Program-made: the position numbers and the translations under genes | In this document: in pieces, positions 1-64,000 of the stretch | How the letters are laid out: every line of letters begins with the position of its first letter | Numbering within the stretch: position 1 is the first letter of the stretch | Notes under the pieces: model-generated | The model's input: the letters and a program-made list of their open reading frames with translations, nothing else | Databases searched by the model: none | Told to the model about the DNA's origin: nothing | Assembly (NCBI RefSeq): GCF_901875635.1 | Contig: NZ_CABFMN010000084.1 | Span: forward strand, 1-64,000 | Reading direction: 5' to 3' | Source: Xylophilus ampelinus | Lineage (GTDB): Bacteria > Pseudomonadota > Gammaproteobacteria > Burkholderiales > Burkholderiaceae_C | DNA: 64,000 nt

Positions 1-1818
1 GCCGACACGGTGCTGCGCAACGCGCGCATCGCCACGCTGGACCCGAAGCGCCCGCGCGCCCAGGCGCTGGCCATCATCGGCACCGACTTCGTCGCCGTCG
101 GCAGCGACGCCGACATGCAGCGCTGGATCGGCCCGCGCACCCGCGTGATCGATGCGCAGGGCCGCACCGTGGTGCCGGGCCTGATCGATTCGCACGCCCA
201 CTTCATCCGCGGCGGCCTGACCTACACGCAGGAGCTGCGCTGGGATGGCGTGCCCTCGCTGGCCGACGCCATGGCGATGCTGCGCGACCAGGCGCGGCGC
301 ACGCAGCCGCCGCACTGGGTGCAGGTGGTGGGCGGCTTCTCGCCCTGCCAGTTCCGCGAGAAGCGGCTGCCCACGCTGCAGGAGATCAACGACGCCACAG
401 GCGAGGTGCCTTGCTTCGTGATGAACCTGTACGACCGCGCGTTCCTCAACCGCGCGGCGCTGCGCGTGCTGGGCTTCAACCGGGACACGCCCAACCCCAT
501 CGGCAGCGTGCTCGAGAAGGACGCGGCCGGCAACCCGACCGGCCTGGTGGTGAACACCACCAGCCTGGGCGGGCTGGTGGCGCTGTTCGCGCGCGTGCCC
601 AAGCTGCCCGACGCCGACCAGGCGCTCTCGACCCAGCTGTACATGCGCGAGATGAACCGCCTGGGCCTCACCAGCGTGGTCGACGCCGGTGGCGGCGGCC
701 AGAACTACCCCGAGCACTACGCCGGCGTGGCCCAGCTCGCGGCCGAGCGAAAGATGACGCTGCGCATCTCGTACAACCTGTTCGCGCAACGCCCGGGCCA
801 GGAACTGGCCGACTACCAGGCCTGGTCGCAGAAGGTGGCGCCGGGCCAGGGCGACGACTGGCTGCGCATGGTGGGCGCGGGCGAGTACATCCTCTGGGCC
901 GCCACCGACCCGGCCAATTTCGGCAAGGGCGTCGCGCCCGCGCCGGCCATCATGGAAAGCAAGCTCACCGAGGTGGCGACCTACTTGGTGGGCAAGGGCT
1001 GGCCGATCCGCATGCATGCCAGCTACGACAGCACCGCCACGCGCATCCTCGACGTGCTCGAGAAGGTGAACCGCGAGGTGCCGCTGAAGAACGTGCGCTG
1101 GGCGCTGGACCACTGCGAGACGCTGTCGCCGCGCTCGATGGAACGCGTGGCCGCCATGGGCGGGCGCATCGCGATCCAGAACCGCATGTCGCTGGACGGC
1201 GAAGTCTTCGCGCAGACCTGGGGGCGCGAGGCCGCGGCCGACGCGCCCGCCATCGGCCGCATGCGCGCCATGGGCCTGCCCGTGGCCTGCGGCACCGATT
1301 CGAGCCGCGCCACCAGCTACAACCCCTGGGTGTCGCTGCACTGGCTGATCACCGGCAAGACGATGGGCGACACGCGCCTGAACGCCGAGCGCAACTTGGT
1401 CAGCCGCGAGGACGCGCTGCGCATGTGGACCGTGGAAGGCGCCGCCCTCACCGGCGAGGAGGCCCGCAAGGGCAGCATCCAGCCTGGCCGGCTGGCCGAC
1501 TTCGCGCTGCTGTCGGACGACTACTTCGCCGTGCCCGAGGACGACATCAAGGACATCACGGCGTTGCTCACGGTGGTCGGCGGCCAGGTGGTGCACGGCG
1601 CCGGCGCCTTCGCGGCGCAGGCACCGGCGGCGGTGAAGCCGATGCCCGACTGGCTGCCCGTGAACATCTACGGCGGCTACCAGCAGCGGCGCAAGAGCGG
1701 CGTGGCGCAGGCGCCGGCGGTGCATGGCGGCGGATGCTGCGCGGGGCCGGGGGCGGCGCCGATCATCATCGGGGACCAGGGGCGGTGGCGGATGAGTTGC
1801 GGGTGTGCGATGGTGTGA
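1..1818 (+). CDS. Amidohydrolase family protein, YtcJ-like (5' partial)
   Basis: Predicted metal-dependent amidohydrolase of the Amidohydro_3 (YtcJ-like) type, acting on a C-N bond of an unidentified small molecule in the cytoplasm. The metal-ligand motif SHAHF lies about 62 residues after the first GTG in the window (position 10). Further expected motifs follow: MHASYDS and DHCETLS in the middle, and CGTDSS in the last third. The frame is open to the left edge (Ala-Asp-Thr before the GTG), so the true start probably lies upstream and this is a 5'-truncated copy by window edge only. The C-terminus is odd: a Gly/Cys-rich tail with GGGCCAG and SCGCAMV. A hairpin with an 8-bp stem follows at 1827-1848. 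Family assignment is secure; the substrate is unknown. Confidence 0.8.
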   Translation, partial: ADTVLRNARIATLDPKRPRAQALAIIGTDFVAVGSDADMQRWIGPRTRVIDAQGRTVVPGLIDSHAHFIRGGLTYTQELRWDGVPSLADAMAMLRDQARRTQPPHWVQVVGGFSPCQFREKRLPTLQEINDATGEVPCFVMNLYDRAFLNRAALRVLGFNRDTPNPIGSVLEKDAAGNPTGLVVNTTSLGGLVALFARVPKLPDADQALSTQLYMREMNRLGLTSVVDAGGGGQNYPEHYAGVAQLAAERKMTLRISYNLFAQRPGQELADYQAWSQKVAPGQGDDWLRMVGAGEYILWAATDPANFGKGVAPAPAIMESKLTEVATYLVGKGWPIRMHASYDSTATRILDVLEKVNREVPLKNVRWALDHCETLSPRSMERVAAMGGRIAIQNRMSLDGEVFAQTWGREAAADAPAIGRMRAMGLPVACGTDSSRATSYNPWVSLHWLITGKTMGDTRLNAERNLVSREDALRMWTVEGAALTGEEARKGSIQPGRLADFALLSDDYFAVPEDDIKDITALLTVVGGQVVHGAGAFAAQAPAAVKPMPDWLPVNIYGGYQQRRKSGVAQAPAVHGGGCCAGPGAAPIIIGDQGRWRMSCGCAMV

Positions 1819-1826
1819 GCGACAGC

Positions 1827-1848
1827 CGCTGAGCCAACCCGCTCAGCG
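1827..1848 (+). terminator. Candidate terminator after amidohydrolase
   Basis: CGCTGAGC and GCTCAGCG form a perfect 8-bp stem around a 6-nt loop, starting 8 bases after the amidohydrolase stop codon. There is no T-tract, so intrinsic termination is only a possibility. Confidence 0.4.
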
Positions 1849-2143
1849 ACCCGCGCTGCCGTCTTGAGAAGCTCTCGATCTCGCAGCGTGTGTCGACGTC
1901 CTTGTGGATCGGACAGTTGACGCTCGGTGTCCGATCCACCACGGCATATCCACTTTCCAGTGGACTACCATTTGCCGCTGATTTGGCTTTTGGCCCCTTT
2001 GCCATTCTTCCGTCCGGCGACATCGGTGCTGTCCCGAATAGCCAGTTGGTCACCGACGAAAGTCTCGAGTCTTCCCCCAGAGCAAAAGCCGTGCGGAGCC
2101 AGCGCCGCGTACAAGTACCGCGTCTTCGTTTGGCAAGTGAGGA
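1849..2143. other. Structured non-coding stretch at the edge of a low-G+C islet
   Basis: About 300 bases between the amidohydrolase and the HEPN-like gene, with lower G+C than the flanks. It contains two perfect inverted repeats. The first is GTGGATCGGACA at 1904-1915 with TGTCCGATCCAC at 1928-1939 (12-bp stem, 12-nt loop). The second is TCCACT/AGTGGA at 1949-1964. A 95-codon minus-strand frame (2053 to 1766) runs through it and into the 3' end of the amidohydrolase; I do not recognise it and do not call it a gene. The hairpins could end the minus-strand HEPN operon or belong to a structured transcript. Confidence 0.4.
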
Positions 2144-2908
2144 CTAGACCTTTGCTGCCAGCAGCTTGTCCTCGACCAACGCTGCGCCAACCGGCGAAAG
2201 TTCCACCATACCTGTCGACTGGTCGTACTCCAGCAGTCGCTCAGCGTGCGCCCTCCTAAGCACATCTCTTCTGTAGGTCGACGGATTCGAATGCTCAACC
2301 CAGGCACATAGTTCTTTCTCTGAAACTGGACCGCTCGACTCGTAAAGGAGCATCAGTGTCTGCTCTTTCATCGAACCGCGCACCAGCACGCGCTTTGTGG
2401 ATCCGCTCGTGATCCAAACCGCAGGTAGCGTTCTCTCCACAAGTCCTTCTACTGCGCGCGTGGCTTCATCAATTGACACCGAGTGAAAGACGCGGACTAG
2501 CTCCGCCATGATCCATTTGGATGATTCGAGAACCAGACGGGCGTCCATATGGTTTGGATCGACATCTCCACCAACGTGCCCTACCCCGCGGTTGTTCCGA
2601 ATCTCGTAGAGGGCGAGAAGTAGACGAGGAATTTGAATCCGCACAGATCGCGGGAATACTGTTGGGTCAGCGCTCTCAAGTGCCTTACAGGCGTCAACCA
2701 TATTGCGAGGCTTGGACGCCTTGGTCGGCATCTTCCCCTCCACATGGCCACGAAGAATCGAATGCACGACCTCGCATAGCTTTCCACCATTGAGCTCGGA
2801 TGGCTCCCAGCGGTGCTCACGAAAATTGCGGACGATCTGAGCGTAAGACTCGATCAAGTTAGTGCGAAGGCTGGCGTTGATGCCAGAAAGGCACTGATTC
2901 GGGTCCAC
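2144..2908 (-). CDS. HEPN-like protein with C-terminal winged helix, unknown function
   Basis: 254 residues from a GTG start at 2908. Around residues 100-111 the sequence YEIRNNRGVGH gives R104-N105 and H111. This fits the R-polar-x(4-5)-H active-site signature of HEPN domains, many of which are ribonucleases or toxins in defence and stress systems. The surrounding residues 10-160 read as helical. The last 90 residues, including KEQTLMLLYESSGPVSEKEL and a following RRDVLRR helix, look like a winged helix ending in a typical 'GMVELSPVGAALVE' wing. The gene follows the 186-residue gene upstream after 6 bases, so the two are surely co-transcribed. Base composition is clearly lower in G+C than the neighbours, which suggests horizontal acquisition. 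The HEPN reading is inference from one motif; the family is not recognised by name. Confidence 0.6.
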   Translation of the reverse strand: MDPNQCLSGINASLRTNLIESYAQIVRNFREHRWEPSELNGGKLCEVVHSILRGHVEGKMPTKASKPRNMVDACKALESADPTVFPRSVRIQIPRLLLALYEIRNNRGVGHVGGDVDPNHMDARLVLESSKWIMAELVRVFHSVSIDEATRAVEGLVERTLPAVWITSGSTKRVLVRGSMKEQTLMLLYESSGPVSEKELCAWVEHSNPSTYRRDVLRRAHAERLLEYDQSTGMVELSPVGAALVEDKLLAAKV

Positions 2909-2914
2909 AGAATC

Positions 2915-3475
2915 TTACTTTTTTGCAGGTTTCCGAGTGGTCTTGCGCGGGGCCGACTTTCTGCTGGCCCCCTTGGGCCGTCGCAATGCTGCTACAGCAT
3001 CTCGATCAGGAAGTGCATCAACGTAGTTCTGCCCGTAATGCGACAGAATAAATTCGCCAGACGCGCCACCCTTGTTAAAGAGACCTTTGGTTTTGGCATT
3101 GCCAACGTCGCGCGCAAAGTTCCGCACATCGAAGTTTCGCCGCGCTGCGGTAAACACCTCCTTTAGTTGGTCCTTTGAACTGGATTCGGCGCGATGAACC
3201 TCTTCGCGAAACTTCGCAGCAACGGCAAGTTCCTCGATCTTGTTGCTCGGCTCCTTGCGATCGAAGAATGCTTTCTCCCCACCGTTGACGGCAGTCGCAC
3301 CGCGTGAATCGGCCCTCACCTGTGGAAATCCAACGGCGTCAGCCGGGTCCGGGGTCCCCTCACCCAGCAGCACATACGCCGCCTGCACGGCCCGTGCCCG
3401 CTCGTCGTGTGAAAGAGTTTGAAGAATGCCAACGATCTTGTTGGTGGCTTCGAGAATCGGGTTTTTGCTAACCAT
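2915..3475 (-). CDS. Small basic protein paired with HEPN-like gene, unknown function
   Basis: 186 residues, ATG at 3475 preceded by a strong GGAGGAG ribosome site 7 bases upstream. It is the first gene of a two-gene unit with the HEPN-like protein. The first 40 residues look helical (KIVGILQTLSHDERARAVQA). Residues 60-110 are charged. The stretch NAKTKGLFNKGG...FILSHYGQNYV near residues 125-155 resembles the recognition helix and wing of a winged-helix DNA-binding fold. The C-terminus is a Lys/Arg/Ser-rich tail (KGASRKSAPRKTTRKPAKK), expected to bind nucleic acid. A regulator, antitoxin or targeting subunit for its partner is plausible, but nothing in the sequence proves it. G+C is low here: 32 of 60 bases in 3061-3120. 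Confidence 0.6.
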   Translation of the reverse strand: MVSKNPILEATNKIVGILQTLSHDERARAVQAAYVLLGEGTPDPADAVGFPQVRADSRGATAVNGGEKAFFDRKEPSNKIEELAVAAKFREEVHRAESSSKDQLKEVFTAARRNFDVRNFARDVGNAKTKGLFNKGGASGEFILSHYGQNYVDALPDRDAVAALRRPKGASRKSAPRKTTRKPAKK

Positions 3476-3498
3476 TAATTAGGCTCCTCCAGCTAGCA

Positions 3499-3527
3499 AA
3501 CGTAGCGGCTGTGCCCATTTGTGTCAA
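3499..3527 (-). promoter_or_regulatory. Sigma-70-type promoter of the HEPN-like operon
   Basis: On the minus strand a perfect TTGACA (3527-3522) is followed after 17 bases by TACGTT (3504-3499), 23 bases before the ATG at 3475. Spacing is ideal; the -10 is weak. Confidence 0.5.
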
Positions 3528-3700
3528 CAATGTTTCGTGAACCTAAAACGACGGGCCGCTTGCCGGCAAATTGCCTTGTTCGTCGAACGTCGATCCTGAC
3601 CTTGAGAAGCTGCAAGTTTGCACGTTGGTGTCGCTCTTGAAGCTGCCACACGCCCCGCCCCCTGTTGACTGATCGGCTAACAGCAGCTCAACCCTGACTG

Positions 3701-3716
3701 AAAAACGTCCGACGTT
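3701..3716 (-). terminator. Weak candidate terminator after DUF445 gene
   Basis: On the minus strand AACGT-CGG-ACGTT is followed by TTT, about 20 bases after the DUF445 stop. The stem is only 5 bp. The rest of 3528-3736 shows no gene or repeat that I can recognise. Confidence 0.3.
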
Positions 3717-3736
3717 CGGCGAAGTTCTTAACGAAC

Positions 3737-4963
3737 CTAACCCAACCAAACCGTCATCGCATGGATGACCAATCCCACCAGCCCACCCACCACCGTCCCG
3801 TTGATCCGGATGAACTGCAGATCCCGCCCGATGTTGCGCTCCACCTCGTCGGTGAGTTCGTCCGTGTCCCAGCCGGCGACGCGCTCCTCGATGTAGCGGC
3901 GGATGTCCTCGCGGTAGCGCTCGATGGCCGCGGGCGCGGCGGCGAGGACCTGCTCGTTGATCCAGCGCTGCATGGCGGCGTCGGCGCCCAGGCGCTCGCC
4001 CAGCGTGGCGGCCAGTGCCGCAACGCGCCGGCGCACGGACGAATCCTCCTTGGCCAGGTCGGCGTCGAGCCAGGCGCGCAGCTGGTCCCACAGGCCCTGC
4101 AGGTAGGCGCCCAGCGCCGGGTGCGCGAGCAGCTCCGCGCGCAGTTGCTCGCCGCGGGCGATGAAGGCCTCGTCGTGCTGCAGCCGGTCGACGAAGCGAT
4201 GCATGAAGTCGTCGAAGCGCAGGCGCAGCGGGTGGGCCGGGTCGGCCGCCGTCTCGCCCAGGGTGCGGGCCACGGCGGCCACGATCTTGCGCGTGGCCAG
4301 GCGCGCGGCCACCTGGTCGAGGCCCACGTAGCGCAGCGCCTTCACCTCGTGGGCGATGGCTTCGGTCAGCTGCTCCTGCAGGGCCTCGTCGTCGAGCAGG
4401 CGCGACACCTGGGCCAGCACGTCGTTGAGCAACTCCTGGTGGCGGCCGTCGGCGGTGAGCGCCTCCAGCACCTGGCCCGAGAGGCGCGACAGGTCGAGCT
4501 GCGCGATGCCGGCGCTCGCCGCGCGCGCCAAGAAGGCCCGCACGCGCTCGTCGTCGAAGGCGCTGAGGCCGTAGCGCAGCACCGACACGGCGTGCGTGCC
4601 GAGCTGGGCAGCGCGCGCCGGCTCGGCCAGCCACAGCGCGAGCCGCCGCGCCGGGTCGAAGGCCTCGAGCTTGGCCAGCACCTGCGGCGTGGCCAGGAAG
4701 TGGTCGCAGATGAAGCGCGCCAGGTTGCGGCCGATGCGCGCCTTGTTGCGCGGCACGATGGCCGTGTGCGGGATCGGCAGGCCCAGCGGATGGCGAAACA
4801 GCGCCACCACGGCGAACCAGTCGGCGATGGCGCCCACCATGGCCGCCTCGGCGAAGGCCGCAAGCCAGCCCCAGGCGGCATGCGGGTGTGCGCGTTGGCC
4901 CCAGTGCGCGGCGATGTAGAGGCCCGCGGCGCCGAGCAGCAGCCCGAGCGCCACACGCTTCAT
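3737..4963 (-). CDS. DUF445 family membrane protein
   Basis: 408 residues from the ATG at 4963. The N-terminal MKRVALGLLLGAAGLYIAAH is a membrane segment. It is followed by FAEAAMVGAIADWFAVVALF and RHPLGLPIPHTAIVPRNKARIG, the signature block of the DUF445 family. The middle is a long helical region. The C-terminus has INGTVVGGLVGLVIHAMTVWLG, a second membrane segment, as is usual. The function of the family is not established; an inner-membrane scaffold facing the periplasm is likely. An in-frame ATG at 5029 would add 22 poorly conserved residues and overlap the upstream deacetylase gene, so the later start, 34 bases after that stop, is preferred. No clear ribosome site supports either choice. 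Confidence 0.8.
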   Translation of the reverse strand: MKRVALGLLLGAAGLYIAAHWGQRAHPHAAWGWLAAFAEAAMVGAIADWFAVVALFRHPLGLPIPHTAIVPRNKARIGRNLARFICDHFLATPQVLAKLEAFDPARRLALWLAEPARAAQLGTHAVSVLRYGLSAFDDERVRAFLARAASAGIAQLDLSRLSGQVLEALTADGRHQELLNDVLAQVSRLLDDEALQEQLTEAIAHEVKALRYVGLDQVAARLATRKIVAAVARTLGETAADPAHPLRLRFDDFMHRFVDRLQHDEAFIARGEQLRAELLAHPALGAYLQGLWDQLRAWLDADLAKEDSSVRRRVAALAATLGERLGADAAMQRWINEQVLAAAPAAIERYREDIRRYIEERVAGWDTDELTDEVERNIGRDLQFIRINGTVVGGLVGLVIHAMTVWLG

Positions 4964-4997
4964 GCCGGCGGCCGGATGGCGCGCCGGTGCAGGGGCC

Positions 4998-6209
4998 TCA
5001 CCCAATCTTCGGGCTGGCCGCGAGGCCATGCATGAAGGCCTCGCAGCGGGCCAGCTGCTCCAGCGTGACGTATTCGTCGGGCTGGTGCGCCTGGGTGATG
5101 CTGCCGGGGCCGCAGACCACGGTGGGGATGCCGGCGTTCTTGAACAGGCCCGCTTCGGTGCCGAAGGCCACCAGCGTGGTGCGCTGCTCGCCCGACAGGC
5201 GCTGGGCCAGCTTGGTCACCGCATCGCCGGCCGAGCCGAGGAAGCTCGGGATCTCGCAGATGGTGTCGAAGGCGATGCCGGTCTCGGGCGCGACTTTCTG
5301 CATGGCCGGCTCCAGGCGCCTGGCATACGCCACCACCTCGGCCTGCATGGCGCGGGCGTCGGCCGTGGGCAGGTCGCGGAACTCGTAGCGGAACTCGGCG
5401 TCGCGCGGCACCACGTTGTCGGCGATGCCGCCGTGGAACTGGCCCACGCTGGCGGTGGAGAAGGGCACGTCGAAGCCGTCGTAGCGCTTCTCCTTGGCCT
5501 CGAAGTTTTCGGCCATGTCGCGCACCTTGCCCACCACGCGGGCGGCCATCTCGATGGCGTTGACCGACTGCGGCGTGAGCGAGGAATGCGCCTCCTTGCC
5601 GCGCACGCAGCAGCGGTAGCGGTACACGCCCTTGTGGGCGATGGCCGGCACCATCAGGGTGGGCTCGCCCACGATGCAGGCCAGCGGCTTGATGCCGGCC
5701 TCGCGCAGGTCGGCGATCAGCTCGCGCACGCCGAAGCAGCCGATCTCCTCCTCGTAGCTGAAGGCGAAATGCACCGCGAAGGGCGCGTCGCTCGCCAGGA
5801 AGCGCTCGGCGTTGGCCAGCGCGACGGCGATGAAACTCTTCATGTCGGCCGAGCCGCGGCCGTACAGCCGCGCCTCGGAATGCTGCACGTCGCCGGCGGG
5901 GTCTTCCTGTGGAAAGTCCTGCACCAGGCCCGACAGCGGGTCCACCGTCCAGGCCTGGCCGTCCCAGGGCACGGTGTCGGTGTGGCCGGAGAGGATGACG
6001 CCAGCCGGTTTGCCCGCGCCCAGCGTGGCGAACAGGTTGGCCTTGGTGCGCTCGGCGTTGTAGGTGATGCGGCTGCGCACGCCCAGGCCGGCCAGGTGGT
6101 CGCGGGCAAACTCGATGAGCTCCAGGTTGCTGCGGTCGCTCACGGTGTTCATGCGCACCAGGGTCTGGGCGAACTCGAGGCTGCGGTCGGAGAGGGTCAG
6201 GCGGGGCAT
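4998..6209 (-). CDS. argE: Acetylornithine deacetylase (ArgE), M20 metallopeptidase
   Basis: 403 residues. A cytoplasmic di-zinc M20 enzyme expected to remove the acetyl group from N-acetylornithine in arginine synthesis. Visible motifs: LSGHTDTVPWDGQAW (first metal His-x-Asp with the ArgE-type PWDGQ), YGRGSADMKSF (bridging Asp), SYEEEIGCFG (Glu-Glu catalytic base and ligand) and a late metal His region in VCGPGSITQAHQPDEY. Length fits ArgE. The reading frame is open upstream to 6446 but the extra residues are low-complexity. MPRLTLSDRSLEF at 6209 is the natural start, with an alternative ATG at 6218. It lies divergent to glpQ with a 121-bp gap and probably in one transcript with the DUF445 gene. 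Confidence 0.82.
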   Translation of the reverse strand: MPRLTLSDRSLEFAQTLVRMNTVSDRSNLELIEFARDHLAGLGVRSRITYNAERTKANLFATLGAGKPAGVILSGHTDTVPWDGQAWTVDPLSGLVQDFPQEDPAGDVQHSEARLYGRGSADMKSFIAVALANAERFLASDAPFAVHFAFSYEEEIGCFGVRELIADLREAGIKPLACIVGEPTLMVPAIAHKGVYRYRCCVRGKEAHSSLTPQSVNAIEMAARVVGKVRDMAENFEAKEKRYDGFDVPFSTASVGQFHGGIADNVVPRDAEFRYEFRDLPTADARAMQAEVVAYARRLEPAMQKVAPETGIAFDTICEIPSFLGSAGDAVTKLAQRLSGEQRTTLVAFGTEAGLFKNAGIPTVVCGPGSITQAHQPDEYVTLEQLARCEAFMHGLAASPKIG

Positions 6210-6330
6210 GCGGTGCATTGTGGGCCATGCGCCGCGCCGGGGCGGCTTGTCTCGGCAATGACATGCCGCCACACTAGGATGCGCGTTGCGCGCCCATCCG
6301 GCCGCCTTTCCATCCAGGGATACCCTCGCC

Positions 6331-7554
6331 ATGCCCCCACTGCACCGCACCGTCCGACGCCCCGCCACCGCCCTGGCAGCACTCGCCCTGGCGGCCGGCC
6401 TCACCGCCTGCGGCAGCACCGCGCCGGTTGCGGGCAGCACCGCCACGCTCGACGGCCAGCCGCCGCTGGTGGTGGCGCACCGCGGCGCGTCCGGCTACCT
6501 GCCCGAGGAGACGCTGGAGGCCTACGCCCGCGCCATCGAGCTGGGCGCCGACGTGATCGAGATGGACCTGGTCTCGACCAAGGACGGCGTGCTGATCACC
6601 CGGCACGACCCCAATCTGGCGCTGAGCACCGACGTGGCGAGCAAGCCCGAGTTCGCGGCCCGCAAGCGCACGATGCAGGTCGACGGCGAAACGCAGACCG
6701 GCTGGTTCAGCCAGGACTTCACGCTGGCGGAGATCAAGCGCCTGGGCGCGATTTCCACCGACGCCGAGCGCCCGCAGCAGTACAACGGCCGCTACAAGGT
6801 GCCGACCTTCCAGGAGGTGATCGACCTGGTGAAGGCCACCCAGCAACGCACCGGCAAGCCGGTCGCGATCTACCCCGAGACCAAGAACCCGACCTTCTTC
6901 CGCGACCTGGGCCTGCCGCTGGAGGACAAGCTGATCGCGATGCTCGAGCAGGCCGGCCTCAACAGCAAGGCGGCGCCGGTGTTCGTGCAGTCCTTCGAGC
7001 CCGGCAGCCTGAAGTACATGAAGGGCAAGGGGCTGAAGACCAAGCTCATCCAGCTCATCGACGGCGACGGCGTGGACATGAAGACCGGCGCCATCACCTA
7101 CGCCGTGCCGGTGGACCGCCCCTACGAGTGGACCAAGGCGGGCGACAAGCGCAATTTCGACGTCATGGTGACGCCCGCCGGCCTGGCCGAGATCAAGACG
7201 TACGCCGACGGCATCGGCCCCTGGAAGCGCTACATCGTGAGCCTCAAGGGCACGATCGGCGCCGACGGCAAGGCGATCGACATCAACGGCGACGGCAAGG
7301 TCAACGACGCCGACGCGACCACGACCGCGCCCACGACGCTGGTGGCCGACGCGCACCGCGCCGGCCTCTTCGTTCACCCCTTCACCTTCCGCAACGAGAA
7401 GCGGCGCCTGGCGGCCAACTACCAGGGTGACCCGGTGAAGGAATACCTGGCCTTCTACCGCGCGGGGGTGGACGGCGTGTTCACCGACTTCACCGACACC
7501 GCCCTCACGGCGCGGGCGCAGTTCGTGAAGGAGCGCGGCGCGGCAGCCCGCTGA
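6331..7554 (+). CDS. glpQ: Glycerophosphodiester phosphodiesterase, lipoprotein (GlpQ-like)
   Basis: 407 residues. Hydrolyses glycerophosphodiesters to glycerol-3-phosphate and an alcohol outside the cytoplasm. The N-terminus is a signal peptide ending in the lipobox LTAC, so the enzyme is probably anchored to a membrane. Catalytic and metal residues are seen in AHRGASGYLPEET (His50-Arg51), IEMDLVSTKDGVLITRHDP and later KPVAIYPETKNP. An unusual insert near residue 317, DINGDGKVNDAD, matches a dockerin-type calcium loop. The end VDGVFTDFTDTA is the usual GDPD ending. The ATG at 6331 was chosen because it gives a proper signal peptide; the in-frame codons upstream do not. Confidence 0.87.
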   Translation: MPPLHRTVRRPATALAALALAAGLTACGSTAPVAGSTATLDGQPPLVVAHRGASGYLPEETLEAYARAIELGADVIEMDLVSTKDGVLITRHDPNLALSTDVASKPEFAARKRTMQVDGETQTGWFSQDFTLAEIKRLGAISTDAERPQQYNGRYKVPTFQEVIDLVKATQQRTGKPVAIYPETKNPTFFRDLGLPLEDKLIAMLEQAGLNSKAAPVFVQSFEPGSLKYMKGKGLKTKLIQLIDGDGVDMKTGAITYAVPVDRPYEWTKAGDKRNFDVMVTPAGLAEIKTYADGIGPWKRYIVSLKGTIGADGKAIDINGDGKVNDADATTTAPTTLVADAHRAGLFVHPFTFRNEKRRLAANYQGDPVKEYLAFYRAGVDGVFTDFTDTALTARAQFVKERGAAAR

Positions 7555-7649
7555 GGGTGGGCGCGGCGGGCCTGTCAAGCCGGAGTGCGGGCCTTGGGCA
7601 TCAGGATTGCTTCGGTGGTCCTTTTCGCCCAAAAGCCTAGACTGCCCGC

Positions 7650-8855
7650 ATGAAGCTCATCGACTCGATCGTCACCCAGGCGGCCGGGATCGCTGCCATC
7701 CGCCGCGACCTGCACGCCCACCCCGAACTGGCCTACGAGGAAGTCCGCACTGCGGACGTGGTCGCCGCCCGGCTGACCGAGTGGGGCATCCCCATCCACC
7801 GGGGCCTGGGCACCACGGGCGTGGTCGGCATCGTGAAAAGCGGCAGCAGCGACCGCGCCGTAGGCCTGCGCGCCGACATGGACGCGCTGCCCATCGCCGA
7901 GCTCAACACCTTCGACCACGCGAGCAAGCACCAGGGCAAGATGCACGCCTGCGGCCACGACGGCCACACGGCGATGCTGCTCGCCGCGGCCCAGCACATG
8001 GCGAAGAATCGCAACTTCGACGGCACGGTCTACCTGATCTTCCAGCCGGCCGAGGAAGGCGGCGGCGGCGCCGACCGCATGATCAAGGACGGCCTGTTCG
8101 AGAAATTTCCGATGGAGGCGGTGTACGGCATGCACAACTGGCCCGGCATGAAGGCCGGCCAGTTCGCCGTCAGCCCCGGGCCGGTCATGGCCTCGGGCAA
8201 CAAGTTCTACATCACCGTGCGCGGCAAGGGCGGCCACGCGGCCCTGCCCCACACCACGGTGGACCCGGTGCCGATCGCCTGCGAGATGGTGCAGGCCTTC
8301 CAGACCATCCTCACGCGCAAGATGAAGCCGCTGGACGCGGCGGTGATCTCCGTCACCACCGTGCACGCGGGCGACACCAACAACGTCATCCCCAACGACT
8401 GCGAGCTCACCGGAACGGTGCGGACCTTCTCCATCGAGGTGCTGGACATGATCGAGGCGCGCATGCGCAAGATCGCCGAGCACATCTGCGCGGCGCACGA
8501 CGCGGAGTGCGACTTCGAGTTCGTGCGCTACTACCCGCCCACCATCAACACCCCGGCCGAGGCGGATTTCGCCCGCCAGGTGATGGCCAGCGTGGTCGGC
8601 GCGGAGAACGTGCTCAAGCAGGAGCCGGCGATGACCTCGGAGGATTTCGCCTTCATGCTGCAGGCCCGCCCCGGCGCGTACGCCTTCATCGGCAACGGAG
8701 ACGGCGACCACCGCGCGCTGCACCACGGCGAGGGCCCGTGCACGCTGCACAACGCGAGTTACGACTTCAACGACGACCTGATCCCGCTGGGCGCCACGAT
8801 GTGGGTGCAGCTGGCCGAGCAGTTCCTGGCTGCCCCGCCGCTCGGGGGCCGTTGA
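7650..8855 (+). CDS. M20 family amidohydrolase (hippurate hydrolase-like)
   Basis: 401 residues. Cytoplasmic metal-dependent amidohydrolase of the IAA-amino-acid/hippurate hydrolase type, cleaving N-acyl amino acids. Motifs: RRDLHAHPELAYEE at the start, GLRADMDALPI, KMHACGHDGHTAMLLAAA (Cys and His metal ligands), FQPAEEGGGGADRMI (catalytic Glu), GMHNWPG, and the dimerisation-domain RGKGGHAALPHTTVDP. The last ligand region GPCTLHNASYDFND is present. The ATG at 7650 lies close behind a CCTAGACT-like -10, so the leader would be short. The stop overlaps the next gene (TGATG), which suggests translational coupling with the peptidase. Confidence 0.87.
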   Translation: MKLIDSIVTQAAGIAAIRRDLHAHPELAYEEVRTADVVAARLTEWGIPIHRGLGTTGVVGIVKSGSSDRAVGLRADMDALPIAELNTFDHASKHQGKMHACGHDGHTAMLLAAAQHMAKNRNFDGTVYLIFQPAEEGGGGADRMIKDGLFEKFPMEAVYGMHNWPGMKAGQFAVSPGPVMASGNKFYITVRGKGGHAALPHTTVDPVPIACEMVQAFQTILTRKMKPLDAAVISVTTVHAGDTNNVIPNDCELTGTVRTFSIEVLDMIEARMRKIAEHICAAHDAECDFEFVRYYPPTINTPAEADFARQVMASVVGAENVLKQEPAMTSEDFAFMLQARPGAYAFIGNGDGDHRALHHGEGPCTLHNASYDFNDDLIPLGATMWVQLAEQFLAAPPLGGR

Positions 8856-9952
8856 TGCTCGGCGTGGTCGAGGCCTTCTCGGACAGCTACGGCGAGGCCC
8901 GCCGCAAGTTTTTGCAGGCCTGCGTGGCAGCCGGCCTGGCGGTCGATACGCACCCGCTGCCGCTGGAGGGCCGCGACGGCGAGCAGCTGGCGATGGACGT
9001 CGCGCTCGACGGCCCGGCGAACGCCGAGCGTTTGTTGCTCCTCAGCAGCGGCTGCCATGGCGTGGAGGGCCACTGCGGCAGCGGCGTGCAGGTGTTCGCG
9101 CTGCACGACGCCGAATGGCGCGCCAAGGCCCGCGACGCGGGCGTGGCGGTGCTTTACATCCACGCGCTCAACCCGCACGGCTTTTCGCACACGCGGCGCG
9201 TGACGCAGGAGAACGTGGACCTGAACCGCAACTTCATGGACTTCGCGCAGCCGCTGCCCGTGAACGCCGCGTATGGCTCGCTGCACCCCTTGCTGGTGCC
9301 CGAGGATTGGCCACCCACGCCGGCCAACCAGGCGGCCATCGCGGCCTGGATGGCGAAACACGGCGACGCCGCCTTCCAGGCCGCCGTGTCGGGCGGGCAG
9401 TACCAGTTCGGCGACGGCGTGTTCTTCGGCGGCCAGGCCGCGACCTGGAGCAACCGCACGCTGCGCGAGGTGCTGCGCCGACATGCCGGCGCGGCGAAGC
9501 GGCTGGCCTGGATCGACCTGCACACCGGCCTGGGCCCGAACGGGCATGGCGAGCGCATCTTCGCGGGCCGCGACGACCCGGCTGCCAAGGCACGCGCCGA
9601 CGCCTGGTGGAGCGGCGGCGGCGCGACGCCCGTCACGTCGATCTACGACGGCAGCTCGACCTCGGCGCTGCTCAGCGGGCTGATGATGAATGCCGCGTAC
9701 GAGGAGTGTCCGCAGGCCGAGTTCACCGGTTTCGCGATGGAGTACGGCACCTTGCCGCTGCTGGAGGTGATGGCCGCGCTGCGGGGCGACCACTGGCTGC
9801 ATCGCCATCCGGAAGCGGCGCCGGAGCTGGCCGATGCGATCCGGGTGCGGATGCGGGAGGCGTTCTACACCGACACCGATCTGTGGAAGGGGCAGGTGGT
9901 CAGTCAGGCGAGGCAGGCTTGTTTTCAGGCCGTGGACGGGTTGGCTCGCTGA
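8855..9952 (+). CDS. M14-like zinc peptidase, DUF2817 family
   Basis: 365 residues. Resembles the DUF2817 branch of M14 carboxypeptidases: SSGCHGVEGHCGS (first zinc ligands His and Glu), HALNPHGFSHTRRV, ENVDLNRNFMDF, RLAWIDLHTGLGPNGHGE (third ligand His) and FAMEYGTLPLLEVM (catalytic Glu). Probably removes an amino acid from a small peptide or acyl-peptide. The start codon overlaps the stop of the M20 gene by one base, so the pair probably works on the same kind of substrate. No signal peptide is visible. The specificity is not known. Confidence 0.77.
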   Translation: MLGVVEAFSDSYGEARRKFLQACVAAGLAVDTHPLPLEGRDGEQLAMDVALDGPANAERLLLLSSGCHGVEGHCGSGVQVFALHDAEWRAKARDAGVAVLYIHALNPHGFSHTRRVTQENVDLNRNFMDFAQPLPVNAAYGSLHPLLVPEDWPPTPANQAAIAAWMAKHGDAAFQAAVSGGQYQFGDGVFFGGQAATWSNRTLREVLRRHAGAAKRLAWIDLHTGLGPNGHGERIFAGRDDPAAKARADAWWSGGGATPVTSIYDGSSTSALLSGLMMNAAYEECPQAEFTGFAMEYGTLPLLEVMAALRGDHWLHRHPEAAPELADAIRVRMREAFYTDTDLWKGQVVSQARQACFQAVDGLAR

Positions 9953-10032
9953 ATGTTGTTCGGCAAGTCGGTCTTGATTTGATGTTGTTGTTGGATTGAA
10001 CGCAGGGGCCGGGATTTCGCCCCGGCGGGCGA

Positions 10033-10637
10033 CCTACTTTTCTTTGTCTCGCCAAAGAAAAGTAGGCAAAAGAAAGGCGCCCCCACTGTTTGCGTCCCTC
10101 CGCTTCGCTGCGGGCAACCTGCGGTGCTCGCGGCTGCGCTCCTCGGCGCACACAGAGGGGGCCCGGGGGACCGGGGTCAACAAGGCTGCTACGCAGCCTT
10201 GTCCTTCGGCTTGGCTTTGCTCCCTCTCCCTTTGGGAGAGGGTTGGGGTGAGGGCACGCAGCCTGGGCACGGCACGCCTCATCCACCGCCCGGTGCCCTC
10301 ACCCCTGCCCTCTCCCAGAGGGAGAGGGAGTAACAGCCAGCCGCGCCGCGGCTCAAGCTGCGCGGGGCCGAGCGAAGCGATGGCCCGACCGAAAGCCCTT
10401 CTGGATGCGCCTGCGACGTGGCGCTGGCGGGGTGGCAGCTGTGCCGCGTGCGGCAACAGCTGCTTCGTCATCTGACTCGCTGCAGCTGTTCGAGCGCAGC
10501 GCGAAGCGCGTAGCGAGTTCTGCAGCGCACCCCGGCAGCGCCGCGGCGCAGGTTGCCCGCAGCGAAGCGAAGGGTCGCAGCCAGCAGGGTCGCCTTTTCT
10601 TTGCCTACTTTCTTTTGGCGAAGCAAAAGAAAGTAGG
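10033..10637. repeat. Composite nested palindrome filling an 800-bp gap
   Basis: The gap 9953-10765 contains no gene. Its outer arms are near-mirror copies: 10033-10120 and 10548-10637 read as reverse complements over about 90 bases with scattered mismatches. Each arm carries its own small hairpin (10033-10066 and 10604-10637, CCTACTTT.../...AAAGTAGG). Inside sits a second inverted pair, a CCCTCTCCC...GGGAGAGGG hairpin at 10222-10242 and again at 10308-10328. Near the right arm is a copy of the approximately 55-bp core at 10474-10527, shared with elements near 37.7, 38.1 and 42.7 kb. No open frame in it resembles a protein. Confidence 0.75.
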
Positions 10638-10707
10638 TGCGCCGCCGGGCGCACATCCCGGCCCCTGCATTTCAACCCTGAGCAAATCCCAAATTCATAA
10701 ACCAAAA

Positions 10708-10760
10708 GTGCCCAAACCGCCCGCCCAGCAAGCGCCACCAGCTATCGTTTCAATAGCAAC
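10708..10760 (-). repeat. Interspersed 'GCTAT...ATAGC' repeat, copy 1
   Basis: On the minus strand TTGCTATTGAAACGATAGC is followed by a GGCGCTTGCTGGGCGGGCG stretch. It begins a few bases after the stop codon of the AMP nucleosidase gene. Same family as copies near 19.2, 29.8, 35.3, 45.7, 49.7 and 63.6 kb. Confidence 0.7.
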
Positions 10761-10765
10761 CACTA

Positions 10766-12283
10766 CTACTGAAACGCCACCTCCGCAAAACTCCTCAACT
10801 TCCGGCTGTGCAACCGCCCCGCCCCCTGCGAGCGCAGCACCTCCACCGCCTTGATCCCGATCCGCAGATGCTGCTCCACCCGCTCCCGGTAGAAGTGGTT
10901 CGCCATCCCCGGCAGCTTGATCTCGCCGTGCAGCGGCTTGTCGCTCACGCACAGCAAGGTGCCGTAGGGCACGCGGAAGCGGAAGCCGTTGGCGGCGATG
11001 GTGGCGCTCTCCATGTCGAGCGCCACGGCGCGGCTCTGGCTGAAGCGGCGCTGCGGCTCGTTGTTGGGCAGCAACTCCCAGTTGCGGTTGTCGGTACTGG
11101 CCACGGTGCCGGTGCGCATGATGGTCTTCAACTCGGCGCCCTGGCACTGCGTCACCTCGGCCACCGCCGCCTCGAGCGCGAGCTGAATCTCCGACAGCGC
11201 CGGGATCGGCACCCACAGCGGCAGTTCCTCGTCCAGCACGTGGTCCTCGCGCACGTAGGCATGCGCCAGCACGTAGTCGCCCAGCTGCTGCGTGTTGCGC
11301 AGGCCGGCGCAGTGGCCCAGCATCATCCAGGCGTGCGGGCGCAGCACGGCGATGTGGTCGGTGATCGTCTTGGCGTTGGCGGGCCCGACGCCGATGTTGA
11401 CCATGGTGATGCCGCTGCAGTCCGCGCGCACCAGGTGGTAGGCCGGCATCTGCGGCAGGCGGCCCGGCGGCGTGCCCTGCATGGCATTCAGCGCGGCCGC
11501 GAAGCTGCCCATCGCCTCGGGCTGCAGGTTATGGCGCCGCGTCACCACGTTGCCGGGCTCGATGAAAGCGATGTACTCGCTCGATTCGTCGGCCATCGCC
11601 TCGTGGCCCAGGCGCACGAACTCGTCGATGTAGAACTGGTAGTTGGTGAACAGCACGAAGTTCTGGTACCAGTCGGGCGCGGTGCCGGTGTAGTGGCGCA
11701 GGCGCTGCAGCGAGTAGTCCACCCGCGCGGCCGTGAACAGCGCCAGCGGCTCGGCCTCGCCGGGCTGGGTGCGGTGGGTGCCGTTGGCGATGCCGTCGTC
11801 CATGGCGCCGAGGTCGGGCAGGTCGAACACGTCGCGCATCAGCGCGCGGCGCTGCGGCGACATCGTGCCTTCGATGTGGTCGTTCTCGGCGAAGGAGAAA
11901 TGCACCGGGATCGGCTGCGTGCTGGTGCCCACCTCGAGCTCGATCTGGTGGTTCTCCAGCAGCAGGCGGAACTGGTCGAGGTAATAGCGCGCGAACAGGT
12001 CGGGCCGCGTGAGCGTGGTCTCGTAGCGGCCCGGCCCGGCCACGAAGCCGTAACTCAGGCCTGCATTGGCCGGCGTGGTGTGGCGCGACACCGTGTGGGT
12101 GTGCACCCGCACGAAGGGGTAGCAGGCGCGCACGCGGCCCGGCAGCGTCTCGCCGGCCACGAAGCGCTGCATCGAGTCGCGCAGGTGGGCCAGTCCGCCG
12201 TCGTAGATGCGCCGGACCTGCGCGAGGGCAGCGGCGGGATCGGTGTAGCGGACCGGGGCGACGAAGGGTGGCATGTAGGGCAT
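10766..12283 (-). CDS. amn: AMP nucleosidase
   Basis: 505 residues. Splits AMP into adenine and ribose-5-phosphate in the cytoplasm. The N-terminal domain is AMP-nucleosidase specific (RVRACYPFVRVHTHTVSR, LSYGFVAGPGRYETTLTRP). The C-terminal phosphorylase-like domain carries ITMVNIGVGPANAKTITDH, WMMLGHCAGLRNTQQLGDYV, VPIPALSEIQLALEAAV, AVALDMESATIAANG and YGTLLCVSDKPLHGE. The length is the family norm. The start MPYMPPF at 12283 is used; a second ATG lies at 12274 and an in-frame GTG slightly upstream. No good ribosome site decides between them. It is the last gene before the 10-kb palindrome block and lies 53 bases downstream of glutathione reductase on the same strand. Confidence 0.88.
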   Translation of the reverse strand: MPYMPPFVAPVRYTDPAAALAQVRRIYDGGLAHLRDSMQRFVAGETLPGRVRACYPFVRVHTHTVSRHTTPANAGLSYGFVAGPGRYETTLTRPDLFARYYLDQFRLLLENHQIELEVGTSTQPIPVHFSFAENDHIEGTMSPQRRALMRDVFDLPDLGAMDDGIANGTHRTQPGEAEPLALFTAARVDYSLQRLRHYTGTAPDWYQNFVLFTNYQFYIDEFVRLGHEAMADESSEYIAFIEPGNVVTRRHNLQPEAMGSFAAALNAMQGTPPGRLPQMPAYHLVRADCSGITMVNIGVGPANAKTITDHIAVLRPHAWMMLGHCAGLRNTQQLGDYVLAHAYVREDHVLDEELPLWVPIPALSEIQLALEAAVAEVTQCQGAELKTIMRTGTVASTDNRNWELLPNNEPQRRFSQSRAVALDMESATIAANGFRFRVPYGTLLCVSDKPLHGEIKLPGMANHFYRERVEQHLRIGIKAVEVLRSQGAGRLHSRKLRSFAEVAFQ

Positions 12284-12336
12284 GCGGCCATTTTGCAATG
12301 GCCATGCCACCGGGCCGTGACGCGCGCGTCCCAGGC

Positions 12337-13695
12337 TCAGCCCGGCATCGGCTCGCGCATCGTCACAAACTCTTCTGCAGAGGTGGGGTGGATGCCGATG
12401 GTGCCGTCGAAGTCGGCCTTGGTGGCCCCGGCGCGCATGGCGACGGCAAAGCCCTGCACGATCTCGCCCGCCTCGGCGCCGACCATGTGCAGGCCCACGA
12501 CGCGGTCGGTCTTCACGTCGACCACCAGCTTCATGAAGGTGCGTTCGCTGCGGCCCGACAGGGTGTGGCGCAGCGTCTTGAACTCGCTGCAGAAGATACG
12601 GACCTTGCCGAAGCGGGCGCGCGCCGCGGCCTCGGTGTAGCCGCAGGTGCCGACGTTGGGATGGGTGAAGACCGCCGTCGGCACGTACTCGTAGTCCATG
12701 CGGCGGCGGCCCTGCGCGAACAGCCGGTCGACCACCACCATCGCCTCGGCCAAGGCCACAGGCGTGAGCGGCAGCCGCGTGGACACGTCGCCCACCGCCA
12801 GCACCGACGGGACGGTGCTGCGGTACTGCGCATCGACCACGATCGCGCCGCTCTCGTCGAGCGCGACGCCCGCGGCCTCCAGCCCCATGCCGGCCGTGTT
12901 GGGGCGCCGCCCGGTGGCGAAGAGGACGGTGTCGGCCACGAGCTGCTGGCCTCGCGAAAGGCTGGCCAGCACGCCATCGCCGGTACGACGCAGCATCTCG
13001 ACCTGCACGTTCAGCCGCAAGTCGATGCCGGTCTTGCCCATCTCCTGCGCGAGGAAGTGGCGCACGTCCTCGTCGAAGGCGTCGAGCACATGCGCGTTGC
13101 GCTGCAGCAGCGTGACCTCGGCGCCCAGGCCGCGGAAGATGGATGCGAACTCGCAGGCGATGTAGCCGCCGCCCACCACCACCAGCCGGCGTGGGAATTC
13201 GGGCAGGTCGAACATGTCGTCCGACACCACCGCGTGCTCGCGCCCGGCGACCTCGGGCACGAAGGGCATGCCGCCGGTGGCCACCAGGATGTGCTGGGCG
13301 GTGTGGCGCTGGCCGTCGACCTGCACCGTGTGGCCGTCCACCAGCTCGGCCCAGGCCGGGATGAGCCGCACGCCCGCACTGTCGAGCAGGCCCTGGTAGA
13401 CACCGTTGAGGCGACGGATCTCCTGCGCGCGCTGCGCTTTCAGGTGCTGCCAGTCGAAGCGCGGCGCCTCGGGCAGCGTCCAGCCGTAGCCCGGTGCTTC
13501 GGCGAAGGACTCGGCGTAGCCGGCCGCGTAGCTGTAGAGCTTCTTCGGGATGCAGCCCACGTTGACGCAGGTGCCGCCCAGTTCGGCGCACTCGGCCAGC
13601 GCGACGCGGGCGCCGCGCTGGGCCGCCATGCGCGCGGCGCGCACGCCGCCGCTGCCGCCGCCGATGACGAAAAGGTCGAAGTCGTACTGAGGCAT
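12337..13695 (-). CDS. gor: Glutathione-disulfide reductase
   Basis: 452 residues. FAD- and NADPH-dependent reduction of oxidised glutathione. FAD-binding motif VIGGGSGGVRAAR at residues 10-22; redox-active disulfide GGTCVNVGCIPKK (Cys43, Cys48); second dinucleotide-binding site VVVGGGYIACEFASIF; VLAVGDV near the FAD site; and C-terminal GIHPTSAEEFVTM with the catalytic His-Pro-Thr. The NADPH region has LLQRNAHVLDAFD. The ATG at 13695 follows a GGAG site at good spacing and is preferred over an in-frame TTG at 13701. It is divergent from the exported dikinase-like gene. The substrate assignment (glutathione rather than trypanothione or dihydrolipoamide) rests on overall sequence and the VNVGC motif. 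Confidence 0.88.
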   Translation of the reverse strand: MPQYDFDLFVIGGGSGGVRAARMAAQRGARVALAECAELGGTCVNVGCIPKKLYSYAAGYAESFAEAPGYGWTLPEAPRFDWQHLKAQRAQEIRRLNGVYQGLLDSAGVRLIPAWAELVDGHTVQVDGQRHTAQHILVATGGMPFVPEVAGREHAVVSDDMFDLPEFPRRLVVVGGGYIACEFASIFRGLGAEVTLLQRNAHVLDAFDEDVRHFLAQEMGKTGIDLRLNVQVEMLRRTGDGVLASLSRGQQLVADTVLFATGRRPNTAGMGLEAAGVALDESGAIVVDAQYRSTVPSVLAVGDVSTRLPLTPVALAEAMVVVDRLFAQGRRRMDYEYVPTAVFTHPNVGTCGYTEAAARARFGKVRIFCSEFKTLRHTLSGRSERTFMKLVVDVKTDRVVGLHMVGAEAGEIVQGFAVAMRAGATKADFDGTIGIHPTSAEEFVTMREPMPG

Positions 13696-13775
13696 GTCCA
13701 AGTCTCCGCGGGTCGACCCGCCGGCGCACTGTAGCTGCCAGCGCGGCCGGACGCGCCGCCGCTACAGTCGCCGCC

Positions 13776-15749
13776 ATGCTGCTCCGCCCCGCTCTTCTCG
13801 CCGGCCTGGCCCTGCTGGCATTCGCTTCCTTCGGCACATCGGCCCAGCTCGCGCGCAAACCCTCGTTCTACGAGCAACAGGCCGGCACCGCCGCCGCGCC
13901 GCGTGGCACATCGGGCGTGGCCGAACTGCCTGCGCTGGGCAGCCGCGCCGACTTCGACCGCCTGGCGCGCGTCTACGACGCCGGCACGCCGCTCGAACTG
14001 CCGCACGTGCTCTTCGTCATCGACCGCCGCGCCACGCCGGCGCGCATGCACTTCGTCAACACGCCGCGCCATGCCCTGCACGAACGCTTCGTGCGCGACA
14101 CCGGCCTGCTGCGCGAGGCCGGCCGCGCCGCGCTCAACCGCAACTACCGCGCGCCCGACCGGCGCTTCGTCTTCGGCACACTGGGCTGGCAGGCGGCTGC
14201 CAACACCTTCAGCTACGAATTCTGGGAAGGCGACCGGCTGACGCCCGAACTGCTCGCGCTGACGCAGCGCACCCTGGCGGCGACCTTCTACGCGCCGGTG
14301 CGCTTCAAGGCCAACTCGACGCAGCAGGAAGCCGTGGCGCAGGCCGCCGGCATCGAGGCGCTGACACAGGCCGCGCTGATCCGGGACCAGCCCTACCTGC
14401 CGATGAACCGCGGCCGCGCCGTGGGCCGGCTGCGGATCGTGCCGTCGGTCGAGACGGCGCGCGACCTGTCGCCCACCGACATCGTGGTGCTGCGCGAGGT
14501 GCCGATCAGCATGCCGCCGGTGGCGGGCGTGCTGACCGAACGGCCGTCGACGGTGCTCTCGCACGTCAACCTGCTGGCCAAGGGCTGGGGCATTCCCAAC
14601 GCCTACGTGCGCGATGCCGCGCAGGCCCTGGCGCGCTGGGACGGCCAGTGGGTGCAGCTCGACGTGGCGGCCACCGGCTACACGCTGCGTGCCGCGACCG
14701 ACGCCGAGCGCACGGCCGCGCAGCAGGCGGTCCGCGGCGCGGCGCCGCAGGCCCGGCTGCGCGTGGCGCCCGACCTGCAGCGCGACGCGTTGGTGCCCCT
14801 GACGGCTCTGCGCGTGGCCGACAGCCGCCGCTGCGGCGCCAAGGCGGCCAATCTCGGTGCAGTGCAGGCGGCGCGCATCGCAAGCACCGTCGTGCCCGAC
14901 GGCTTCTGCATTCCCTTCGCTGCCTATGCGCAGTTCACGCGCAGCCACGGCCTGGCCGAGCGGCTGGCGCGCATGCAGCAACTGCCGCGCTTCACCGAAG
15001 ACGCGCAGGTGCGCCAAGACGCCCTGGCCGCGCTGCGGGCCGAGATGGCGCAATGGCCCCTACCGCCCGGCATGACGCAGGCCTGGCAGGCGCGCTGGAC
15101 GCAGCAGCTCGGCGGCGCCGGCGTGTTCGTGCGCAGCTCGTCCAATTCGGAAGACCTCGCGCACTTCAGCGGCGCCGGCCTGTACACCACGGTGCCCAAC
15201 GTGCGCACCGCCGACGCGCTGGCCGCGGCGGTGCGGGCGGTGTGGGCCTCGGTCTACAACTTCGAGGCCTGGGAGGCGCGCCGGGCCGCCGGACTGGACG
15301 AGGGGACGATCGTGATGGGCGTGCTGGTGCAGACCGCCATCGACTCGACCGCCTCGGGCGTGATGGTCACGCGCGACCCCTTCGACGCCGCGCACCGCCA
15401 CGCCACCTACCTCTCGGCCAAGCGGGGCATCGGCATCCGCGTGGTGGAGGGCAAGCGCATCGCCGAGCAGGTGATGTATTCCAGCCGCTCGAAGGCGGTG
15501 CAGGTGCTCAACCGCTCGGGCGACGACGTGGCGCTGCAGCTGGACCCGGCCGGCGGCGTGCGCGAGGTGCCGGTGCAGGCCGGGCGCGCGGTGCTGACCG
15601 ACGACCTGGTGCAGCGGCTGGCCGGCGCCGGCGCGGCGATCAAGCGCACCTTCGGCGGCCGCGACCAGGACATCGAATGGGCGGTGCAGGGCGAACAAAT
15701 CGTGATCCTGCAGGCGCGGCCCTTCGTCACCGCGCCGTCCAGGCCCTGA
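13776..15749 (+). CDS. Exported PEP-synthase/dikinase-like protein (swivelling His then ATP-grasp)
   Basis: 657 residues with an N-terminal signal peptide (hydrophobic core then GTSA-QLARK). Residues 20-230 are of unknown type. Around 245-285 a swivelling phosphohistidine-like domain is seen: VLSHVNLLAKGWGIPNA with candidate His263. From about 350 to the end is a complete PPDK_N-type ATP-grasp domain: CGAKAANLGAV, VRSSSNSEDLAHFSGAG, ASGVMVTRDPF and DIEWAVQGEQIVILQARPF. The domain order (His domain before ATP-grasp) is that of plant glucan-water dikinases, the reverse of PEP synthase and PPDK. The signal peptide is hard to reconcile with ATP dependence. Product names such as 'PEP/pyruvate-binding protein' fit the fold; the substrate and compartment are open questions. 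Confidence 0.7.
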   Translation: MLLRPALLAGLALLAFASFGTSAQLARKPSFYEQQAGTAAAPRGTSGVAELPALGSRADFDRLARVYDAGTPLELPHVLFVIDRRATPARMHFVNTPRHALHERFVRDTGLLREAGRAALNRNYRAPDRRFVFGTLGWQAAANTFSYEFWEGDRLTPELLALTQRTLAATFYAPVRFKANSTQQEAVAQAAGIEALTQAALIRDQPYLPMNRGRAVGRLRIVPSVETARDLSPTDIVVLREVPISMPPVAGVLTERPSTVLSHVNLLAKGWGIPNAYVRDAAQALARWDGQWVQLDVAATGYTLRAATDAERTAAQQAVRGAAPQARLRVAPDLQRDALVPLTALRVADSRRCGAKAANLGAVQAARIASTVVPDGFCIPFAAYAQFTRSHGLAERLARMQQLPRFTEDAQVRQDALAALRAEMAQWPLPPGMTQAWQARWTQQLGGAGVFVRSSSNSEDLAHFSGAGLYTTVPNVRTADALAAAVRAVWASVYNFEAWEARRAAGLDEGTIVMGVLVQTAIDSTASGVMVTRDPFDAAHRHATYLSAKRGIGIRVVEGKRIAEQVMYSSRSKAVQVLNRSGDDVALQLDPAGGVREVPVQAGRAVLTDDLVQRLAGAGAAIKRTFGGRDQDIEWAVQGEQIVILQARPFVTAPSRP

Positions 15750-15919
15750 AAAACCAAAGTGCAATCGGCCTGCAGCGACCGCCACATGGGCGCTGCGGCG
15801 GAATTCGTCACATCCGTTACCAATTCGATCCGGCGGCGTCGTTCACCCGCGGCTGCGACCGGCGCGCTACCCTTCGGGGGAACGCCGACCCGCATCGACC
15901 CGAAGGACGAACCGACACC

Positions 15920-16348
15920 ATGAACGCACCGACCTCCCCCGACGACATCCGCCCCGCCGAGGGCTACGCCGGCGACGTGACGCCCGAGACCGCCGCCCGC
16001 TGGCTCGCCGCCGGCGAGGCCGTGATGGTGGACGTGCGCACCGACGCCGAGCGCGAATGGGTGGGCTTCGTGCCCGGCGCCGTGCCGCTGGCCTGGAAGC
16101 AGTGGCCGGGCATGGCGCTCAATCCGGACTTCGACGCCGGCCTGCGCGCCGCCGTGCCGGCGGGCGGCAAGGCCGTGCTGCTGTGCCGCAGCGGCGTGCG
16201 CTCGGTCGCGGCTGCGAAACGCGCGGCCGAGCTGGGCGTGACGGCCTACAACATCCTCGAGGGCTTCGAAGGCGACGCCGATGCCGACGGCCACCGCGGC
16301 AACAAGGGCGGCTGGCGTCGGCGCGGCCTGCCGTGGAAGCAGAACTGA
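15920..16348 (+). CDS. Rhodanese-like sulfurtransferase
   Basis: 142 residues. Single rhodanese domain: [24 protein letters not shown], then [20 protein letters not shown] with active-site Cys in CRSGVR, and the typical ending [29 protein letters not shown]. It transfers sulfane sulfur, probably in the cytoplasm, as there is no signal peptide. The ATG at 15920 follows GAAGGACGA at slightly long spacing. It sits 34 bases upstream of coaX. The 170-base gap before it holds no gene. Confidence 0.85.
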
Positions 16349-16382
16349 GCGGCGCGCATCGCGCCGCCGCTCCACAGGAATA

Positions 16383-17189
16383 ATGCCGCCCATGCAGCCC
16401 GCCTTCCTCGCCATCGACATCGGCAACACGCGCCTGAAGTGGGCGCTCTACGCCCAGGGCGAACCCGGGGCCGCCGTGCTGGCGCAGGGCGCCGAGTTCC
16501 TCGACCACATCGAGCGGCTGAGCGAAGGTCCGTGGGCCGAACTGCCGGCCACGCCCACTGCCATGCTCGGCTGCGTGGTGGCGGGCGACGCGGTGCGCCG
16601 GCGTGCCGAAGAGCAGATGGGCGAGGCCTTCGACTTCTCGCCGCGCTGGGTCGTCTCCAGCGCTGCCGAGGCGGGCCTGACCAACGGCTACGACCACCCC
16701 ACGCGCCTGGGCGCCGACCGCTGGGTGGCGATGATCGGTGCGCGCCACCGCATGCTGGGCACGCAGGCGGCCCGGGGCGCGGCGCCGCGCCCGATGGTGG
16801 TGGTGATGGTGGGCACGGCCGTGACGGTGGAAGCCATCGACGCCGAAGGCACCTTCCTGGGCGGCCTGATCCTGCCGGGCCACGGCATCATGCTGCGCGC
16901 GCTCGAGTCGGGCACCGCGGGGCTGCACGTGCCCACCGGCGAGGTGCGCGAGTTCCCCACCAACACCAGCGACGCGCTGACCAGCGGCGGCACCTATGCC
17001 ATCGCCGGCGCGGTCGAGCGCATGGTGCAGCACGTGCGCAAGCACTGCGGCGCCGAGCCGGCCTGCTACATGACCGGCGGCGCGGGCTGGAAGATGGCGC
17101 CGTCGATGTCGGTCGAGTTCGATCTGGTCGAATCGCTCATCATGGATGGACTGCTGGTCATTGCGCAGCAGCGGGCGCTGCCGCGCTGA
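16383..17189 (+). CDS. coaX: Type III pantothenate kinase
   Basis: 268 residues. First step of coenzyme A synthesis, phosphorylating pantothenate. The N-terminal [15 protein letters not shown] is the ATP/phosphate loop of the ASKHA fold. Other family motifs: [35 protein letters not shown] (second phosphate loop), [17 protein letters not shown], and C-terminal [12 protein letters not shown]. Two ATGs compete: 16383 lies only 2 bases behind AGGAA, while 16392 (MQPAFLAID) lies 11 bases behind it. The protein is complete either way. It stands beside the rhodanese gene rather than next to birA as in some relatives. Confidence 0.87.
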
Positions 17190-17273
17190 GCCGAGTGCCT
17201 GCCGCCTTGGGTTGATGCACTTGCTTTAGGCCCGCCCTTGTTTGAGGGTCGGCGCAGGCCTTGGTCCTCCCCA

Positions 17274-17335
17274 CCCGTTCGGGTTGAGCTTGTCGAAACC
17301 CTGCGCAGCGCGTCGACAAGCTCAGCGCGAACGGG
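17274..17335. repeat. REP-like inverted repeat (GAGCTTGTCGA type)
   Basis: Arms 17274-17296 and 17313-17335 match as reverse complements at 21 of 23 positions, with a 16-base loop. The motif TCGACAAGCTCAG...CGAACGG is a widespread intergenic palindrome. A divergent second copy lies at 39495-39555. The remainder of the 17190-17640 gap shows no recognisable gene. Confidence 0.75.
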
Positions 17336-17640
17336 GATGGGGCATCAAGGGCGGACGGAAGAAGTGCAGTGAAGCGCAACGCCTCTGGGCGGTGGTCGTG
17401 GGCCTGCGGGCGCAGGCGCCATTCGCGGCGCCGTGCAGTCCCTCAAGCACGTCGATGGACAGCGAGCACACCTCTCGCCAAGCAAGTCGGTCAGCGCGAG
17501 CCTGAGCCGGAGAACGCAGGCCCACGGCCGCCGCCAGCGCCCCAGCCCGTCGTGCCGGCCGATCCACCCGCAGCACTCAAATGGGGCTCGACGCAGGCAC
17601 AGAGCCGACCGACGAGAAGGACGGGACAGCAGCCCTCACC

Positions 17641-17949
17641 TCAAACCACCGCCTCGCCGAATCGCTCCCTGAAAGCCTCGCAGAAGGCACTGACCCCGCC
17701 GATCGAGAAGGTGAAACTGCGCCTCGGCAGTGGGCCCGGCTCGTCGCTCACCTGCAGGTCCGCGTCCCAGGCCCCGCCCTCCTCCACCGGCCCGCGCGGG
17801 CCAGGGAAGCGCGCCGCCCAATCCAGCACCGCGTCGATCTCGGCCTGCACCGCAGCGGCGCGCTCGGGCGCCACGGTGGCCAGCGCGTCGAACAGGCCGG
17901 TGTCGTCGTCACCCTCGCTGTAGTCGAAGACGAGGTAGTCGAGGGTCAT
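17641..17949 (-). CDS. Small hypothetical protein coupled to rhlE
   Basis: 102 residues, MTLDYLVFDYSEGDDDTGLFD... ending in FREAFGEAVV-like sequence. Acidic, no signal peptide or membrane segment. The ATG overlaps the rhlE stop by four bases (ATGA), so it is translated after the helicase. The central WDADLQVSDEPGPLPRRSFTFSIGG looks like a compact alpha/beta fold. I recognise similar small genes next to helicases in the Comamonadaceae but know no function. Confidence 0.65.
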   Translation of the reverse strand: MTLDYLVFDYSEGDDDTGLFDALATVAPERAAAVQAEIDAVLDWAARFPGPRGPVEEGGAWDADLQVSDEPGPLPRRSFTFSIGGVSAFCEAFRERFGEAVV

Positions 17950-19193
17950 GGGGGGCCCTTCGCCGCAGCCGCGGCGCGCAACTTGTCCTTCTTGTTCGGG
18001 CGCCGGCCCTTGACCCCGCCACCGTCCGGCGCCGCGGCAGGCGCCTTCTCCACCGGCTCGAAGCCGGCCACCTGCTCGCGCGGCACGCGCCGACCCTGGC
18101 GCTTCTCGATGAGGCGGAAATGCGCTTCGGCCGCCGCGGGCACGAAGCTCACGGCCACGCCGCTCGCGCCCGCCCGCCCGGTGCGGCCGATGCGATGCAC
18201 ATGGTCGGCAGCAGCGCGGGCGAGGTCGTGGTTCACCACCACCGGCAGGTCTGCGATGTCGATGCCGCGCGCGGCCAGGTCGGTCGCCACCACCACCTGC
18301 ACGCGCCCGGCCTTGAAGTCCGCCAGCACCTGCTCGCGCTTGCCCTGGCCCAGCACGCCGTGCAGGGGCTCGGCCGCGATGCCGGCCTTGCGCAGCTTGT
18401 CGGCCACCGTCTCGCAGGCGTGCTTGGTGGCGACGAAGACCAGTGCCCGCGCCCAGCCCTCGGTGGCCAGCAGGTGGCGCAGCAGCTGCGTGCGCCGCCC
18501 GGCATCGACGGCGATGGCGCGCTGCGCGATGTCGGGCGCGTCGGCCGGCAACGCGGCGCCCTCCACGGTCAGCGGGTCGCGCAGCAGCCGGTCGGCCAGG
18601 GCCGCCGCGCCCGCTGGGAACGTGGCGGACAGCAGCACCGTCTGGCGCCGCGCCGGCAGCAGATCGAGCAGCCGCGCCAGTTCGTCGGCGAAGCCCAGCT
18701 CGAGCAGGCGGTCCGCCTCGTCGAGCACCAGGGCCTGCACCGCCCCGAGCCGCAGCGCGTTGTGCTGCACCAGGTCGAGCAGCCGGCCCGGCGTGCCGAC
18801 CACGATGTCCGCGCCCCCGCGCAGCGCCATGAGCTGCGGGTTGATCGACACGCCGCCGATGCCGCGCACGATCTTCGGCTGCACGGCCAGCGCCGCACCG
18901 AAGCGCGCGAAAGCCTCGGCCACCTGGGTGGCGAGCTCGCGCGTGGGCACCACCACCAGGGTGTGCAGCGCGCGGCCGTGGCCATCGCGGTGCGGCGCCT
19001 GCGCCCAGCGCTGCAGCAGCGGCAGCACGAAGGCCGCGGTCTTTCCGGAGCCGGTGTGGGCCTGCCCGCGCAGGTCGCGCCCTGCAAGGAGAGGGGGAAT
19101 GGCGGCCTGCTGGATCGGCGTGGGCGCGGCATAGCCGTGGTCGGCGGCCGCGCGGGCCAGGGCGGGCGCGAGGCCCAGGGAGGCGAAAGGCAT
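17946..19193 (-). CDS. rhlE: DEAD-box ATP-dependent RNA helicase, RhlE type
   Basis: 415 residues. Unwinds RNA duplexes in ribosome assembly and RNA decay. All motifs are seen in order: Q-motif PTPIQQAAIPPLL, motif I AHTGSGKTAAF, PTRELATQV (Ia), TPGRLLDL (Ib), motif II DEADRLLELGF, motif III LLSATF, motif IV VFVATKHACE, motif V ATDLAARGIDI, motif VI HRIGRTGRAG. A short basic tail (GRRPNKKDKLR) follows. The gene overlaps the small downstream gene by four bases. An interspersed repeat lies just upstream at 19229-19286, where the promoter should be. Confidence 0.9.
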   Translation of the reverse strand: MPFASLGLAPALARAAADHGYAAPTPIQQAAIPPLLAGRDLRGQAHTGSGKTAAFVLPLLQRWAQAPHRDGHGRALHTLVVVPTRELATQVAEAFARFGAALAVQPKIVRGIGGVSINPQLMALRGGADIVVGTPGRLLDLVQHNALRLGAVQALVLDEADRLLELGFADELARLLDLLPARRQTVLLSATFPAGAAALADRLLRDPLTVEGAALPADAPDIAQRAIAVDAGRRTQLLRHLLATEGWARALVFVATKHACETVADKLRKAGIAAEPLHGVLGQGKREQVLADFKAGRVQVVVATDLAARGIDIADLPVVVNHDLARAAADHVHRIGRTGRAGASGVAVSFVPAAAEAHFRLIEKRQGRRVPREQVAGFEPVEKAPAAAPDGGGVKGRRPNKKDKLRAAAAAKGPP

Positions 19194-19228
19194 CGGCCGA
19201 TTGTCGGCGGGCCGCCGCGGGCGGCCGA

Positions 19229-19286
19229 TTTGCTATCGATTCGATAGCTGCTTGCGCAAGCGTGGCGGGCGCTGCGGGCCGATTCT
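19229..19286 (+). repeat. Interspersed 'GCTAT...ATAGC' repeat, copy 2
   Basis: TTGCTATCGATTCGATAGCTG followed by CTTGCGCAAG, a spacer, then GCGGGCGCTGCGGGCCGATT. The first half is a perfect palindrome core (GCTATCGATTCGATAGC). It lies in the gap upstream of rhlE. Confidence 0.8.
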
Positions 19287-19303
19287 TATTGAAGACCCGG
19301 TGT

Positions 19304-19708
19304 TCATCGCCGCGTGAGCGTGACCGCCGTCCCGTTGCTGAACTGGCCGGCCAGGGTCTTCGCATCGACCACCTGCAAGGTCAGCGTGCGGTCGTCGCAC
19401 CCGCTCACGGTGGCGGACGCCTCGACGCGCAACTGCGCCGCGCCGGCGCCGCTGTCGCTGAGCACCAGCGGAAAGGGCCGGCCCACGCAGGGGTCCTTCT
19501 TGTCCTTGCCAGGCCGCGGGCGCAGCGCCCACGTGCCTTCGCGGCCCGCGATTCGCACGTCCGCCTCGCGGGCATTGCCGCCGCCCGAGGTGTAGCTGGC
19601 CGTCCACTCGCCATCGAAGGCCTGGGCCTGGGCCGGCACGCCGGCGATCGCCAGCAGGAGGGGCAGGACGGTACCGCGCAGTGCGCGGCCGGGCATGGGA
19701 AGCGCCAT
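19304..19708 (-). CDS. Small exported protein, unknown function
   Basis: 134 residues. The first 30 residues form a signal peptide (LRGTVLPLLLAIAGVPAQAQA). The mature part begins FDGEWTASYTSGGG and carries two Cys (PCVG and SGCDD) that could form a disulfide. It ends GQFSNGTAVTLTRR, a repeating beta-strand pattern. The ATG at 19708 has GAGG seven bases upstream. I do not recognise the family; a periplasmic beta-sandwich protein is likely. Confidence 0.65.
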   Translation of the reverse strand: MALPMPGRALRGTVLPLLLAIAGVPAQAQAFDGEWTASYTSGGGNAREADVRIAGREGTWALRPRPGKDKKDPCVGRPFPLVLSDSGAGAAQLRVEASATVSGCDDRTLTLQVVDAKTLAGQFSNGTAVTLTRR

Positions 19709-19763
19709 GGCAGGACCTCGGAGTTGGGGGGGATGACGGCAGCGACGATGCGGCCCGGCCAGC

Positions 19764-20516
19764 CTAGGGCCGGCGGCCGCACCGGTCCATAGCGCGGACG
19801 GCCGAGGCCGCCAGCGCCACGGCGTCGCCGAACAGCACGGCCGCCTCGCGCTGCGCGCGCGGGGTCAGTAGCAGCGCCCGACCGTCCAGGTCCTGCCGCA
19901 GCCAGCCGCGGCGCAGCGCGAGTTGCAGCAAGGCTGCCCCCAGCGCGCCGCCCAGGTGCGGGCGGCGCTCGCTCCAGTCGAGGCAGGCGCAGGCGAAGCG
20001 CCGGCGTGCACGCCGCGCGGCTTGCACGTCCAGGCCCATGTCCTCCAGCGCCGCGTCGCCCGCCGCGCTGAGCTCGTAGGCGCCGCTCGCCAGACCGGTG
20101 AGCCAGCCCTGCGCATGCAGGCGGTCGTGCAGCGCCACGCCCGCGGCGCCGGCCAGGTGGTCGTAGCAGGTGCGCGCGGCGCGCAGCCGGCTCGGCGTGT
20201 TCGGACGGAAGGGCGCTGCGGCCGTTCGTGTACCGGCCAGCACCGGCAGGCCTTCGAGCGTGCCGGCCACCTCGTCGCCGGCGAGCCGGAAGTAGCGGTG
20301 CCGGCCCTGCGCGAGCGCCACCACCAGGCCGTCTTCGCGCAGCCGCGCCAGGTGGCCACTCGCCGTGGACGCGGCCACTTCCGCCACGGCTGCGAGTTCG
20401 GTGGCGGTGCGCGCATGGTCGTCGAGCAGGCTGCACAGCATGCGGGCGCGCGCGGGCTCGGCGATGGCACCGGCAAGCCGGGCGAGCTGGAGGTCGGCAA
20501 GGTCGGCATCGGGCAT
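19764..20516 (-). CDS. ArsR-family transcriptional regulator
   Basis: 250 residues. The N-terminal winged helix is clear: LARLAGAIAEPARARMLCSLLDDHARTATELA, AEVAASTASGHLARLREDGLV, ALAQGRHRYFRLAG. A long C-terminal half (about 150 residues) has ACACLDWSERRPHLGGALGAALL, typical of the longer ArsR subgroup with a C-terminal ligand or metal domain. It is divergent from a degraded cytochrome P450 reading frame. No operator could be identified with confidence. Confidence 0.8.
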   Translation of the reverse strand: MPDADLADLQLARLAGAIAEPARARMLCSLLDDHARTATELAAVAEVAASTASGHLARLREDGLVVALAQGRHRYFRLAGDEVAGTLEGLPVLAGTRTAAAPFRPNTPSRLRAARTCYDHLAGAAGVALHDRLHAQGWLTGLASGAYELSAAGDAALEDMGLDVQAARRARRRFACACLDWSERRPHLGGALGAALLQLALRRGWLRQDLDGRALLLTPRAQREAAVLFGDAVALAASAVRAMDRCGRRP

Positions 20517-20598
20517 GCGGCCATCGTAGGCGCAGGCGGCCCGCGACGTTTCGGCGGCTGCCGAAGCATGGCGGGCGCCTGCCCCGCACAGTGGGCGC

Positions 20599-20872
20599 AT
20601 GGACGCACTGCTTGCCACCGATGGCCTCATGGGCCCGATCGCCGCCGTCACCCACCCGACTCCTGCCCGCACTACGCCCGCTGGCGCGACGGCCCGGCCC
20701 TGGCCTGGGCGCCACAGCGCGGCCTGGGGGTGGCCACGCGCGCCGAGGGGGTCCGCCGGCTGCTGTCGACGCCGGCGCTGCGCGAAGGCGGGCTCGACCG
20801 CGACACGGTGGCACGCCACGCGGGTCGTTACCGTGCCTGGTCAACGCGCGCATTCAGGTGTGGGCGCCCTGA
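20599..20872 (+). pseudogene. Remnant of a cytochrome P450 gene
   Basis: Starting at 20599 a frame reads MDALLATDGLMGPIAAVTHP. After a frame change near 20660 it continues as HYARWRDGPALAWAPQRGL...VATRAEGVRRLLSTPAL, which resembles the N-terminal region of bacterial P450s (substrate-channel strand then 'VTRAEDVRRLL'). In a third frame the stretch LVNARIQVWAP ends at a stop at 20872, resembling a P450 C-terminus. The roughly 1 kb between these ends, including the haem-Cys motif, is missing. Interpreted as a P450 gene reduced by frameshift and internal deletion, divergent from the ArsR gene. Identification rests on short stretches. Confidence 0.45.
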
Positions 20873-20887
20873 ACGCCAGCAGCAAGG

Positions 20888-21829
20888 TCAGGGCAGGTAC
20901 GGCGAGAGCGTGGCCGGCCCCCAGCGCAGCGGCAGGGCCGCGCGGCGGCGCAGCGCGCCCGTTACCTCGAAGCGCAGCCAGCGCTCCACCGGCGGCATGC
21001 GCGCCATCACCGCGCCGCCGGTCTCGATGTGGCCCCGCACCCGCACGTGCAGCAGGTCGCCGCGCTCGAAGTCGATGAACAGCAGCCCGGCCGCCGGCTG
21101 CAACAGCAGGTTGCCGAGCGTGTTGAAGAAGCGGTTGCCGTCGAAGTCGGGCACCGCCAGTTCCTTCTCGCCCAGCGCCAGCACGAAGCCGGGCGCGCCG
21201 CCGCGGTGCGACACGTCGACGCCCTCGTCGCGCGCCGCGCCATGGCCCGCCGCCGGATGCGCGGTCGCGATGAAGAAGGTGTCTGCGCCGGCGATGAGGC
21301 GCAGGGCCTCGGCGTCGAGGCGCGCCAGACGCTCCGGCTCGGGATGCGTGGCGACCGGCACCACCGTCGGCGTGCGCGTCTGGATGTAGCGCGGGCAGTT
21401 GCCGAAGCTCTGCTGCACGGCGATGGTGAAGCCCGCGGCGTCCAGCGTCGACACCGTACCGTTCATGCGGTTGCGGCGGCGCGTGGGCAGTTCGATGCCG
21501 AGCACGCCCAACGGCGCGCCGGGCAACAGCGTGGCAGCCAGCGGATCGTCGGCGGCCGGCAGCGCGTCGACGCGCAAGGCACGCCCGTCGGGCGCCTGCA
21601 CGAAGCCCGGCGCGCCCGCCAGCAGGCTCGCCCAGGGCTGGTCTTGCGCATCGACGCTGCCCAACACGAGGAAGGGCAACTGCGCGAAGAAGTCGCGGTG
21701 CTGCTGCGGCATGTCATCGCGGATCACCCGCGTGCCCACCATCGCGAGCTGCTCGCGCACGCCGTCCTCGGCCTGCAGGGCGCGCTCGCCGGCGTGGAAG
21801 GCTTCGACTGGGGTCGGCTGGGTGTTCAC
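20888..21829 (-). CDS. Pyridoxamine 5'-phosphate oxidase-fold FMN-binding protein
   Basis: 313 residues. A split-barrel flavin-binding protein: FLVLGSVDAQDQPWASLLAGAPGF and LGVLGIELPTRRRNRMNGTV in the first barrel, FGNCPRYIQTR at residue 165 region, and a second part with FIATAHP...GVDVSHRGGAPGFV and FDGNRFFNTLGNLLLQPAAGLLF. Such proteins act as flavin oxidoreductases of unknown substrate. The GTG at 21829 is chosen because GGAG lies 7 bases upstream; the frame is open further upstream but has no ribosome site. It is divergent from a LysR gene, which probably regulates it. Confidence 0.75.
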   Translation of the reverse strand: MNTQPTPVEAFHAGERALQAEDGVREQLAMVGTRVIRDDMPQQHRDFFAQLPFLVLGSVDAQDQPWASLLAGAPGFVQAPDGRALRVDALPAADDPLAATLLPGAPLGVLGIELPTRRRNRMNGTVSTLDAAGFTIAVQQSFGNCPRYIQTRTPTVVPVATHPEPERLARLDAEALRLIAGADTFFIATAHPAAGHGAARDEGVDVSHRGGAPGFVLALGEKELAVPDFDGNRFFNTLGNLLLQPAAGLLFIDFERGDLLHVRVRGHIETGGAVMARMPPVERWLRFEVTGALRRRAALPLRWGPATLSPYLP

Positions 21830-21872
21830 GGTCTTGCTCCTCGGCGGATCGGGTGGGGATGGAGGCATTGTT

Positions 21873-21938
21873 CGTTGATTCGGTCTTCGGATTAATGGGG
21901 CCACATGCACAACACTCCTCCGTTGATCGGTCTAATGG
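21873..21938. promoter_or_regulatory. Imperfect direct repeats between FMN protein and LysR gene
   Basis: CGTTGATTCGGTCT...TAATGG (21873-21898) and CGTTGATCGGTCTAATGG (21921-21938) repeat within the 112-bp divergent gap. They are good candidates for binding sites of the adjacent LysR regulator. Confidence 0.4.
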
Positions 21939-21941
21939 CGC

Positions 21942-22835
21942 ATGGACCGACTCAAAGCCATGCACACCTTCGTGCAGATCGCCGAGCAGGGCAGCCTCAC
22001 GCGTGCGGCCGACGCCATGGGCAGCTCGCTGCCCGCCGTGGTGCGCTCGCTCGCCGCGCTGGAGGCGCACCTGGGCGCCCGCCTCTTCCAGCGCACCACT
22101 CGGCGCATCGCGCTGACCGACGAAGGGCGGCGCTACCTGGCCAGCGCGCGCGAGGTGCTGCTCGCGGCCGATGCCGCCGACCGCGCGCTGAGCGACGAAG
22201 CGCGCGAACCTGCGGGCCACCTCACGGTCACGGCACCGGTGCTCTTCGGCCACATGCACGTGGCGCCGGCCATCGTGCGCTTCATGCAGCAGCACCCGCA
22301 GATCCGCTGCACCGTGCTGCTGCACGACCGCAGCGTCAACATGCTGGAGGAAGGCATCGACGTGGGCATCCGCATCGGCCCGCTGGAAGACTCGTCGCTG
22401 GTCGCGCAGGGCCTGGGCACGATCCGGCGCATGGTGGTGGCCAGCCCTGCCTGGCTGCGCGCGCGCGGCGGTGCGCCCGCGCATCCCCGCGAGCTGGCGC
22501 ACGAGAGCGTGGTGCACGGCCGGGTGGACGGCCCCTCGCACTGGACCTTCCACGAACGCGGCAAGGCCTTCAACGTGCCCGTGACAAGCCGCCTCGCCTT
22601 CAACCACCTCGCGCCGGCCATCGAGGCCTGCGCCGCCGGCATGGGCCTGGGCATGTTCTTCTCGTACCAGGTGCAGGGGCACGTGGCCGACGGGCGGCTG
22701 CAGAAAGTGCTGGAGGACTTCGAGCCGCCCCCGCGGCCGGTGAGCGTGATCTACCCACATGCCCGGCTGCTGCCGGCACGCACGCGCGCCTTCGTCGACT
22801 GGATGCGGCGCGAGTTCAGCGGTCTGCGGCTGTGA
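21942..22835 (+). CDS. LysR-family transcriptional regulator
   Basis: 297 residues. N-terminal helix-turn-helix: [60 protein letters not shown]. The effector domain begins [21 protein letters not shown]. The type resembles the DhcR/CrgA branch, which usually controls a divergent oxidoreductase gene. The divergent FMN-binding protein gene is the obvious target. Its stop is 47 bases before the NodI-like gene. Confidence 0.87.
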
Positions 22836-22882
22836 GGCACCGTCCGACGGGGCCGCCCCGGCCGCTTTGCCACAATCGCCGC

Positions 22883-23815
22883 GTGCAAGCCCCCCTCTTC
22901 CAGGCGCGACACCTGCGCAAGCGCTACGGCGACCACACGGTCGTCGACGACCTCTCGTTCGAGATCGCCGCCGGCGAATGCCTCGGCGTGATCGGCCCCA
23001 ACGGCGCAGGCAAGACCACCACCATCCGCATGGGCCTGGGCCTCACTGCGCCGGACGAGGGCGAGATCGAGGCGCTGGGCGGCTTGCGCATGCCGCGCGA
23101 TGCGCGCGCCATCAAGGCCCGGCTGGGCGTGGTGTCGCAGTTCGATTCGCTCGACCCCGACTTCACCTGCGCCGAGAACCTGGTCGTCTACGCGCGCTAC
23201 TTCGGCCTCGGCGGCCGCGCCTTCGCCGAGCGCGTTCCCAAGCTGCTGGAGTTCGCGGCGCTCTCGCACAAGGCCGACGCCAAGCCCGGCGAGCTCTCCG
23301 GCGGCATGCGCCGGCGCCTGTCGCTGGCGCGCGCGCTGGTGAACGACCCCGACCTGCTGATCCTCGACGAGCCCACCACCGGCCTGGACCCACAGGCGCG
23401 CCACCTGATGTGGGAACGCCTGCAGACGCTGCTGCAGCAGGGCAAGTCGATCCTGCTGACGACGCACTTCATGGACGAGGCGGAGCGCCTGTGCTCGCGC
23501 CTGCTGGTGATCGACCACGGCCGCAAGATCGCCGAGGGCAAGCCGCGCGAGCTGATCGCGCAGCACCTGGAGCCCGACGTGGTCGAGGTGTACGGCGCCG
23601 GCGCGCTGGCCCTGGCCGACGATGCGGCACTGCGCGGCCTCGCAGCGCGGGTGGAAGTGAGCGGCGAAACCGTCTTCTTCTACACGCAGGACGCGCGCCG
23701 GCTGCTCGATGCCCTGATGGCCGCGCATGGCGGCTTGCGCACCTTCCACCGACCCGCCAACCTGGAAGACCTCTTCCTGAAGCTCACCGGGAGACAGATC
23801 CGTGAAGACGGCTGA
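22883..23815 (+). CDS. ABC exporter ATP-binding subunit, NodI type
   Basis: 310 residues from a GTG at 22883. Walker [10 protein letters not shown] at residues 38-46, Q-loop [14 protein letters not shown], signature [16 protein letters not shown], Walker [15 protein letters not shown]-loop [13 protein letters not shown]. The DxDPDFT Q-loop and the long C-terminal domain are typical of NodI-like ATPases of ABC-2 exporters. It overlaps the permease gene by 14 bases. Outside rhizobia the pair's cargo is unknown, so nodulation is not implied. Confidence 0.85.
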
Positions 23816-24614
23816 CGACACGCCCTCGGTCTGGCGCCCGCCGGAGCTCTCGGCCCGCTGGTGGCCGGTGTTCCTTCGCAACCTGCTCGTGTGGCGCAAG
23901 CTCGCCGTGCCCAGCCTGATCGGCAACATCGCCGAGCCGCTGATCTGGCTGGTCGCCTTCGGCTACGGCATGGGCGCGCTGGTGGGCAGCGTGCAGGTGA
24001 ACGGCACCCCGGTGCCCTACATCCTGTTCCTGGCCAGCGGCTCGATCTGCATGAGCGCCATGAACGCGGCGAGCTTCGAGGCCCTGTATTCGGCCTTCTC
24101 GCGCATGCACGTGCAGAAGACCTGGGACGGCATCATGAACGCGCCCGTGGGGCTGGACGACGTGGTCTTCGCCGAGATGCTGTGGGCGGCCTTCAAGTCG
24201 CTCTTCACCGTCACGGCCATCATGGGGGTGATGCTGGCGCTGGGCATCAGCCACAGCCCCAAGCTCGTCGTCGCCTGGTGCGTGCTGGCCGGCTGCGGCC
24301 TCGTCTTCTCGAGCATCGCGCTGATCTTCAACGCGCTCGCCAAGAGCTACGACTTCTTCACCTACTACTTCACGCTGTTCATGACCCCCATGATGTTCCT
24401 GTCGGGCGTGTTCTTTCCGCTGGAGCAACTGCCGGGCGTGGTGCGCACGGTCGCGCAGTGGCTGCCGCTGGCCAATGCCGTCGCGCTGGTGCGCCCGATG
24501 TTCATGGACCAGTGGCCGGCAACACCCTGGCGGCACCTGGCCGTTCTGGCGATCTACGCGGTGGCGGCCTTCTGGGTCGCCCTGGCCTTCACGCGCCGGC
24601 GCTTCCGCGCATGA
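23802..24614 (+). CDS. ABC-2 type exporter permease, NodJ type
   Basis: 270 residues from a GTG at 23802, overlapping the ATPase gene by 14 bases in another frame. Six hydrophobic segments are visible, for example [66 protein letters not shown] and [14 protein letters not shown]. The block [14 protein letters not shown] is characteristic of ABC-2/NodJ permeases. Forms an exporter with the preceding ATPase in the inner membrane. The 129-base gap to purT holds only a faint coding-like string. Confidence 0.85.
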
Positions 24615-24743
24615 GGCCAGCCACGCGCGCATTCATTCCGTGAAATGGTTCCTGCGGAGATGGCTGGATCATCTCGGAGCGCAGCATCGACGACGCCGCG
24701 CACGCGCTGGGCCTGAGCGCCGCGCCGGGCCCGAGCGCCGCGT

Positions 24744-25949
24744 TCAGTCAGCGCGCCGGGGCCTGACGCGCGAGGCCGCCTCCTTGGCGTTGCGCCGCGC
24801 GGTTTCCACATCGTCGGCGTGCGCCAGCGCCACGCCCATGCGGCGCTTGACGAAGCTCTCGGGCTTGCCGAACAGGCGCAAATCGGTGCCGGGTACGGCC
24901 AGCGCCTCGTCCACGCCGTCGAACACGAGGCCCACCGCGTCCGCGCCGCCATAGATCACGGCGCTGGCGCCCGCGCTCTTGAGCGTGGTGTCGACCGGCA
25001 GGCCGAGGATGGCGCGCGCATGCAGCTCGAACTCGCTCTGCCACTGCGTGGCGAGCGTCACCAGGCCGGTGTCGTGCGGGCGCGGGCTCACCTCGCTGAA
25101 CCACACCTGCTCGCCCTTCACGAAGAGCTCGACGCCGAAGAGGCCCTGGCCGCCCAGGTCGGCCGTGACCTTGTGCGCGATGTCCTGTGCCTTCTCGAGC
25201 GCCGCAGCGTGCATGGGGTGCGGCTGCCAGCTCTCGACGTAGTCGCCGCTGACCTGGATGTGCCCCACCGGCTGGCAGAACTGGGTCTGGATGCTGCCGT
25301 CGGCGGCCCGGGCTCGCACGGTGAGCAGGGTGATCTCGTAGTCGAAGTCGATGAAGCCCTCGACGATCACGCGGCCATGGCTCACGCGGCCGCCGGCCAT
25401 CGCGTAGTCCCAGGCCTTCTTCACGTCGGCCGGACCGTCGATCTTGCTCTGGCCCTTGCCGGAGCTGCTCATCACCGGCTTGACGATGCAGGGGTAGCCG
25501 ATGCCCGTGTCGATCGCGGCCTGCAACTCGCCCAGCGAGTCGCAGAACTTGTAGGGGCTGGTCGGCAGGCCCAGCGTCTCGGCGGCCAGGCGCCGGATGC
25601 CTTCGCGGTCCATGGTCAGGCGCGCGGCGCGGGCGGTGGGGATGACGCGAACGACGCCGGCGGCTTCCAGCTCCTCGAGCATCGGCGTGGCGATGGCCTC
25701 GATCTCGGGCACCACCAGGTCGGGCTTCTCGGACTCGATCAGCGCCCGAAGCTGCGCCGGGTCGCTCATGGTGATGGTGCGTGCATGGTGCGCCACCTGC
25801 TGCCCGGGCGCGTTCTCGTAGCGATCGACGGCGATGGTCTCCACGCCCAGGCGCTGCAGCGCGATCAGCACCTCCTTGCCGAGCTCGCCGGAGCCCAGGA
25901 GCATCACACGGGTGGCATGGGGAGACAGGGGGGTGCCGAGGCGGGTCAT
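24744..25949 (-). CDS. purT: Formate-dependent phosphoribosylglycinamide formyltransferase
   Basis: 401 residues. Uses formate and ATP to formylate GAR in purine synthesis, a folate-independent alternative to PurN. ATP-grasp fold: [64 protein letters not shown] (ATP loop), [48 protein letters not shown]. Length and motifs match PurT throughout. It is convergent with the NodJ-like gene and divergent from the acyl-CoA carboxylase gene (123-bp gap). The start MTRLGTP is the only reasonable ATG. Confidence 0.93.
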
Positions 25950-26072
25950 GGTGGCGGGCTCGCTGCGTGAATGGGAGGGGATGGACGAAACGCCGATGGT
26001 AGCCACGCCCCGCGAGCACCCAGCAGGTTGGCGCAAGCCCGCCGCGGAGCCACCCCCTAAATTCGTCGGCAC

Positions 26073-27692
26073 ATGCCCGCCCCCGCCATCGAATCGCGCC
26101 TCGTCCCCTCGGGCGAGGACTTCGCCGCCAACCGGCAGGCGATGCTGGGCCTGCTCGGCCAGGTGCGTGCGCACGAGGCGCGCGCCGCGGCGGCCTCGCA
26201 GGCCAGCGCCGGACGCTTCGCGCAGCGCGGCCAGCTGCTGCCACGCGAGCGCCTGGCCCTGCTGCTCGACGCCGGCGCGCCGTTCCTGCCGCTGGCCACG
26301 CTCGCGGGGCTGGGCCACGACACGCCCGACCTGGCCAGGAGCGTGCCCGGTGGCGGGCTGATCGCCGGCATCGGCGTCGTCGAGGGTGTGCGCTGCATGG
26401 TGATCGCCTCCGACTCGGGCATCGACGCCGGCGCGCTGCAGCCGATGGGGCTGGACAAGCAGTTGCGCGTGCAGGAGCTCGCGCTGCAGAACCGGCTGCC
26501 CTACGTGCAGCTGGTGGAGAGCGCCGGCGCCAACCTGATGCAGTACCGCGTGCAGGACTTCGTGCGCGGCGGCCAGATCTTCGCCAACCTCGCGCGGCTG
26601 TCGGCCGCGGGGCTGCCGGTGGTGACGGTGACGCACGGCTCCTCCACCGCCGGCGGCGCCTACCAGACGGGCCTGTCGGACCACATCGTGATGGTCAAGG
26701 GCCGCACGCGCGCCTTTCTGGCCGGGCCGCCCTTGCTCAAGGCCGCCACGGGCGAGATCGCGAGCGAGGAGGAACTGGGCGGCGCCGAGATGCACACGCA
26801 CGTGTCCGGCCTGGGCGACCACCTGGCCGCGGACGACCGCGAGGCGATCGGCATCGCGCGCGCCATCGTCGGCGCGATGGACTGGCCGCGCGTGCTGCCC
26901 CCGGCTGCCGGCGTCGAACCGCCTCGCCACGACGCCGAGGAACTCCTGGGCGTGATGCCGGCCGACACGCGCCGGCCGGTGGACATGCGCGAGCTGATCG
27001 CCCGCATCGTCGACGGCTCGCGCTTCCTCGACTTCAGCCCGAATTACGGCGCCGCCACCGTGTGCGGCCATGCCCGCATCGGCGGCCACGCGGTCGGCCT
27101 CATCACCAACAACGGCCCCATCGACAGCGACGGCGCCAACAAGGCCACGCACTTCATCCAGGCCTGCTGCCAGAGCGGCACGCCCATCGTCTACCTGCAG
27201 AACATCACCGGCTACATGGTGGGCAAGACCCACGAGCAGGGCGGCATCATCAAGCACGGCAGCAAGATGATCCAGGCCGTGACCAACGCGACGGTGCCGC
27301 AGATCACCCTGCACTGCGGCGCCTCCTTCGGCGCCGGCAACTACGGCATGTGCGGCCGCGGCTTCGCGCCGCGCTTCTGCTTCTCGTGGCCCAACGCGCG
27401 CACCGCCGTGATGGGCGGCGAGCAGGCCGCGGGCACCATGGCCACGGTGATGGAAGCCGGCATGGCGCGGCGCGGCGCAGTCGACCCCGCGAAGATCGAG
27501 GCCATGCGCGCTCAGGTGGTCGAGCGCTTCGAGCGGCAGACCAGCGTGTTCACCACCAGCGCGCTGCTGCTGGACGACGGGGTGATCGACCCGCGCGACA
27601 CGCGGGCCGTGCTGACCGAGACGCTGGCGATCTGCCGCGCCGCGCAGGCGCACACGCCGCGCGCCATGCAGTTCGGGGTGGCGCGGCCATGA
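26073..27692 (+). CDS. Acyl-CoA carboxylase carboxyltransferase (beta) subunit, AtuC/MccB type
   Basis: 539 residues. Transfers carboxyl from biotin to the gamma-methyl carbon of a branched enoyl-CoA. Crotonase-fold halves: [45 protein letters not shown] (first oxyanion region), [14 protein letters not shown]; then [68 protein letters not shown] and [18 protein letters not shown]. The [14 protein letters not shown] region looks to me more like geranyl-CoA carboxylase (AtuC) than methylcrotonyl-CoA carboxylase, but that is a judgement from memory. The biotin carboxylase gene follows after a 141-bp repeat. Confidence 0.83.
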
Positions 27693-27712
27693 AGGAGCGT
27701 GGTTTCCGAATT

Positions 27713-27827
27713 GACTCCCTCTCCCTCTGGGAGAGGGCGGGGGTGAGGGCGACGCAGCGGTTGCGCCTGCACACCCTCGCCATCGCCGCGTCCCCTCACC
27801 CCAATCCTCTCCCAGAGGGAGAGGGAG
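27713..27827. repeat. CTC-rich inverted repeat between carboxylase subunits
   Basis: CCCTCTCCCTCTGGGAGAGGG near 27718 and CCTCTCCCAGAGGGAGAGGG near 27807 are two copies of one hairpin, joined by GGTGAGG/CCTCACC arms. It is the same module as 10222-10328. The right copy ends in GAGGGAGAGGGAG, six bases before the ATG of the biotin carboxylase gene, and so provides its ribosome binding site. Confidence 0.75.
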
Positions 27828-27833
27828 CAAGAC

Positions 27834-29804
27834 ATGTTTGATTCGGTCTTGATCGCCAACCGGGGCGAGGTGGCGCTGCGCGTCATGCGATCCGCGAGGG
27901 CGCTCGGCCTGCGCACCGTGGCCGTGTATTCCGACGCGGACGCCGACGCCGAGCACGTGCGCCAGGCCGACGCGGCGGTGCGCATCGGCGGCCCGCTGCC
28001 GGCGCACAGCTACCTGCGCATCGACGCCATCGTCGACGCGGCGCGCGCCAGCGGCACGTCGGCCGTGCACCCGGGCTACGGCTTCCTGGCCGAGAACGCC
28101 GATTTCGCCGCCGCCTGCGCCGCGGCCGGCCTGGTCTTCGTGGGCCCCTCACCCGAGGCCATCCGCGCGATGGGCGACAAGGCCGGTGCCAAGCGCCGCA
28201 TGCAGGCGGCCGGCGTGCCCTGCATTCCCGGCTACGAAGGCGAGGACCAGGGCGACGCATGCCTGGCCGCCGAGGCCGCGCGCATCGGCTGGCCGGTGAT
28301 GATCAAGGCCACGGCCGGCGGCGGGGGGCGCGGCATGCGGCGTGTGGACGCCGCACAGGACTTCGCGGCGTCGCTGGCCAGCGCACGCTCCGAGGCGCTG
28401 CATGCCTTCGGCGACGGCACGGTGATCCTCGAGCGCGCGCTGCTGGCGCCGCGCCACATCGAGATCCAGGTGATGGCCGACCGCCACGGCCACGTCATCC
28501 ACCTGGGCGAGCGCGACTGCTCGGTGCAGCGCCGGCACCAGAAGGTGATCGAGGAGGCCCCCTCGCCGGCCGTGGACGCCGCATTGCGCGAACGCATGGG
28601 CGCCGCCGCCGTGGCCGCGGCCCGCGCCATCGGCTACGAGGGCGCGGGCACGCTGGAGTTCCTGTTGGATGCCGAGGGGCGCCACTACTTCATGGAGATG
28701 AACACGCGGCTGCAGGTCGAGCACCCGGTGACGGAGGCGATCACCGGCCTGGACCTGGTGGCGCTGCAGCTGCGCATCGCCGCCGGCGAGCGGCTGCCGC
28801 TGGCACAGGAAGACGTGCGCTTCGACGGCCACGCGATCGAGGTGCGCCTGTGCGCCGAAGACCCCGCCGCCGGCTTCGTGCCCGACAGCGGCACGCTCGT
28901 GCAGTGGCGCCCTGCGCCCGGATTGCGCACCGAGCACGCGCTGCGTTCGGGCATCGCCGTGCCGCCCTACTACGACCCCATGGTCGCCAAGCTCGTCGCC
29001 CACGGCGCGACGCGCGAGGAAGCCCGGCGGCGCCTGTTGCGCGGGCTGCAGGCCACGCAGGCGCTGGGCATCCGCACCAACCAGCGGTTCCTGCAGCGCT
29101 GCCTGGCGCAACCGGCCTTCGTGCACGGCGAGGCGAGCACCGCCTTCGTGGACGAACACCTCGACGCCTTGCTCGCGCCGGATGGCGACCCGGCATCGGT
29201 GGCACTGGCGGCCTTCGCGCTGCAGGCCGCTGGCCGCGGCATGCCCTCCCCGCTCGTGCACGGGCTTGCGTGTCCTCTGCGCTTCGAGCTCGACGGCCAC
29301 GCCCACGAGGCGCAGGTGACGCCGCAGCGCGACGCGGGCTGGGCGGTGCGGGTGGGCGATCGGCATTGGCGCATCGTCCTGCTGGCAAGCCATGACGACG
29401 AACTTCGGCTGGCCTGGGAGGACGAGGCGGACGGCACGGCGCAGCAGGAGGCCATTCACTTGGTGCGCGAACCCGCCACCGAAGCGCTGCTCCTGCATGC
29501 CCGCGGCCGCGCCTGGCGCGTGGAAGACCACAGCCGCCGCAGCGCCGCCCCCCCCGGCGCGGCTGCGGGCGACGGGCTGCTGCGCGCCAGCACCACGGGC
29601 CGCGTCGTCGCCGTGCTGGCCGCCGAGGGCGACACCGTGGCGGCCGGGCAAGCCCTGATCACCCTGGAGGCGATGAAGATGGAACATGTGCACGGCGCCC
29701 CACGTGCCGGCCGGCTGCAGACGCTGCAGGTGCGCATGGGCGACCAGGTCGCGGCGCGGCAGGTGCTGGCGGAGGTGGCCGACACGCCGCCCGCCGAGGG
29801 TTGA
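27834..29804 (+). CDS. Acyl-CoA carboxylase biotin carboxylase/BCCP (alpha) subunit, AtuF/MccA type
   Basis: 656 residues. Carboxylates biotin with ATP and bicarbonate and carries it to the beta subunit. Domains: biotin carboxylase N-domain ([33 protein letters not shown]), ATP-grasp ([51 protein letters not shown]), C-domain ([18 protein letters not shown]), a BT linker region, and a C-terminal biotinyl domain with EAMKMEHVH (Lys615). The subunit length is that of MccA/AtuF. Cognate to the preceding beta subunit. Confidence 0.87.
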
Positions 29805-29826
29805 GGCGCGCGATTGCGAATACAGC

Positions 29827-29882
29827 TTGCTATTGAATTGATAGCTGCTCGCGCCCGTCCCGCGGGCGCTGCGACCACTTTT
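29827..29882 (+). repeat. Interspersed 'GCTAT...ATAGC' repeat, copy 3
   Basis: TTGCTATTGAATTGATAGCTG then CTCGCGCCCG and GCGGGCGCTGCG. It fills most of the 95-bp gap between the biotin carboxylase and SDR genes. Confidence 0.8.
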
Positions 29883-29899
29883 TCCTTGGAACACCGCGC

Positions 29900-30814
29900 A
29901 TGACCATGCCCGTCTCGTCGTATCGCTCCGTGTTCGCGCCCGGCCTTTTCGCCGGTCGGGTGGCCATCGTCACGGGCGGCGGCTCGGGCATCGGGCGCTG
30001 CACGGCGCACGAGCTGGCGGCGCTCGGCGCGCACGTGGTGCTGGTGGGGCGCAACCGCGACAAGCTCGCGGCCGTGCAGGCCGAGATCGCCCAGGACTGC
30101 GCGGCGAACGGCGGCCGGGCCGACGTGCAGGCCTGCGACATCCGGCAGGAAGGCCCTGTGAAGGCCACGGTGGCCGCGGTGATGGCGGCACACGGGCGCA
30201 TCGACGCGCTCGTCAACAACGCCGGCGGCCAGTACATCGCGCCGCTGGAGGCCATCTCGGCCAAGGGGTGGGACGCGGTGATCCACACCAACCTGACCGG
30301 CGGCTTCCTGTTCGCGCGCGAGTGCTACCTGCAGGCGATGAAGGCGGCCGGCGGCGCCATCGTCAACATCGTGGCCGACATGTGGGGCTCGATGCCCAAC
30401 ATGGGCCACAGCGGCGCCGCGCGCGCGGGCATGGTGAGCTTCACCGAAACGGCCGCCGCCGAGTGGGCCGTGAGCGGCGTGCGCGTGAACGCCGTGGCGC
30501 CGGGCTACATCGCCTCCAGCGGCATGGATCACTACCCGCCCGAGGCCGGCGACATGCTGCGCGCCATGCGCCGCACCCTGCCGGCGGGCCGCTTCGGCAC
30601 CGAGGCCGAGACCTCCGCCGCCATCTGTTTCCTGCTCAGCCCCGCGGCCGCCTTCGTCAGCGGCACCGTGCTGCGCGTCGATGGAGCACGGCCGCAGGCG
30701 CGCATGGGCTGGCCCATGAAGATCCCCGATGCCGCCGCGCAGCAGCGCCCTGCGGTGGCACCGTTCGACGGTTTCCACCGCGCAGTCACCCCGCGCGTGT
30801 TCGACGCACCATGA
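29900..30814 (+). CDS. SDR oxidoreductase, trans-2-enoyl-CoA reductase (PECR)-like
   Basis: 304 residues. Rossmann motif VTGGGSGIGRCTAHELA, NNAGGQYIAPLE, and GVRVNAVAPGYI are clear short-chain dehydrogenase features. The usual YxxxK is missing: the active-site region reads MGHSGAARAGMV (His170 to Gly177), as in peroxisomal trans-2-enoyl-CoA reductases (HSGAARAG). So it probably reduces or otherwise handles an enoyl-CoA rather than an alcohol. In acyclic terpene clusters the AtuB/AtuG proteins belong to related SDRs. It lies between the carboxylase and acyl-CoA dehydrogenase genes on one strand. A C-terminal extension of about 35 residues follows the core. Confidence 0.75.
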   Translation: MTMPVSSYRSVFAPGLFAGRVAIVTGGGSGIGRCTAHELAALGAHVVLVGRNRDKLAAVQAEIAQDCAANGGRADVQACDIRQEGPVKATVAAVMAAHGRIDALVNNAGGQYIAPLEAISAKGWDAVIHTNLTGGFLFARECYLQAMKAAGGAIVNIVADMWGSMPNMGHSGAARAGMVSFTETAAAEWAVSGVRVNAVAPGYIASSGMDHYPPEAGDMLRAMRRTLPAGRFGTEAETSAAICFLLSPAAAFVSGTVLRVDGARPQARMGWPMKIPDAAAQQRPAVAPFDGFHRAVTPRVFDAP

Positions 30815-30823
30815 GGGCGGACA

Positions 30824-30934
30824 TCCATACGCGAAGCGCGCGAAGGCTTCGCGAAGGACGCGAAAGATCTTTCTCATCCTTCATGGTCTTCTTCGCGTCT
30901 TTTGCGAAACCTTCGCGTCCTTCGCGTACGGAAG
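30824..30934. repeat. Long CGCGAAGG-type inverted repeat, copy 1
   Basis: Left arm 30824-30867 and right arm 30889-30934 are imperfect reverse complements built from CGCGAAGGACGCGAAG units, flanking a TTTCTCATCCTTCATGG loop. It begins 10 bases after the SDR stop and ends 30 bases before the next ATG. A second copy lies at 32141-32258. Confidence 0.8.
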
Positions 30935-30964
30935 TCGGCATTTGAAGCCCATCCCAAAGTCGCC

Positions 30965-32122
30965 ATGCACTACACCCACGAACACCTCGAGATCCAGAAG
31001 ACGCTGCGCCGCTACATCGACGCGCACATCAACCCGCACGTGGACGAATGGGAGGAAGCCGAGATCGCGCCGCTGCACCAGGTCTTCAAGGGCCTGGGCG
31101 AGCTGGGCCTGCTGGGGCTGAACAAGCCCGAGGCGTACGGCGGCGGCGGGCTCGACTACTCCTACGCCATGGCCATGGCCGAGGCGCTGGGCCACGTGCG
31201 CTGCGGCGGCGTGCCCATGGCCATCGGGGTGCAGACCGACATGTGCACGCCGGCGCTGGCGCGCTTCGGCAGCGACGAGCTCAAGCGCGAGTTCCTGGCG
31301 CCGGCCATCGCGGGCGACACGGTGGGCTGCATCGGCGTGAGCGAGCCCGGCGCGGGCAGCGACGTGGCCGGCGTGAAGAGCCACGCGCGCCAGGATGGCG
31401 ACGAGTACGTCATCAGCGGCCAGAAGATGTGGATCACCAACAGCCTGCAGGCGGACTGGATGTGCATGCTGGTCAACACCAGCGACGGGCCGGTGCACCG
31501 CAACAAGTCGCTCGTCATGGTGCCGATGGACCGGCCCGGCATCGAGAAGGCGAAGAAGATCCGCAAGATCGGCATGCACAGCAGCGACACCGGCCTGATC
31601 CATTTCGACGAGGTGCGCGTGCCGCGGCGCTTCCTGATCGGCGAGGAAGGCCAGGGCTTCGTCTACCAGATGCAGCAGTTCCAGGAAGAGCGCCTGTGGG
31701 CCGCCGCGAGTTCGCTGGTGCCGATGGAGGACTGCATCGCCGAGACCATCGAGTGGGCGCAGCAGCGCCGCATGTTCGGCGCCACGCTGGCCGACCAGCA
31801 GTGGGTGCAGTTCAAGCTGGCCGAGCTCAAGACCGAGGTCGAGGCCCTGCGCGCGCTGACCTACCGCGCCTGCGACCTGTACCTCGAAGGGCAGGACGTG
31901 CTGGAGCTCGCGTCCATGGCCAAGCTCAAGGCCGGCCGGCTCACGCGCCAGGTGGCCGACACCTGCCTGCAGTTCTGGGGCGGCATGGGCTTCACGCTGG
32001 AGAACCGCGTCTCGCGCCTGTACCGCGACGGCCGCCTCGGCTCCATCGGCGGCGGCGCCGACGAGGTGATGCTGGGCATCCTGGCCAAGACCATGGGCAT
32101 CGCGAAGCGGGCGCCGCGGTGA
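30965..32122 (+). CDS. Acyl-CoA dehydrogenase, branched type (AtuD-like)
   Basis: 385 residues. FAD-dependent alpha,beta-dehydrogenation of an acyl-CoA, electrons to ETF. Motifs: GVSEPGAGSDVAGVKSHARQDGDEYVI-type FAD region (CIGVSEPGAGSDV), WITNSLQADWMCML, KIGMHSSDTGLIHFDEVRVP, and C-terminal LQFWGGMGFTLENRVSRLYRD. The putative catalytic Glu242 lies in QEERLW, the helix-G position used by isovaleryl- and long-chain enzymes, rather than in a C-terminal YEGT. That fits a branched substrate such as citronellyl-CoA. Flanked on both sides by the CGCGAAGG inverted repeats. Confidence 0.85.
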   Translation: MHYTHEHLEIQKTLRRYIDAHINPHVDEWEEAEIAPLHQVFKGLGELGLLGLNKPEAYGGGGLDYSYAMAMAEALGHVRCGGVPMAIGVQTDMCTPALARFGSDELKREFLAPAIAGDTVGCIGVSEPGAGSDVAGVKSHARQDGDEYVISGQKMWITNSLQADWMCMLVNTSDGPVHRNKSLVMVPMDRPGIEKAKKIRKIGMHSSDTGLIHFDEVRVPRRFLIGEEGQGFVYQMQQFQEERLWAAASSLVPMEDCIAETIEWAQQRRMFGATLADQQWVQFKLAELKTEVEALRALTYRACDLYLEGQDVLELASMAKLKAGRLTRQVADTCLQFWGGMGFTLENRVSRLYRDGRLGSIGGGADEVMLGILAKTMGIAKRAPR

Positions 32123-32140
32123 CAGGCCCGGGAATCGGAC

Positions 32141-32258
32141 ATCCGTACGCGAAGGGCGCGAAAGTTCCGCGAAAGTCGCGAAAGGAAGAAAAGACTCTCT
32201 ACATGTCGGATGTCTTTCGCGTCCTTTGCGCGACCTTCGCGCCCTTCGCGTACGGCTG
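32141..32258. repeat. Long CGCGAAGG-type inverted repeat, copy 2
   Basis: Arms 32141-32188 and 32214-32258 (both ending in CCGTACGCGAAGGGCGCGAA or its complement) enclose a short AT-richer loop. It starts 18 bases after the first dehydrogenase stop and ends 9 bases before the next start codon. Same family as 30824-30934. Confidence 0.8.
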
Positions 32259-32267
32259 CCCGCATTC

Positions 32268-33449
32268 ATGCCCATGACCGCTCCAGACCTTCGACACGAA
32301 CGCACCGCCCTCGCCGACACGGTGCGACGCTTCGCGCAGGACGAAGTCGCACCGCACGCCGCCGCCTGGGACGAGGCGGGCGAGTTCCCGCGGGCGCTGT
32401 ACCGGCGCGCTGGCGCGCTGGGGCTGCTGGGCATCGGCTACCCGGAGTCGCTCGGCGGCACGCCGGTGCCGCATGCGCTCAAGGTGGCTCTGTGGGTCGC
32501 ATTCGCGCGCCACGGCACCAGCGGCGGCGTGCTGGCCAGTCTGTTCTCGCACAACATCGGGCTGCCGCCGGTGGTGCTGCACGGCAGCGACGCGCTGCAG
32601 CAGGAGGTCGTGCCGCCGGTGCTGCGCGGCGAACGCATCGCGGCCCTGGCGATCACCGAGCCGGGCGGCGGCTCGGACGTGGCCGCGATCCGCACCCGTG
32701 CGCGGCGCGACGGCGACGACTACGTGGTCGATGGCGAGAAGATCTACATCACCTCGGGCCTGCGGGCGGACTGGCTCACCGTGGCCGTGCGCACCGGTGG
32801 CAGCGACGAGAAAGGCGCGCGCGGCCTCTCGCTGCTGCTGGTGCCCGGCGACAGCGCAGGCCTCACGCGCACGCCCTTGCGCAAGATGGGCTGGTGGTGC
32901 TCCGACACGGCGCAGCTGCACTTCGACGGCGTGCGCGTGCCGGCGCGCTACCTGCTGGGCGAGGAAGGCGCGGGCTTTCGCATGGTCATGGGCAACTTCA
33001 AAGGCGAGCGCCTCGGCCTGGCCGCGAGCGCGCTGGGCTTCGCGCAGGCCTGCCTCGACGAGGCCCTGGTCTGGGGGCGCCAGCGCCACACCTTCGGCAG
33101 CCCGCTGATCGGGCACCAGGCCGTGCGTCACCGGCTGGCCGACATGCAGATGCGCATCGCCGCGACCGAGGCCTGGCTCGACGCCGTGGCCGCGCAGGGC
33201 GACGCGCTCGAGGCCGAGGGCCAGGTCAACGCCCCGGCCTGGGTCGCGGACGTGTGCCTGCTGAAGAACCAGGCCACGCAGACCATGCAGTTCTGCGCCG
33301 ACGCCGCGGTGCAGATCCTCGGCGGCATGGGCTACATGCGCGGCACGGTGAGCGAACGCATCTACCGCGAAGTGAAGGTGATGATGATCGGCGGCGGCGC
33401 CGAGGAGATCATGAAGGAGCTGGCCGCCAGGCAGCTGGGGTGGACGTAG
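32268..33449 (+). CDS. Acyl-CoA dehydrogenase, branched type (second copy)
   Basis: 393 residues. Motifs: LAITEPGGGSDVAAI, YITSGLRADWLTV, KMGWWCSDTAQLHFDGVRVP, FTGERLG-like NFKGERLGLAAS with candidate catalytic Glu247, and QILGGMGYMRGTVSERIYREVKV. Same helix-G arrangement as the preceding enzyme but only distantly related, so not a recent duplication. The two may act at different steps or on different chain lengths, or form a heteromer. Two in-frame ATGs (32268, 32274) lie just behind the inverted repeat; no ribosome site separates them. Confidence 0.83.
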   Translation: MPMTAPDLRHERTALADTVRRFAQDEVAPHAAAWDEAGEFPRALYRRAGALGLLGIGYPESLGGTPVPHALKVALWVAFARHGTSGGVLASLFSHNIGLPPVVLHGSDALQQEVVPPVLRGERIAALAITEPGGGSDVAAIRTRARRDGDDYVVDGEKIYITSGLRADWLTVAVRTGGSDEKGARGLSLLLVPGDSAGLTRTPLRKMGWWCSDTAQLHFDGVRVPARYLLGEEGAGFRMVMGNFKGERLGLAASALGFAQACLDEALVWGRQRHTFGSPLIGHQAVRHRLADMQMRIAATEAWLDAVAAQGDALEAEGQVNAPAWVADVCLLKNQATQTMQFCADAAVQILGGMGYMRGTVSERIYREVKVMMIGGGAEEIMKELAARQLGWT

Positions 33450-33528
33450 GGGCCCCGGCCGGCTTGGGTACAGTGCGGCGGTGCGCCCTGTCCCGTCGTC
33501 GCTGGAACTCTGCTGTGTGCGAAACCGC

Positions 33529-33927
33529 ATGTGCATCGCCGCGGCCGTGCTGGCCGCCCTGCTCGCTGCGGGCTGCGAAGGCCCCACGGCAGAAGCACCG
33601 AACGAAGCCTTCGTCGCTATGCGCGACGCCTCGCCCGCGCACACGTTCCGCGGCACGCTGGCCGGCCAGGCGGTGCATTTGGTGGCGCACGACTGCGAGG
33701 TGTTCCGCATCCGCGCCGTCCACGGCACACAGGCCGACTGGGAGCGCGTGCTGGCGCCCGAGCCCTACCCCTTCTTCACGAGTTGCGAGCGCCAGGCGCT
33801 CGTCGCCGAGGCGGACGGCAGCGTGACGGCGACGCTCGGCCGCATGGCCTTCGGCGCCGGCGGTTGCTGCGCCACCGGCGGCACCTGGCGCTCACGCGAC
33901 GGCACCACCTGGACGAAGACGCGATGA
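33529..33927 (+). CDS. Small putative lipoprotein, unknown function
   Basis: 132 residues. MCIAAAVLAALLAAGCEG is a lipoprotein signal peptide with lipobox LAAGC. The mature part has five further Cys (HDCEVF, TSCERQ, GGCCATGG), suggesting disulfides in the periplasm. It ends SRDGTTWTKTR. The ATG at 33529 is chosen for the signal peptide; the frame is open earlier. The stop overlaps the next ATG (ATGA). Family not recognised. Confidence 0.65.
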   Translation: MCIAAAVLAALLAAGCEGPTAEAPNEAFVAMRDASPAHTFRGTLAGQAVHLVAHDCEVFRIRAVHGTQADWERVLAPEPYPFFTSCERQALVAEADGSVTATLGRMAFGAGGCCATGGTWRSRDGTTWTKTR

Positions 33928-34148
33928 ACCCCGACGACCTGCAACGCCTGGTGACCCTGCCCATGCCCTTCGGCAAGCACAAGGGCACGGTGATCGCCGA
34001 CCTGCCCGGCAACTACCTCGCGTGGTTCGCGCGCGAAGGCTTCCCCAAGGGCGAGATCGGCCGACTGCTGGCGCTGATGCTGGAGATCGACCACAACGGC
34101 CTCAAGCCGCTGCTGGCGCCCTTGCGCAACGGACAGGCACCGCGCTGA
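33924..34148 (+). CDS. DUF3820 family small protein
   Basis: 74 residues. The MPFGKHKGTVIADLPGNYLAWFAREGFPKG block is the hallmark of DUF3820 (quorum-sensing-regulator-like small proteins of unknown function). It is also reminiscent of the 'FGKHKG' exonuclease-associated motif. The start overlaps the lipoprotein gene stop by four bases, so the two are translationally coupled. Cytoplasmic. Confidence 0.8.
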   Translation: MNPDDLQRLVTLPMPFGKHKGTVIADLPGNYLAWFAREGFPKGEIGRLLALMLEIDHNGLKPLLAPLRNGQAPR

Positions 34149-34176
34149 GCGGCACGCGCGCCGCCGCCGCAGGCGC

Positions 34177-35175
34177 TCACTCGATGGTCGCGCCCGACGC
34201 CTGCACGATGCCCTTCCACTTCTGGTAGTCGGTCTTGAGCAGCGTGCCGAACTGCTCGGGCGTCATCGCCTGGTACTCGGCGCCCTGCTCGTGGATGGCG
34301 GCCTGCACGTCGGGGCGCGCCAGCAGCTTGTTCACCTCGGCGTTGAGCCTGGTCACCACGTCCTTGGGCGTGCCGGCTGGCGCGAACAGGCCGTACCAGG
34401 TGCTCACGTCGAAATCCTTGCCGTAGCCCAGCTCGGCCACCGTGGGGATGTCGGGCATCGAGCTGCTGCGCTTGATCGAGGTCACGGCCAGCGGCCGCAG
34501 CTTGCCCGACTTGAGTTGCGCGATGGCCGAGGGCAGCGAGGACACCATCAGGTCCACGTTGCCGGCCAGCACGTCCATCATGGCCGCGTTGCTGCCCTTG
34601 TAGGGCACGTGGCGGATCTTGATGTTGGCGGCGGTCTTGAAGATCTCGCCGGCCAGGTGGATGGTGGTGCCGTTGCCCGGTGAGCCGAAGGTCACCGCAT
34701 CGGGCTGGGCGCGGGCGGCGTCGACCACGTCCTTGAGCGTCTTGAACTTCGATTCGGCGCGCGTGACGATGACCACCGGCGTGTAGGCCACGTGGGCCAC
34801 GGCCGTGAGGTCCTTCACCGGGTCGTAGCTCAGGTTCTTGTACAGCCAGGGCGCGACGACCATGTTGTCCTTCTGGCCCATCACGATGTCGTAGCCGGTG
34901 GGTTGCGCGCGCGCCGCCTCGGCGATGCCGATGGTGCCGCCGGCGCCGCCGCGGTTGTCGGGCACCACGGTCCAGTGGCTCACTTCGGTGAGCTTGGTCG
35001 CGATCAGGCGCGACAGGATGTCGGTGCCGCCGCCCGGTGGGAAGGGAACGATCAGCCGGATCGGCTTGGCGGGCCAGGCGGCCTGGGCCAGCACCGGGCC
35101 GGCGGTGGCAGCCAGGGCCAGGCCACCGCCGCTGGCGGCGAGGCGGGCAAGGAGGGAGCGTCGGGTCAGGGTCAT
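34177..35175 (-). CDS. Tripartite tricarboxylate transporter receptor (TctC/Bug family)
   Basis: 332 residues. Periplasmic substrate-binding protein. A Tat-like or Sec signal peptide is seen (MTLTRRSLLARLAASGGGLALAATAGPVLAQA). Core motifs: IRLIVPFPPGGGTDILSRL, VVPDNRGGAGGTIG, FGSPGNGTTIHLAGEIF, IRHVPYKGSNAAMMDVLAGNVDLM, PDIPTVAELGYGKDFDVSTWYGLFAPAGTP. It is divergent from the TctB and TctA genes and so probably serves that transporter. Ligand unknown; carboxylates are usual. Confidence 0.87.
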   Translation of the reverse strand: MTLTRRSLLARLAASGGGLALAATAGPVLAQAAWPAKPIRLIVPFPPGGGTDILSRLIATKLTEVSHWTVVPDNRGGAGGTIGIAEAARAQPTGYDIVMGQKDNMVVAPWLYKNLSYDPVKDLTAVAHVAYTPVVIVTRAESKFKTLKDVVDAARAQPDAVTFGSPGNGTTIHLAGEIFKTAANIKIRHVPYKGSNAAMMDVLAGNVDLMVSSLPSAIAQLKSGKLRPLAVTSIKRSSSMPDIPTVAELGYGKDFDVSTWYGLFAPAGTPKDVVTRLNAEVNKLLARPDVQAAIHEQGAEYQAMTPEQFGTLLKTDYQKWKGIVQASGATIE

Positions 35176-35505
35176 GGGAGGAATCCGTTGGCTTGTCTCG
35201 TGGTGGGGTACCGCGCGCCGCGCGGGCGCGCGCGGGAGGGCCGGAGTGTGCCCCAGCACCGCGCGGCGGGCCGGTGCCGCTTCGCGATGCCCCTGCTGCC
35301 GCGCGCCGATGGGCACGCCTGTCGCGTGGCCGGACCTTTCGATGCTATTAATTCGATAGCTGCTTACGCAGGACCGACGGGCGCTGGCGCCCGATTTCCC
35401 TCATGCCGCCCGATCGGCTCTACGCATTAGTCCCTAGCACGCGGTCAGCCAGGGGTCAGGCGCCGGCGACGACGCTCGTCAGTTCCTAGTCAGAGGTGGA
35501 GACAT
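35176..35505. other. 330-bp divergent gap with interspersed repeat copy 4
   Basis: Between the divergent receptor and TctB genes. Contains copy 4 of the interspersed repeat at 35343-35397 (GCTATTAATTCGATAGC then GGGCGCTGGCGCCCGATTT). The TctB side has GGTGGAG five bases before the ATG. No gene is seen; promoters for both directions must lie here but none stands out. Confidence 0.7.
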
Positions 35506-35994
35506 ATGGCAATCAAGAGCCAGGCAGACTTTTTTTCAGGCGCGATGTTCGTGGTCGTGGGCGGCGTGTTCGCCATCGGCGCGACCAACTACAACATCGG
35601 CGACGGCGCCCGCATGGGCCCGGGCTACTTCCCGTTGATGCTGGGCGTGCTGCTCGCCCTGATCGGGGCGGCGATCATCTTCCAGTCGCTGGTTGTGGAG
35701 ACGACCGACGGCGGCAAGATCGGCCGCTGGGCCTGGAAGCCGCTGGCTTTCGTGCTCGGCGCGAACCTGGCCTTCGGCGTGCTGCTGGGCGGGCTGCCCA
35801 GCATCGGGCTGCCGGCGATGGGCCTGATCATCGCGATCTTCGCGCTGACCTTCATCGCGAGCATGGCGGGCACCCAGTTCCGCTTCAAGGACACGCTGAT
35901 CCTGGCCATCGTGCTGGCCGCGGGCAGCTACGTCGCCTTCATCCTGGCGCTCAAGCTCCAGATCCAGGTCTGGCCGACCTTCATTTCGGGTTGA
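35506..35994 (+). CDS. tctB: Tripartite tricarboxylate transporter small membrane subunit
   Basis: 162 residues with four hydrophobic segments (MFVVVGGVFAIGATNY, GYFPLMLGVLLALIGAAIIF, AFVLGANLAFGVLLGG, ILAIVLAAGSYVAFIL). MGPGYFPLMLG is the TctB family signature. Sits 16 bases upstream of TctA. Forms the membrane part of a sodium- or proton-driven solute importer. Confidence 0.88.
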   Translation: MAIKSQADFFSGAMFVVVGGVFAIGATNYNIGDGARMGPGYFPLMLGVLLALIGAAIIFQSLVVETTDGGKIGRWAWKPLAFVLGANLAFGVLLGGLPSIGLPAMGLIIAIFALTFIASMAGTQFRFKDTLILAIVLAAGSYVAFILALKLQIQVWPTFISG

Positions 35995-36010
35995 AGGCGA
36001 AGGCACGACC

Positions 36011-37528
36011 ATGGACTTCAATCTTTTCGCCAACCTGGCCACGGGCTTCGGCGTCGCGGTCACCTGGACCAACCTGCTGTACTGCCTGATCGGCTGCATC
36101 CTGGGCACGCTGATCGGCGTGCTGCCGGGCATCGGCCCGGTCGCGACCATCGCGATGCTGCTGCCTGCGACCTACGCGCTGCCGCCCGTGTCGGCCCTGA
36201 TCATGCTGGCCGGCATCTACTACGGTGCGCAGTACGGCGGATCGACCACCGCCATCCTGGTGAACCTGCCGGGCGAGTCGTCCTCGGTGGTGACGTGCAT
36301 CGACGGCTACCAGATGGCGCGGCAGGGGCGCGCAGGCCCGGCGCTCGCGGCGGCCGGCCTGGGCTCCTTCTTCGCCGGTTGCGTGGGCACCATCATCCTG
36401 GCCGCCTTCGCGCCGCCGCTCACCGAACTGGCCTTCAAGTTCGGCCCGGCCGAGTACTTCAGCCTGATGGTGCTGGGCCTGATCGGCGCGGTGGTGCTGG
36501 CTTCCGGGTCGCTGCTCAAGGCGATCGCGATGGTGGTGCTGGGCCTGCTGCTGGGCCTGGTGGGCACCGACGTGAACTCGGGCGTGGCGCGCTTCAGCTT
36601 CGACATCCCCGAACTGACCGACGGCATCGGCTTCATCGTGATCTCGATGGGCGTGTTCGGCTACGGCGAGATCATCGGCAACCTGTCGCAGCCCGACGAG
36701 GACCGCGAGGTCTTCACCAGCAAGGTGACGGGCCTGTGGCCCACCAAGGAAGATTTCAAGAAGATGGCGCCGGCCGTGCTGCGCGGCACGACGCTGGGCT
36801 CGGCCCTGGGCATCCTGCCCGGCGGCGGCGCGCTGCTGGCCTCCTTCGCGTCCTACGCGCTGGAAAAGAAGCTCAAGATGGGCCCGAACGAAGTCGCCTT
36901 CGGCCGCGGCAACATCCGCGGCGTGGCAGGCCCCGAGTCGGCCAACAACGCCGGCGCGCAGACCTCCTTCATCCCATTGCTGACGCTGGGCATTCCGCCC
37001 AACCCGGTGATGGCGCTGATGGTCGGTGCGATGACCATCCACAACATCCAGCCCGGCCCGCAGGTGATGACCAGCAACCCCGAGCTGTTCTGGGGCCTGA
37101 TCGCCTCGATGTGGCTGGGCAACCTCATGCTGATCGTGCTGAACCTGCCGCTCATCGGCATGTGGATCAAGCTGCTGAAGGTGCCCTACCGCCTGCTGTT
37201 CCCGGCCATCGTGCTGTTCTGCGCGATCGGTGTGTACTCGACCAACAACAACACCTTCGACGTGTGGATGGTCGCGATCTTCGGCTTCATCGGGTACTGC
37301 TTCATCAAGCTGCGTGTCGAGCCGGCGCCGCTGCTGCTGGGCTTCATCCTGGGGCCGATGATGGAAGAGAACCTGCGCCGCGCATTGCTGCTGTCGCGCG
37401 GCAGCTGGAGCGTGCTGGTCACGCGGCCGATCTCGGCCGGCCTGCTGGTCGCCGCGCTGGCGCTGCTGGTGATCGTGCTGCTGCCGGCGGTGAAGTCCAA
37501 GCGGGAAGAGGCTTTCGTCGAGGAGTGA
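36011..37528 (+). CDS. tctA: Tripartite tricarboxylate transporter large permease subunit
   Basis: 505 residues with about 12 membrane segments. Family motifs: GVLPGIGPVATIAMLLP, GIYYGAQYGGSTTAILVNLPGESSSVVTCIDGY, GRGNIRGVAGPESANNAGAQTSFIPLLTLGIPPNPVMAL, and GFILGPMMEENLRRALLLSRG. Main transport subunit of the inner membrane TTT system with TctB and a periplasmic receptor. A hairpin with T-rich tail follows 11 bases after the stop. Confidence 0.93.
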   Translation: MDFNLFANLATGFGVAVTWTNLLYCLIGCILGTLIGVLPGIGPVATIAMLLPATYALPPVSALIMLAGIYYGAQYGGSTTAILVNLPGESSSVVTCIDGYQMARQGRAGPALAAAGLGSFFAGCVGTIILAAFAPPLTELAFKFGPAEYFSLMVLGLIGAVVLASGSLLKAIAMVVLGLLLGLVGTDVNSGVARFSFDIPELTDGIGFIVISMGVFGYGEIIGNLSQPDEDREVFTSKVTGLWPTKEDFKKMAPAVLRGTTLGSALGILPGGGALLASFASYALEKKLKMGPNEVAFGRGNIRGVAGPESANNAGAQTSFIPLLTLGIPPNPVMALMVGAMTIHNIQPGPQVMTSNPELFWGLIASMWLGNLMLIVLNLPLIGMWIKLLKVPYRLLFPAIVLFCAIGVYSTNNNTFDVWMVAIFGFIGYCFIKLRVEPAPLLLGFILGPMMEENLRRALLLSRGSWSVLVTRPISAGLLVAALALLVIVLLPAVKSKREEAFVEE

Positions 37529-37539
37529 CGTTGTATCTT

Positions 37540-37568
37540 GGCGGGCCGTGGTGCCCGCCTGTTCGTTT
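37540..37568 (+). terminator. Terminator of the tctBA unit
   Basis: GGCGGGC (37540-37546), loop CGTGGT, GCCCGCC (37553-37559), then TGTTCGTTT. A 7-bp GC stem and T-rich tail 11 bases after the tctA stop. Confidence 0.6.
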
Positions 37569-37634
37569 CGTGGGTCCCTCTGGGGCCCATTTCCTTTTGG
37601 GCGTTCGCAGATGGCCGTTGAAGCGATGGGCCGG

Positions 37635-37878
37635 CCCTGGTGCCGGTGAGGGCGCGCCGGCGCTTCGGTGGGGTGGTCGGCTTCGCCGACTGCCCTGCGG
37701 TGCTCGCGCGAACGGGCCGCGGCAGAACTCGCTTCGTTCACTGCGTTCACTGCGCTCGGACAGCTGCCGCGAGTCAGTTCACGAAGCGGGCCTGTCCTTC
37801 GGCAGGCCCGCAGCCCGTCCGCGCTGCGCGCCTCGGCACCCCACAGGCGCGCCGCCGCACCCTCACCGGCACCAGGGC
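37635..37878. repeat. Large palindromic element A (244 bp)
   Basis: Ends are perfect 18-bp inverted repeats: CCCTGGTGCCGGTGAGGG at 37635-37652 and its reverse complement at 37861-37878, with further imperfect pairing inward. The middle holds the shared core (37717-37775, reverse orientation) with an internal stem CCGCGGCAG/CTGCCGCG, followed by a module that contains GGCCTGTCCTTCGGCAGGCC. No protein-like frame. Confidence 0.8.
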
Positions 37879-37967
37879 CTGCGTCAGGGGTCGATCGACC
37901 AGCGCAATTCGGGCGCCCGTGGCGGCACAACGCTGCACCTGATGCACCACCACGGCCGCCTCCACGC

Positions 37968-38210
37968 GTCGGCGCCGGGCCCAGGGCGCGTGGGCGACTT
38001 CGGGGTCGGCGAGGCGCGCAGGGTGGACGGGCGGCAGGCCTGCCGAAGGACAGGCCTGCTTCGTGAACTGACTCGCGGCAGCTGTTTGAGCGCAGCGCGA
38101 AGCGCGTAGCGAGTTCTGCCGCGGCCCGTCCGCCCGAGCACCGCAGCGCAGTCGGCCCGCAGGGCCGACCGACCCCGCAGGAGCCCGCGCGCCCTGGGCC
38201 CGGCGCCGAC
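37968..38210. repeat. Large palindromic element B (243 bp)
   Basis: Perfect 23-bp inverted ends (37968-37990 and 38188-38210, GTCGGCGCCGGGCCC... and complement), extending a few bases outward. The core at 38070-38124 is in the opposite orientation to that of element A, which lies 90 bp away. The module GGCCTGCCGAAGGACAGGCC precedes the core. Lies between tctA and the downstream end of the liv operon; convergent genes on both sides. Confidence 0.8.
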
Positions 38211-38271
38211 GCGCGCCCCCTCCCCCGAGTGCGGACGATCCAGCGCCCGCCTCAAGCCGACCGCGCCGGCC

Positions 38272-39438
38272 TCACTGCGCCACGTAGTCCGACACCACCT
38301 TCCACTTGCCGTCGACGATCTGCGACAGGCGCGACTGGTCGTTGCCCAGCCGCTTGGCGGCGGTGTAGGTCATCTTCGGCGCGCCGAACATGTCGGGCGG
38401 AAAGGTGCTCGCGTCCATGATCTTGATGAAGGAATCGGTGCTCAGGTTGGCGCCGGCCTTCTGCGCCACCTGCGCGAAAGTGTCGATGATCACGTAGCCG
38501 TAGACCGAGAACACCGTCGGATCCTCGTTGAACTTGGTCTTGTACTTGTTGGCCCAGAAACGGATCTTGGGGTCGGCCTCGTCGGTGTAGGGGTTCTGCA
38601 CCGTCATGGTCGCGTACATGCCGTCCATGGCCTTGCCGCCCAGCTTGTGGATGAGGTCGGTGTAAGCCGCGCTGGAACCGAGGAAGGTCGGGTTGAAGCC
38701 CGTCTTGCGCGCTTCGCCGATGGTGCCGATGGTCTCTCGGATGATGGTGCCCAGCACCACGAGGTCGCAGCCGGCAGCTTTCATCTTCGCGACCTGCGAG
38801 CTGAAGTCGGTGGCACCGCGCTTGAACGAGGTCTTCTCCGCCAGCTCCATGCCCGCGGCCTTGAGGCCCGCTTCGGCGCCGCGCTGCACCTCCAGGCCGA
38901 ACTCGTCGTCCTGGTAGATGGTGCAGACCTTCTTCGCCCCCTTGTCCTTCACCATCTTGGGCAGCGCCAGGCGGACCTGGTCGTAGTAGGTGGCCGCAAA
39001 CGAGTACTTGAGCCGGTTCAGCGGCTCATACATCTCCCGCGCGGCGGTGATCGGCAGGAAGTTGATGACGTTCTTGTCGAACTGCACCGGCATCGCCGCC
39101 ATGTTCTGCGCCGTACCGATGTGGCCGGCCATGATGAATATCTTGTCCTGGTTGACCAGCTTCTGCGCGGCGAGCACCGCCTTCTTCGGGTCGTAGCCCG
39201 AGTCTTCGACGTACAGCTTGAGCTTGCGGCCGTTGATGCCGCCCTGCTCGTTGATCTCGTCCACGCGCAGCTGCATGCCGTTGCGCGACTGCTTGCCGAA
39301 GCCGGCGAGCGGGCCCGACAGGTCCTGGATGGTGCCGATGCGGATCTCGTCCTTGCTCACGCCCTGCTGGGCGAAGGCGGACGGCAGACCGAGCGCCAGG
39401 ATGGCGATCGCGACGGCGGCGGGGCGGAAGGTCTTCAT
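38272..39438 (-). CDS. Branched-chain-type ABC transporter substrate-binding protein
   Basis: 388 residues. Periplasmic receptor with signal peptide MKTFRPAAVAIAILALGLPSAFA. Type I periplasmic binding fold: IRIGTIQDLSGPLAGFGKQSRNGM, VDEINEQGGINGRKLKLYVEDSGYDPKKAVLAAQKLV, VCTIYQDDEFGLEV, FKRGATDFSSQVAKMKAAGCDLVVLGT. GGAG lies 9 bases before the ATG at 39438. Last gene of the minus-strand livHMGF-fadD unit and probably its receptor. The ligand may be an aromatic or aliphatic acid rather than an amino acid, given the acyl-CoA synthetase next door. Confidence 0.87.
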   Translation of the reverse strand: MKTFRPAAVAIAILALGLPSAFAQQGVSKDEIRIGTIQDLSGPLAGFGKQSRNGMQLRVDEINEQGGINGRKLKLYVEDSGYDPKKAVLAAQKLVNQDKIFIMAGHIGTAQNMAAMPVQFDKNVINFLPITAAREMYEPLNRLKYSFAATYYDQVRLALPKMVKDKGAKKVCTIYQDDEFGLEVQRGAEAGLKAAGMELAEKTSFKRGATDFSSQVAKMKAAGCDLVVLGTIIRETIGTIGEARKTGFNPTFLGSSAAYTDLIHKLGGKAMDGMYATMTVQNPYTDEADPKIRFWANKYKTKFNEDPTVFSVYGYVIIDTFAQVAQKAGANLSTDSFIKIMDASTFPPDMFGAPKMTYTAAKRLGNDQSRLSQIVDGKWKVVSDYVAQ

Positions 39439-39494
39439 GGCTGTCTCCTCTCGTTGATCCATGCGTTCACACAATCTCGGTCCAGAACCCCCAC

Positions 39495-39555
39495 CCGTTC
39501 AGCCTGAGCGGGTCGAAAGCCGGGCGCGAGGCTTCGACGGGCTCAGCCCGAACGG
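39495..39555. repeat. REP-like inverted repeat, second copy
   Basis: Arms CCGTTCAGCCTGAGCGGGTC.. (39495-39517) and ..GACGGGCTCAGCCCGAACGG (39533-39555), of the same GAGCNNGTCGAA family as 17274-17335. Lies between the acyl-CoA synthetase and receptor genes in the liv operon and may attenuate the receptor message. Confidence 0.75.
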
Positions 39556-39571
39556 TGCTGCGGGCACATCG

Positions 39572-41464
39572 TCAAGCGCGGTACATCGCCTCGATCTGCT
39601 GTGCGTACTTCGCCTGCACCAGCTTGCGCTTGAGCTTCATCGTCGGCGTCAGCTCCTCGTCCTCTGCCGACAGCTGCGTGTCGAGCAGGAAGAACTTCTT
39701 GATCTGCTCGACCCGCGCGAATTTCGCGTTCACGCGGTCGATCTCGTTCTGGACCAGGTCCTGCACCTCCTGGGCGCGCGTGAGGCTCGCGTAGTTGCTG
39801 AAGGGCACGTCGTGGTCCTGCGCGAATTTCTCGACGTTCTCCTGGTCGATCATGATGATCACCGTCAGGTAGGGCTTCGCATCGCCGATGACCACTGCAT
39901 CGGTCACGTAGGGGCTGAACTTGAGCTCGTTCTCCCACTCGCTGGGCGTGATGTTCTTGCCGCCCGCCGTGATGATGATGTCCTTCATGCGGTCGGTGAT
40001 GCGGAAATACCCGTCCTCCTCCATCAGCCCGACGTCGCCCGTGTGCAGCCAGCCCTCGGCGTCGATGGTCTCGGCCGTCTTCTCGGGCTGGTTGAGGTAA
40101 CCCATGAACACGTTGGGGCCGCGCACCAGGATCTCGCCCGTGGCCGGGTCGATGCGCACCTCGTTGTAGCCGGCGGCCGGACCGATGGAGCCCGGCTTGA
40201 TGCGCGCCGCCGGCACGCCGGTGGAGGCGCCGCAACTCTCGGTCATGCCCCACACCTCCAGCATGGGCACGCCGAGCGAGAGGTACCACTTGACCAGCTC
40301 GGGCGAGATCGGCGCCGCGCCGGTAACGAGAAAGCGCGCGCGGTGGATGCCGATGAGCTTGCGCACGTTGTCCAGCACCAGCCAGCGCGCGAGCCGGAAG
40401 CGGAACTTCAGGCCGGCATCGACCGGCTCGCCGGCCAGCACCTTGTCGGCGATCTGCCGCCCCACGCCGATGGCCCAGGCGTAGGCGGCCTGCTGCACGC
40501 CGCTGGCTTCATTGAGCGCGATCGTCACGCCGGAGTAGAACTTCTCCCACACGCGCGGCACGGCGGTGAAGACGGTGGGCGCGATCTCGCGCACGTTCTC
40601 CGGCACCGTCTCGGGGTTCTCGACGAAGTTGAGCACCGAGCCGGTGTACATCGCGAAGTACTCGCCGCCCATGCGCTCGGCCACGTGGCACAGCGGCAGG
40701 AAGCACATGCGCTCGTCGCGCTCGTCCTGCGCCACCAGGGTGTTGTAGCCACGCATGGTGTAGACGAGGCCATGGTGCGAGTGCATCGCGCCCTTGGGCT
40801 TGCCGGTGGTGCCCGAGGTGTAGATGAGGATGGCCAGGTCTTCCGGCCGGCAGCCGTCGACGCGCTCGCGCACGGCCTGCGGATGCGACTGCAGGTGCTC
40901 GCGGCCGAGGGCGCGCAGGGCGTCCAGGCTGATGACGCCCGGGTCGTCGAGATCGCGCAGGCCCTCCATGTCGAACACGACGATCTTGCGGAGCGCCGGC
41001 AGGCGCTCACGCACCTCCAGCGCCTTGTCGAGTTGCTCGTCGTCCTCCACGAAGAGCAGCATGGTGTGCGAGTCCTCGCACAGGTAGTGCACCTGCGAGG
41101 CGGCATCGGTCGGGTAGATGCCGTTGGCCACGCCGTTGCAGCTGAGCACGGCCAGGTCGCACAGCACCCATTCGACGACAGTATTCGAAAGGATGGAGGC
41201 GCACTCGCCGCGCGCGAAGCCCAGGGCCAGCAAGCCGGCAGCGATCTCCTGAACGGCTTCGGCCGTCTGGCGCCAGGTCCAGGTGCGCCAGATGCCCAGC
41301 TCCTTCTGGCGCAGCCACACGGCATCGCCGCGCAATTCGACCGCGTTCCAGAACACGGCCGGGATGGTGTCGCCCGGAACTGCGATGTCGGTGCGTGGCT
41401 GGAGCTGGCCGAGGTCCCACAGGCCGGCCGGGATGTGGAGGGGGGCGGAAGTGGATGCGCTCAT
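39572..41464 (-). CDS. Long-chain fatty acid/aryl acyl-CoA synthetase, AMP-forming
   Basis: 630 residues. Activates a carboxylic acid to its CoA thioester with ATP. Motifs: AILIYTSGTTGKPKGAMHSH (P-loop), LPLCHVAERMGGEY, LEVWGMTESCGASTG (A5), EGWLHTGDVGLMEEDGYFRITDRMKDIIITAGGKNITPSEWEN (A7-A8). The length and TESCGASTG region are of the FACL/AMP-binding group with no lid truncation. The ATG overlaps the livF stop by four bases. Position inside an ABC importer operon suggests it traps the imported acid as CoA ester. Confidence 0.88.
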   Translation of the reverse strand: MSASTSAPLHIPAGLWDLGQLQPRTDIAVPGDTIPAVFWNAVELRGDAVWLRQKELGIWRTWTWRQTAEAVQEIAAGLLALGFARGECASILSNTVVEWVLCDLAVLSCNGVANGIYPTDAASQVHYLCEDSHTMLLFVEDDEQLDKALEVRERLPALRKIVVFDMEGLRDLDDPGVISLDALRALGREHLQSHPQAVRERVDGCRPEDLAILIYTSGTTGKPKGAMHSHHGLVYTMRGYNTLVAQDERDERMCFLPLCHVAERMGGEYFAMYTGSVLNFVENPETVPENVREIAPTVFTAVPRVWEKFYSGVTIALNEASGVQQAAYAWAIGVGRQIADKVLAGEPVDAGLKFRFRLARWLVLDNVRKLIGIHRARFLVTGAAPISPELVKWYLSLGVPMLEVWGMTESCGASTGVPAARIKPGSIGPAAGYNEVRIDPATGEILVRGPNVFMGYLNQPEKTAETIDAEGWLHTGDVGLMEEDGYFRITDRMKDIIITAGGKNITPSEWENELKFSPYVTDAVVIGDAKPYLTVIIMIDQENVEKFAQDHDVPFSNYASLTRAQEVQDLVQNEIDRVNAKFARVEQIKKFFLLDTQLSAEDEELTPTMKLKRKLVQAKYAQQIEAMYRA

Positions 41465-42234
41465 CGCCAGGTCTTCTTCTTTTTCCAGCGGCGCTCGCCG
41501 CGGACGCCCTCGTCCTGCAGGCCGAGGTAGAACTCCTTGATGTCGTCCTTCTCGCGCAGGCGCTCGCAGGTGTCTTCCATGACGATGCGGCCGTTCTCCA
41601 GCACGTAGCCGTAGTCGGCGGCGTTGAGCGCCATGTTGGCGTTCTGTTCGACCAGCAGGATGGTGGTGCCGCGCTCACGGTTGATGCGCACGACGATCTC
41701 GAAGATCTCCTTGGTGAGCTTGGGCGAGAGGCCGAGCGAGGGTTCGTCGAGCAGGATGAGCTGCGGCGCGGCCATGATGGCGCGCGAGATGGCGAGCATC
41801 TGCTGCTGCCCGCCCGAGAGCAGGCCCGCGTCCTGCGCGGCGCGCTCGCGCAGGATGGGGAAGTAGCCGAACACGGTCTCGATGTCGCGCGCCACGCCGT
41901 CGCGGTCGCGGCGGGTGTAGGCGCCCATGAGCAGGTTGTCCTTCACCGACAGCAGCGGGAACACCTCGCGGCCCTCGGGCACGTGCGACAGGCCCTGCTG
42001 CACGATGAAGGCCGGGTCCTTGGCAGTGATGTCCTGGCCCTTGAAATGGACCGTGCCCTTGCGCGGATCGATGATGCCCGAGATGGTCTTGAGGATCGTC
42101 GTCTTGCCCGCGCCGTTGCTGCCCAGCACGGTGGCGATCTCGCCCTGCCGCACCCTCAGGCTCACGCCGCGGATGGCCTTGATGGGGCCGTAGGCGCTCT
42201 CGACGTTGAGGAGTTGGAGGACTTCGGTGCTCAT
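41461..42234 (-). CDS. livF: Branched-chain ABC transporter ATP-binding protein LivF
   Basis: 257 residues. Walker A LGSNGAGKTTILKT, Q-loop VQQGLSHVPEGREVFPLLSV, signature LLSGGQQQMLAISRAI, Walker B LILLDEPSLGLSP, H-loop LLVEQNANMAL. The VPEGREVFPLLSVKDNLLMGA block is characteristic of LivF. C-terminal basic end RRWKKKKTWR. Separated from livG by a 619-bp gap filled with two palindromic elements, though they should be in one operon. Confidence 0.9.
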   Translation of the reverse strand: MSTEVLQLLNVESAYGPIKAIRGVSLRVRQGEIATVLGSNGAGKTTILKTISGIIDPRKGTVHFKGQDITAKDPAFIVQQGLSHVPEGREVFPLLSVKDNLLMGAYTRRDRDGVARDIETVFGYFPILRERAAQDAGLLSGGQQQMLAISRAIMAAPQLILLDEPSLGLSPKLTKEIFEIVVRINRERGTTILLVEQNANMALNAADYGYVLENGRIVMEDTCERLREKDDIKEFYLGLQDEGVRGERRWKKKKTWR

Positions 42235-42325
42235 GTCTGAGCGCCTTCCGACGAGTCGCATGAGGGGCGCGCCGGCGCGGGGCGGCCTGACGTCGGCGAG
42301 TCGGCATGCAGTCGAGCGCGCCGCT

Positions 42326-42504
42326 GGCGAGGGGCAGGCACCGACTCGCTCAGACGCCGCGGGTCGCTGCGCGACTTCCCCGCGCTGCTCGCGGCAGGCG
42401 GGGTCCGCGCAAACTCGCTTCGCTCAAACATGCGCGGCCCTCTTCCCGCCTGCCGCTGCGCTGCTCGGCCGCGCCGATTCGCGATCCGGCGCCTGCCCCT
42501 CGCC
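42326..42504. repeat. Palindromic element C (179 bp) inside liv operon
   Basis: Inverted ends GGCGAGGGGCAGGCACC (42326-42342) and its complement at 42488-42504, one mismatch in 17. The middle carries nested arms (CTCGCGGCAGGCGGG / CCCGCCTGCCGC) and a short core GCGCAAACTCGCTTCGCTCAAACA, a relative of the larger core in elements A, B and D. Confidence 0.7.
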
Positions 42505-42563
42505 ATCGTGGAACCGGGGTGCCGCATCCCCTCTCTTTCACGCCCTGCGGTGCGAGGACGGGG

Positions 42564-42844
42564 TTCGGCCGCCGGTGGAGCCCGGTGCGTGGTGCGGGCC
42601 GGGCACGCCCCTGTGCGTCGCCGAGAAGCGCAGGCCGGGGCGAGGCACGCCTGCCGAAGGACAGGCGTGCTTCGTGCACTGACTCGTCGCAGCTGTTTGA
42701 GCGGAGTGAACGAAGTGAACGCAGCGAGTTCTGCGACGCGAGCCCCGGCCGAGCATCGCAGGGAAGCCCCCGAAGGGGGCCGACGCACCGGGGCGTGCCC
42801 GGCCCGCGCCGCGCACCGGGCGGCCCTTCCAACGCACGGCCGAA
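42564..42844. repeat. Large palindromic element D (about 280 bp) inside liv operon
   Basis: Arms 42581-42620 and 42781-42820 match as reverse complements at 37 of 40 positions. A further TTCGGCCG/CGGCCGAA pair lies outside. Core at 42681-42738, preceded by CGCCTGCCGAAGGACAGGCG. The element ends about 10 bases before the livG stop. Lies downstream of livG and upstream of livF in the direction of transcription. Confidence 0.8.
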
Positions 42845-42853
42845 AGCCCGTTG

Positions 42854-43666
42854 TCATGCCGCCCTCCGCAAGCTGCTCACATCCTCGACCGTCCCCAGGT
42901 AGGCCTCGACCACCTTCGGATCCGACTGCACCTCGCGCGACGACCCCGTGGCCAGCACCTCGCCCTGGTTCATCGCCAGCACGCGGTCCGACACCTTCGA
43001 CACCAGCGTCATGTCGTGCTCCACCATCAGCACCGAAATGCCCAGCTCGTGCTGGATGTCCTGGATCCAGAAGGCCATGTCGGCCGTCTCCTCCACGTTC
43101 AGGCCAGAGGATGGTTCATCGAGCAGCAGCAGCTTGGGCTCGGTGCACAACGCCCGCGCCAGCTCCACCACCTTGCGCACGCCGTAGGGCAGCCCCGCCA
43201 CCAGCGAATCGCGGTGGTGCTGCAGGTCGAGCAGGTCGATCACCTGCTCGGCCTTCTCGCGCGCGGCGATCTCGGCGCGCCGCGTGGCGGCGGTGAAGAA
43301 CAGCTCGCCGAAGAAACCCGTCGCGCGGTGCGTGTGGCGGCCGATCAGCAGGTTGTGCAGCACCGTCGCGTGCTCGAACAGCTCGATGTTCTGGAAGGTG
43401 CGCGCGATGCCCAGCGCCGCGATGGCGTGCGGCGGCTGGTCCGTGAGCTTGAGCGGCGCGGCTTCGCCGTGCCAGGTGATCTGCCCCGTGGTCGGCTGGT
43501 AGATGCGGCTGATGAGGTTGAACACCGTCGTCTTGCCCGCACCGTTGGGCCCGATCAGCGTGAAGACCTCGCCGCGCCGCACCTCGAAGCTCACCTTGTT
43601 CACGGCCAGCACGCCGCCGAAGCGCACGCTCAGGTCCTGGGCCGAGAGGAGGACGTCCCTGGTCAC
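42854..43666 (-). CDS. livG: Branched-chain ABC transporter ATP-binding protein LivG
   Basis: 270 residues from a GTG at 43666 overlapping the livM stop (GTGA). Walker [24 protein letters not shown], signature [15 protein letters not shown] (LivG-type), Walker [18 protein letters not shown]-loop [23 protein letters not shown]. Also [24 protein letters not shown], typical of LivG. Confidence 0.9.
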
Positions 43667-44739
43667 TTCAGCCGATCCGACTTGGTGAACGACTTCTGCC
43701 GCTTGAACATGCCACGGCGGTAGAACGGGAACATCTGCAGGTAGGTGCGCACCTTCAGCCAGCGCCCGTACAGGCCCATCGGCTCGAAGAGCACGAAGGC
43801 GATCAGCACCAGGCCGTACACCAGGCCCTGCAGTCCGGGCGCCTGTCCGATGATCGGTGGCAGCCAGTCCTTGGACAGCGAGATCAGCTGCGGCATCGAG
43901 ATCAGGAAGATCGCGCCGAGAAACACGCCGTGCACCGAACCCAGCCCGCCGATCACCACCAGCAGCAGCAGATCGATCGACTGCAGGATGCTGAACTGGT
44001 CGGGCGAGAGAAAGCTGATCTTGTGCGCATACAGCGCGCCACCCAGGCCGGCCAGCGCGGCGGAGATCGCGAAGGACAGCGTCTTGTAGCGCGCCAGTTG
44101 AATGCCCATGCTCTGTGCCGAGATCTCGGAATCGCGAATGGCGACGAAGGCGCGGCCGGTGGGCGCGCGCAGCAGGTTGAGCACGCCCAGCGTGCACAGC
44201 ACCGTGGTGACGAGGCACACGAAGTAGAAGGCCTCGCCGCTGCCGAAGTCCAGGCCGAAGAGCCTGGGCGATTTGACGTGCAACCCGGCATTGCCGCCCG
44301 TGACGCTTTCCCAGCGCGCGAAGACCTCCTCGACGATGAAACCGAAGGCCAGCGTGGCGATGCCCAGGTAGATGCCCTTGACGCGCAGTGCCGGCATGGC
44401 GACCACGACGCCCACCGCGGCCGAAAGCAATGCGGCGGCCACCATCGCGATCGGAAAGGGCACGCCCAAATTGGTCAGCACCCCCTGCGTGTACGCCCCC
44501 GTGCCGAGGAAGGCCGCGTGGCCGATGGAGAACTGCCCCGTGAAGCCTGCCAGCAGCATCAGCCCGAGGCCGACCACCGAATAGATGAGCACGAAGTTCA
44601 GCTGCGCGAGCCAGTACTCGTCGAGCAGCCAGGGCGCGGCCAGCAGCACCACGCCGAGCGCCGAATACCAGAAGCGGTGCCCGCCATGCTTGGCGAGCGC
44701 GATGTCCTGCGCGTAGCTGGTCTTGAAGATGTAGCGCAT
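43663..44739 (-). CDS. livM: Branched-chain ABC transporter permease LivM
   Basis: 358 residues, about ten membrane segments. Motifs: [71 protein letters not shown] (EAA-like loop contacting the ATPases), [20 protein letters not shown]. The C-terminus is extended by basic residues ([18 protein letters not shown]). The ATG at 44739 lies 2 bases after the livH stop. Confidence 0.9.
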
Positions 44740-44741
44740 GG

Positions 44742-45617
44742 CTAGACTTTTTTCCGCAGCTTCTCGCCGAACAGCCCGTTCGGCTTGAGCATCAGCATCG
44801 CCAGCACCACGATGTAGGGCGCCGTGTCCTTGAAGCCGTCGGGTAGGTAGAAACCGGCGAAGGACTCGACCACGCCGATCACCAGCCCGCCGACGATCGC
44901 GCCCGGCAGGCTGCCGAAGCCACCGACCACCGCAGCCGGGAAGGCCTTGAGCCCGATGAGCCCCATGTTGGCGTGCACGAAGGTGATGGGCGCCAGCAGC
45001 ATGCCGGCCACCGTCGCCACCGCCGCCGCCAGGCCCCACACCAGCCCGTTGAGCCGCTTGACCGGAATGCCCATGTAGTAGGCCGCGAGCTGGTTCTGCG
45101 AGCTGGCCTGCATCGCGATGCCCAGCTTGCTGTAGCGGAACATCGCGAACAGCAGCACGCACAGCACGGCCGTGGCGCCGATCACCACCGCCTGCTCCAC
45201 GTTCACCACCAGGCCGCCGAGCTTCCAGACCTGGTCCTTGTAGGGCACGGGCAGCGTGTGCGTCTCGGTGCCGATCCCGGGCACCATGGTGATCAGCCCG
45301 CGCAGCACATAGCCGATGCCGATGGTGAGCATCACGATCGAGAACTGCGGCTGGCCGAGGATGGGCCGGATCACCGCCAGCTCGACCAGCATGCCGAAGG
45401 CCGCCATCGCCACCACCGCCAGGATGGCCGCCAGCCAGAAGGGCAGGCCGAAGAGCGTCATGCCGGCGAAGGCCGTGAAGGCGCCGAGCATCATCAGGTC
45501 GCCCTGCGCGAAGCTCACCGTCTCGGTGGCCTTGTAGATCAGCACGAAGCCCAGCGCGATGAGGCCGTAGATGCAGCCTTGCGCGATGCCCGAGAGCAGA
45601 AGCTGGAGGACTTGCAT
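44742..45617 (-). CDS. livH: Branched-chain ABC transporter permease LivH
   Basis: 291 residues, eight or so membrane segments. LLSGIAQGCIYGLIALGFVLIYKATETVSFAQGDLMMLGAF is the LivH N-terminal signature; IAMQASSQNQLAAYYMGIPVKRLNGLVWGL is the ATPase-contact loop; AAVVGGFGSLPGAIVGGLVIGVVE follows. First structural gene of the liv operon, 72 bases downstream of the AraC gene on the same strand. Confidence 0.9.
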   Translation of the reverse strand: MQVLQLLLSGIAQGCIYGLIALGFVLIYKATETVSFAQGDLMMLGAFTAFAGMTLFGLPFWLAAILAVVAMAAFGMLVELAVIRPILGQPQFSIVMLTIGIGYVLRGLITMVPGIGTETHTLPVPYKDQVWKLGGLVVNVEQAVVIGATAVLCVLLFAMFRYSKLGIAMQASSQNQLAAYYMGIPVKRLNGLVWGLAAAVATVAGMLLAPITFVHANMGLIGLKAFPAAVVGGFGSLPGAIVGGLVIGVVESFAGFYLPDGFKDTAPYIVVLAMLMLKPNGLFGEKLRKKV

Positions 45618-45670
45618 GGCGCGGCCCCGGCGCTCAGATTCTCAAGCCGAATCGACCCGTAACGACCACG

Positions 45671-45704
45671 GGGCGGGCGCAAGCAGCTATCAATTGCATA
45701 GCAC
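45671..45704 (-). repeat. Interspersed repeat, copy 5 (short), overlapping AraC stop
   Basis: On the minus strand GTGCTATGCAATTGATAGCTGCTTGCGCCC matches the left half of the repeat. The last codons and the TGA stop of the AraC gene lie inside it. Confidence 0.7.
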
Positions 45705-46502
45705 CCTGCCCACCGCGTCGTGCAGCGCGAGACGCCGCGAGCCGGCCACGATGTCGCTGGGCCTGAGGCCGTAGATCTGCCGGATCGAGTGGCTGAAGTG
45801 CGTGGAATCGGGGTAGCCCGCATCGAGCGCGATGTCGGTGAGGCTGGCCGACTCGCGCACGTAGCGCAGCAGGCTGCGTGCACGTTTCCAGGCTCGGAAG
45901 GCGCGGTAGGTCATGCCGGTCTGCGCCTTGAACAGGTGCAGGAAGCGCGAGAAGGACAGGTGCACGTCGTCGGCGCACTGCTCGGCCGATCGCGCCGCGG
46001 CCGGGTCGGCGTTCACGCGCTCGACGATGCGGCGGATGCGCGCGTCCATCGGGCGCGGCGCCAGCGCCTCGCCGAAGAACAGGCGGTCGAAGTCGAAGCT
46101 GTCGAAGCACTCGCGGCCGGACGCGTGCAGCAGGTGCGCATGGGCCGCGCGCACGCGGCGCACGAAGGCCGCATCCTGGAGCGGGCCGCAATGGCGCAGC
46201 ACGGCCGGCAGCGCATCGGGATCGGCCGAATCGGCCTCGACCAGCAGGTTGAGGATCAGCGGCTCGGCGCTCTCCACCCGGTGCGGCACCTGCGGCGGCA
46301 CCACGAACAGCTCGCCCGACTGCCACGCCCCGCCGCCGATACGGATGCGGTTGGGCAGCCCTCGCGGCGACACGTAGATGCCGTAGCCGCCGAAGTTGCG
46401 TTCGCTCGCCGCGCCGAGCAGGCCGGCGTAGAACACGCGCGTCGTCGTCAGCCACATCAGGCGCTCGCCGCCATCGGCCTGCACCACCCTCGTCGTCTGC
46501 AT
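45690..46502 (-). CDS. AraC-family transcriptional regulator
   Basis: 270 residues. N-terminal cupin-like sensor (GGGAWQSGELFVVPPQVPHRVESAEPLIL). C-terminal double helix-turn-helix: ADDVHLSFSRFLHLFKAQTGMTYRAFRAWKRA and ASLTDIALDAGYPDSTHFSHSIRQIYGLRPSDIV. ATG at 46502 with GAGGAGA at good spacing. Probable regulator of the livHMGF-fadD unit directly downstream. Its final residues Leu-Cys-Asn and stop come from the interspersed repeat. Confidence 0.85.
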   Translation of the reverse strand: MQTTRVVQADGGERLMWLTTTRVFYAGLLGAASERNFGGYGIYVSPRGLPNRIRIGGGAWQSGELFVVPPQVPHRVESAEPLILNLLVEADSADPDALPAVLRHCGPLQDAAFVRRVRAAHAHLLHASGRECFDSFDFDRLFFGEALAPRPMDARIRRIVERVNADPAAARSAEQCADDVHLSFSRFLHLFKAQTGMTYRAFRAWKRARSLLRYVRESASLTDIALDAGYPDSTHFSHSIRQIYGLRPSDIVAGSRRLALHDAVGRVLCN

Positions 46503-46735
46503 GCTGCTCGGTCTCCTCGGGTTCTTCTCAAGACACTCGGCCCATCGCGTTCCACACGGGCACGCCGGCATGGTCCGGCGGATCGTATCGACGGCCCCTG
46601 CCGCCGGCACGGTGCTTTCCCTAGGGGCGGGCGGTGCGCCTGTGCGCGGTGCGGCGCGATTGTTGAAGGGCGAGCGCGACACGGCGTCGTCGAAACGGAC
46701 GATTTTTGGACGGGCCGTGTGGCGCCGCATTCGCC

Positions 46736-47701
46736 TCAGCCCCGCGCAGGTGCCGCCAGCGCGCGGCGCAGTTCGGCCGCACACAGCGCCACCGCGGTGT
46801 GCGCCTCGTCGAGCACACGGCCCATGGTGATGAAGCCGTGGATCTGGCGCTCGAAGCAGACATAGCTCACCCGCATGCCGGCGGCGCTGAGGGCACGCGC
46901 GTAGTCCAGCCCTTCGTCGCGCAGCGGGTCGTAGCCGGCGGTGATCACCAGGGCAGGTGGCAACCCCGCGTGGCTCTCGGCCAGCAGCGGCGAGGCGCGC
47001 CAGTCCAGGTCGTGCTTCGCGTCGTCGATGTAGTGGTCGTGGAAGTAGGTGATGGTGTCGGCCGTGAGCACGTAGCCCTGGCCGTTGGTGCTGTGCGAGG
47101 CATGGCCGCGCCGCATGTCGGTGCCGGGGTAGATGAGCAGCTGGAAGGCGATGGGCAGGGGGCCCTGGCCGTCGGCGTCGTCACGCGCGGCCAGCGAAAC
47201 CACGGCCGCGAGGTTGCCGCCCGCGCTGTCGCCGCCCACCGCCAGGCGCGCCGGGTCGATGCGCAGTCGCTTCGCCTGCGATGCGACCCAGCGCGAGGCG
47301 GCCAGCACGTCGTTCACTGCGCCAGGGAAGCGTACTTCGGGCCCCATGCGGTAGTCGACCGCCACGACGGCGCAGCCACTCCCGTTGCACAGCTCGCGGC
47401 ACAGCACGTCGTGCGTATCCAGGTCGCCGATGACCCAGCCGCCGCCGTGGTAGTACACCAGCACCGGCAACACGGCATCGGCCGCAGCGCCGAGCGGACG
47501 GTAGGCGCGCAGCGGGATGTCGCCGAGCGGCCCCGGCGCGCGCAGTTCGCGCACTTCGCCGACCTCGGGCGCATCGGGCTGCGTGAAGCCCCGGCGCTCG
47601 CGGTAGAAGGCGCGGGCCTCGACGGGCGGCAGCGTGTGGGTGGGCGGCAGGCCGCGCGACTCGATGAGATCGATCAGGGCTCGGGCTTGGGGATGCAGCA
47701 T
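46736..47701 (-). CDS. Alpha/beta hydrolase, hormone-sensitive-lipase (HSL) family esterase
   Basis: 321 residues. Oxyanion motif YYHGGGWVIGD, catalytic Ser in VGGDSAGGNLA, Asp in ITAGYDPLRDEG, His in ERQIHGFITM: the complete HSL-type triad. Cytoplasmic carboxylesterase with preference for short acyl esters as usual in the family. It lies 9 bases downstream of the AtuA-like gene and is probably co-transcribed, so it may cleave terpenoid esters before oxidation. That link is inference. Confidence 0.88.
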   Translation of the reverse strand: MLHPQARALIDLIESRGLPPTHTLPPVEARAFYRERRGFTQPDAPEVGEVRELRAPGPLGDIPLRAYRPLGAAADAVLPVLVYYHGGGWVIGDLDTHDVLCRELCNGSGCAVVAVDYRMGPEVRFPGAVNDVLAASRWVASQAKRLRIDPARLAVGGDSAGGNLAAVVSLAARDDADGQGPLPIAFQLLIYPGTDMRRGHASHSTNGQGYVLTADTITYFHDHYIDDAKHDLDWRASPLLAESHAGLPPALVITAGYDPLRDEGLDYARALSAAGMRVSYVCFERQIHGFITMGRVLDEAHTAVALCAAELRRALAAPARG

Positions 47702-47710
47702 GGCGTGGCG

Positions 47711-49564
47711 TCAATGGTTGGCAAAGCCGGCATCTTGCGCCGCCTGCGCCGCCACGCGGGGCGGGACTTTCACGGGCATGTCCAGCAGCATCTGCGCCAT
47801 GCCCTTGCCCAGCGGGTCCAGCCTCGGCGAGCGCGGGCCGCCGCCCGCCAGCGCGCCATGGAGCAGCAGGTTCAGCGCGTGGATGCCGGGCAGGTGGAAG
47901 CGCTCGACCTGCCGGCTCGTCATGAGGTGCCCGAACCAGTCCGCCACGGCCTCGGGCGTGAGCGCCGCCCACAGCCAGGGCAGCCACTCGGGCCGCCGCG
48001 CGACGACGCCGATGTTGGCCAGGTCGCCCTTGTCGCCGCTGCGGGCCCAGGCCAGGGCGATGAGCGGCAGTTCGACCGCATCGGCCGGCAACGCCACCGC
48101 CTCGGGCGGCGCCACCGGCGAGGGGGCCGTCGGCGCCTGCAGGGCGGGCGTGGCGGCAGGAGGCAGCGCGTCGCCATCGAGCACGACACGCACGGCGACC
48201 GACTCCCGGGCGAGCGCGAAGGCGAAGGGCTTGATCAGCGGCGCGACCGGCGGGCGCCCCGCCATCGACCCCGGTGCGGTGGTGCCGGGCGACCACGAGG
48301 TGCCGGCGGGCGCGATCTCGCGTGCGAAGAGTTCGAGCGCCTTCCTGTCGGCATGGTCGACCACCACGCGCATCAGCACCTCGCGCGCGTCGGCAGCGCC
48401 AGGGCGCGCATGCGGGCCATAGATGGATTCGGTGCCCAGCACCTCGACGTACGTGGCCGTGTAGTCGGCCAGGCCGCGCGCCTGGAACAGCGACCGCGTG
48501 CGCGCCAGGATCGCCTCGGCCGTGCGGCGCGCCTTGGCCGGGGCCTCGCGGCCGACGATCACCATCGCGCCCGCGCAACGCCAGCCGTCCAGCACGGTGG
48601 CCGACACCTTGTAGCCGCTGGGCGGCGGGCCGCCGCGCGCGCCGCTCACGCGCACTGTCCCCTCGTCGACCTGCTCGATGCGCACCTGCGTGAAGTCGCA
48701 GCGCACGTCGGGCAGCAGGTAGGCGGCGGGGTCGCCGATCTCGTAGAGCAGTTGCTCGGCCACCGCCGCGCGCAGGACGGCGCCGCCGGTGCCAGGCGGC
48801 TTGGTCAGCGTGAAGCTGCCGTCTTCCGCCACCTCGACGATGGGGTAGCCGATGGTCGGCCAGTCGGGGATCGCCTGCCAGTCGGTGTGCAGCCCACCTG
48901 TCGCCTGGCAGCCGCATTCGATGATGTGGCCCGCCAGGCTGCCGCCCGCGAGCCGGTCCCAATCGTCGGCCGCCCAGCCCAATTCGTGCAGCAGCGGCCC
49001 GAGCGTCACGGCGCTGTCGACGCAGCGGCCGGTGACGACCACGTCGGCCCCGGCCGCCAGCGCCGCGCGGATGCCCTGCGCGCCCAGGTAGGCATTGGCA
49101 CTGAGCACACGCGCCGGCACGGGTTCACCGCTCGCCATGTCGGCTGTGCCGGCCGCATTCAGCGCCGGCATCTGCGCGCTCACGTCGTCGCCCAGCACCA
49201 CGGCCACGCGCACGTCCACGCCCTGCTCCCGCGCCAGCGCACGCAAGGCCTCGGCACAGGCTTCGGGGTGCACGCCGCCGGCGTTGCTCACCACGCGGAT
49301 GCGGCGCGCCACGCAGTCGGCCAGCACGTCGCGCATGGCGACCTCGACGAAATCGGTGGCCCAGCCCATCTCGGGTTGGCGCAGGCGCGCACCGGCCAGC
49401 ACTGCCATGGTGGTCTCGGCGAGGTAGTCGAAGACCAGGTAGTCGATGGGCGCGCCGCCGCGCACCAACTGCCCCGCCGCCACGCTGCTGTCGCCCCAGA
49501 AGCCCGAGGCGCCGCCGATGCGCACGGTGCGGCGGGCGGGTGGCGGAGGAGTGTCGGCGGTCAT
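47711..49564 (-). CDS. AtuA family acyclic terpene utilization protein (DUF1446)
   Basis: 617 residues. N-terminal DUF1446 domain: VRIGGASGFWGDSSVAAGQLV, DYLVFDYLAETTMAVLAGAR, VSNAGGVHPEACAEALR, VVLGDDVSAQM, VVTGRCVDSAVTLGPLLHELGW, IECGCQATGG. The C-terminal AtuA ferredoxin-like domain has LAWARSGDKGDLANIGVVAR. Both domains of AtuA in one chain. AtuA is encoded in the acyclic-terpene clusters of Pseudomonas but its reaction is not settled. Here it stands 14-21 kb from the carboxylase genes. Confidence 0.87.
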   Translation of the reverse strand: MTADTPPPPARRTVRIGGASGFWGDSSVAAGQLVRGGAPIDYLVFDYLAETTMAVLAGARLRQPEMGWATDFVEVAMRDVLADCVARRIRVVSNAGGVHPEACAEALRALAREQGVDVRVAVVLGDDVSAQMPALNAAGTADMASGEPVPARVLSANAYLGAQGIRAALAAGADVVVTGRCVDSAVTLGPLLHELGWAADDWDRLAGGSLAGHIIECGCQATGGLHTDWQAIPDWPTIGYPIVEVAEDGSFTLTKPPGTGGAVLRAAVAEQLLYEIGDPAAYLLPDVRCDFTQVRIEQVDEGTVRVSGARGGPPPSGYKVSATVLDGWRCAGAMVIVGREAPAKARRTAEAILARTRSLFQARGLADYTATYVEVLGTESIYGPHARPGAADAREVLMRVVVDHADRKALELFAREIAPAGTSWSPGTTAPGSMAGRPPVAPLIKPFAFALARESVAVRVVLDGDALPPAATPALQAPTAPSPVAPPEAVALPADAVELPLIALAWARSGDKGDLANIGVVARRPEWLPWLWAALTPEAVADWFGHLMTSRQVERFHLPGIHALNLLLHGALAGGGPRSPRLDPLGKGMAQMLLDMPVKVPPRVAAQAAQDAGFANH

Positions 49565-49658
49565 GGGCGGCGGCGCGGTGGCAGGCTGCGCCGAAGCGTA
49601 CGCAGCGCCCCGGCGGCCCGGCTTGCGCCAACTGGCTGCTGCCCAGGATTGCGCTGGC

Positions 49659-49722
49659 TTGCTATGGTTTTCATAGCTGCTTGCGCAGTCAGCACGGGCG
49701 CTGCAAGCCGATTTGCCTCAAG
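49659..49722 (+). repeat. Interspersed repeat, copy 6
   Basis: TTGCTATGGTTTTCATAGCTG then CTTGCGCAG, spacer, ACGGGCGCTGCAAGCCGATTT. Lies in the 274-bp divergent gap between the AtuA-like gene and the beta-propeller lipoprotein gene; no other feature stands out there. Confidence 0.8.
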
Positions 49723-49838
49723 AGTTTGTCCCCTGCGTGACTGCGCGGCGGGCGACGGCTGCGAAGACTCCGCCTGGCCGTTGCGGCCCGCCGGCAGCAA
49801 CGGCCACGCACCACAACAACCATCCGGAGACGTCTCTC

Positions 49839-51491
49839 ATGCCCATTTCACTGCGCCGCCGCACGGCCGCGTTCGCGCTGGCCGTTCCTGCCCTCCTCGC
49901 CACGCTGGCCGGCTGCGGCACTGCGCCGCCGACGCGGCCCGCCGCCTGGTCCGCGCCCGAAGCCCTGGTGCAGCCATCCGCCTTCGCCGGCGTCCACGGC
50001 CTGGCGGTGGACCGGCAGGGCCGCCTGCTGGCGGGCTCCGTCGTCGGCAACAGCATGTGGGAGGTCGACCGCCGCACCGGCCAGGCGCGCGTCTTCATCC
50101 CCGCCCCCGAAGGCCAGGCCGACGACATCGCCGTGGGCCCGCGCGGCGAGCTGGCATGGACCAACTACCTCATGGGCATGCTGCGCTACCGCGAGAGCGA
50201 CGGCGCGCCGATGCGCGTGCTGGCCAAGGACCTGCCCGGGCTGAACTCGGTGGAGTTCGACCGCCGCAGCGGCAAGCTCTACGCCTCGCAGGTCTTCCTG
50301 GGCGACGCACTGTGGGAGATCGACCGCACGGGCCAGCAGCCGCCGCGCCTGATCAAGAAGGACATGGGCGGCTTCAACGGCTTCGAGGTCGGTCCCGACG
50401 GCTGGCTCTACGGGCCGCTGTGGTTCAAGGGCCAGGTCGTGAAGATCAACCCGGCCAACGGCGACATGACCGTGATCGCCGGTGGCTTCCAGATCCCCGC
50501 GGCCGCCAACCTCGACGGCAAGGGCAACCTCTGGGTGGTCGACACCCGCACCGGCGAGCTGGTGCGCGTCGAGCTGGCGACCGGCCGCAAGACCGTGGCC
50601 AGGCAGCTCACGCCCTCGCTCGACAACCTGGCGATCGCGCCCGACGGCACGATCTACGTGTCGAACATGGCCAACAACGCCGTCGACGCCTTCAACCCCG
50701 CCACCGGCGAGGTGAAGCGGCTCACGGGCGGTGCGGTGGCGGTGCCCGCCGGCCTGAAGACCGAGGGCGACAGGCTCTGGGTCGCCGACGTGTTCGGCTT
50801 CCGCGAGGTCGACCTGAAGAGCGGCGCGGTGAGCGACATCTTCCGCATGCAGCGCGAGCCGGAGCTGGAGTACCCCTTCGCGGTGGGGCTGTCGAAGACG
50901 CGCTTCGCGCTGTCGTCGTGGTTCACCGGCACGGTGCAACTGGTGGACCGCGCAACGCGCAAGACCACGGCCGTCATCCATGGCCTGAAGGCGCCCTACG
51001 ACGCGATCCCGCTCGAAGACGGCAGCGTGGTGGTCGCGGAGATCGGCACCGGCAGCATCACGCGCGCCAGCGGCGACAAGTTCGCGACGCGGCAGGTGCT
51101 GGCCAGCGGCATCCAGGGGCCGGTGCAGATGGTGCTGGGAGCCGACGGCGCGGTGTACGTCACCGAAGCCGCCGGCCGCCTGCTGCGCGTGCCGCTGGCA
51201 GGTGGCGCACCGGTGGCCGTGGCCCAAGGCCTGGCGATGCCCGAGGGCCTGGCGCAGACGCCGTGGGGCAGCTTCATCGTGGCGGAATCGGCGGCCAGGC
51301 GGCTGGTGGAGATCGACCCCGCCAACGGCAGCCAACGCACCGTGGCCGAGAACCTGCCCATCGGCCTGGCCGCCGGTCCCGGCCTGCCGCCGCCCTACGT
51401 GCCCACCGGCGTGGCCGTGGGCGCCGACGGCAGCGTGTACGTGTCGGCCGACCTGAACAACGCGATCTACCGCATCCGGCCCGCGCGCTGA
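49839..51491 (+). CDS. Exported NHL/SMP-30-type beta-propeller lipoprotein
   Basis: 550 residues. Signal peptide with lipobox (ALLATLAGCG). The mature protein is a chain of repeats with the pattern 'HGLAVDRQGRLLAG', 'FEVGPDGWLYGPL', 'NLAIAPDGTIYVSNMANNAVDAFNPATG', 'GPVQMVLGADGAVYVTEAAGRLLRV', 'TGVAVGADGSVYVSADLNNAIYRI', as in NHL, SGL or virginiamycin-B-lyase propellers, perhaps ten blades in two sheets. May be a lactonase or a binding protein of the envelope. ATG at 49839 has GGAGA about 8 bases upstream. A strong hairpin follows. Confidence 0.77.
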   Translation: MPISLRRRTAAFALAVPALLATLAGCGTAPPTRPAAWSAPEALVQPSAFAGVHGLAVDRQGRLLAGSVVGNSMWEVDRRTGQARVFIPAPEGQADDIAVGPRGELAWTNYLMGMLRYRESDGAPMRVLAKDLPGLNSVEFDRRSGKLYASQVFLGDALWEIDRTGQQPPRLIKKDMGGFNGFEVGPDGWLYGPLWFKGQVVKINPANGDMTVIAGGFQIPAAANLDGKGNLWVVDTRTGELVRVELATGRKTVARQLTPSLDNLAIAPDGTIYVSNMANNAVDAFNPATGEVKRLTGGAVAVPAGLKTEGDRLWVADVFGFREVDLKSGAVSDIFRMQREPELEYPFAVGLSKTRFALSSWFTGTVQLVDRATRKTTAVIHGLKAPYDAIPLEDGSVVVAEIGTGSITRASGDKFATRQVLASGIQGPVQMVLGADGAVYVTEAAGRLLRVPLAGGAPVAVAQGLAMPEGLAQTPWGSFIVAESAARRLVEIDPANGSQRTVAENLPIGLAAGPGLPPPYVPTGVAVGADGSVYVSADLNNAIYRIRPAR

Positions 51492-51506
51492 ATTGTTGAC
51501 CTGGCG

Positions 51507-51530
51507 ACGGCCCGCCGCGGGGCGGGCCGT
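51507..51530 (+). terminator. Strong hairpin after propeller lipoprotein gene
   Basis: ACGGCCCGCC (51507-51516) and GGCGGGCCGT (51521-51530): perfect 10-bp stem, 4-nt loop, 16 bases after the stop. Followed by TTAGC, so the T-tract is poor. Confidence 0.6.
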
Positions 51531-51577
51531 TAGCATCGCTCCATCGCAGCATTTCCACTGTTCGAAGGAGCATTTCA

Positions 51578-52426
51578 ATGGACATCCAGACCGTCGGCAT
51601 CATCGGCGCCGGCACCATGGGCAACGGCATCGCGCAGGCCTGCGCCGTCTCGGGCATCCGCGTGGTGATGGTCGACATCGCCCAGGCCGCCGTCGACAAG
51701 GGCGTCGCCACCATCTCGGGCAGCCTCGACCGCCTGATCAAGAAGGACAAGCTCACCGAGGCTCAGAAGGCCGATGCGCTGAAGCTGATCCAGGGCTCGA
51801 CGAACTACGAGGACCTGAAGGCCGCGCAGCTCGTCATCGAGGCCGCGACCGAAAACCACGAGCTCAAGCTCAAGATCCTCAAGCAGGTCGATGCACTGCT
51901 GCCGCCCGAGGTGATCGTCGCGTCGAACACCTCGTCGATCTCGATCACCAAGCTGGCCGCCGCCACGGGCCGCGCCGACCGCTTCATCGGCATGCACTTC
52001 TTCAACCCGGTGCCGATGATGGCGCTGGTGGAACTGATCCGCGGCTACCTCACCAGCGACGCCACGCACGACGCCGTGAAGGCGCTGGCACTCAAGCTGG
52101 GCAAGTCGCCCATCACGGTGAAGAACGCACCGGGCTTCGTCGTCAACCGCATCCTGGTGCCGATGATCAACGAGGCCTTCTTCGTGCTGGCCGAGGGCAG
52201 CGCGACCGCCGAGGACATCGACGCCGGCATGAAGCTCGGCTGCAACCAGCCGATCGGCCCTCTGGCGCTAGCCGACATGATCGGGCTGGACGTGTGCCTG
52301 GCGGTGATGGAGGTGTACCTCAAGGAGTTCGGCGACTCGAAGTACCGCCCCTGCCCGCTGCTGGCGGAGATGGTGGCCGCGGGGCAGCTGGGGCGCAAGA
52401 CCGGCCGGGGCGTGTACACCTACTGA
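51578..52426 (+). CDS. 3-hydroxybutyryl-CoA (3-hydroxyacyl-CoA) dehydrogenase
   Basis: 282 residues. NAD-dependent oxidation of L-3-hydroxyacyl-CoA or the reverse. Rossmann motif VGIIGAGTMGNGIAQACA at residues 6-23, IEAATENHELK, ASNTSSISITKLA, RFIGMHFFNPVPMM (catalytic His), NAPGFVVNRILVPMINEA, and PIGPLALADMIGLDVCLAVM. GAAGGAG lies 7 bases before the ATG. Length is that of the Hbd/PaaH short form. A housekeeping-like step in beta-oxidation or PHB cycling. Confidence 0.9.
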   Translation: MDIQTVGIIGAGTMGNGIAQACAVSGIRVVMVDIAQAAVDKGVATISGSLDRLIKKDKLTEAQKADALKLIQGSTNYEDLKAAQLVIEAATENHELKLKILKQVDALLPPEVIVASNTSSISITKLAAATGRADRFIGMHFFNPVPMMALVELIRGYLTSDATHDAVKALALKLGKSPITVKNAPGFVVNRILVPMINEAFFVLAEGSATAEDIDAGMKLGCNQPIGPLALADMIGLDVCLAVMEVYLKEFGDSKYRPCPLLAEMVAAGQLGRKTGRGVYTY

Positions 52427-52450
52427 TTCGCTCCGCGGAAGGCGGCGCGC

Positions 52451-53173
52451 TCAGGGGCTGCCTTCTGCTGCATCCGCAGTGCGGGAGAGCGCTGCATGCG
52501 CGGCGTTCTCGCGTGCGATGGCGGCATCGAAGTTCGCCAGCCCGACCTCGTGGAAGACGCGCTTGAACTGGCGCGCGACCTCCGGCGCCAGGGCCGCCAG
52601 TTGCCGCGCCATCTGCATCGATGCGTCGTCCAGTTCCTCGGGCGCCACCACGCGCCACACCAGGCCCCAGGCCCGGGCCTCGTCGGCGCCGAACGCCTCA
52701 CCCAGCAGTACCAATGCCTTTGCCCGGGCCACGCCTGCGCAGGCGGCCAGCGTGGCGCTGAGGCCGCCGGTGACGAACACGCCGAGCGAGGCCTCCGGCA
52801 GCCGGAAGCGCGCGTCGCTCGCCGCGACGACGATGTCGGCGTCGAGCATCCACTCCAGTCCGGCCCCCAGCGTCCAGCCATGGACGGCGAAGAGCACCGG
52901 TTTGTCCAGGCGCACCAACGCGGAGGCGACGGCCTGCACCAGCGCCAGGTCGCGTTCGGTCGGCGGTGCGCCCACGTCGCGGCCGGCGCAGAAGGCACGG
53001 CCCTCGCCGCGCACGCGCACTGCGCGTACCGCTTCGTCGCGCCCGGCCGCTTCGATGGCTTCGAGCAGCGCCTCGGCCAGGGCGTTGTCGATGGCGTTGA
53101 GCTTCTGGGGGCGGTGCAGCGTGATCGTCATCACGCCGCCGTCCAGCGTGGTCAGCAAAGGGCCTTCGGTCAT
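52451..53173 (-). CDS. Enoyl-CoA hydratase/isomerase family protein
   Basis: 240 residues. Crotonase fold: VMTITLHRPQKLNAIDNALAEALLEAIE, FCAGRDVGAPPTE (first oxyanion loop), LFAVHGWTLGAGLEWMLDADIVVAASDARFRLPEASLGVFVTGGLSATL (second oxyanion loop, with Glu in the catalytic region). Convergent with the hydroxyacyl-CoA dehydrogenase gene, divergent from the next hydratase (151-bp gap). The substrate is unknown. Confidence 0.85.
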   Translation of the reverse strand: MTEGPLLTTLDGGVMTITLHRPQKLNAIDNALAEALLEAIEAAGRDEAVRAVRVRGEGRAFCAGRDVGAPPTERDLALVQAVASALVRLDKPVLFAVHGWTLGAGLEWMLDADIVVAASDARFRLPEASLGVFVTGGLSATLAACAGVARAKALVLLGEAFGADEARAWGLVWRVVAPEELDDASMQMARQLAALAPEVARQFKRVFHEVGLANFDAAIARENAAHAALSRTADAAEGSP

Positions 53174-53324
53174 GCGCGGATTGTGCCGAGACAGGAGCGC
53201 GCATCGGATCATCCACCACCCGGCACGCAGGCGCCAGCGCCCAGGCAATCAGGTGTGCCGTCCTCTGCGCGACTGGCCGCCGCGCCGCGTTCCACTATGG
53301 TTCGGCCCAGGAGACTCGACACCC

Positions 53325-54146
53325 ATGGACATCCAGACCCCCACCCCACCGGCCGAAGGCTGCATCAGCACCGAGGTGCGCGGCCATGTGCTGCTCATCG
53401 GCATCAACCGGCCGGCCAAGCGCAACGGCTGGACGCCGGCCATGTTCCGCCAACTGGCCGAGGCTTACACCCGCCTGGACGACGACGACGCCCTGCGGGT
53501 GGGCGTGCTGCACGCCTTCGGCGACCATTTCACTGCGGGGCTGGACCTGCCGGTGATCTCGGAGTTCATGAAGGCCGGCGGCGTCGCCATCCCGGCCGAC
53601 GGCACGCTGGTGGAGCCGCACAACATGGGCCAGCCAGGCTACCGCCGCCGCACCAAGCCGATGGTGGCGGCCGTGCAGGGCATCTGCTTCACGGTCGGCA
53701 TCGAGCTCATGCTGGCGGCCGACATCACGGTGGCGGCCGACAACTGCCGCTTCTCGCAGCTGGAAGTGGCGCGCAACATCATGGCCTCCGGCGGCGCCAC
53801 GCTGCGCATGGCCGAACGCGCCGGCATGGGCAATGCGATGCTGCACCTGCTCACGGCCGACGAGTTCGACAGCGCCGAGGCCTATCGCCTGAACTTCGTG
53901 CAGAAGGTGGTGCCGGCCGGCCAGCAGCTCGACGCCGCCTTCGCCATCGCCGAACGCATCGCCGCGCAGGCACCTCTTGCGGTGGTCGCCACGCGCCTGA
54001 ACGTCGTCAAGGCCATCGAACAGGGGCCGGTGGCCGCGACGGAGGACTTCGAACCCGTGAAGCAGAAGCTGATCTTCAGCGAGGATGCGGCCGAGGGGGT
54101 GCGCGCCTTCATCGAGAAGCGGCCACCGCGCTTCACGGGCCGCTGA
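53325..54146 (+). CDS. Enoyl-CoA hydratase/isomerase family protein
   Basis: 273 residues. VLLIGINRPAKRNGWTPAMFRQLAEAY, GDHFTAGLDLPVISEF, PMVAAVQGICFTVGIELMLAADITVAADNCRFSQLEVARNIMASGGATLRMAERAG are crotonase features. The GHDTAGLD-like GDHFTAGLD and the ARNIMASGGA region place it among the hydratases often called CaiD/EchA. It begins with the same six residues (MDIQT) as the hydroxyacyl dehydrogenase, a chance likeness. Probably acts in fatty or branched acid breakdown. Confidence 0.85.
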   Translation: MDIQTPTPPAEGCISTEVRGHVLLIGINRPAKRNGWTPAMFRQLAEAYTRLDDDDALRVGVLHAFGDHFTAGLDLPVISEFMKAGGVAIPADGTLVEPHNMGQPGYRRRTKPMVAAVQGICFTVGIELMLAADITVAADNCRFSQLEVARNIMASGGATLRMAERAGMGNAMLHLLTADEFDSAEAYRLNFVQKVVPAGQQLDAAFAIAERIAAQAPLAVVATRLNVVKAIEQGPVAATEDFEPVKQKLIFSEDAAEGVRAFIEKRPPRFTGR

Positions 54147-54241
54147 GCGACGGGCATGCCGCCCTCGGGGTTGCCCGCTCCCCGCGTGCCCGCGCGGCTG
54201 GCTGTAATGGGCGCTCCGACAACAACCAAGAATCGCGCCCG

Positions 54242-55576
54242 ATGCCTGCCCCTCGCCTCGCCACCGCTGCGGTGGCCGCGCTTTGCGCCGTCTTCATGAA
54301 CGCCACCACCGCCCAGACCACCGGCACCCCGCCCCCTGCGTTGCCCGACCCGGCCGCCACCTCGGTCCAGGCACTGGGCTGGATGCAGGGCTTCCCGCCG
54401 CCGCCGGACAAGGTCATCACCTTCGAGGACCCGCGGGGCAACGTGTTTCCGCGCACGCGCTGGACCTTCTCGCACATCCGCGAGCTGGTGCCCACCGCCA
54501 ATGTGTGGCGCGGACCTGGCGCGGCGCTGCCACTGCCCGTGGCCGCCCAGCCCATCGATCCGCAGCAGGTGCGCTTCAAGGCCCTCGTGAGCGGCGAAGA
54601 CCTGAACTTCGACCAGATGATCGCGCGCACCTACGCGGACGGCATCCTCGTGCTGCACCGTGGGCAGGTGGTGCTCGAACGCTATGCCGGCGCGCTGACG
54701 CCGGAGCGGCCGCACCTCGCGATGTCGGTCACCAAGTCCTTCGTCGGCACGCTGGCCGCCATCCTGGCGGCCGAGGGCCAGCTCGACCCCGCCGCGCCCG
54801 TGACGCGCTACCTGCCCGAGATGGCCGGCACCGCCTACGGCGACGCCACGGTGCGCCAGGTGATGGACATGACCATCGGCGTGAAGTACTCGGAGGACTA
54901 CGCCGATCCCAAGGCCGAGGTCTGGGACTACGCACGCGCCGGCGGCATGCTGCCGCAGGGCCGCGACTACGCCGGCCCCAAGACCTTCTACGACTTCCTC
55001 AAGACCCTGCAGAAGGAAGGCGCGCATGGCGATGCCTTCGCCTACAAGACGGTCAACGCCGAGGTGCTGGCGTGGATCCTGCGCCGCGCCAGCAACCAGT
55101 CGCTGGCCGAGCTGCTGAGCCAGAAGGTCTGGCAGCGCATCGGCGCCGAGCAGGACGCGTACTTCATGGTCGATCGCGGGGGCACCGAATCCGGCGGCGG
55201 CGGGCTCAACACCACGCTGCGCGACCTGGCGCGATTCGGCGAGGCCATGCGCAATGGGGGCCGGGTGAACGGGCAGCAGGCGATCCCGGCCGCCGCGGTG
55301 GCCGAGATCGCGCGCGGCGGCGAGCGCGCCGCCTTTGCCAAGGCGGGCTACGCGCTGCTGCCCGGCTGGTCGTACAAGGACATGTGGTGGGTCACGAACA
55401 ACGACCATGGCGCATACATGGCTCGCGGCATCCACGGCCAGAGCATCTACATCGACCCGAAGGCCGAGACGGTGATCGTGCGCTACGCCGCGCACCCGAT
55501 CGCCGCCAACGCCGGGAATGACCCGCTGACGCTGCCGGCCTTTCATGCCATGGCCAACGCGTTGATGGCACGCTGA
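54242..55576 (+). CDS. Exported serine hydrolase, beta-lactamase/6-aminohexanoate-dimer hydrolase-like
   Basis: 444 residues. Signal peptide (ATAAVAALCAVFMNATTAQ). Class C beta-lactamase fold: SVTKSFVGTLA with nucleophile Ser162 and Lys165, a middle motif FAYKTVNAEVLAWIL corresponding to the YxN box, and MARGIHGQSIYIDP with HGQ in the KTG position. Such proteins are esterases, DD-peptidases or amide hydrolases (NylB type). HGQ rather than KTG argues against beta-lactamase activity. Periplasmic. Alone on the plus strand between the hydratase and the ohr operon. Confidence 0.82.
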   Translation: MPAPRLATAAVAALCAVFMNATTAQTTGTPPPALPDPAATSVQALGWMQGFPPPPDKVITFEDPRGNVFPRTRWTFSHIRELVPTANVWRGPGAALPLPVAAQPIDPQQVRFKALVSGEDLNFDQMIARTYADGILVLHRGQVVLERYAGALTPERPHLAMSVTKSFVGTLAAILAAEGQLDPAAPVTRYLPEMAGTAYGDATVRQVMDMTIGVKYSEDYADPKAEVWDYARAGGMLPQGRDYAGPKTFYDFLKTLQKEGAHGDAFAYKTVNAEVLAWILRRASNQSLAELLSQKVWQRIGAEQDAYFMVDRGGTESGGGGLNTTLRDLARFGEAMRNGGRVNGQQAIPAAAVAEIARGGERAAFAKAGYALLPGWSYKDMWWVTNNDHGAYMARGIHGQSIYIDPKAETVIVRYAAHPIAANAGNDPLTLPAFHAMANALMAR

Positions 55577-55662
55577 TGAGCGACGGGCCGGCTCGGGCCG
55601 GCCCGGCACACGCGCTGCCCGACAGCCGTTACGAATGCTTGCCAATGCCCACCGAAATTCAA

Positions 55663-55691
55663 TTGCACACAATTTAATTGCTCGATAGAAT
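55663..55691 (+). promoter_or_regulatory. ohrR promoter with overlapping OhrR operator
   Basis: TTGCAC (55663-55668), 17-base spacer, TAGAAT (55686-55691). In the spacer lies the palindrome CAATTTAATTG (55670-55680), an OhrR/MarR-type operator. The ATG at 55699 lies 7 bases after the -10, with no ribosome site. Confidence 0.7.
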
Positions 55692-55698
55692 TCAGCCC

Positions 55699-56151
55699 AT
55701 GCACTCCACCCCGGACACCGCCGAACTGCTCAAGCTGGACAACCAGCTGTGCTTCGCGGTGTATTCCGCATCGCTGGCCATGACCCGGCTCTACAAGCCG
55801 CAACTCGACAAGCTGGGCCTCACCTACCCGCAGTACCTCGTCATGCTGGCGCTGTGGGAAGAAGACGGCCTCATGGTCTCGGCACTGGGCGAGCGCCTGT
55901 CGCTCGACTCGGGCACGCTCACTCCGCTGCTCAAGCGGCTGGAGGCCAACGGCCTCGTGGCCCGGGTGCGCGATGTGGCCGACGAGCGCCGCGTCCACAT
56001 CACGCTGACGGCCGCGGGCCGCCGGCTCAAGGGCCGCGCCGCCGGCGTCCCGGCCTGCCTGCTCGCGGCCAGCGAATGCTCCATCGACGAACTGGTGACG
56101 CTCACGCGCCAGTTGCAGTCGCTGCGCGATCGTGTGCGCGCAGCCGCCTGA
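55699..56151 (+). CDS. ohrR: Organic hydroperoxide sensor, MarR family
   Basis: 150 residues. Represses the ohr operon until its reactive cysteine is oxidised by organic peroxides. LKLDNQLCFAVYSASLAMTRLYKP with reactive Cys18, winged helix LTYPQYLVMLALWEEDG, VSALGERLSLDSGTLTPLLKRLEANGLV, RVRDVADERRVHITLTAAG. Two C-terminal Cys (120 and 127) suggest the 2-Cys (Xanthomonas-type) subgroup, forming an intersubunit disulfide. Operator palindrome overlaps its own promoter, so it is autoregulated. The gene appears to give a near-leaderless mRNA. Confidence 0.92.
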   Translation: MHSTPDTAELLKLDNQLCFAVYSASLAMTRLYKPQLDKLGLTYPQYLVMLALWEEDGLMVSALGERLSLDSGTLTPLLKRLEANGLVARVRDVADERRVHITLTAAGRRLKGRAAGVPACLLAASECSIDELVTLTRQLQSLRDRVRAAA

Positions 56152-56205
56152 ACGATTTCTCCCGCCAACCGGCATTTTTTTCCAACCACCACCGAAGGAA
56201 CGACC

Positions 56206-56634
56206 ATGACCACGCAACTCGACAAGGTTCTCTACACCGCCGAAGCCCACACCACGGGCGGCCGCGACGGCGGCGCCGGCAAGTCCAGCGACAGCGCGCT
56301 GGACGTGAAGCTCAACCCCCCCGGCTCGGGCAAGGCCGGCACGAACCCGGAACAGCTCTTCGCCGTCGGCTACTCGGCCTGCTTCATCGGCGCCATGAAG
56401 GCCGTCGCGCCCAAGGTCGGCGTGAAAGTGCCGGAAGATGTCGCCGTCGACGCCAAGGTCTCCCTCGGCCCGACCAACGGTGGCGCGGCCTACGGCATCG
56501 CCGTGACGCTGAACATCACGCTGCCCGGCCTGGACGCCGACGCCAAGAAGAAGCTGGTCGACACCGCCCACCAGGTCTGCCCGTACTCGAACGCGACGCG
56601 CGGCAACATCCCGGTCGAGATCGTCATCGCCTGA
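56206..56634 (+). CDS. ohr: Organic hydroperoxide resistance protein (peroxiredoxin-like)
   Basis: 142 residues. Reduces organic hydroperoxides with lipoyl thiols. Catalytic Cys59 in VGYSACFIGAM and resolving Cys125 in AHQVCPYSNATRGN; supporting Arg20 and Glu49. GAAGGA stands 6 bases before the ATG at 56206. It lies 54 bases after ohrR with no second operator in between, so it should be expressed from the ohrR promoter. A bidirectional hairpin follows the stop. Confidence 0.93.
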   Translation: MTTQLDKVLYTAEAHTTGGRDGGAGKSSDSALDVKLNPPGSGKAGTNPEQLFAVGYSACFIGAMKAVAPKVGVKVPEDVAVDAKVSLGPTNGGAAYGIAVTLNITLPGLDADAKKKLVDTAHQVCPYSNATRGNIPVEIVIA

Positions 56635-56638
56635 CCGG

Positions 56639-56660
56639 CGACGGCCCTCCCAGGCCGTCG
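56639..56660. terminator. Bidirectional hairpin between ohr and LysR gene
   Basis: CGACGGCC (56639-56646), loop CTCCCA, GGCCGTCG (56653-56660): perfect 8-bp stem between convergent genes. Confidence 0.5.
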
Positions 56661-56686
56661 TTCGCCGCACCCCCGCGTGCGGCGCC

Positions 56687-57580
56687 TCAATGCCCCGGCG
56701 GCAACGCGCGGGGCATTTCTTCGAGCAGCCGTTCGACCAGCAGGTTGCGCGGCGCCGAACGCCAGACGCCGTAGGCCTCGGACTGCGCGACCGCCTCCTG
56801 CAGCGGGCGGAACACCGCCCCTTTGAGTGCGCTGCGCTTCAGCGCCTCGGGCACCAGCGCCACGCCCATGTCCTGCGACACCAGCGACACCACGGCGAGC
56901 CAGTGCCGCACCTCGTGGCGGACCTCGGGCTGGTAGCCGGCACCGCCGCAGATCGACAGGATGCGCTCGTGGTAGTCGGGCGAGGCCGATCGCGCAAACA
57001 GGATGAAGGGCTGCTCCTGCAGGTCGGCGAGCGCCACCACGCGCCGACGCGCGAGCGCATGGCGCGCCGGCAGGCAGCACACGAAGGGCTCGGTGAGGAG
57101 CAGCCGCTGCTGCAGGCCCTGCGGCATGCGGTGCGTGTGGACGAAGCCCAGGTCCAGCCGGTCGTGCAGCAGCTCCGCCATCTGCTCGGCGGAATTCATC
57201 TCGGTCAGCGAGATGCGCACGCCCGCATGGCGTTTGCGAAAGGCCCGCAGCGCCTGCGGCAGGCCGCGATAAAGCATGGCTCCGACGAAGCCGATGCGCA
57301 GGTGCCCGGCAGAGCCCGAGGCCACGTCCCGCGCCTCGCGCGCGATCTCCTCGCTGCGGCGCAGCAGCTGGCGCGCCGATTCGCGCAGCGCCGCGCCCGC
57401 GGCGGTGAGCCGCACCTCCTTGCTGTTGCGCTCGAAGAGGCGTGCGCCGATCGAGTCCTCGAGCTGCCGGATCGCCACCGACAGCGGCGGCTGCGAGATC
57501 GCGAGGCGCTGCGCGGCGCGCCCGAAGTGCAGTTCGTCGGCCAGCACCGAGAAGTAGCGCAGATGGCGCAGTTCCATCAT
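56687..57580 (-). CDS. LysR-family transcriptional regulator
   Basis: 297 residues. MMELRHLRYFSVLADELHFGRAAQRLAISQPPLSVAIRQLEDSIGARLFERNSKEVRLT is the standard helix-turn-helix. The effector domain begins LRIGFVGAMLYRGLPQALRAFRKRHA. The CbbR/CatR-like branch with 'HFGRAAQRL' often controls divergent catabolic genes. Here it is divergent from an acyl-CoA dehydrogenase, a receptor and a CoA-transferase, and its start overlaps a palindromic site at 57580-57597. Confidence 0.9.
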   Translation of the reverse strand: MMELRHLRYFSVLADELHFGRAAQRLAISQPPLSVAIRQLEDSIGARLFERNSKEVRLTAAGAALRESARQLLRRSEEIAREARDVASGSAGHLRIGFVGAMLYRGLPQALRAFRKRHAGVRISLTEMNSAEQMAELLHDRLDLGFVHTHRMPQGLQQRLLLTEPFVCCLPARHALARRRVVALADLQEQPFILFARSASPDYHERILSICGGAGYQPEVRHEVRHWLAVVSLVSQDMGVALVPEALKRSALKGAVFRPLQEAVAQSEAYGVWRSAPRNLLVERLLEEMPRALPPGH

Positions 57581-57597
57581 TCGAATCGCCTATCGAA
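57580..57597. promoter_or_regulatory. Candidate LysR operator at the divergent gap
   Basis: TTCGA-ATCGCCTA-TCGAA, an interrupted palindrome with a T-N11-A spacing, directly abutting the LysR start codon in the 85-bp divergent gap. Confidence 0.5.
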
Positions 57598-57665
57598 GAA
57601 GACCCAAACGATATTGGACACGGATCGACGGGATTCGAACAATGGCGCAAACACGGAGACGCGCC

Positions 57666-59369
57666 ATGACCGAATCCACCGCTGCTGTCACCCACCCGAT
57701 CCCGGACCGCCACGGCCAGAACCTCTACACCGTCGACGCCGAACTGCACCGCCTGTTGCAGCTCTACCTGCCGGACGATCTGCGCCGCCACATGGCACCG
57801 CACTTCGAGCGCCTCGGCGGCCTGGCCGGCGGCCTGCTCGACGAACTGGCCGGCATCGCCGACCACCACCCGCCGGAGCTCGAGAGCCGCACCCGCACGG
57901 GGCTGGACGTGCAGCGCATCGTCAAGCACCCGGCCTATGTGGAGATGGAGCGCCTCGCACTGTCCGAGTTCGCGATGGGCGCGATCTCGCACCGCGACGA
58001 GACCTTCGGCTGGCGCGGCAAGATGCCGCCGGCCGTCAAGTACGTGCTGTTCTACCTCTTCGTGCAGGCCGAGTTCGGGCTGTGCTGCCCGGTCTCGATG
58101 ACCGACTCGCTCACCCGAACGCTCAAGAAGTTCGGCGACCCGGCGCTGGTGGCACGCTACCTGCCGCGCCTGGTGTCGCTGGATTTCGACGAGCTCGCCC
58201 AGGGCGCGATGTTCATGACCGAGCAGGCCGCCGGCTCGGACATCGCCGCGACCACCACGCTGGCGCGTCCGGGCGAGCACGGCGAATGGCGCCTGACCGG
58301 CGACAAGTGGTTCTGCTCCAACCCCGACGCCGACTTCGCGATGGTGCTGGCGCGCGTCGACGGCGGGCCGCCGGGGCTCAAGGGCGTGTCGCTCTTCCTG
58401 CTGCCGCGCCGGCTCGAGGACGGCGGCCTCAACCACTACCGCATCGTGCGCCTGAAGGACAAGATGGGCACGCGCTCCATGGCCAGCGGCGAGATCCGGC
58501 TCGAGGGCGCGGTGGCGTACCTCGTCGGCGAGCAGGGCCGCGGCTTCGTGCAGATGGCCGACATGGTGAACAACTCGCGCCTGTCGAACGGCGTGCGCGC
58601 AGCCGGCCTGATGCGCCGCGCCGTGGCCGAGGCCGAGTACATCGCCGCCGAGCGCCGCGCCTTCGGCAAGCGCCTGGCCGACATGCCGCTGATGCAGCGT
58701 CAGCTGGACAAGCTGCGCGTGCCGGCCGAGCAGGCCCGCACGATGGTGTTCCAGACCGCGCAGGCGCTGCAGCGTGCCGATGCGGGCGAGGACGGCGCCT
58801 ATGCGCTGCTGCGCATCCTCACGCCGCTCATCAAGTTCCGCGCCTGCCGCGATGCGCGCAAGGTGACCGGCGACGCGATGGAAGTGCGCGGCGGCTGCGG
58901 CTACATCGAGGAATGGAGCGACCCGCGCCTGGTGCGCGACGCGCACCTCGGCTCGATTTGGGAAGGCACCAGCAACATCGTGGCGCTGGACGTGATCCGC
59001 GCCATCCAGCGCGAGGGCTCGCTGCCGGTGCTGCGCGCCCACCTCGAAGGCCTGCTCGCCGACCCGGCTGCCGCCGCGGTGCCGTCGCCCTTCGCGCAGG
59101 CGCTGCGCGCGACCTTCGATCGCGCCGCCGCGCTGGCCGAAACGGCCGCGCAAGCGGGCGGCGAGGTGCTGGCCCGCCAGGCCGCCTCGGCCCTCTACCA
59201 CTGCACCAGCGCCGCCGCCATGGCCTGGGAGGCCGCACGCACCGGCTCGGCCGATCGCATGCGCTGGGCCCAGCTGGCGCTGCTGCACCGCGCGATGCCG
59301 CGCGACCCGCTGAGCCCCGACGTGCTGCCGGCCGCGTGGCAGAACGCACCGGCCGCCGTCGCCGCCTGA
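57666..59369 (+). CDS. Acyl-CoA dehydrogenase, AidB-like
   Basis: 567 residues, longer than the usual 380 because of a C-terminal extension of about 130 residues. FAD region: FMTEQAAGSDIAATTTLARPGEHGEW, WFCSNPDADFAMVLARV, RLKDKMGTRSMASGEIRLEG, VRGGCGYIEEWSDPRLVRDAHLGSIWEGTSNIVALDV, with the catalytic-position Glu in WEGT. The type resembles AidB and the DNA-alkylation-response acyl-CoA dehydrogenases, but neighbours (Bug receptor, CoA-transferase) point to catabolism. First gene of the LysR-controlled unit. Confidence 0.83.
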   Translation: MTESTAAVTHPIPDRHGQNLYTVDAELHRLLQLYLPDDLRRHMAPHFERLGGLAGGLLDELAGIADHHPPELESRTRTGLDVQRIVKHPAYVEMERLALSEFAMGAISHRDETFGWRGKMPPAVKYVLFYLFVQAEFGLCCPVSMTDSLTRTLKKFGDPALVARYLPRLVSLDFDELAQGAMFMTEQAAGSDIAATTTLARPGEHGEWRLTGDKWFCSNPDADFAMVLARVDGGPPGLKGVSLFLLPRRLEDGGLNHYRIVRLKDKMGTRSMASGEIRLEGAVAYLVGEQGRGFVQMADMVNNSRLSNGVRAAGLMRRAVAEAEYIAAERRAFGKRLADMPLMQRQLDKLRVPAEQARTMVFQTAQALQRADAGEDGAYALLRILTPLIKFRACRDARKVTGDAMEVRGGCGYIEEWSDPRLVRDAHLGSIWEGTSNIVALDVIRAIQREGSLPVLRAHLEGLLADPAAAAVPSPFAQALRATFDRAAALAETAAQAGGEVLARQAASALYHCTSAAAMAWEAARTGSADRMRWAQLALLHRAMPRDPLSPDVLPAAWQNAPAAVAA

Positions 59370-59429
59370 GCGCTTCGCGCCGCGCGGGCTGCGGCAACCC
59401 CGACCACAACGAACCCAAGGAGACACACC

Positions 59430-60434
59430 ATGCGCACCCCCCACTTCTCGCTCTCGCGCCGCGCGCTCGTGACGGCCGGCACCGCCCTCCTGGCGTCGGC
59501 CGCCGGCGTGCCCGCCGCCTTCGCCGCCGAGGCCTTCCCGTCCAAGCCGATCATGCTGGTCGTGCCCTTCCCGCCGGGCGGCCCCACCGACGCCATGGCG
59601 CGCACCCTGGCCGCCGAAATGACGACGCGCCTGGGCCAACCCATGGTGGTGGAGAACCGCGCCGGCGCGGGCGGCAACATCGGCGCCGACTACGTCGCAC
59701 GCGCCGAGGCCGACGGCCACACGCTGCTTTTCGGCACCTCGGGGCCGCTGGCCATCAACAGCAGCCTCTACAGCAAGATCACCTACGACCCGAGCAAGAG
59801 CTTCGCACCGGTGATCCAGATCGGCCACCTGCCCAACATCCTGGTGGTGAATCCCTCGCTGCCCGTGAAGAACGTGAAGGAACTGGTCGCCTACGCCAAG
59901 GCCAACCCGGGCAAGCTGAGCTACGCCTCCTCGGGCAACGGCGCGTCCTCGCACCTGGCGGGCGTGCTGTTCAATACGGTGGCGGGCACCGACATCCAGC
60001 ACGTGCCGTACAAGGGCACCGGCCCGGCGCTCAACGACCTGCTCGGCGGCCAGGTGGGCATGACCTTCACCGACATCCTCACCGCACTGCCCTACGTGAA
60101 GGCCGGCAAGCTGCGCGCACTGGGCGTGGCCACGGCCACGCGCTCGCAGGCGCTGCCCGACGTGCCCACCATCGCCGAGCAGGGCTACAAGGGCTACGAC
60201 GTGAGCGTCTTCTTCGGCATCGTCGCACCCGCGGGCACGCCGGCCGACCGCATCGCGAAGCTCAACGGTGCCTTCGTCGACGTGCTGGCCTCGCCCAAGG
60301 TCAAGGCCCTGTTCGCCGCTCAGGGCCTGGAACCCGCGCCCGACAGCTCGCCGGCACAGCTGGCGCGCTTCATCGCCTCGGAGACCGCCAAATGGAAGGG
60401 CGTGGTCGCGCAATCCGGCGCGCGGCTGGACTGA
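59430..60434 (+). CDS. Orphan tripartite tricarboxylate receptor (Bug family)
   Basis: 334 residues. Signal peptide MRTPHFSLSRRALVTAGTALLASAAGVPAAFA; SKPIMLVVPFPPGGPTDAMART, VVENRAGAGGNIGADYVA, YASSGNGASSHLAGVLF, QHVPYKGTGPALNDLLGGQVGMTF, DVPTIAEQGYKGYDVSVFFGIVAPAGTP. AAGGAGA precedes the ATG. No TctA/TctB genes nearby, as is usual for the expanded Bug families of Burkholderiales; it may use the 36-kb TctBA pair. Situated between dehydrogenase and CoA-transferase genes, so its ligand is probably the acid they process. Confidence 0.88.
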   Translation: MRTPHFSLSRRALVTAGTALLASAAGVPAAFAAEAFPSKPIMLVVPFPPGGPTDAMARTLAAEMTTRLGQPMVVENRAGAGGNIGADYVARAEADGHTLLFGTSGPLAINSSLYSKITYDPSKSFAPVIQIGHLPNILVVNPSLPVKNVKELVAYAKANPGKLSYASSGNGASSHLAGVLFNTVAGTDIQHVPYKGTGPALNDLLGGQVGMTFTDILTALPYVKAGKLRALGVATATRSQALPDVPTIAEQGYKGYDVSVFFGIVAPAGTPADRIAKLNGAFVDVLASPKVKALFAAQGLEPAPDSSPAQLARFIASETAKWKGVVAQSGARLD

Positions 60435-60480
60435 ACACCACCGGGCACCGCAGGTCGTAACGAACGTGACGAGTTTCGCG

Positions 60481-60514
60481 TTTGCGCAGGCTGGGCGGGC
60501 GCCGCAGCCCGATT
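60481..60514 (+). repeat. Partial interspersed repeat
   Basis: TTTGCGCAGGCTGGGCGGGC followed by GCCGCAGCCCGATT resembles the right half of the interspersed repeat, with the GCTAT palindrome lost. It lies in the 174-bp gap before the CoA-transferase gene. Confidence 0.45.
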
Positions 60515-60608
60515 GCGAAATGCCTGTTTCGTCCCTTTGCGCCGCAAAGCGCCCGGCGTCGCCATGCCCCTTCACCGCCCTCGCCCTGCCTTCGATCTAC
60601 TCCTAACG

Positions 60609-61751
60609 ATGAACGCCACCGAAGCCACCTCCCCCAGCGCCGGCGCACTCGCCGGCATCCGCGTGCTCGACCTGTCGCGCATCCTGGGTGGCCCCTACTG
60701 CGGCCAGATCCTGGGCGACCACGGCGCAGACGTACTGAAGGTCGAGCCGCCCGGCGGCGACGACACCCGCACCTGGGGCCCGCCCTTCCGCGATGGCGTG
60801 GCCTCGTACTACCACGGCCTGAACCGCAACAAGCGCATCCAGCACCTGGACCTGACGCTGCCGGCGGACCGTGAAACGCTGCTCGAACTCGTGGCACAGG
60901 CCGACGTGCTGATCGAGAACTTCAAGACCGGCACCATGGAGCGCTGGGGCATCGGCCACGACACGCTGTCGCAACGCTTCCCGCGGCTGGTGTGGTGCCG
61001 CGTGTCGGGCTTCGGCAGCGACGGGCCGCTGGGCGCCCTGCCCGGCTACGACGCCGCGGTGCAGGCGATGACCGGCATCATGAGCATCAACGGCGAGGCC
61101 GAGGGCGGCCCGCTGCGCGTGGGCCTGCCGGTGGTGGACATGGTGACGGGCCTGAACGCGGTGATCGGCGTGCTGCTCGCGCTGCAGGAACGGCAGCGCA
61201 GCGGCCGCGGCCAGTTCGTGGAAGCGGCGCTCTACGACAGCGGCCTGTCGCTGCTGCACCCGCACGCGGCCAACTGGTTCATGGACGGCCGCAACCCCAA
61301 GCGCACCGGCAACGCGCATCCCAACATCTACCCCTACGACGCGCTGCGCACCGGCACCGACCCGGTCTTCGTCGCGGTAGGCAACGACCGCCAGTTCGCC
61401 GCCTTCTGCCGCGTGATCGGCCTGCCCGACCTGGCGCAAGACCCGAACTACGCGACCGCGGGTGCCCGCTCGGTGCACCGCGAAGGTCTGAAGCAGACGC
61501 TGGAGGCGCAGCTCGCGGCCTTCGATGGCCGCACGCTGGTCGACGACCTGATGGCGGCCGGCGTGCCCGCTGCGCCGGTGCTGCCGGTCGACGCCGCGCT
61601 GCAGCACCCGCACACGCTGCATCGCGGCATGGTGGTCGAGATGGAAGGCGGCTACCGCGGCCTGGGCGCGCCGGTCAAGCTCGGCCGCACCCCGGCCACC
61701 TACCGCCATGCGCCGCTGACGCCGGGCGAGCGCTTCGAGCCGCTGGGCTGA
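60609..61751 (+). CDS. CaiB/BaiF-type (class III) CoA-transferase
   Basis: 380 residues. Moves CoA between carboxylic acids. IRVLDLSRILGGPYCGQILGDHGADVLKVEPPGGDDTRTWGPPF is the family N-terminus; VLIENFKTGTMERWGIG, RVSGFGSDGPLGALPGYD, GQFVEAALYDSGLSLL (catalytic Asp), NAHPNIYPYDALRTGTDPVFVAVGNDRQF. Interlocked-dimer fold expected. Follows the orphan receptor gene by 174 bases on the same strand; likely activates or salvages the imported acid. Confidence 0.9.
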   Translation: MNATEATSPSAGALAGIRVLDLSRILGGPYCGQILGDHGADVLKVEPPGGDDTRTWGPPFRDGVASYYHGLNRNKRIQHLDLTLPADRETLLELVAQADVLIENFKTGTMERWGIGHDTLSQRFPRLVWCRVSGFGSDGPLGALPGYDAAVQAMTGIMSINGEAEGGPLRVGLPVVDMVTGLNAVIGVLLALQERQRSGRGQFVEAALYDSGLSLLHPHAANWFMDGRNPKRTGNAHPNIYPYDALRTGTDPVFVAVGNDRQFAAFCRVIGLPDLAQDPNYATAGARSVHREGLKQTLEAQLAAFDGRTLVDDLMAAGVPAAPVLPVDAALQHPHTLHRGMVVEMEGGYRGLGAPVKLGRTPATYRHAPLTPGERFEPLG

Positions 61752-61848
61752 GCGCGCGTCGCCCAGGCGACGAACCGACACCGGCCGCGCTGGCGGTGGT
61801 CATGCGCCGGCGCTAAGGTGCGCGCATTCCAGACACTGCGAGCGCCCC

Positions 61849-62964
61849 ATGTCCACCACCGAATTCATCGTCCGCAAGTCTTCGCTGCCGGAAGCACGCC
61901 TGCACACGCGCGAGGACACCCCGCTCGCGCCGGGCCAGGTGCGCGTCGGCATCGACGCCTTCGCCCTCACGTCCAACAACATCACCTACGCGGCCTTCGG
62001 CGATGCGATGAGCTACTGGCAGTTCTTCCCGACGGCGGAAGACGGCTGGGGCCAGGTGCCGGTGTGGGGCTTCGGCCGCGTCGTGCAGTCGCTGCACCCG
62101 GGCGTGGCGGTGGGCGAGCGGCTCTACGGCTACTTCCCGATGGCCTCGCAGCTGGTGCTCACGCCGGACCGCCTCTCGCCGGAGCGCTTCACCGACGCGG
62201 CCGCGCACCGGGCCGAACTCCCGGCCGTCTACAACGTCTACTTCCGCTGCAACCGCGATCCGCTCTACACCGCCGACACCGAGGACGTGCAGGCCCTGCT
62301 GCGGCCGCTGTTCATCACCTCCTGGCTGATCGACGACTTCCTGGGCGACAACGACTTCTTCGGCGCTGGGGCCGACGGCGCGCCGATGGTGATCCTCTCG
62401 AGTGCCTCGAGCAAGACCGCCTACGGCACCGCCTTCCAGCTCGCGCAGCGGCCGGGCGTGCGGGTGGTGGGCCTCACCTCCGCCGCCAACCGCGCCTTCT
62501 GCGAAGGCCTGGGCTGCTACACGCAGGTGTTGGGCTATGACGAGCTCGACCGGCTGGACGCCGCCACGCCCTGCGTGTACGTGGACTTCGCAGGCAACGG
62601 CGAGTTGCGCCGCGCCATCCACGAGCGTTTCGCACAGCTGCGCTACAGCATGGTCATCGGCAACACGCACGTCGACCAGCGCGCGCCCGAGGGCAGCGCC
62701 AAGGCTTTGCCCGGCCCGCGGGCGACCTTCTTCTTCGCGCCGGCCCAGATCAAGAAGCGCACCGGCGAATGGGGCGCCGACACCTTCGGCCAGAAGCTGG
62801 CGCAGGCCTGGTTCGCCTTCACCGCGCGCGCGACGCAGGTCGACGCGCCCTGGCTGCGCGTGCAGCAGCACCGCGGCCCCGAAGCCGTGGCTCAGGCCTG
62901 GCAGGCCGTGCTCGCCGGCCGCGGCGATCCGCGCGACGGCCACATCCTCTCGCTGGCCGCCTGA
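61849..62964 (+). CDS. DUF2855 family protein (MDR-like fold)
   Basis: 371 residues. TPLAPGQVRVGIDAFALTSNNITYAAFGDAM, YWQFFPTAEDGWGQVPVWGFGRVVQS, VGERLYGYFPMASQLVLTP are typical of DUF2855, which looks like a medium-chain dehydrogenase/quinone oxidoreductase fold without the canonical zinc site. A dinucleotide-binding part may be MVILSSASSKTAYGTAFQLAQ. Function unknown; an NADPH-dependent reductase is plausible. Stands 31 bases before srkA on the same strand. Confidence 0.77.
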   Translation: MSTTEFIVRKSSLPEARLHTREDTPLAPGQVRVGIDAFALTSNNITYAAFGDAMSYWQFFPTAEDGWGQVPVWGFGRVVQSLHPGVAVGERLYGYFPMASQLVLTPDRLSPERFTDAAAHRAELPAVYNVYFRCNRDPLYTADTEDVQALLRPLFITSWLIDDFLGDNDFFGAGADGAPMVILSSASSKTAYGTAFQLAQRPGVRVVGLTSAANRAFCEGLGCYTQVLGYDELDRLDAATPCVYVDFAGNGELRRAIHERFAQLRYSMVIGNTHVDQRAPEGSAKALPGPRATFFFAPAQIKKRTGEWGADTFGQKLAQAWFAFTARATQVDAPWLRVQQHRGPEAVAQAWQAVLAGRGDPRDGHILSLAA

Positions 62965-62995
62965 ACCCGCAGAGCGCGAGGCGGACAATGGCGCG

Positions 62996-64000
62996 ATGCC
63001 CGACACCGCGCCCGCCACGCCCCACCCCTACGAATCGCTCACACCCGACGCGGTGCTCGACGCCCTGGCCGGCGTCGGCCTGTACGGCGACGGCCGACTG
63101 GTCCCGCTGAGCTCCTACGAGAACCGCGTCTACCAAGTCGGCATCGAGGACGAGAAGCCGGTGGTGGTCAAGTTCTACCGGCCCGGGCGCTGGAGCGACG
63201 CGCAGATCCAGGAAGAGCACGACTTCGCGCTCGAACTGGCCGCGGCGGAGGTGCCGATGGTGGCGCCTCGCGTCATCGACGGCCGCACGCTGCACCACCA
63301 CGCCGGCTTCGCCTTCAGCGTCAGTCCTTCGCGCGGTGGCCGTGCGCCGGAGCTCGACGACTTCGAGGTGCTGGAATGGATCGGCCGCTTCCTCGCGCGC
63401 ATCCACACCGTGGGCGCCAAGCGCCCCTTCGTGCACCGGCCGGCGCTCGACCTGAAGAACTTCGGCATCGATTCGCGCGACTGGCTGCTGGGCCACGAGA
63501 TGGTGCCGCTGGACGTGCAGAAGGACTGGGAGCGCGCCTGCAACGAAGCTCTCGATTTGATAGCTGCCACCGCCCTGTCCACGGGCGCTGGGGGCCGATT
63601 CGATTCGGAACTTCGGAGCCTGCGCCTGCACGGCGACTGCCACCCCGGCAACATCCTGTGGACGCCCACCGACCGTGAGGGCGGCGGCCCGCACTTCGTC
63701 GACCTCGACGATGCGCGCACCGGCTTCGCGGTGCAGGACCTGTGGATGCTGCTGTCGGGCGACCGCGCTCAACGCACCGGCCAGTTGAGCGGCCTGCTCG
63801 ACGGCTACGAGCAGTTCCGCGACTTCGACCGCCGCGAGCTCGCGCTCATCGAGCCGCTGCGCACCCTGCGCCTGCTGCACTACTCGGCCTGGCTGGCGCG
63901 GCGCTGGCAGGACCCGATCTTCCCGATCACCTTCCCCTGGTTCGGCAGCAGCGACTACTGGAAGGGCCAGATCCAGATGCTGCAGGACCAGTGCGAGGCG
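62996..64000 (+). CDS. srkA: Stress response Ser/Thr kinase SrkA (YihE/RdoA), 3' partial
   Basis: 335 residues within the window; the end is cut off by the window edge. Kinase-like APH fold: LVPLSSYENRVYQVGIED (glycine-loop region), VVVKFYRPGRWSDAQIQEEHDFALELA, HDFALEL, LRLHGDCHPGNILW (catalytic HGDxxxxN), HFVDLDDARTGFAVQDLWMLL (metal-binding Asp), GYEQFRDFD, LRLLHYSAWLARRWQDPIFPITFPWFG. Protects against envelope or oxidative stress in enterobacteria. Residues about 186-203 (ALDLIAATALSTGAGGRF) are encoded by a copy of the interspersed repeat, lying just before the HGD motif. Confidence 0.87.
   Translation, partial: MPDTAPATPHPYESLTPDAVLDALAGVGLYGDGRLVPLSSYENRVYQVGIEDEKPVVVKFYRPGRWSDAQIQEEHDFALELAAAEVPMVAPRVIDGRTLHHHAGFAFSVSPSRGGRAPELDDFEVLEWIGRFLARIHTVGAKRPFVHRPALDLKNFGIDSRDWLLGHEMVPLDVQKDWERACNEALDLIAATALSTGAGGRFDSELRSLRLHGDCHPGNILWTPTDREGGGPHFVDLDDARTGFAVQDLWMLLSGDRAQRTGQLSGLLDGYEQFRDFDRRELALIEPLRTLRLLHYSAWLARRWQDPIFPITFPWFGSSDYWKGQIQMLQDQCEA
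63550..63605 (+). repeat. Interspersed repeat, copy 7, inside srkA coding sequence
   Basis: CTCTCGATTTGATAGCTGCC, a spacer, then CACGGGCGCTGGGGGCCGATT match the family consensus (ATAGCTGC...GGGCGCTG...CCGATT). The left palindrome half is partly decayed. The frame of srkA is kept throughout. Confidence 0.75.

What the first reader, a model, noticed from the sequence alone, without database searches (positions are those of the whole stretch)
37635..42844. A family of large palindromic elements sharing one core but with unrelated arms
Elements at 37635-37878, 37968-38210 and 42564-42844, plus the block at 10033-10637, each contain a core of about 55 bp. One side begins GACTCG(C/T)(G/C/T)GCAGCTGTT and the other ends GCGAGTTCTG(C)GCG, itself a stem-loop. 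In three of them a GGCCTGCCGAAGGACAGGCC-like module sits beside it. The outer arms (18, 23 and about 40 bp) are nearly perfect inverted repeats but differ in sequence between elements. A conserved centre with fast-changing but always paired arms suggests selection for the fold, or spread by a mechanism that copies the core and then builds arms. I do not know a named family with this layout.
Basis: partly seen in the sequence, partly recalled or inferred. Interest (0 to 1): 0.75.

Follow-up and report, generated by a model that had tools for sequence, protein, structure and literature searches.

The report
Giant paired hairpin elements, strand-specific fold
Between bacterial genes sit pairs of large, intricately folded DNA palindromes whose letters change while the fold is kept; they spread like tiny mobile elements and look built to fold as one single DNA (or RNA) strand, by a mechanism not yet known.

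Summary
The elements are real and larger than described. Three in the window have outer arms of 41-46 nt around a constant ~160-nt interior. They are halves of units: [type-A half]-spacer-[type-B half], pointing outward. Of 42 neighbouring core pairs in the genus all 42 are outward; 38 are clearly A+B, none A+A or B+B. A covariance model matches 79 of 150 family genomes; Rfam has no match. Compensatory change is strong in the core (26 of 38 pairs) and, at one orthologous site, in the arms (18 of 40). In the arms G.T is tolerated and A.C is not (58 vs 5 events), even where that strand is antisense to both flanking genes. The commonest hairpin tip is the GNA triloop, a known stable DNA minihairpin; GNRA is rare. 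Near-identical A halves, arms included, lie at six non-orthologous sites of one genome. Best reading: giant REPIN-like non-autonomous mobile doublets recognised as folded single strands, probably ssDNA. A RAYT driver was tested and not supported. The enzyme and any benefit to the host are unknown.

The parts
37630..37882 (-). E1, type-A half; outer arms 37630-37675 and 37837-37882, core GACTCG reads leftward from 37775
   Evidence: CM R1 171.4 bits; fold z -10.1
37883..37964 (.). spacer between E1 and E2 (82 bp); both left arms face it
   Evidence: sequence
37965..38213 (+). E2, type-B half; arms 37965-38009 and 38169-38213, core GACTCG at 38070
   Evidence: CM R1 167.1 bits; fold z -13.0
42580..42821 (+). 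E3, type-A half between livG-like and livF-like genes; arms 42580-42620 and 42781-42821, core at 42681
   Evidence: CM R1 173.1 bits; fold z -11.8; orthologous series A5
42322..42508 (-). short inverted partner of E3 (limits approximate, from the predicted fold)
   Evidence: CM R1 hit 42354-42468, 39.7 bits; folds
10410..10573 (+). E4 core element of the divergent subclass; core at 10474; 25-nt arms 10410-10434 and 10528-10552; right-hand limit is the CM match end
   Evidence: CM R1 10416-10573, 109.3 bits; arms 22 of 25 complementary; similar arms in L120, L124, L154. The automatic arm scan missed it in the window
10097..10146 (-). degenerate inverted partner of E4
   Evidence: CM R1 19.9 bits, E 0.014: weak on its own; same layout with about 38-42 bits in relatives L120, L123, L163 and others
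9999..10671 (.). whole E4 block: 125-nt arms 82% complementary, ends in CCTACTTTTCTTTG...CAAAAGAAAGTAGG hairpins
37570..37590 (+). intrinsic-terminator-like hairpin between the tctA-like stop codon and E1, so the unit lies beyond a likely terminator
   Evidence: 3 sites found in the region, shuffles 0.5

Best explanation
The unit is a non-autonomous mobile doublet of two different giant hairpins (types A and B, ~240-250 nt each) in inverted order, with the working strand of each half pointing outward from the spacer. Shown here by computation: the pair layout, the covarying multibranched fold, strand-specific G.T tolerance, the excess of GNA-triloop tips on the same strand, dispersal of near-identical copies within a genome, and retention of one site in the window's genus and in part of Variovorax. 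Inferred: when DNA is single-stranded (replication, repair or uptake) the outward strand of each half folds, an unidentified trans-acting enzyme recognises conserved unpaired motifs (CGAGNANCGCAG junctions, CTGACTCG, TGTYYGARCG/AGYGAGTT) held at fixed distances by stems of free sequence, and copies the unit elsewhere, as REPINs are thought to be copied by RAYTs. Copies survive mainly downstream of genes. ssDNA is favoured over RNA by the GNA tips; that choice is an inference.
For: Inverted A/B doublets: 42 outward, 0 inward, 0 same-strand neighbours within 1 kb among 120 cores; outward in 28 of the 29 loci with hits on both strands among 45 searched, most from other genera. Covariation: A1 26 of 38 pairs, score 0.446 vs 0.161 shuffled; arms of 11 orthologues at the livG-livF site 18 of 40, 0.350 vs 0.169, 95.4% of cells paired; 0 of 500 shuffles reach either score. 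Wobble, outer 27 bp, G.T:A.C 42:2 (A), 52:4 (B), 10:2 (untyped); 58:5 over 20 arm clusters, 17:0 where the core strand is antisense to both called genes; 33:0 in the orthologous series; 21:7 in other genera. Tips: 205 GNA of 469 loops, 4 TNC, 3 GNRA (RNA parameters), 204 of 503, 4 and 0 (DNA parameters), in 120 elements; stem scan 107:6 with 0 GNRA, against 38:46 with 18 GNRA in 322 kb outside. GNA loops with G-C stems are extraordinarily stable DNA minihairpins (PMC4686876, passages). Mobility: six sites in G005, 92-99% identical, versus 88-98% between orthologues; shared outer ends, then unique flanks.
Against: No enzyme found: Y1_Tnp is not associated (57 of 79 carriers vs 55 of 71 other genomes, p 0.57); Y2_Tnp in 3 of 15 and RVT_1 in 11 of 15 genus genomes. 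No consistent target-site duplication in 40 pairs. Tolerance of G.T is also what RNA selection predicts. GNA tips are under half of all predicted loops, and the elements are related, so counts are not independent. Copy numbers are modest (10-34 exact-pattern matches in the 17 genomes with at least 10) and long-kept sites suggest host retention. The asymmetry is weaker outside the genus (30 of 48 elements usable). No transcript or ssDNA data exist here.
Confidence: 0.52

Rival explanations
1. The halves are structured RNAs transcribed outward from the spacer (or a cis-acting RNA element), and the doublet is a two-RNA locus that has been duplicated.
For: G.T tolerated and A.C not on the outward strand; complex covarying fold with conserved unpaired motifs, typical of structured RNA.
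Against: No sigma-70-like promoter in 37480-38320 or 42200-42900 (other promoter types not covered); spacers can be as short as 34 bp; GNA triloops common and GNRA tetraloops rare or absent, the reverse of the usual RNA preference (recalled); no Rfam match.
Confidence: 0.25
2. 3'-UTR elements of the neighbouring genes: terminators, RNase sites or mRNA stabilisers, as proposed for REP and NEMIS.
For: Only 1 of 42 genus pairs and 2 of 25 other-genus loci with both flanks called lie between divergent genes.
Against: The conserved strand of each half is antisense to the adjoining gene when that gene reads towards the unit, and the asymmetry persists (17:0) where it is antisense to both genes; no terminator-like site has an element arm as its stem; a separate terminator-like hairpin precedes E1.
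Confidence: 0.1
3. No selection on the fold: arms are kept paired by DNA-level quasi-palindrome correction (template switching), and the repeats are relics.
For: Long palindromes are prone to such correction (recalled); one A half has collapsed to a remnant in L231 and only a remnant is left in L234.
Against: Correction cannot tell G.T from A.C, yet the counts are 58:5 and 33:0; conserved unpaired motifs, fixed distances and A/B asymmetry are unexplained; at columns 17, 24, 31 and 42 of A5 the states are C-G, U-G and U-A.
Confidence: 0.08

Closest known systems
REPINs / BIMEs mobilised by RAYT transposases (Bertels and Rainey 2011, PMC3116915; passages read)
   Same: Inverted doublet as the unit of spread, extragenic, compensatory changes in stems, predicted hairpin in ssDNA or mRNA.
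   Different: Each half here is ~240-250 nt, multibranched and of two distinct types, not a short REP; spacer 34-360 bp in the genus; Y1_Tnp absent from 22 of 79 carrier genomes and from G003, which has two copies.
BRE, Beta-proteobacterial repeat element (Hot et al. 2011, PMC3110155; section 14 read)
   Same: Repeat of Comamonadaceae and Alcaligenaceae, usually intergenic.
Bor repeats (Petrillo et al. 2006, PMC1590033; passages read)
   Same: Short stem-loop repeats of a betaproteobacterium (Bordetella), close to coding regions.
   Different: 26-30 bp, with some REP-like similarity; no large paired layout in the passages seen.
Folded-ssDNA signals such as Frpo promoters, single-strand origins and N4 promoters (recalled; one search gave only a search listing)
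   Same: Function through a strand-specific fold of ssDNA (recalled).
   Different: Those I recall are on plasmids or phages; here the copies are chromosomal as far as seen and in inverted pairs. No such function is shown.

Membership tests
REPIN / BIME with RAYT | inverted doublet as dispersing unit | tested here: met
   42 outward and no other close neighbours among 120 cores; 38 of 42 A+B by motif, 4 with one half untyped; dispersal of A halves in G005; shared outer ends of A and B copies
REPIN / BIME with RAYT | each half a short palindrome of about 20-40 bp (REP size as in the abstract of PMC3733652, listing) | tested here: not met
   three window elements 242-253 bp, arms 41-46 nt
REPIN / BIME with RAYT | cognate Y1 transposase in carrier genomes | tested here: not met
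   57 of 79 carriers vs 55 of 71 non-carriers, p 0.57; 6 of 17 genomes with at least 10 pattern matches lack any Y1_Tnp. PF01797 also covers IS200-type enzymes, and weak R1 matches may be missed
REPIN / BIME with RAYT | GTAG or CGTC tag at the hairpin foot | not tested
   no scan made
MITE | target-site duplication | tested here: not met
   40 pairs scanned for a direct repeat of 4-15 nt within 14 nt of the arms; scattered matches of 4-6 nt in some, none at a constant place; true ends uncertain by a few bases
MITE | terminal inverted repeats shared with a parent IS | tested here: inconclusive
   outer ends differ between A (GGACCAYCG) and B (CRCCCC) by eye; no transposase among the 25 commonest of 170 Pfam families in 102 neighbouring proteins; the other 145 families were not shown
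Rfam families | match to a curated covariance model | tested here: not met
   0 at gathering over the window; 0 at E up to 1 over 37550-38260
Intrinsic terminator | T-tract after the stem | tested here: not met
   four terminator-like sites in the two regions, none with an element arm as stem
BRE | sequence identity to the published ~90-bp consensus | not testable with these tools
   sequence only in a figure and supplement

The most novel reading that the evidence does not exclude
A family-wide class of chromosomally encoded structured single-stranded DNA: a folded-ssDNA element with a conserved core, GNA-capped arms and free-sequence struts, kept at some sites in Burkholderiaceae because the fold does something for the cell (for example ssDNA-dependent priming or transcription, or marking incoming DNA), rather than only for its own spread.
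Probability: 0.2. Interest if true: 0.9.

Novelty: new variant of a known kind. Interest (0 to 1): 0.72.

Why it matters
If right, bacterial chromosomes carry a large, so far unlisted family of elements that work as complex folded single strands, with RNA-like covariation but DNA-type loops. It offers a test bed for structured ssDNA in vivo, points to an unknown enzyme that moves or reads such folds, and adds a model that could annotate many intergenic regions. The strand tests used here (G.T versus A.C, GNA versus GNRA) may help separate ssDNA from RNA selection elsewhere.

Tried and rejected
RAYT as driver: in the genus Y1_Tnp seemed to match element presence exactly (14 of 15), but across 150 family genomes there is no association, and G003, 'element-free' by pattern, has two copies by covariance model, so the concordance came partly from my pattern. 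Y2_Tnp and RVT_1 do not track the elements. Neighbouring genes: among the 25 commonest of 170 Pfam families in 102 proteins there is no transposase; transport, LysR and metabolic families dominate; PADLOC hits were seen only as a list. Gene calls show nothing coding-like inside any of the 42 pairs. Plasmids: one partial match in 72,556 records. Empty sites: at the L139 site G006 keeps a remnant and G002, G007 and G009 have none, but no clean insertion boundary resulted; the L183 site was fetched and its flanks placed but not read further. First arm count (G.T 92: A.C 29) included conserved internal-loop positions and was replaced by outer-27-bp counts. In one search, 18 of 48 elements were dropped because no arm was found.

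Mended on checking: my first 'orthologous' arm alignment A3 held three rows (L142, L187, L194) from a paralogous liv operon (37% identity to the window's livF). They were removed; A5 (11 rows) replaces it (18 of 40 instead of 22 of 40 pairs; score 0.350 instead of 0.351). In A3 the count of further pair types did not exceed shuffles (166 of 500 as high); in A5 1 of 500 was as high. The E4 right arm was first placed 4 nt off (one search shows the failed check) and is corrected.
Full report
What is there. In the window, E1 (37630-37882, core on the minus strand), E2 (37965-38213, plus) and E3 (42580-42821, plus) have outer arms of 41-46 nt, 87-93% complementary, set 159-161 nt apart. The predicted folds broadly follow this plan, with z-scores of -10.1, -13.0 and -11.8. 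The block at 9999-10671 is a divergent subclass with 25-nt inner arms.

Relatives. The window's own assembly is not held. A degenerate core pattern gave hits in 14 of 15 genus genomes, 4-14 each, with 0 for the reversed control. The covariance model R1, built from 27 sequences including the three window elements, later found two copies in the fifteenth genome, G003. R1 matched at E<=1e-4 in 79 of 150 family genomes (72 of 141 genera), with 19 candidates scored per genome, so counts are floors, and in 12 of 185 genomes drawn from the class, two of them of the window's family. An exact core pattern hit 51 of 150, 0 in the control. Contig lengths tie G002 to Xenophilus aerolatus DSM 19424, G005 to Pseudacidovorax intermedius DSM 21352 and G009 to Comamonadaceae bacterium ALPHA2B.

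Pairs. I fetched 80 regions and, with the window, found 120 cores (cores within 330-400 nt of a contig end were left out). Neighbouring cores within 1 kb: 42 outward, 0 inward, 0 on the same strand. By inner-stem motif 38 of the 42 are one A (..CCTGTG../..GAAGC) plus one B (GATTT../..ATGAGC), in 4 one half is untyped, none is A+A or B+B. Many of the 42 are orthologous to one another. Many cores without a long partner have a shorter inverted one, E3 among them; G003's two copies showed none. In 45 further loci, most from other genera and some from other families, 29 have hits on both strands: 28 outward, L228 inward.

Context. Of the 42 pairs, 14 lie between convergent, 27 between co-directional and 1 between divergent genes (my simple codon-usage gene calls). 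In 27 other-genus loci, 25 with both flanks called, 2 are divergent. E1/E2 lie between tctA-like and livK-like genes, E3 between livG-like and livF-like genes (these names are my reading of the translations).

Selection on the fold. In A1 26 of 38 pairs show two-sided change; the covariation score of 0.446 compares with 0.161 in shuffles and at most 0.078 when slid. For the arms I used the livG-livF site, with livG, livF and the AMP-ligase gene checked for synteny in the genus loci: five genus genomes, the window included, and six Variovorax give 18 of 40 arm pairs with two-sided change, score 0.350 vs 0.169, 95.4% of cells paired against at most 46.7% when slid. The site is not universal: R1 hits it in 8 of 17 Variovorax loci, in none of 34 loci of other genera searched, and not in the P. 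intermedius locus L046.

Strand. In the outer 27 bp of the arms, read on the core strand, G.T:A.C is 42:2 for A, 52:4 for B and 10:2 for untyped halves; by arm cluster and position it is 58:5. It is 17:0 where the core strand is antisense to both flanking called genes, 25:1 where it is sense, 24:2 between convergent genes, and 33:0 in the orthologous series. The core alignment gives 28:8 and other genera 21:7. Deamination or replication asymmetry along one chromosomal strand would affect A and B oppositely, so it does not explain this.

DNA or RNA. In the predicted folds of 120 elements, GNA triloops are the commonest tip: 205 of 469 loops with RNA parameters (4 TNC, 3 GNRA) and 204 of 503 with DNA parameters (4 TNC, 0 GNRA); most are C[GAA]G (111) or C[GCA]G (84). 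In 75 other matches GNA is also the commonest class (68 or 77) with 5 GNRA. A stem scan without energies gives GNA 107, TNC 6, GNRA 0 inside elements, and 38, 46, 18 in 322 kb outside. GNA loops closed by G-C pairs form extraordinarily stable, nuclease-resistant DNA minihairpins (PMC4686876, passages). The elements are related to one another, so these counts are not independent trials. I take this as favouring ssDNA, not as proof.

Spread. In G005 six A halves at non-orthologous sites are 91.6-98.8% identical, arms included, while orthologues at the tctA-livK site are 88.0-97.6%. Copies share outer ends (A GGACCAYCG, B CRCCCC) and then diverge (by eye). No consistent target-site duplication appears. 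Loss is seen too: one A half has collapsed to a remnant in L231, only a remnant is left in L234, and L235-L237 (G002, G007, G009) have no element at that site.

Driver. RAYT-type, IS91-type and reverse-transcriptase families do not track the elements. No coding-like frame lies inside the 42 pairs, and no transposase is among the commonest families beside them.

Print record. Searches for layout, taxon and sequence terms found no description of this element; the library lacks most subscription papers. Two REP surveys, searched inside for the main genera, do not name them. 'Burkholderiales-1', listed in a 2010 survey of structured RNAs with no Rfam number shown (PMC2864571, passages), could not be compared.

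Noticed in passing
window 10207-10343: A separate palindrome CTCCCTCTCCC...GGGAGAGGGAG (51-nt arms, 84%) sits inside the spacer of the E4 pair; the same kind of repeat and a GTTCGGGCTGAGCCTGTCGAAGCC repeat occur in spacers of several units in relatives, so spacers seem to collect other repeats.
   Followed up: no
window 10033-10066 and 10604-10637: Perfect 14-bp hairpins CCTACTTTTCTTTG/CAAAGAAAAGTAGG and CCTACTTTCTTTTG/CAAAAGAAAGTAGG at the two ends of the E4 block; similar hairpins flank matches in another family (L270).
   Followed up: partly
L231 and L234: At the L139 site one relative has the A half collapsed to a remnant with B intact, another keeps only part of an A arm: palindrome deletion in progress.
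   Followed up: partly
L228 1120-1655: The only inward-facing pair seen, called as lying between divergent genes.
   Followed up: no
L015-L020 around 4700-5160: Several Variovorax carry short/short pairs at the livG-livF site where the window has long/short: modules P3 and P5 seem to be gained or lost inside P2.
   Followed up: partly
L142, L187, L194 (genomes G005, G012, G013): A long A/B pair sits between the two ATPase genes of a different, paralogous liv operon (37% identity), the same position in the operon as E3 in the window: independent placement or an old shared site.
   Followed up: no
G003:C1:499371-499537 and G003:C9:46604-46769: Two strong copies without a detectable partner within about 1.5 kb.
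   Followed up: partly
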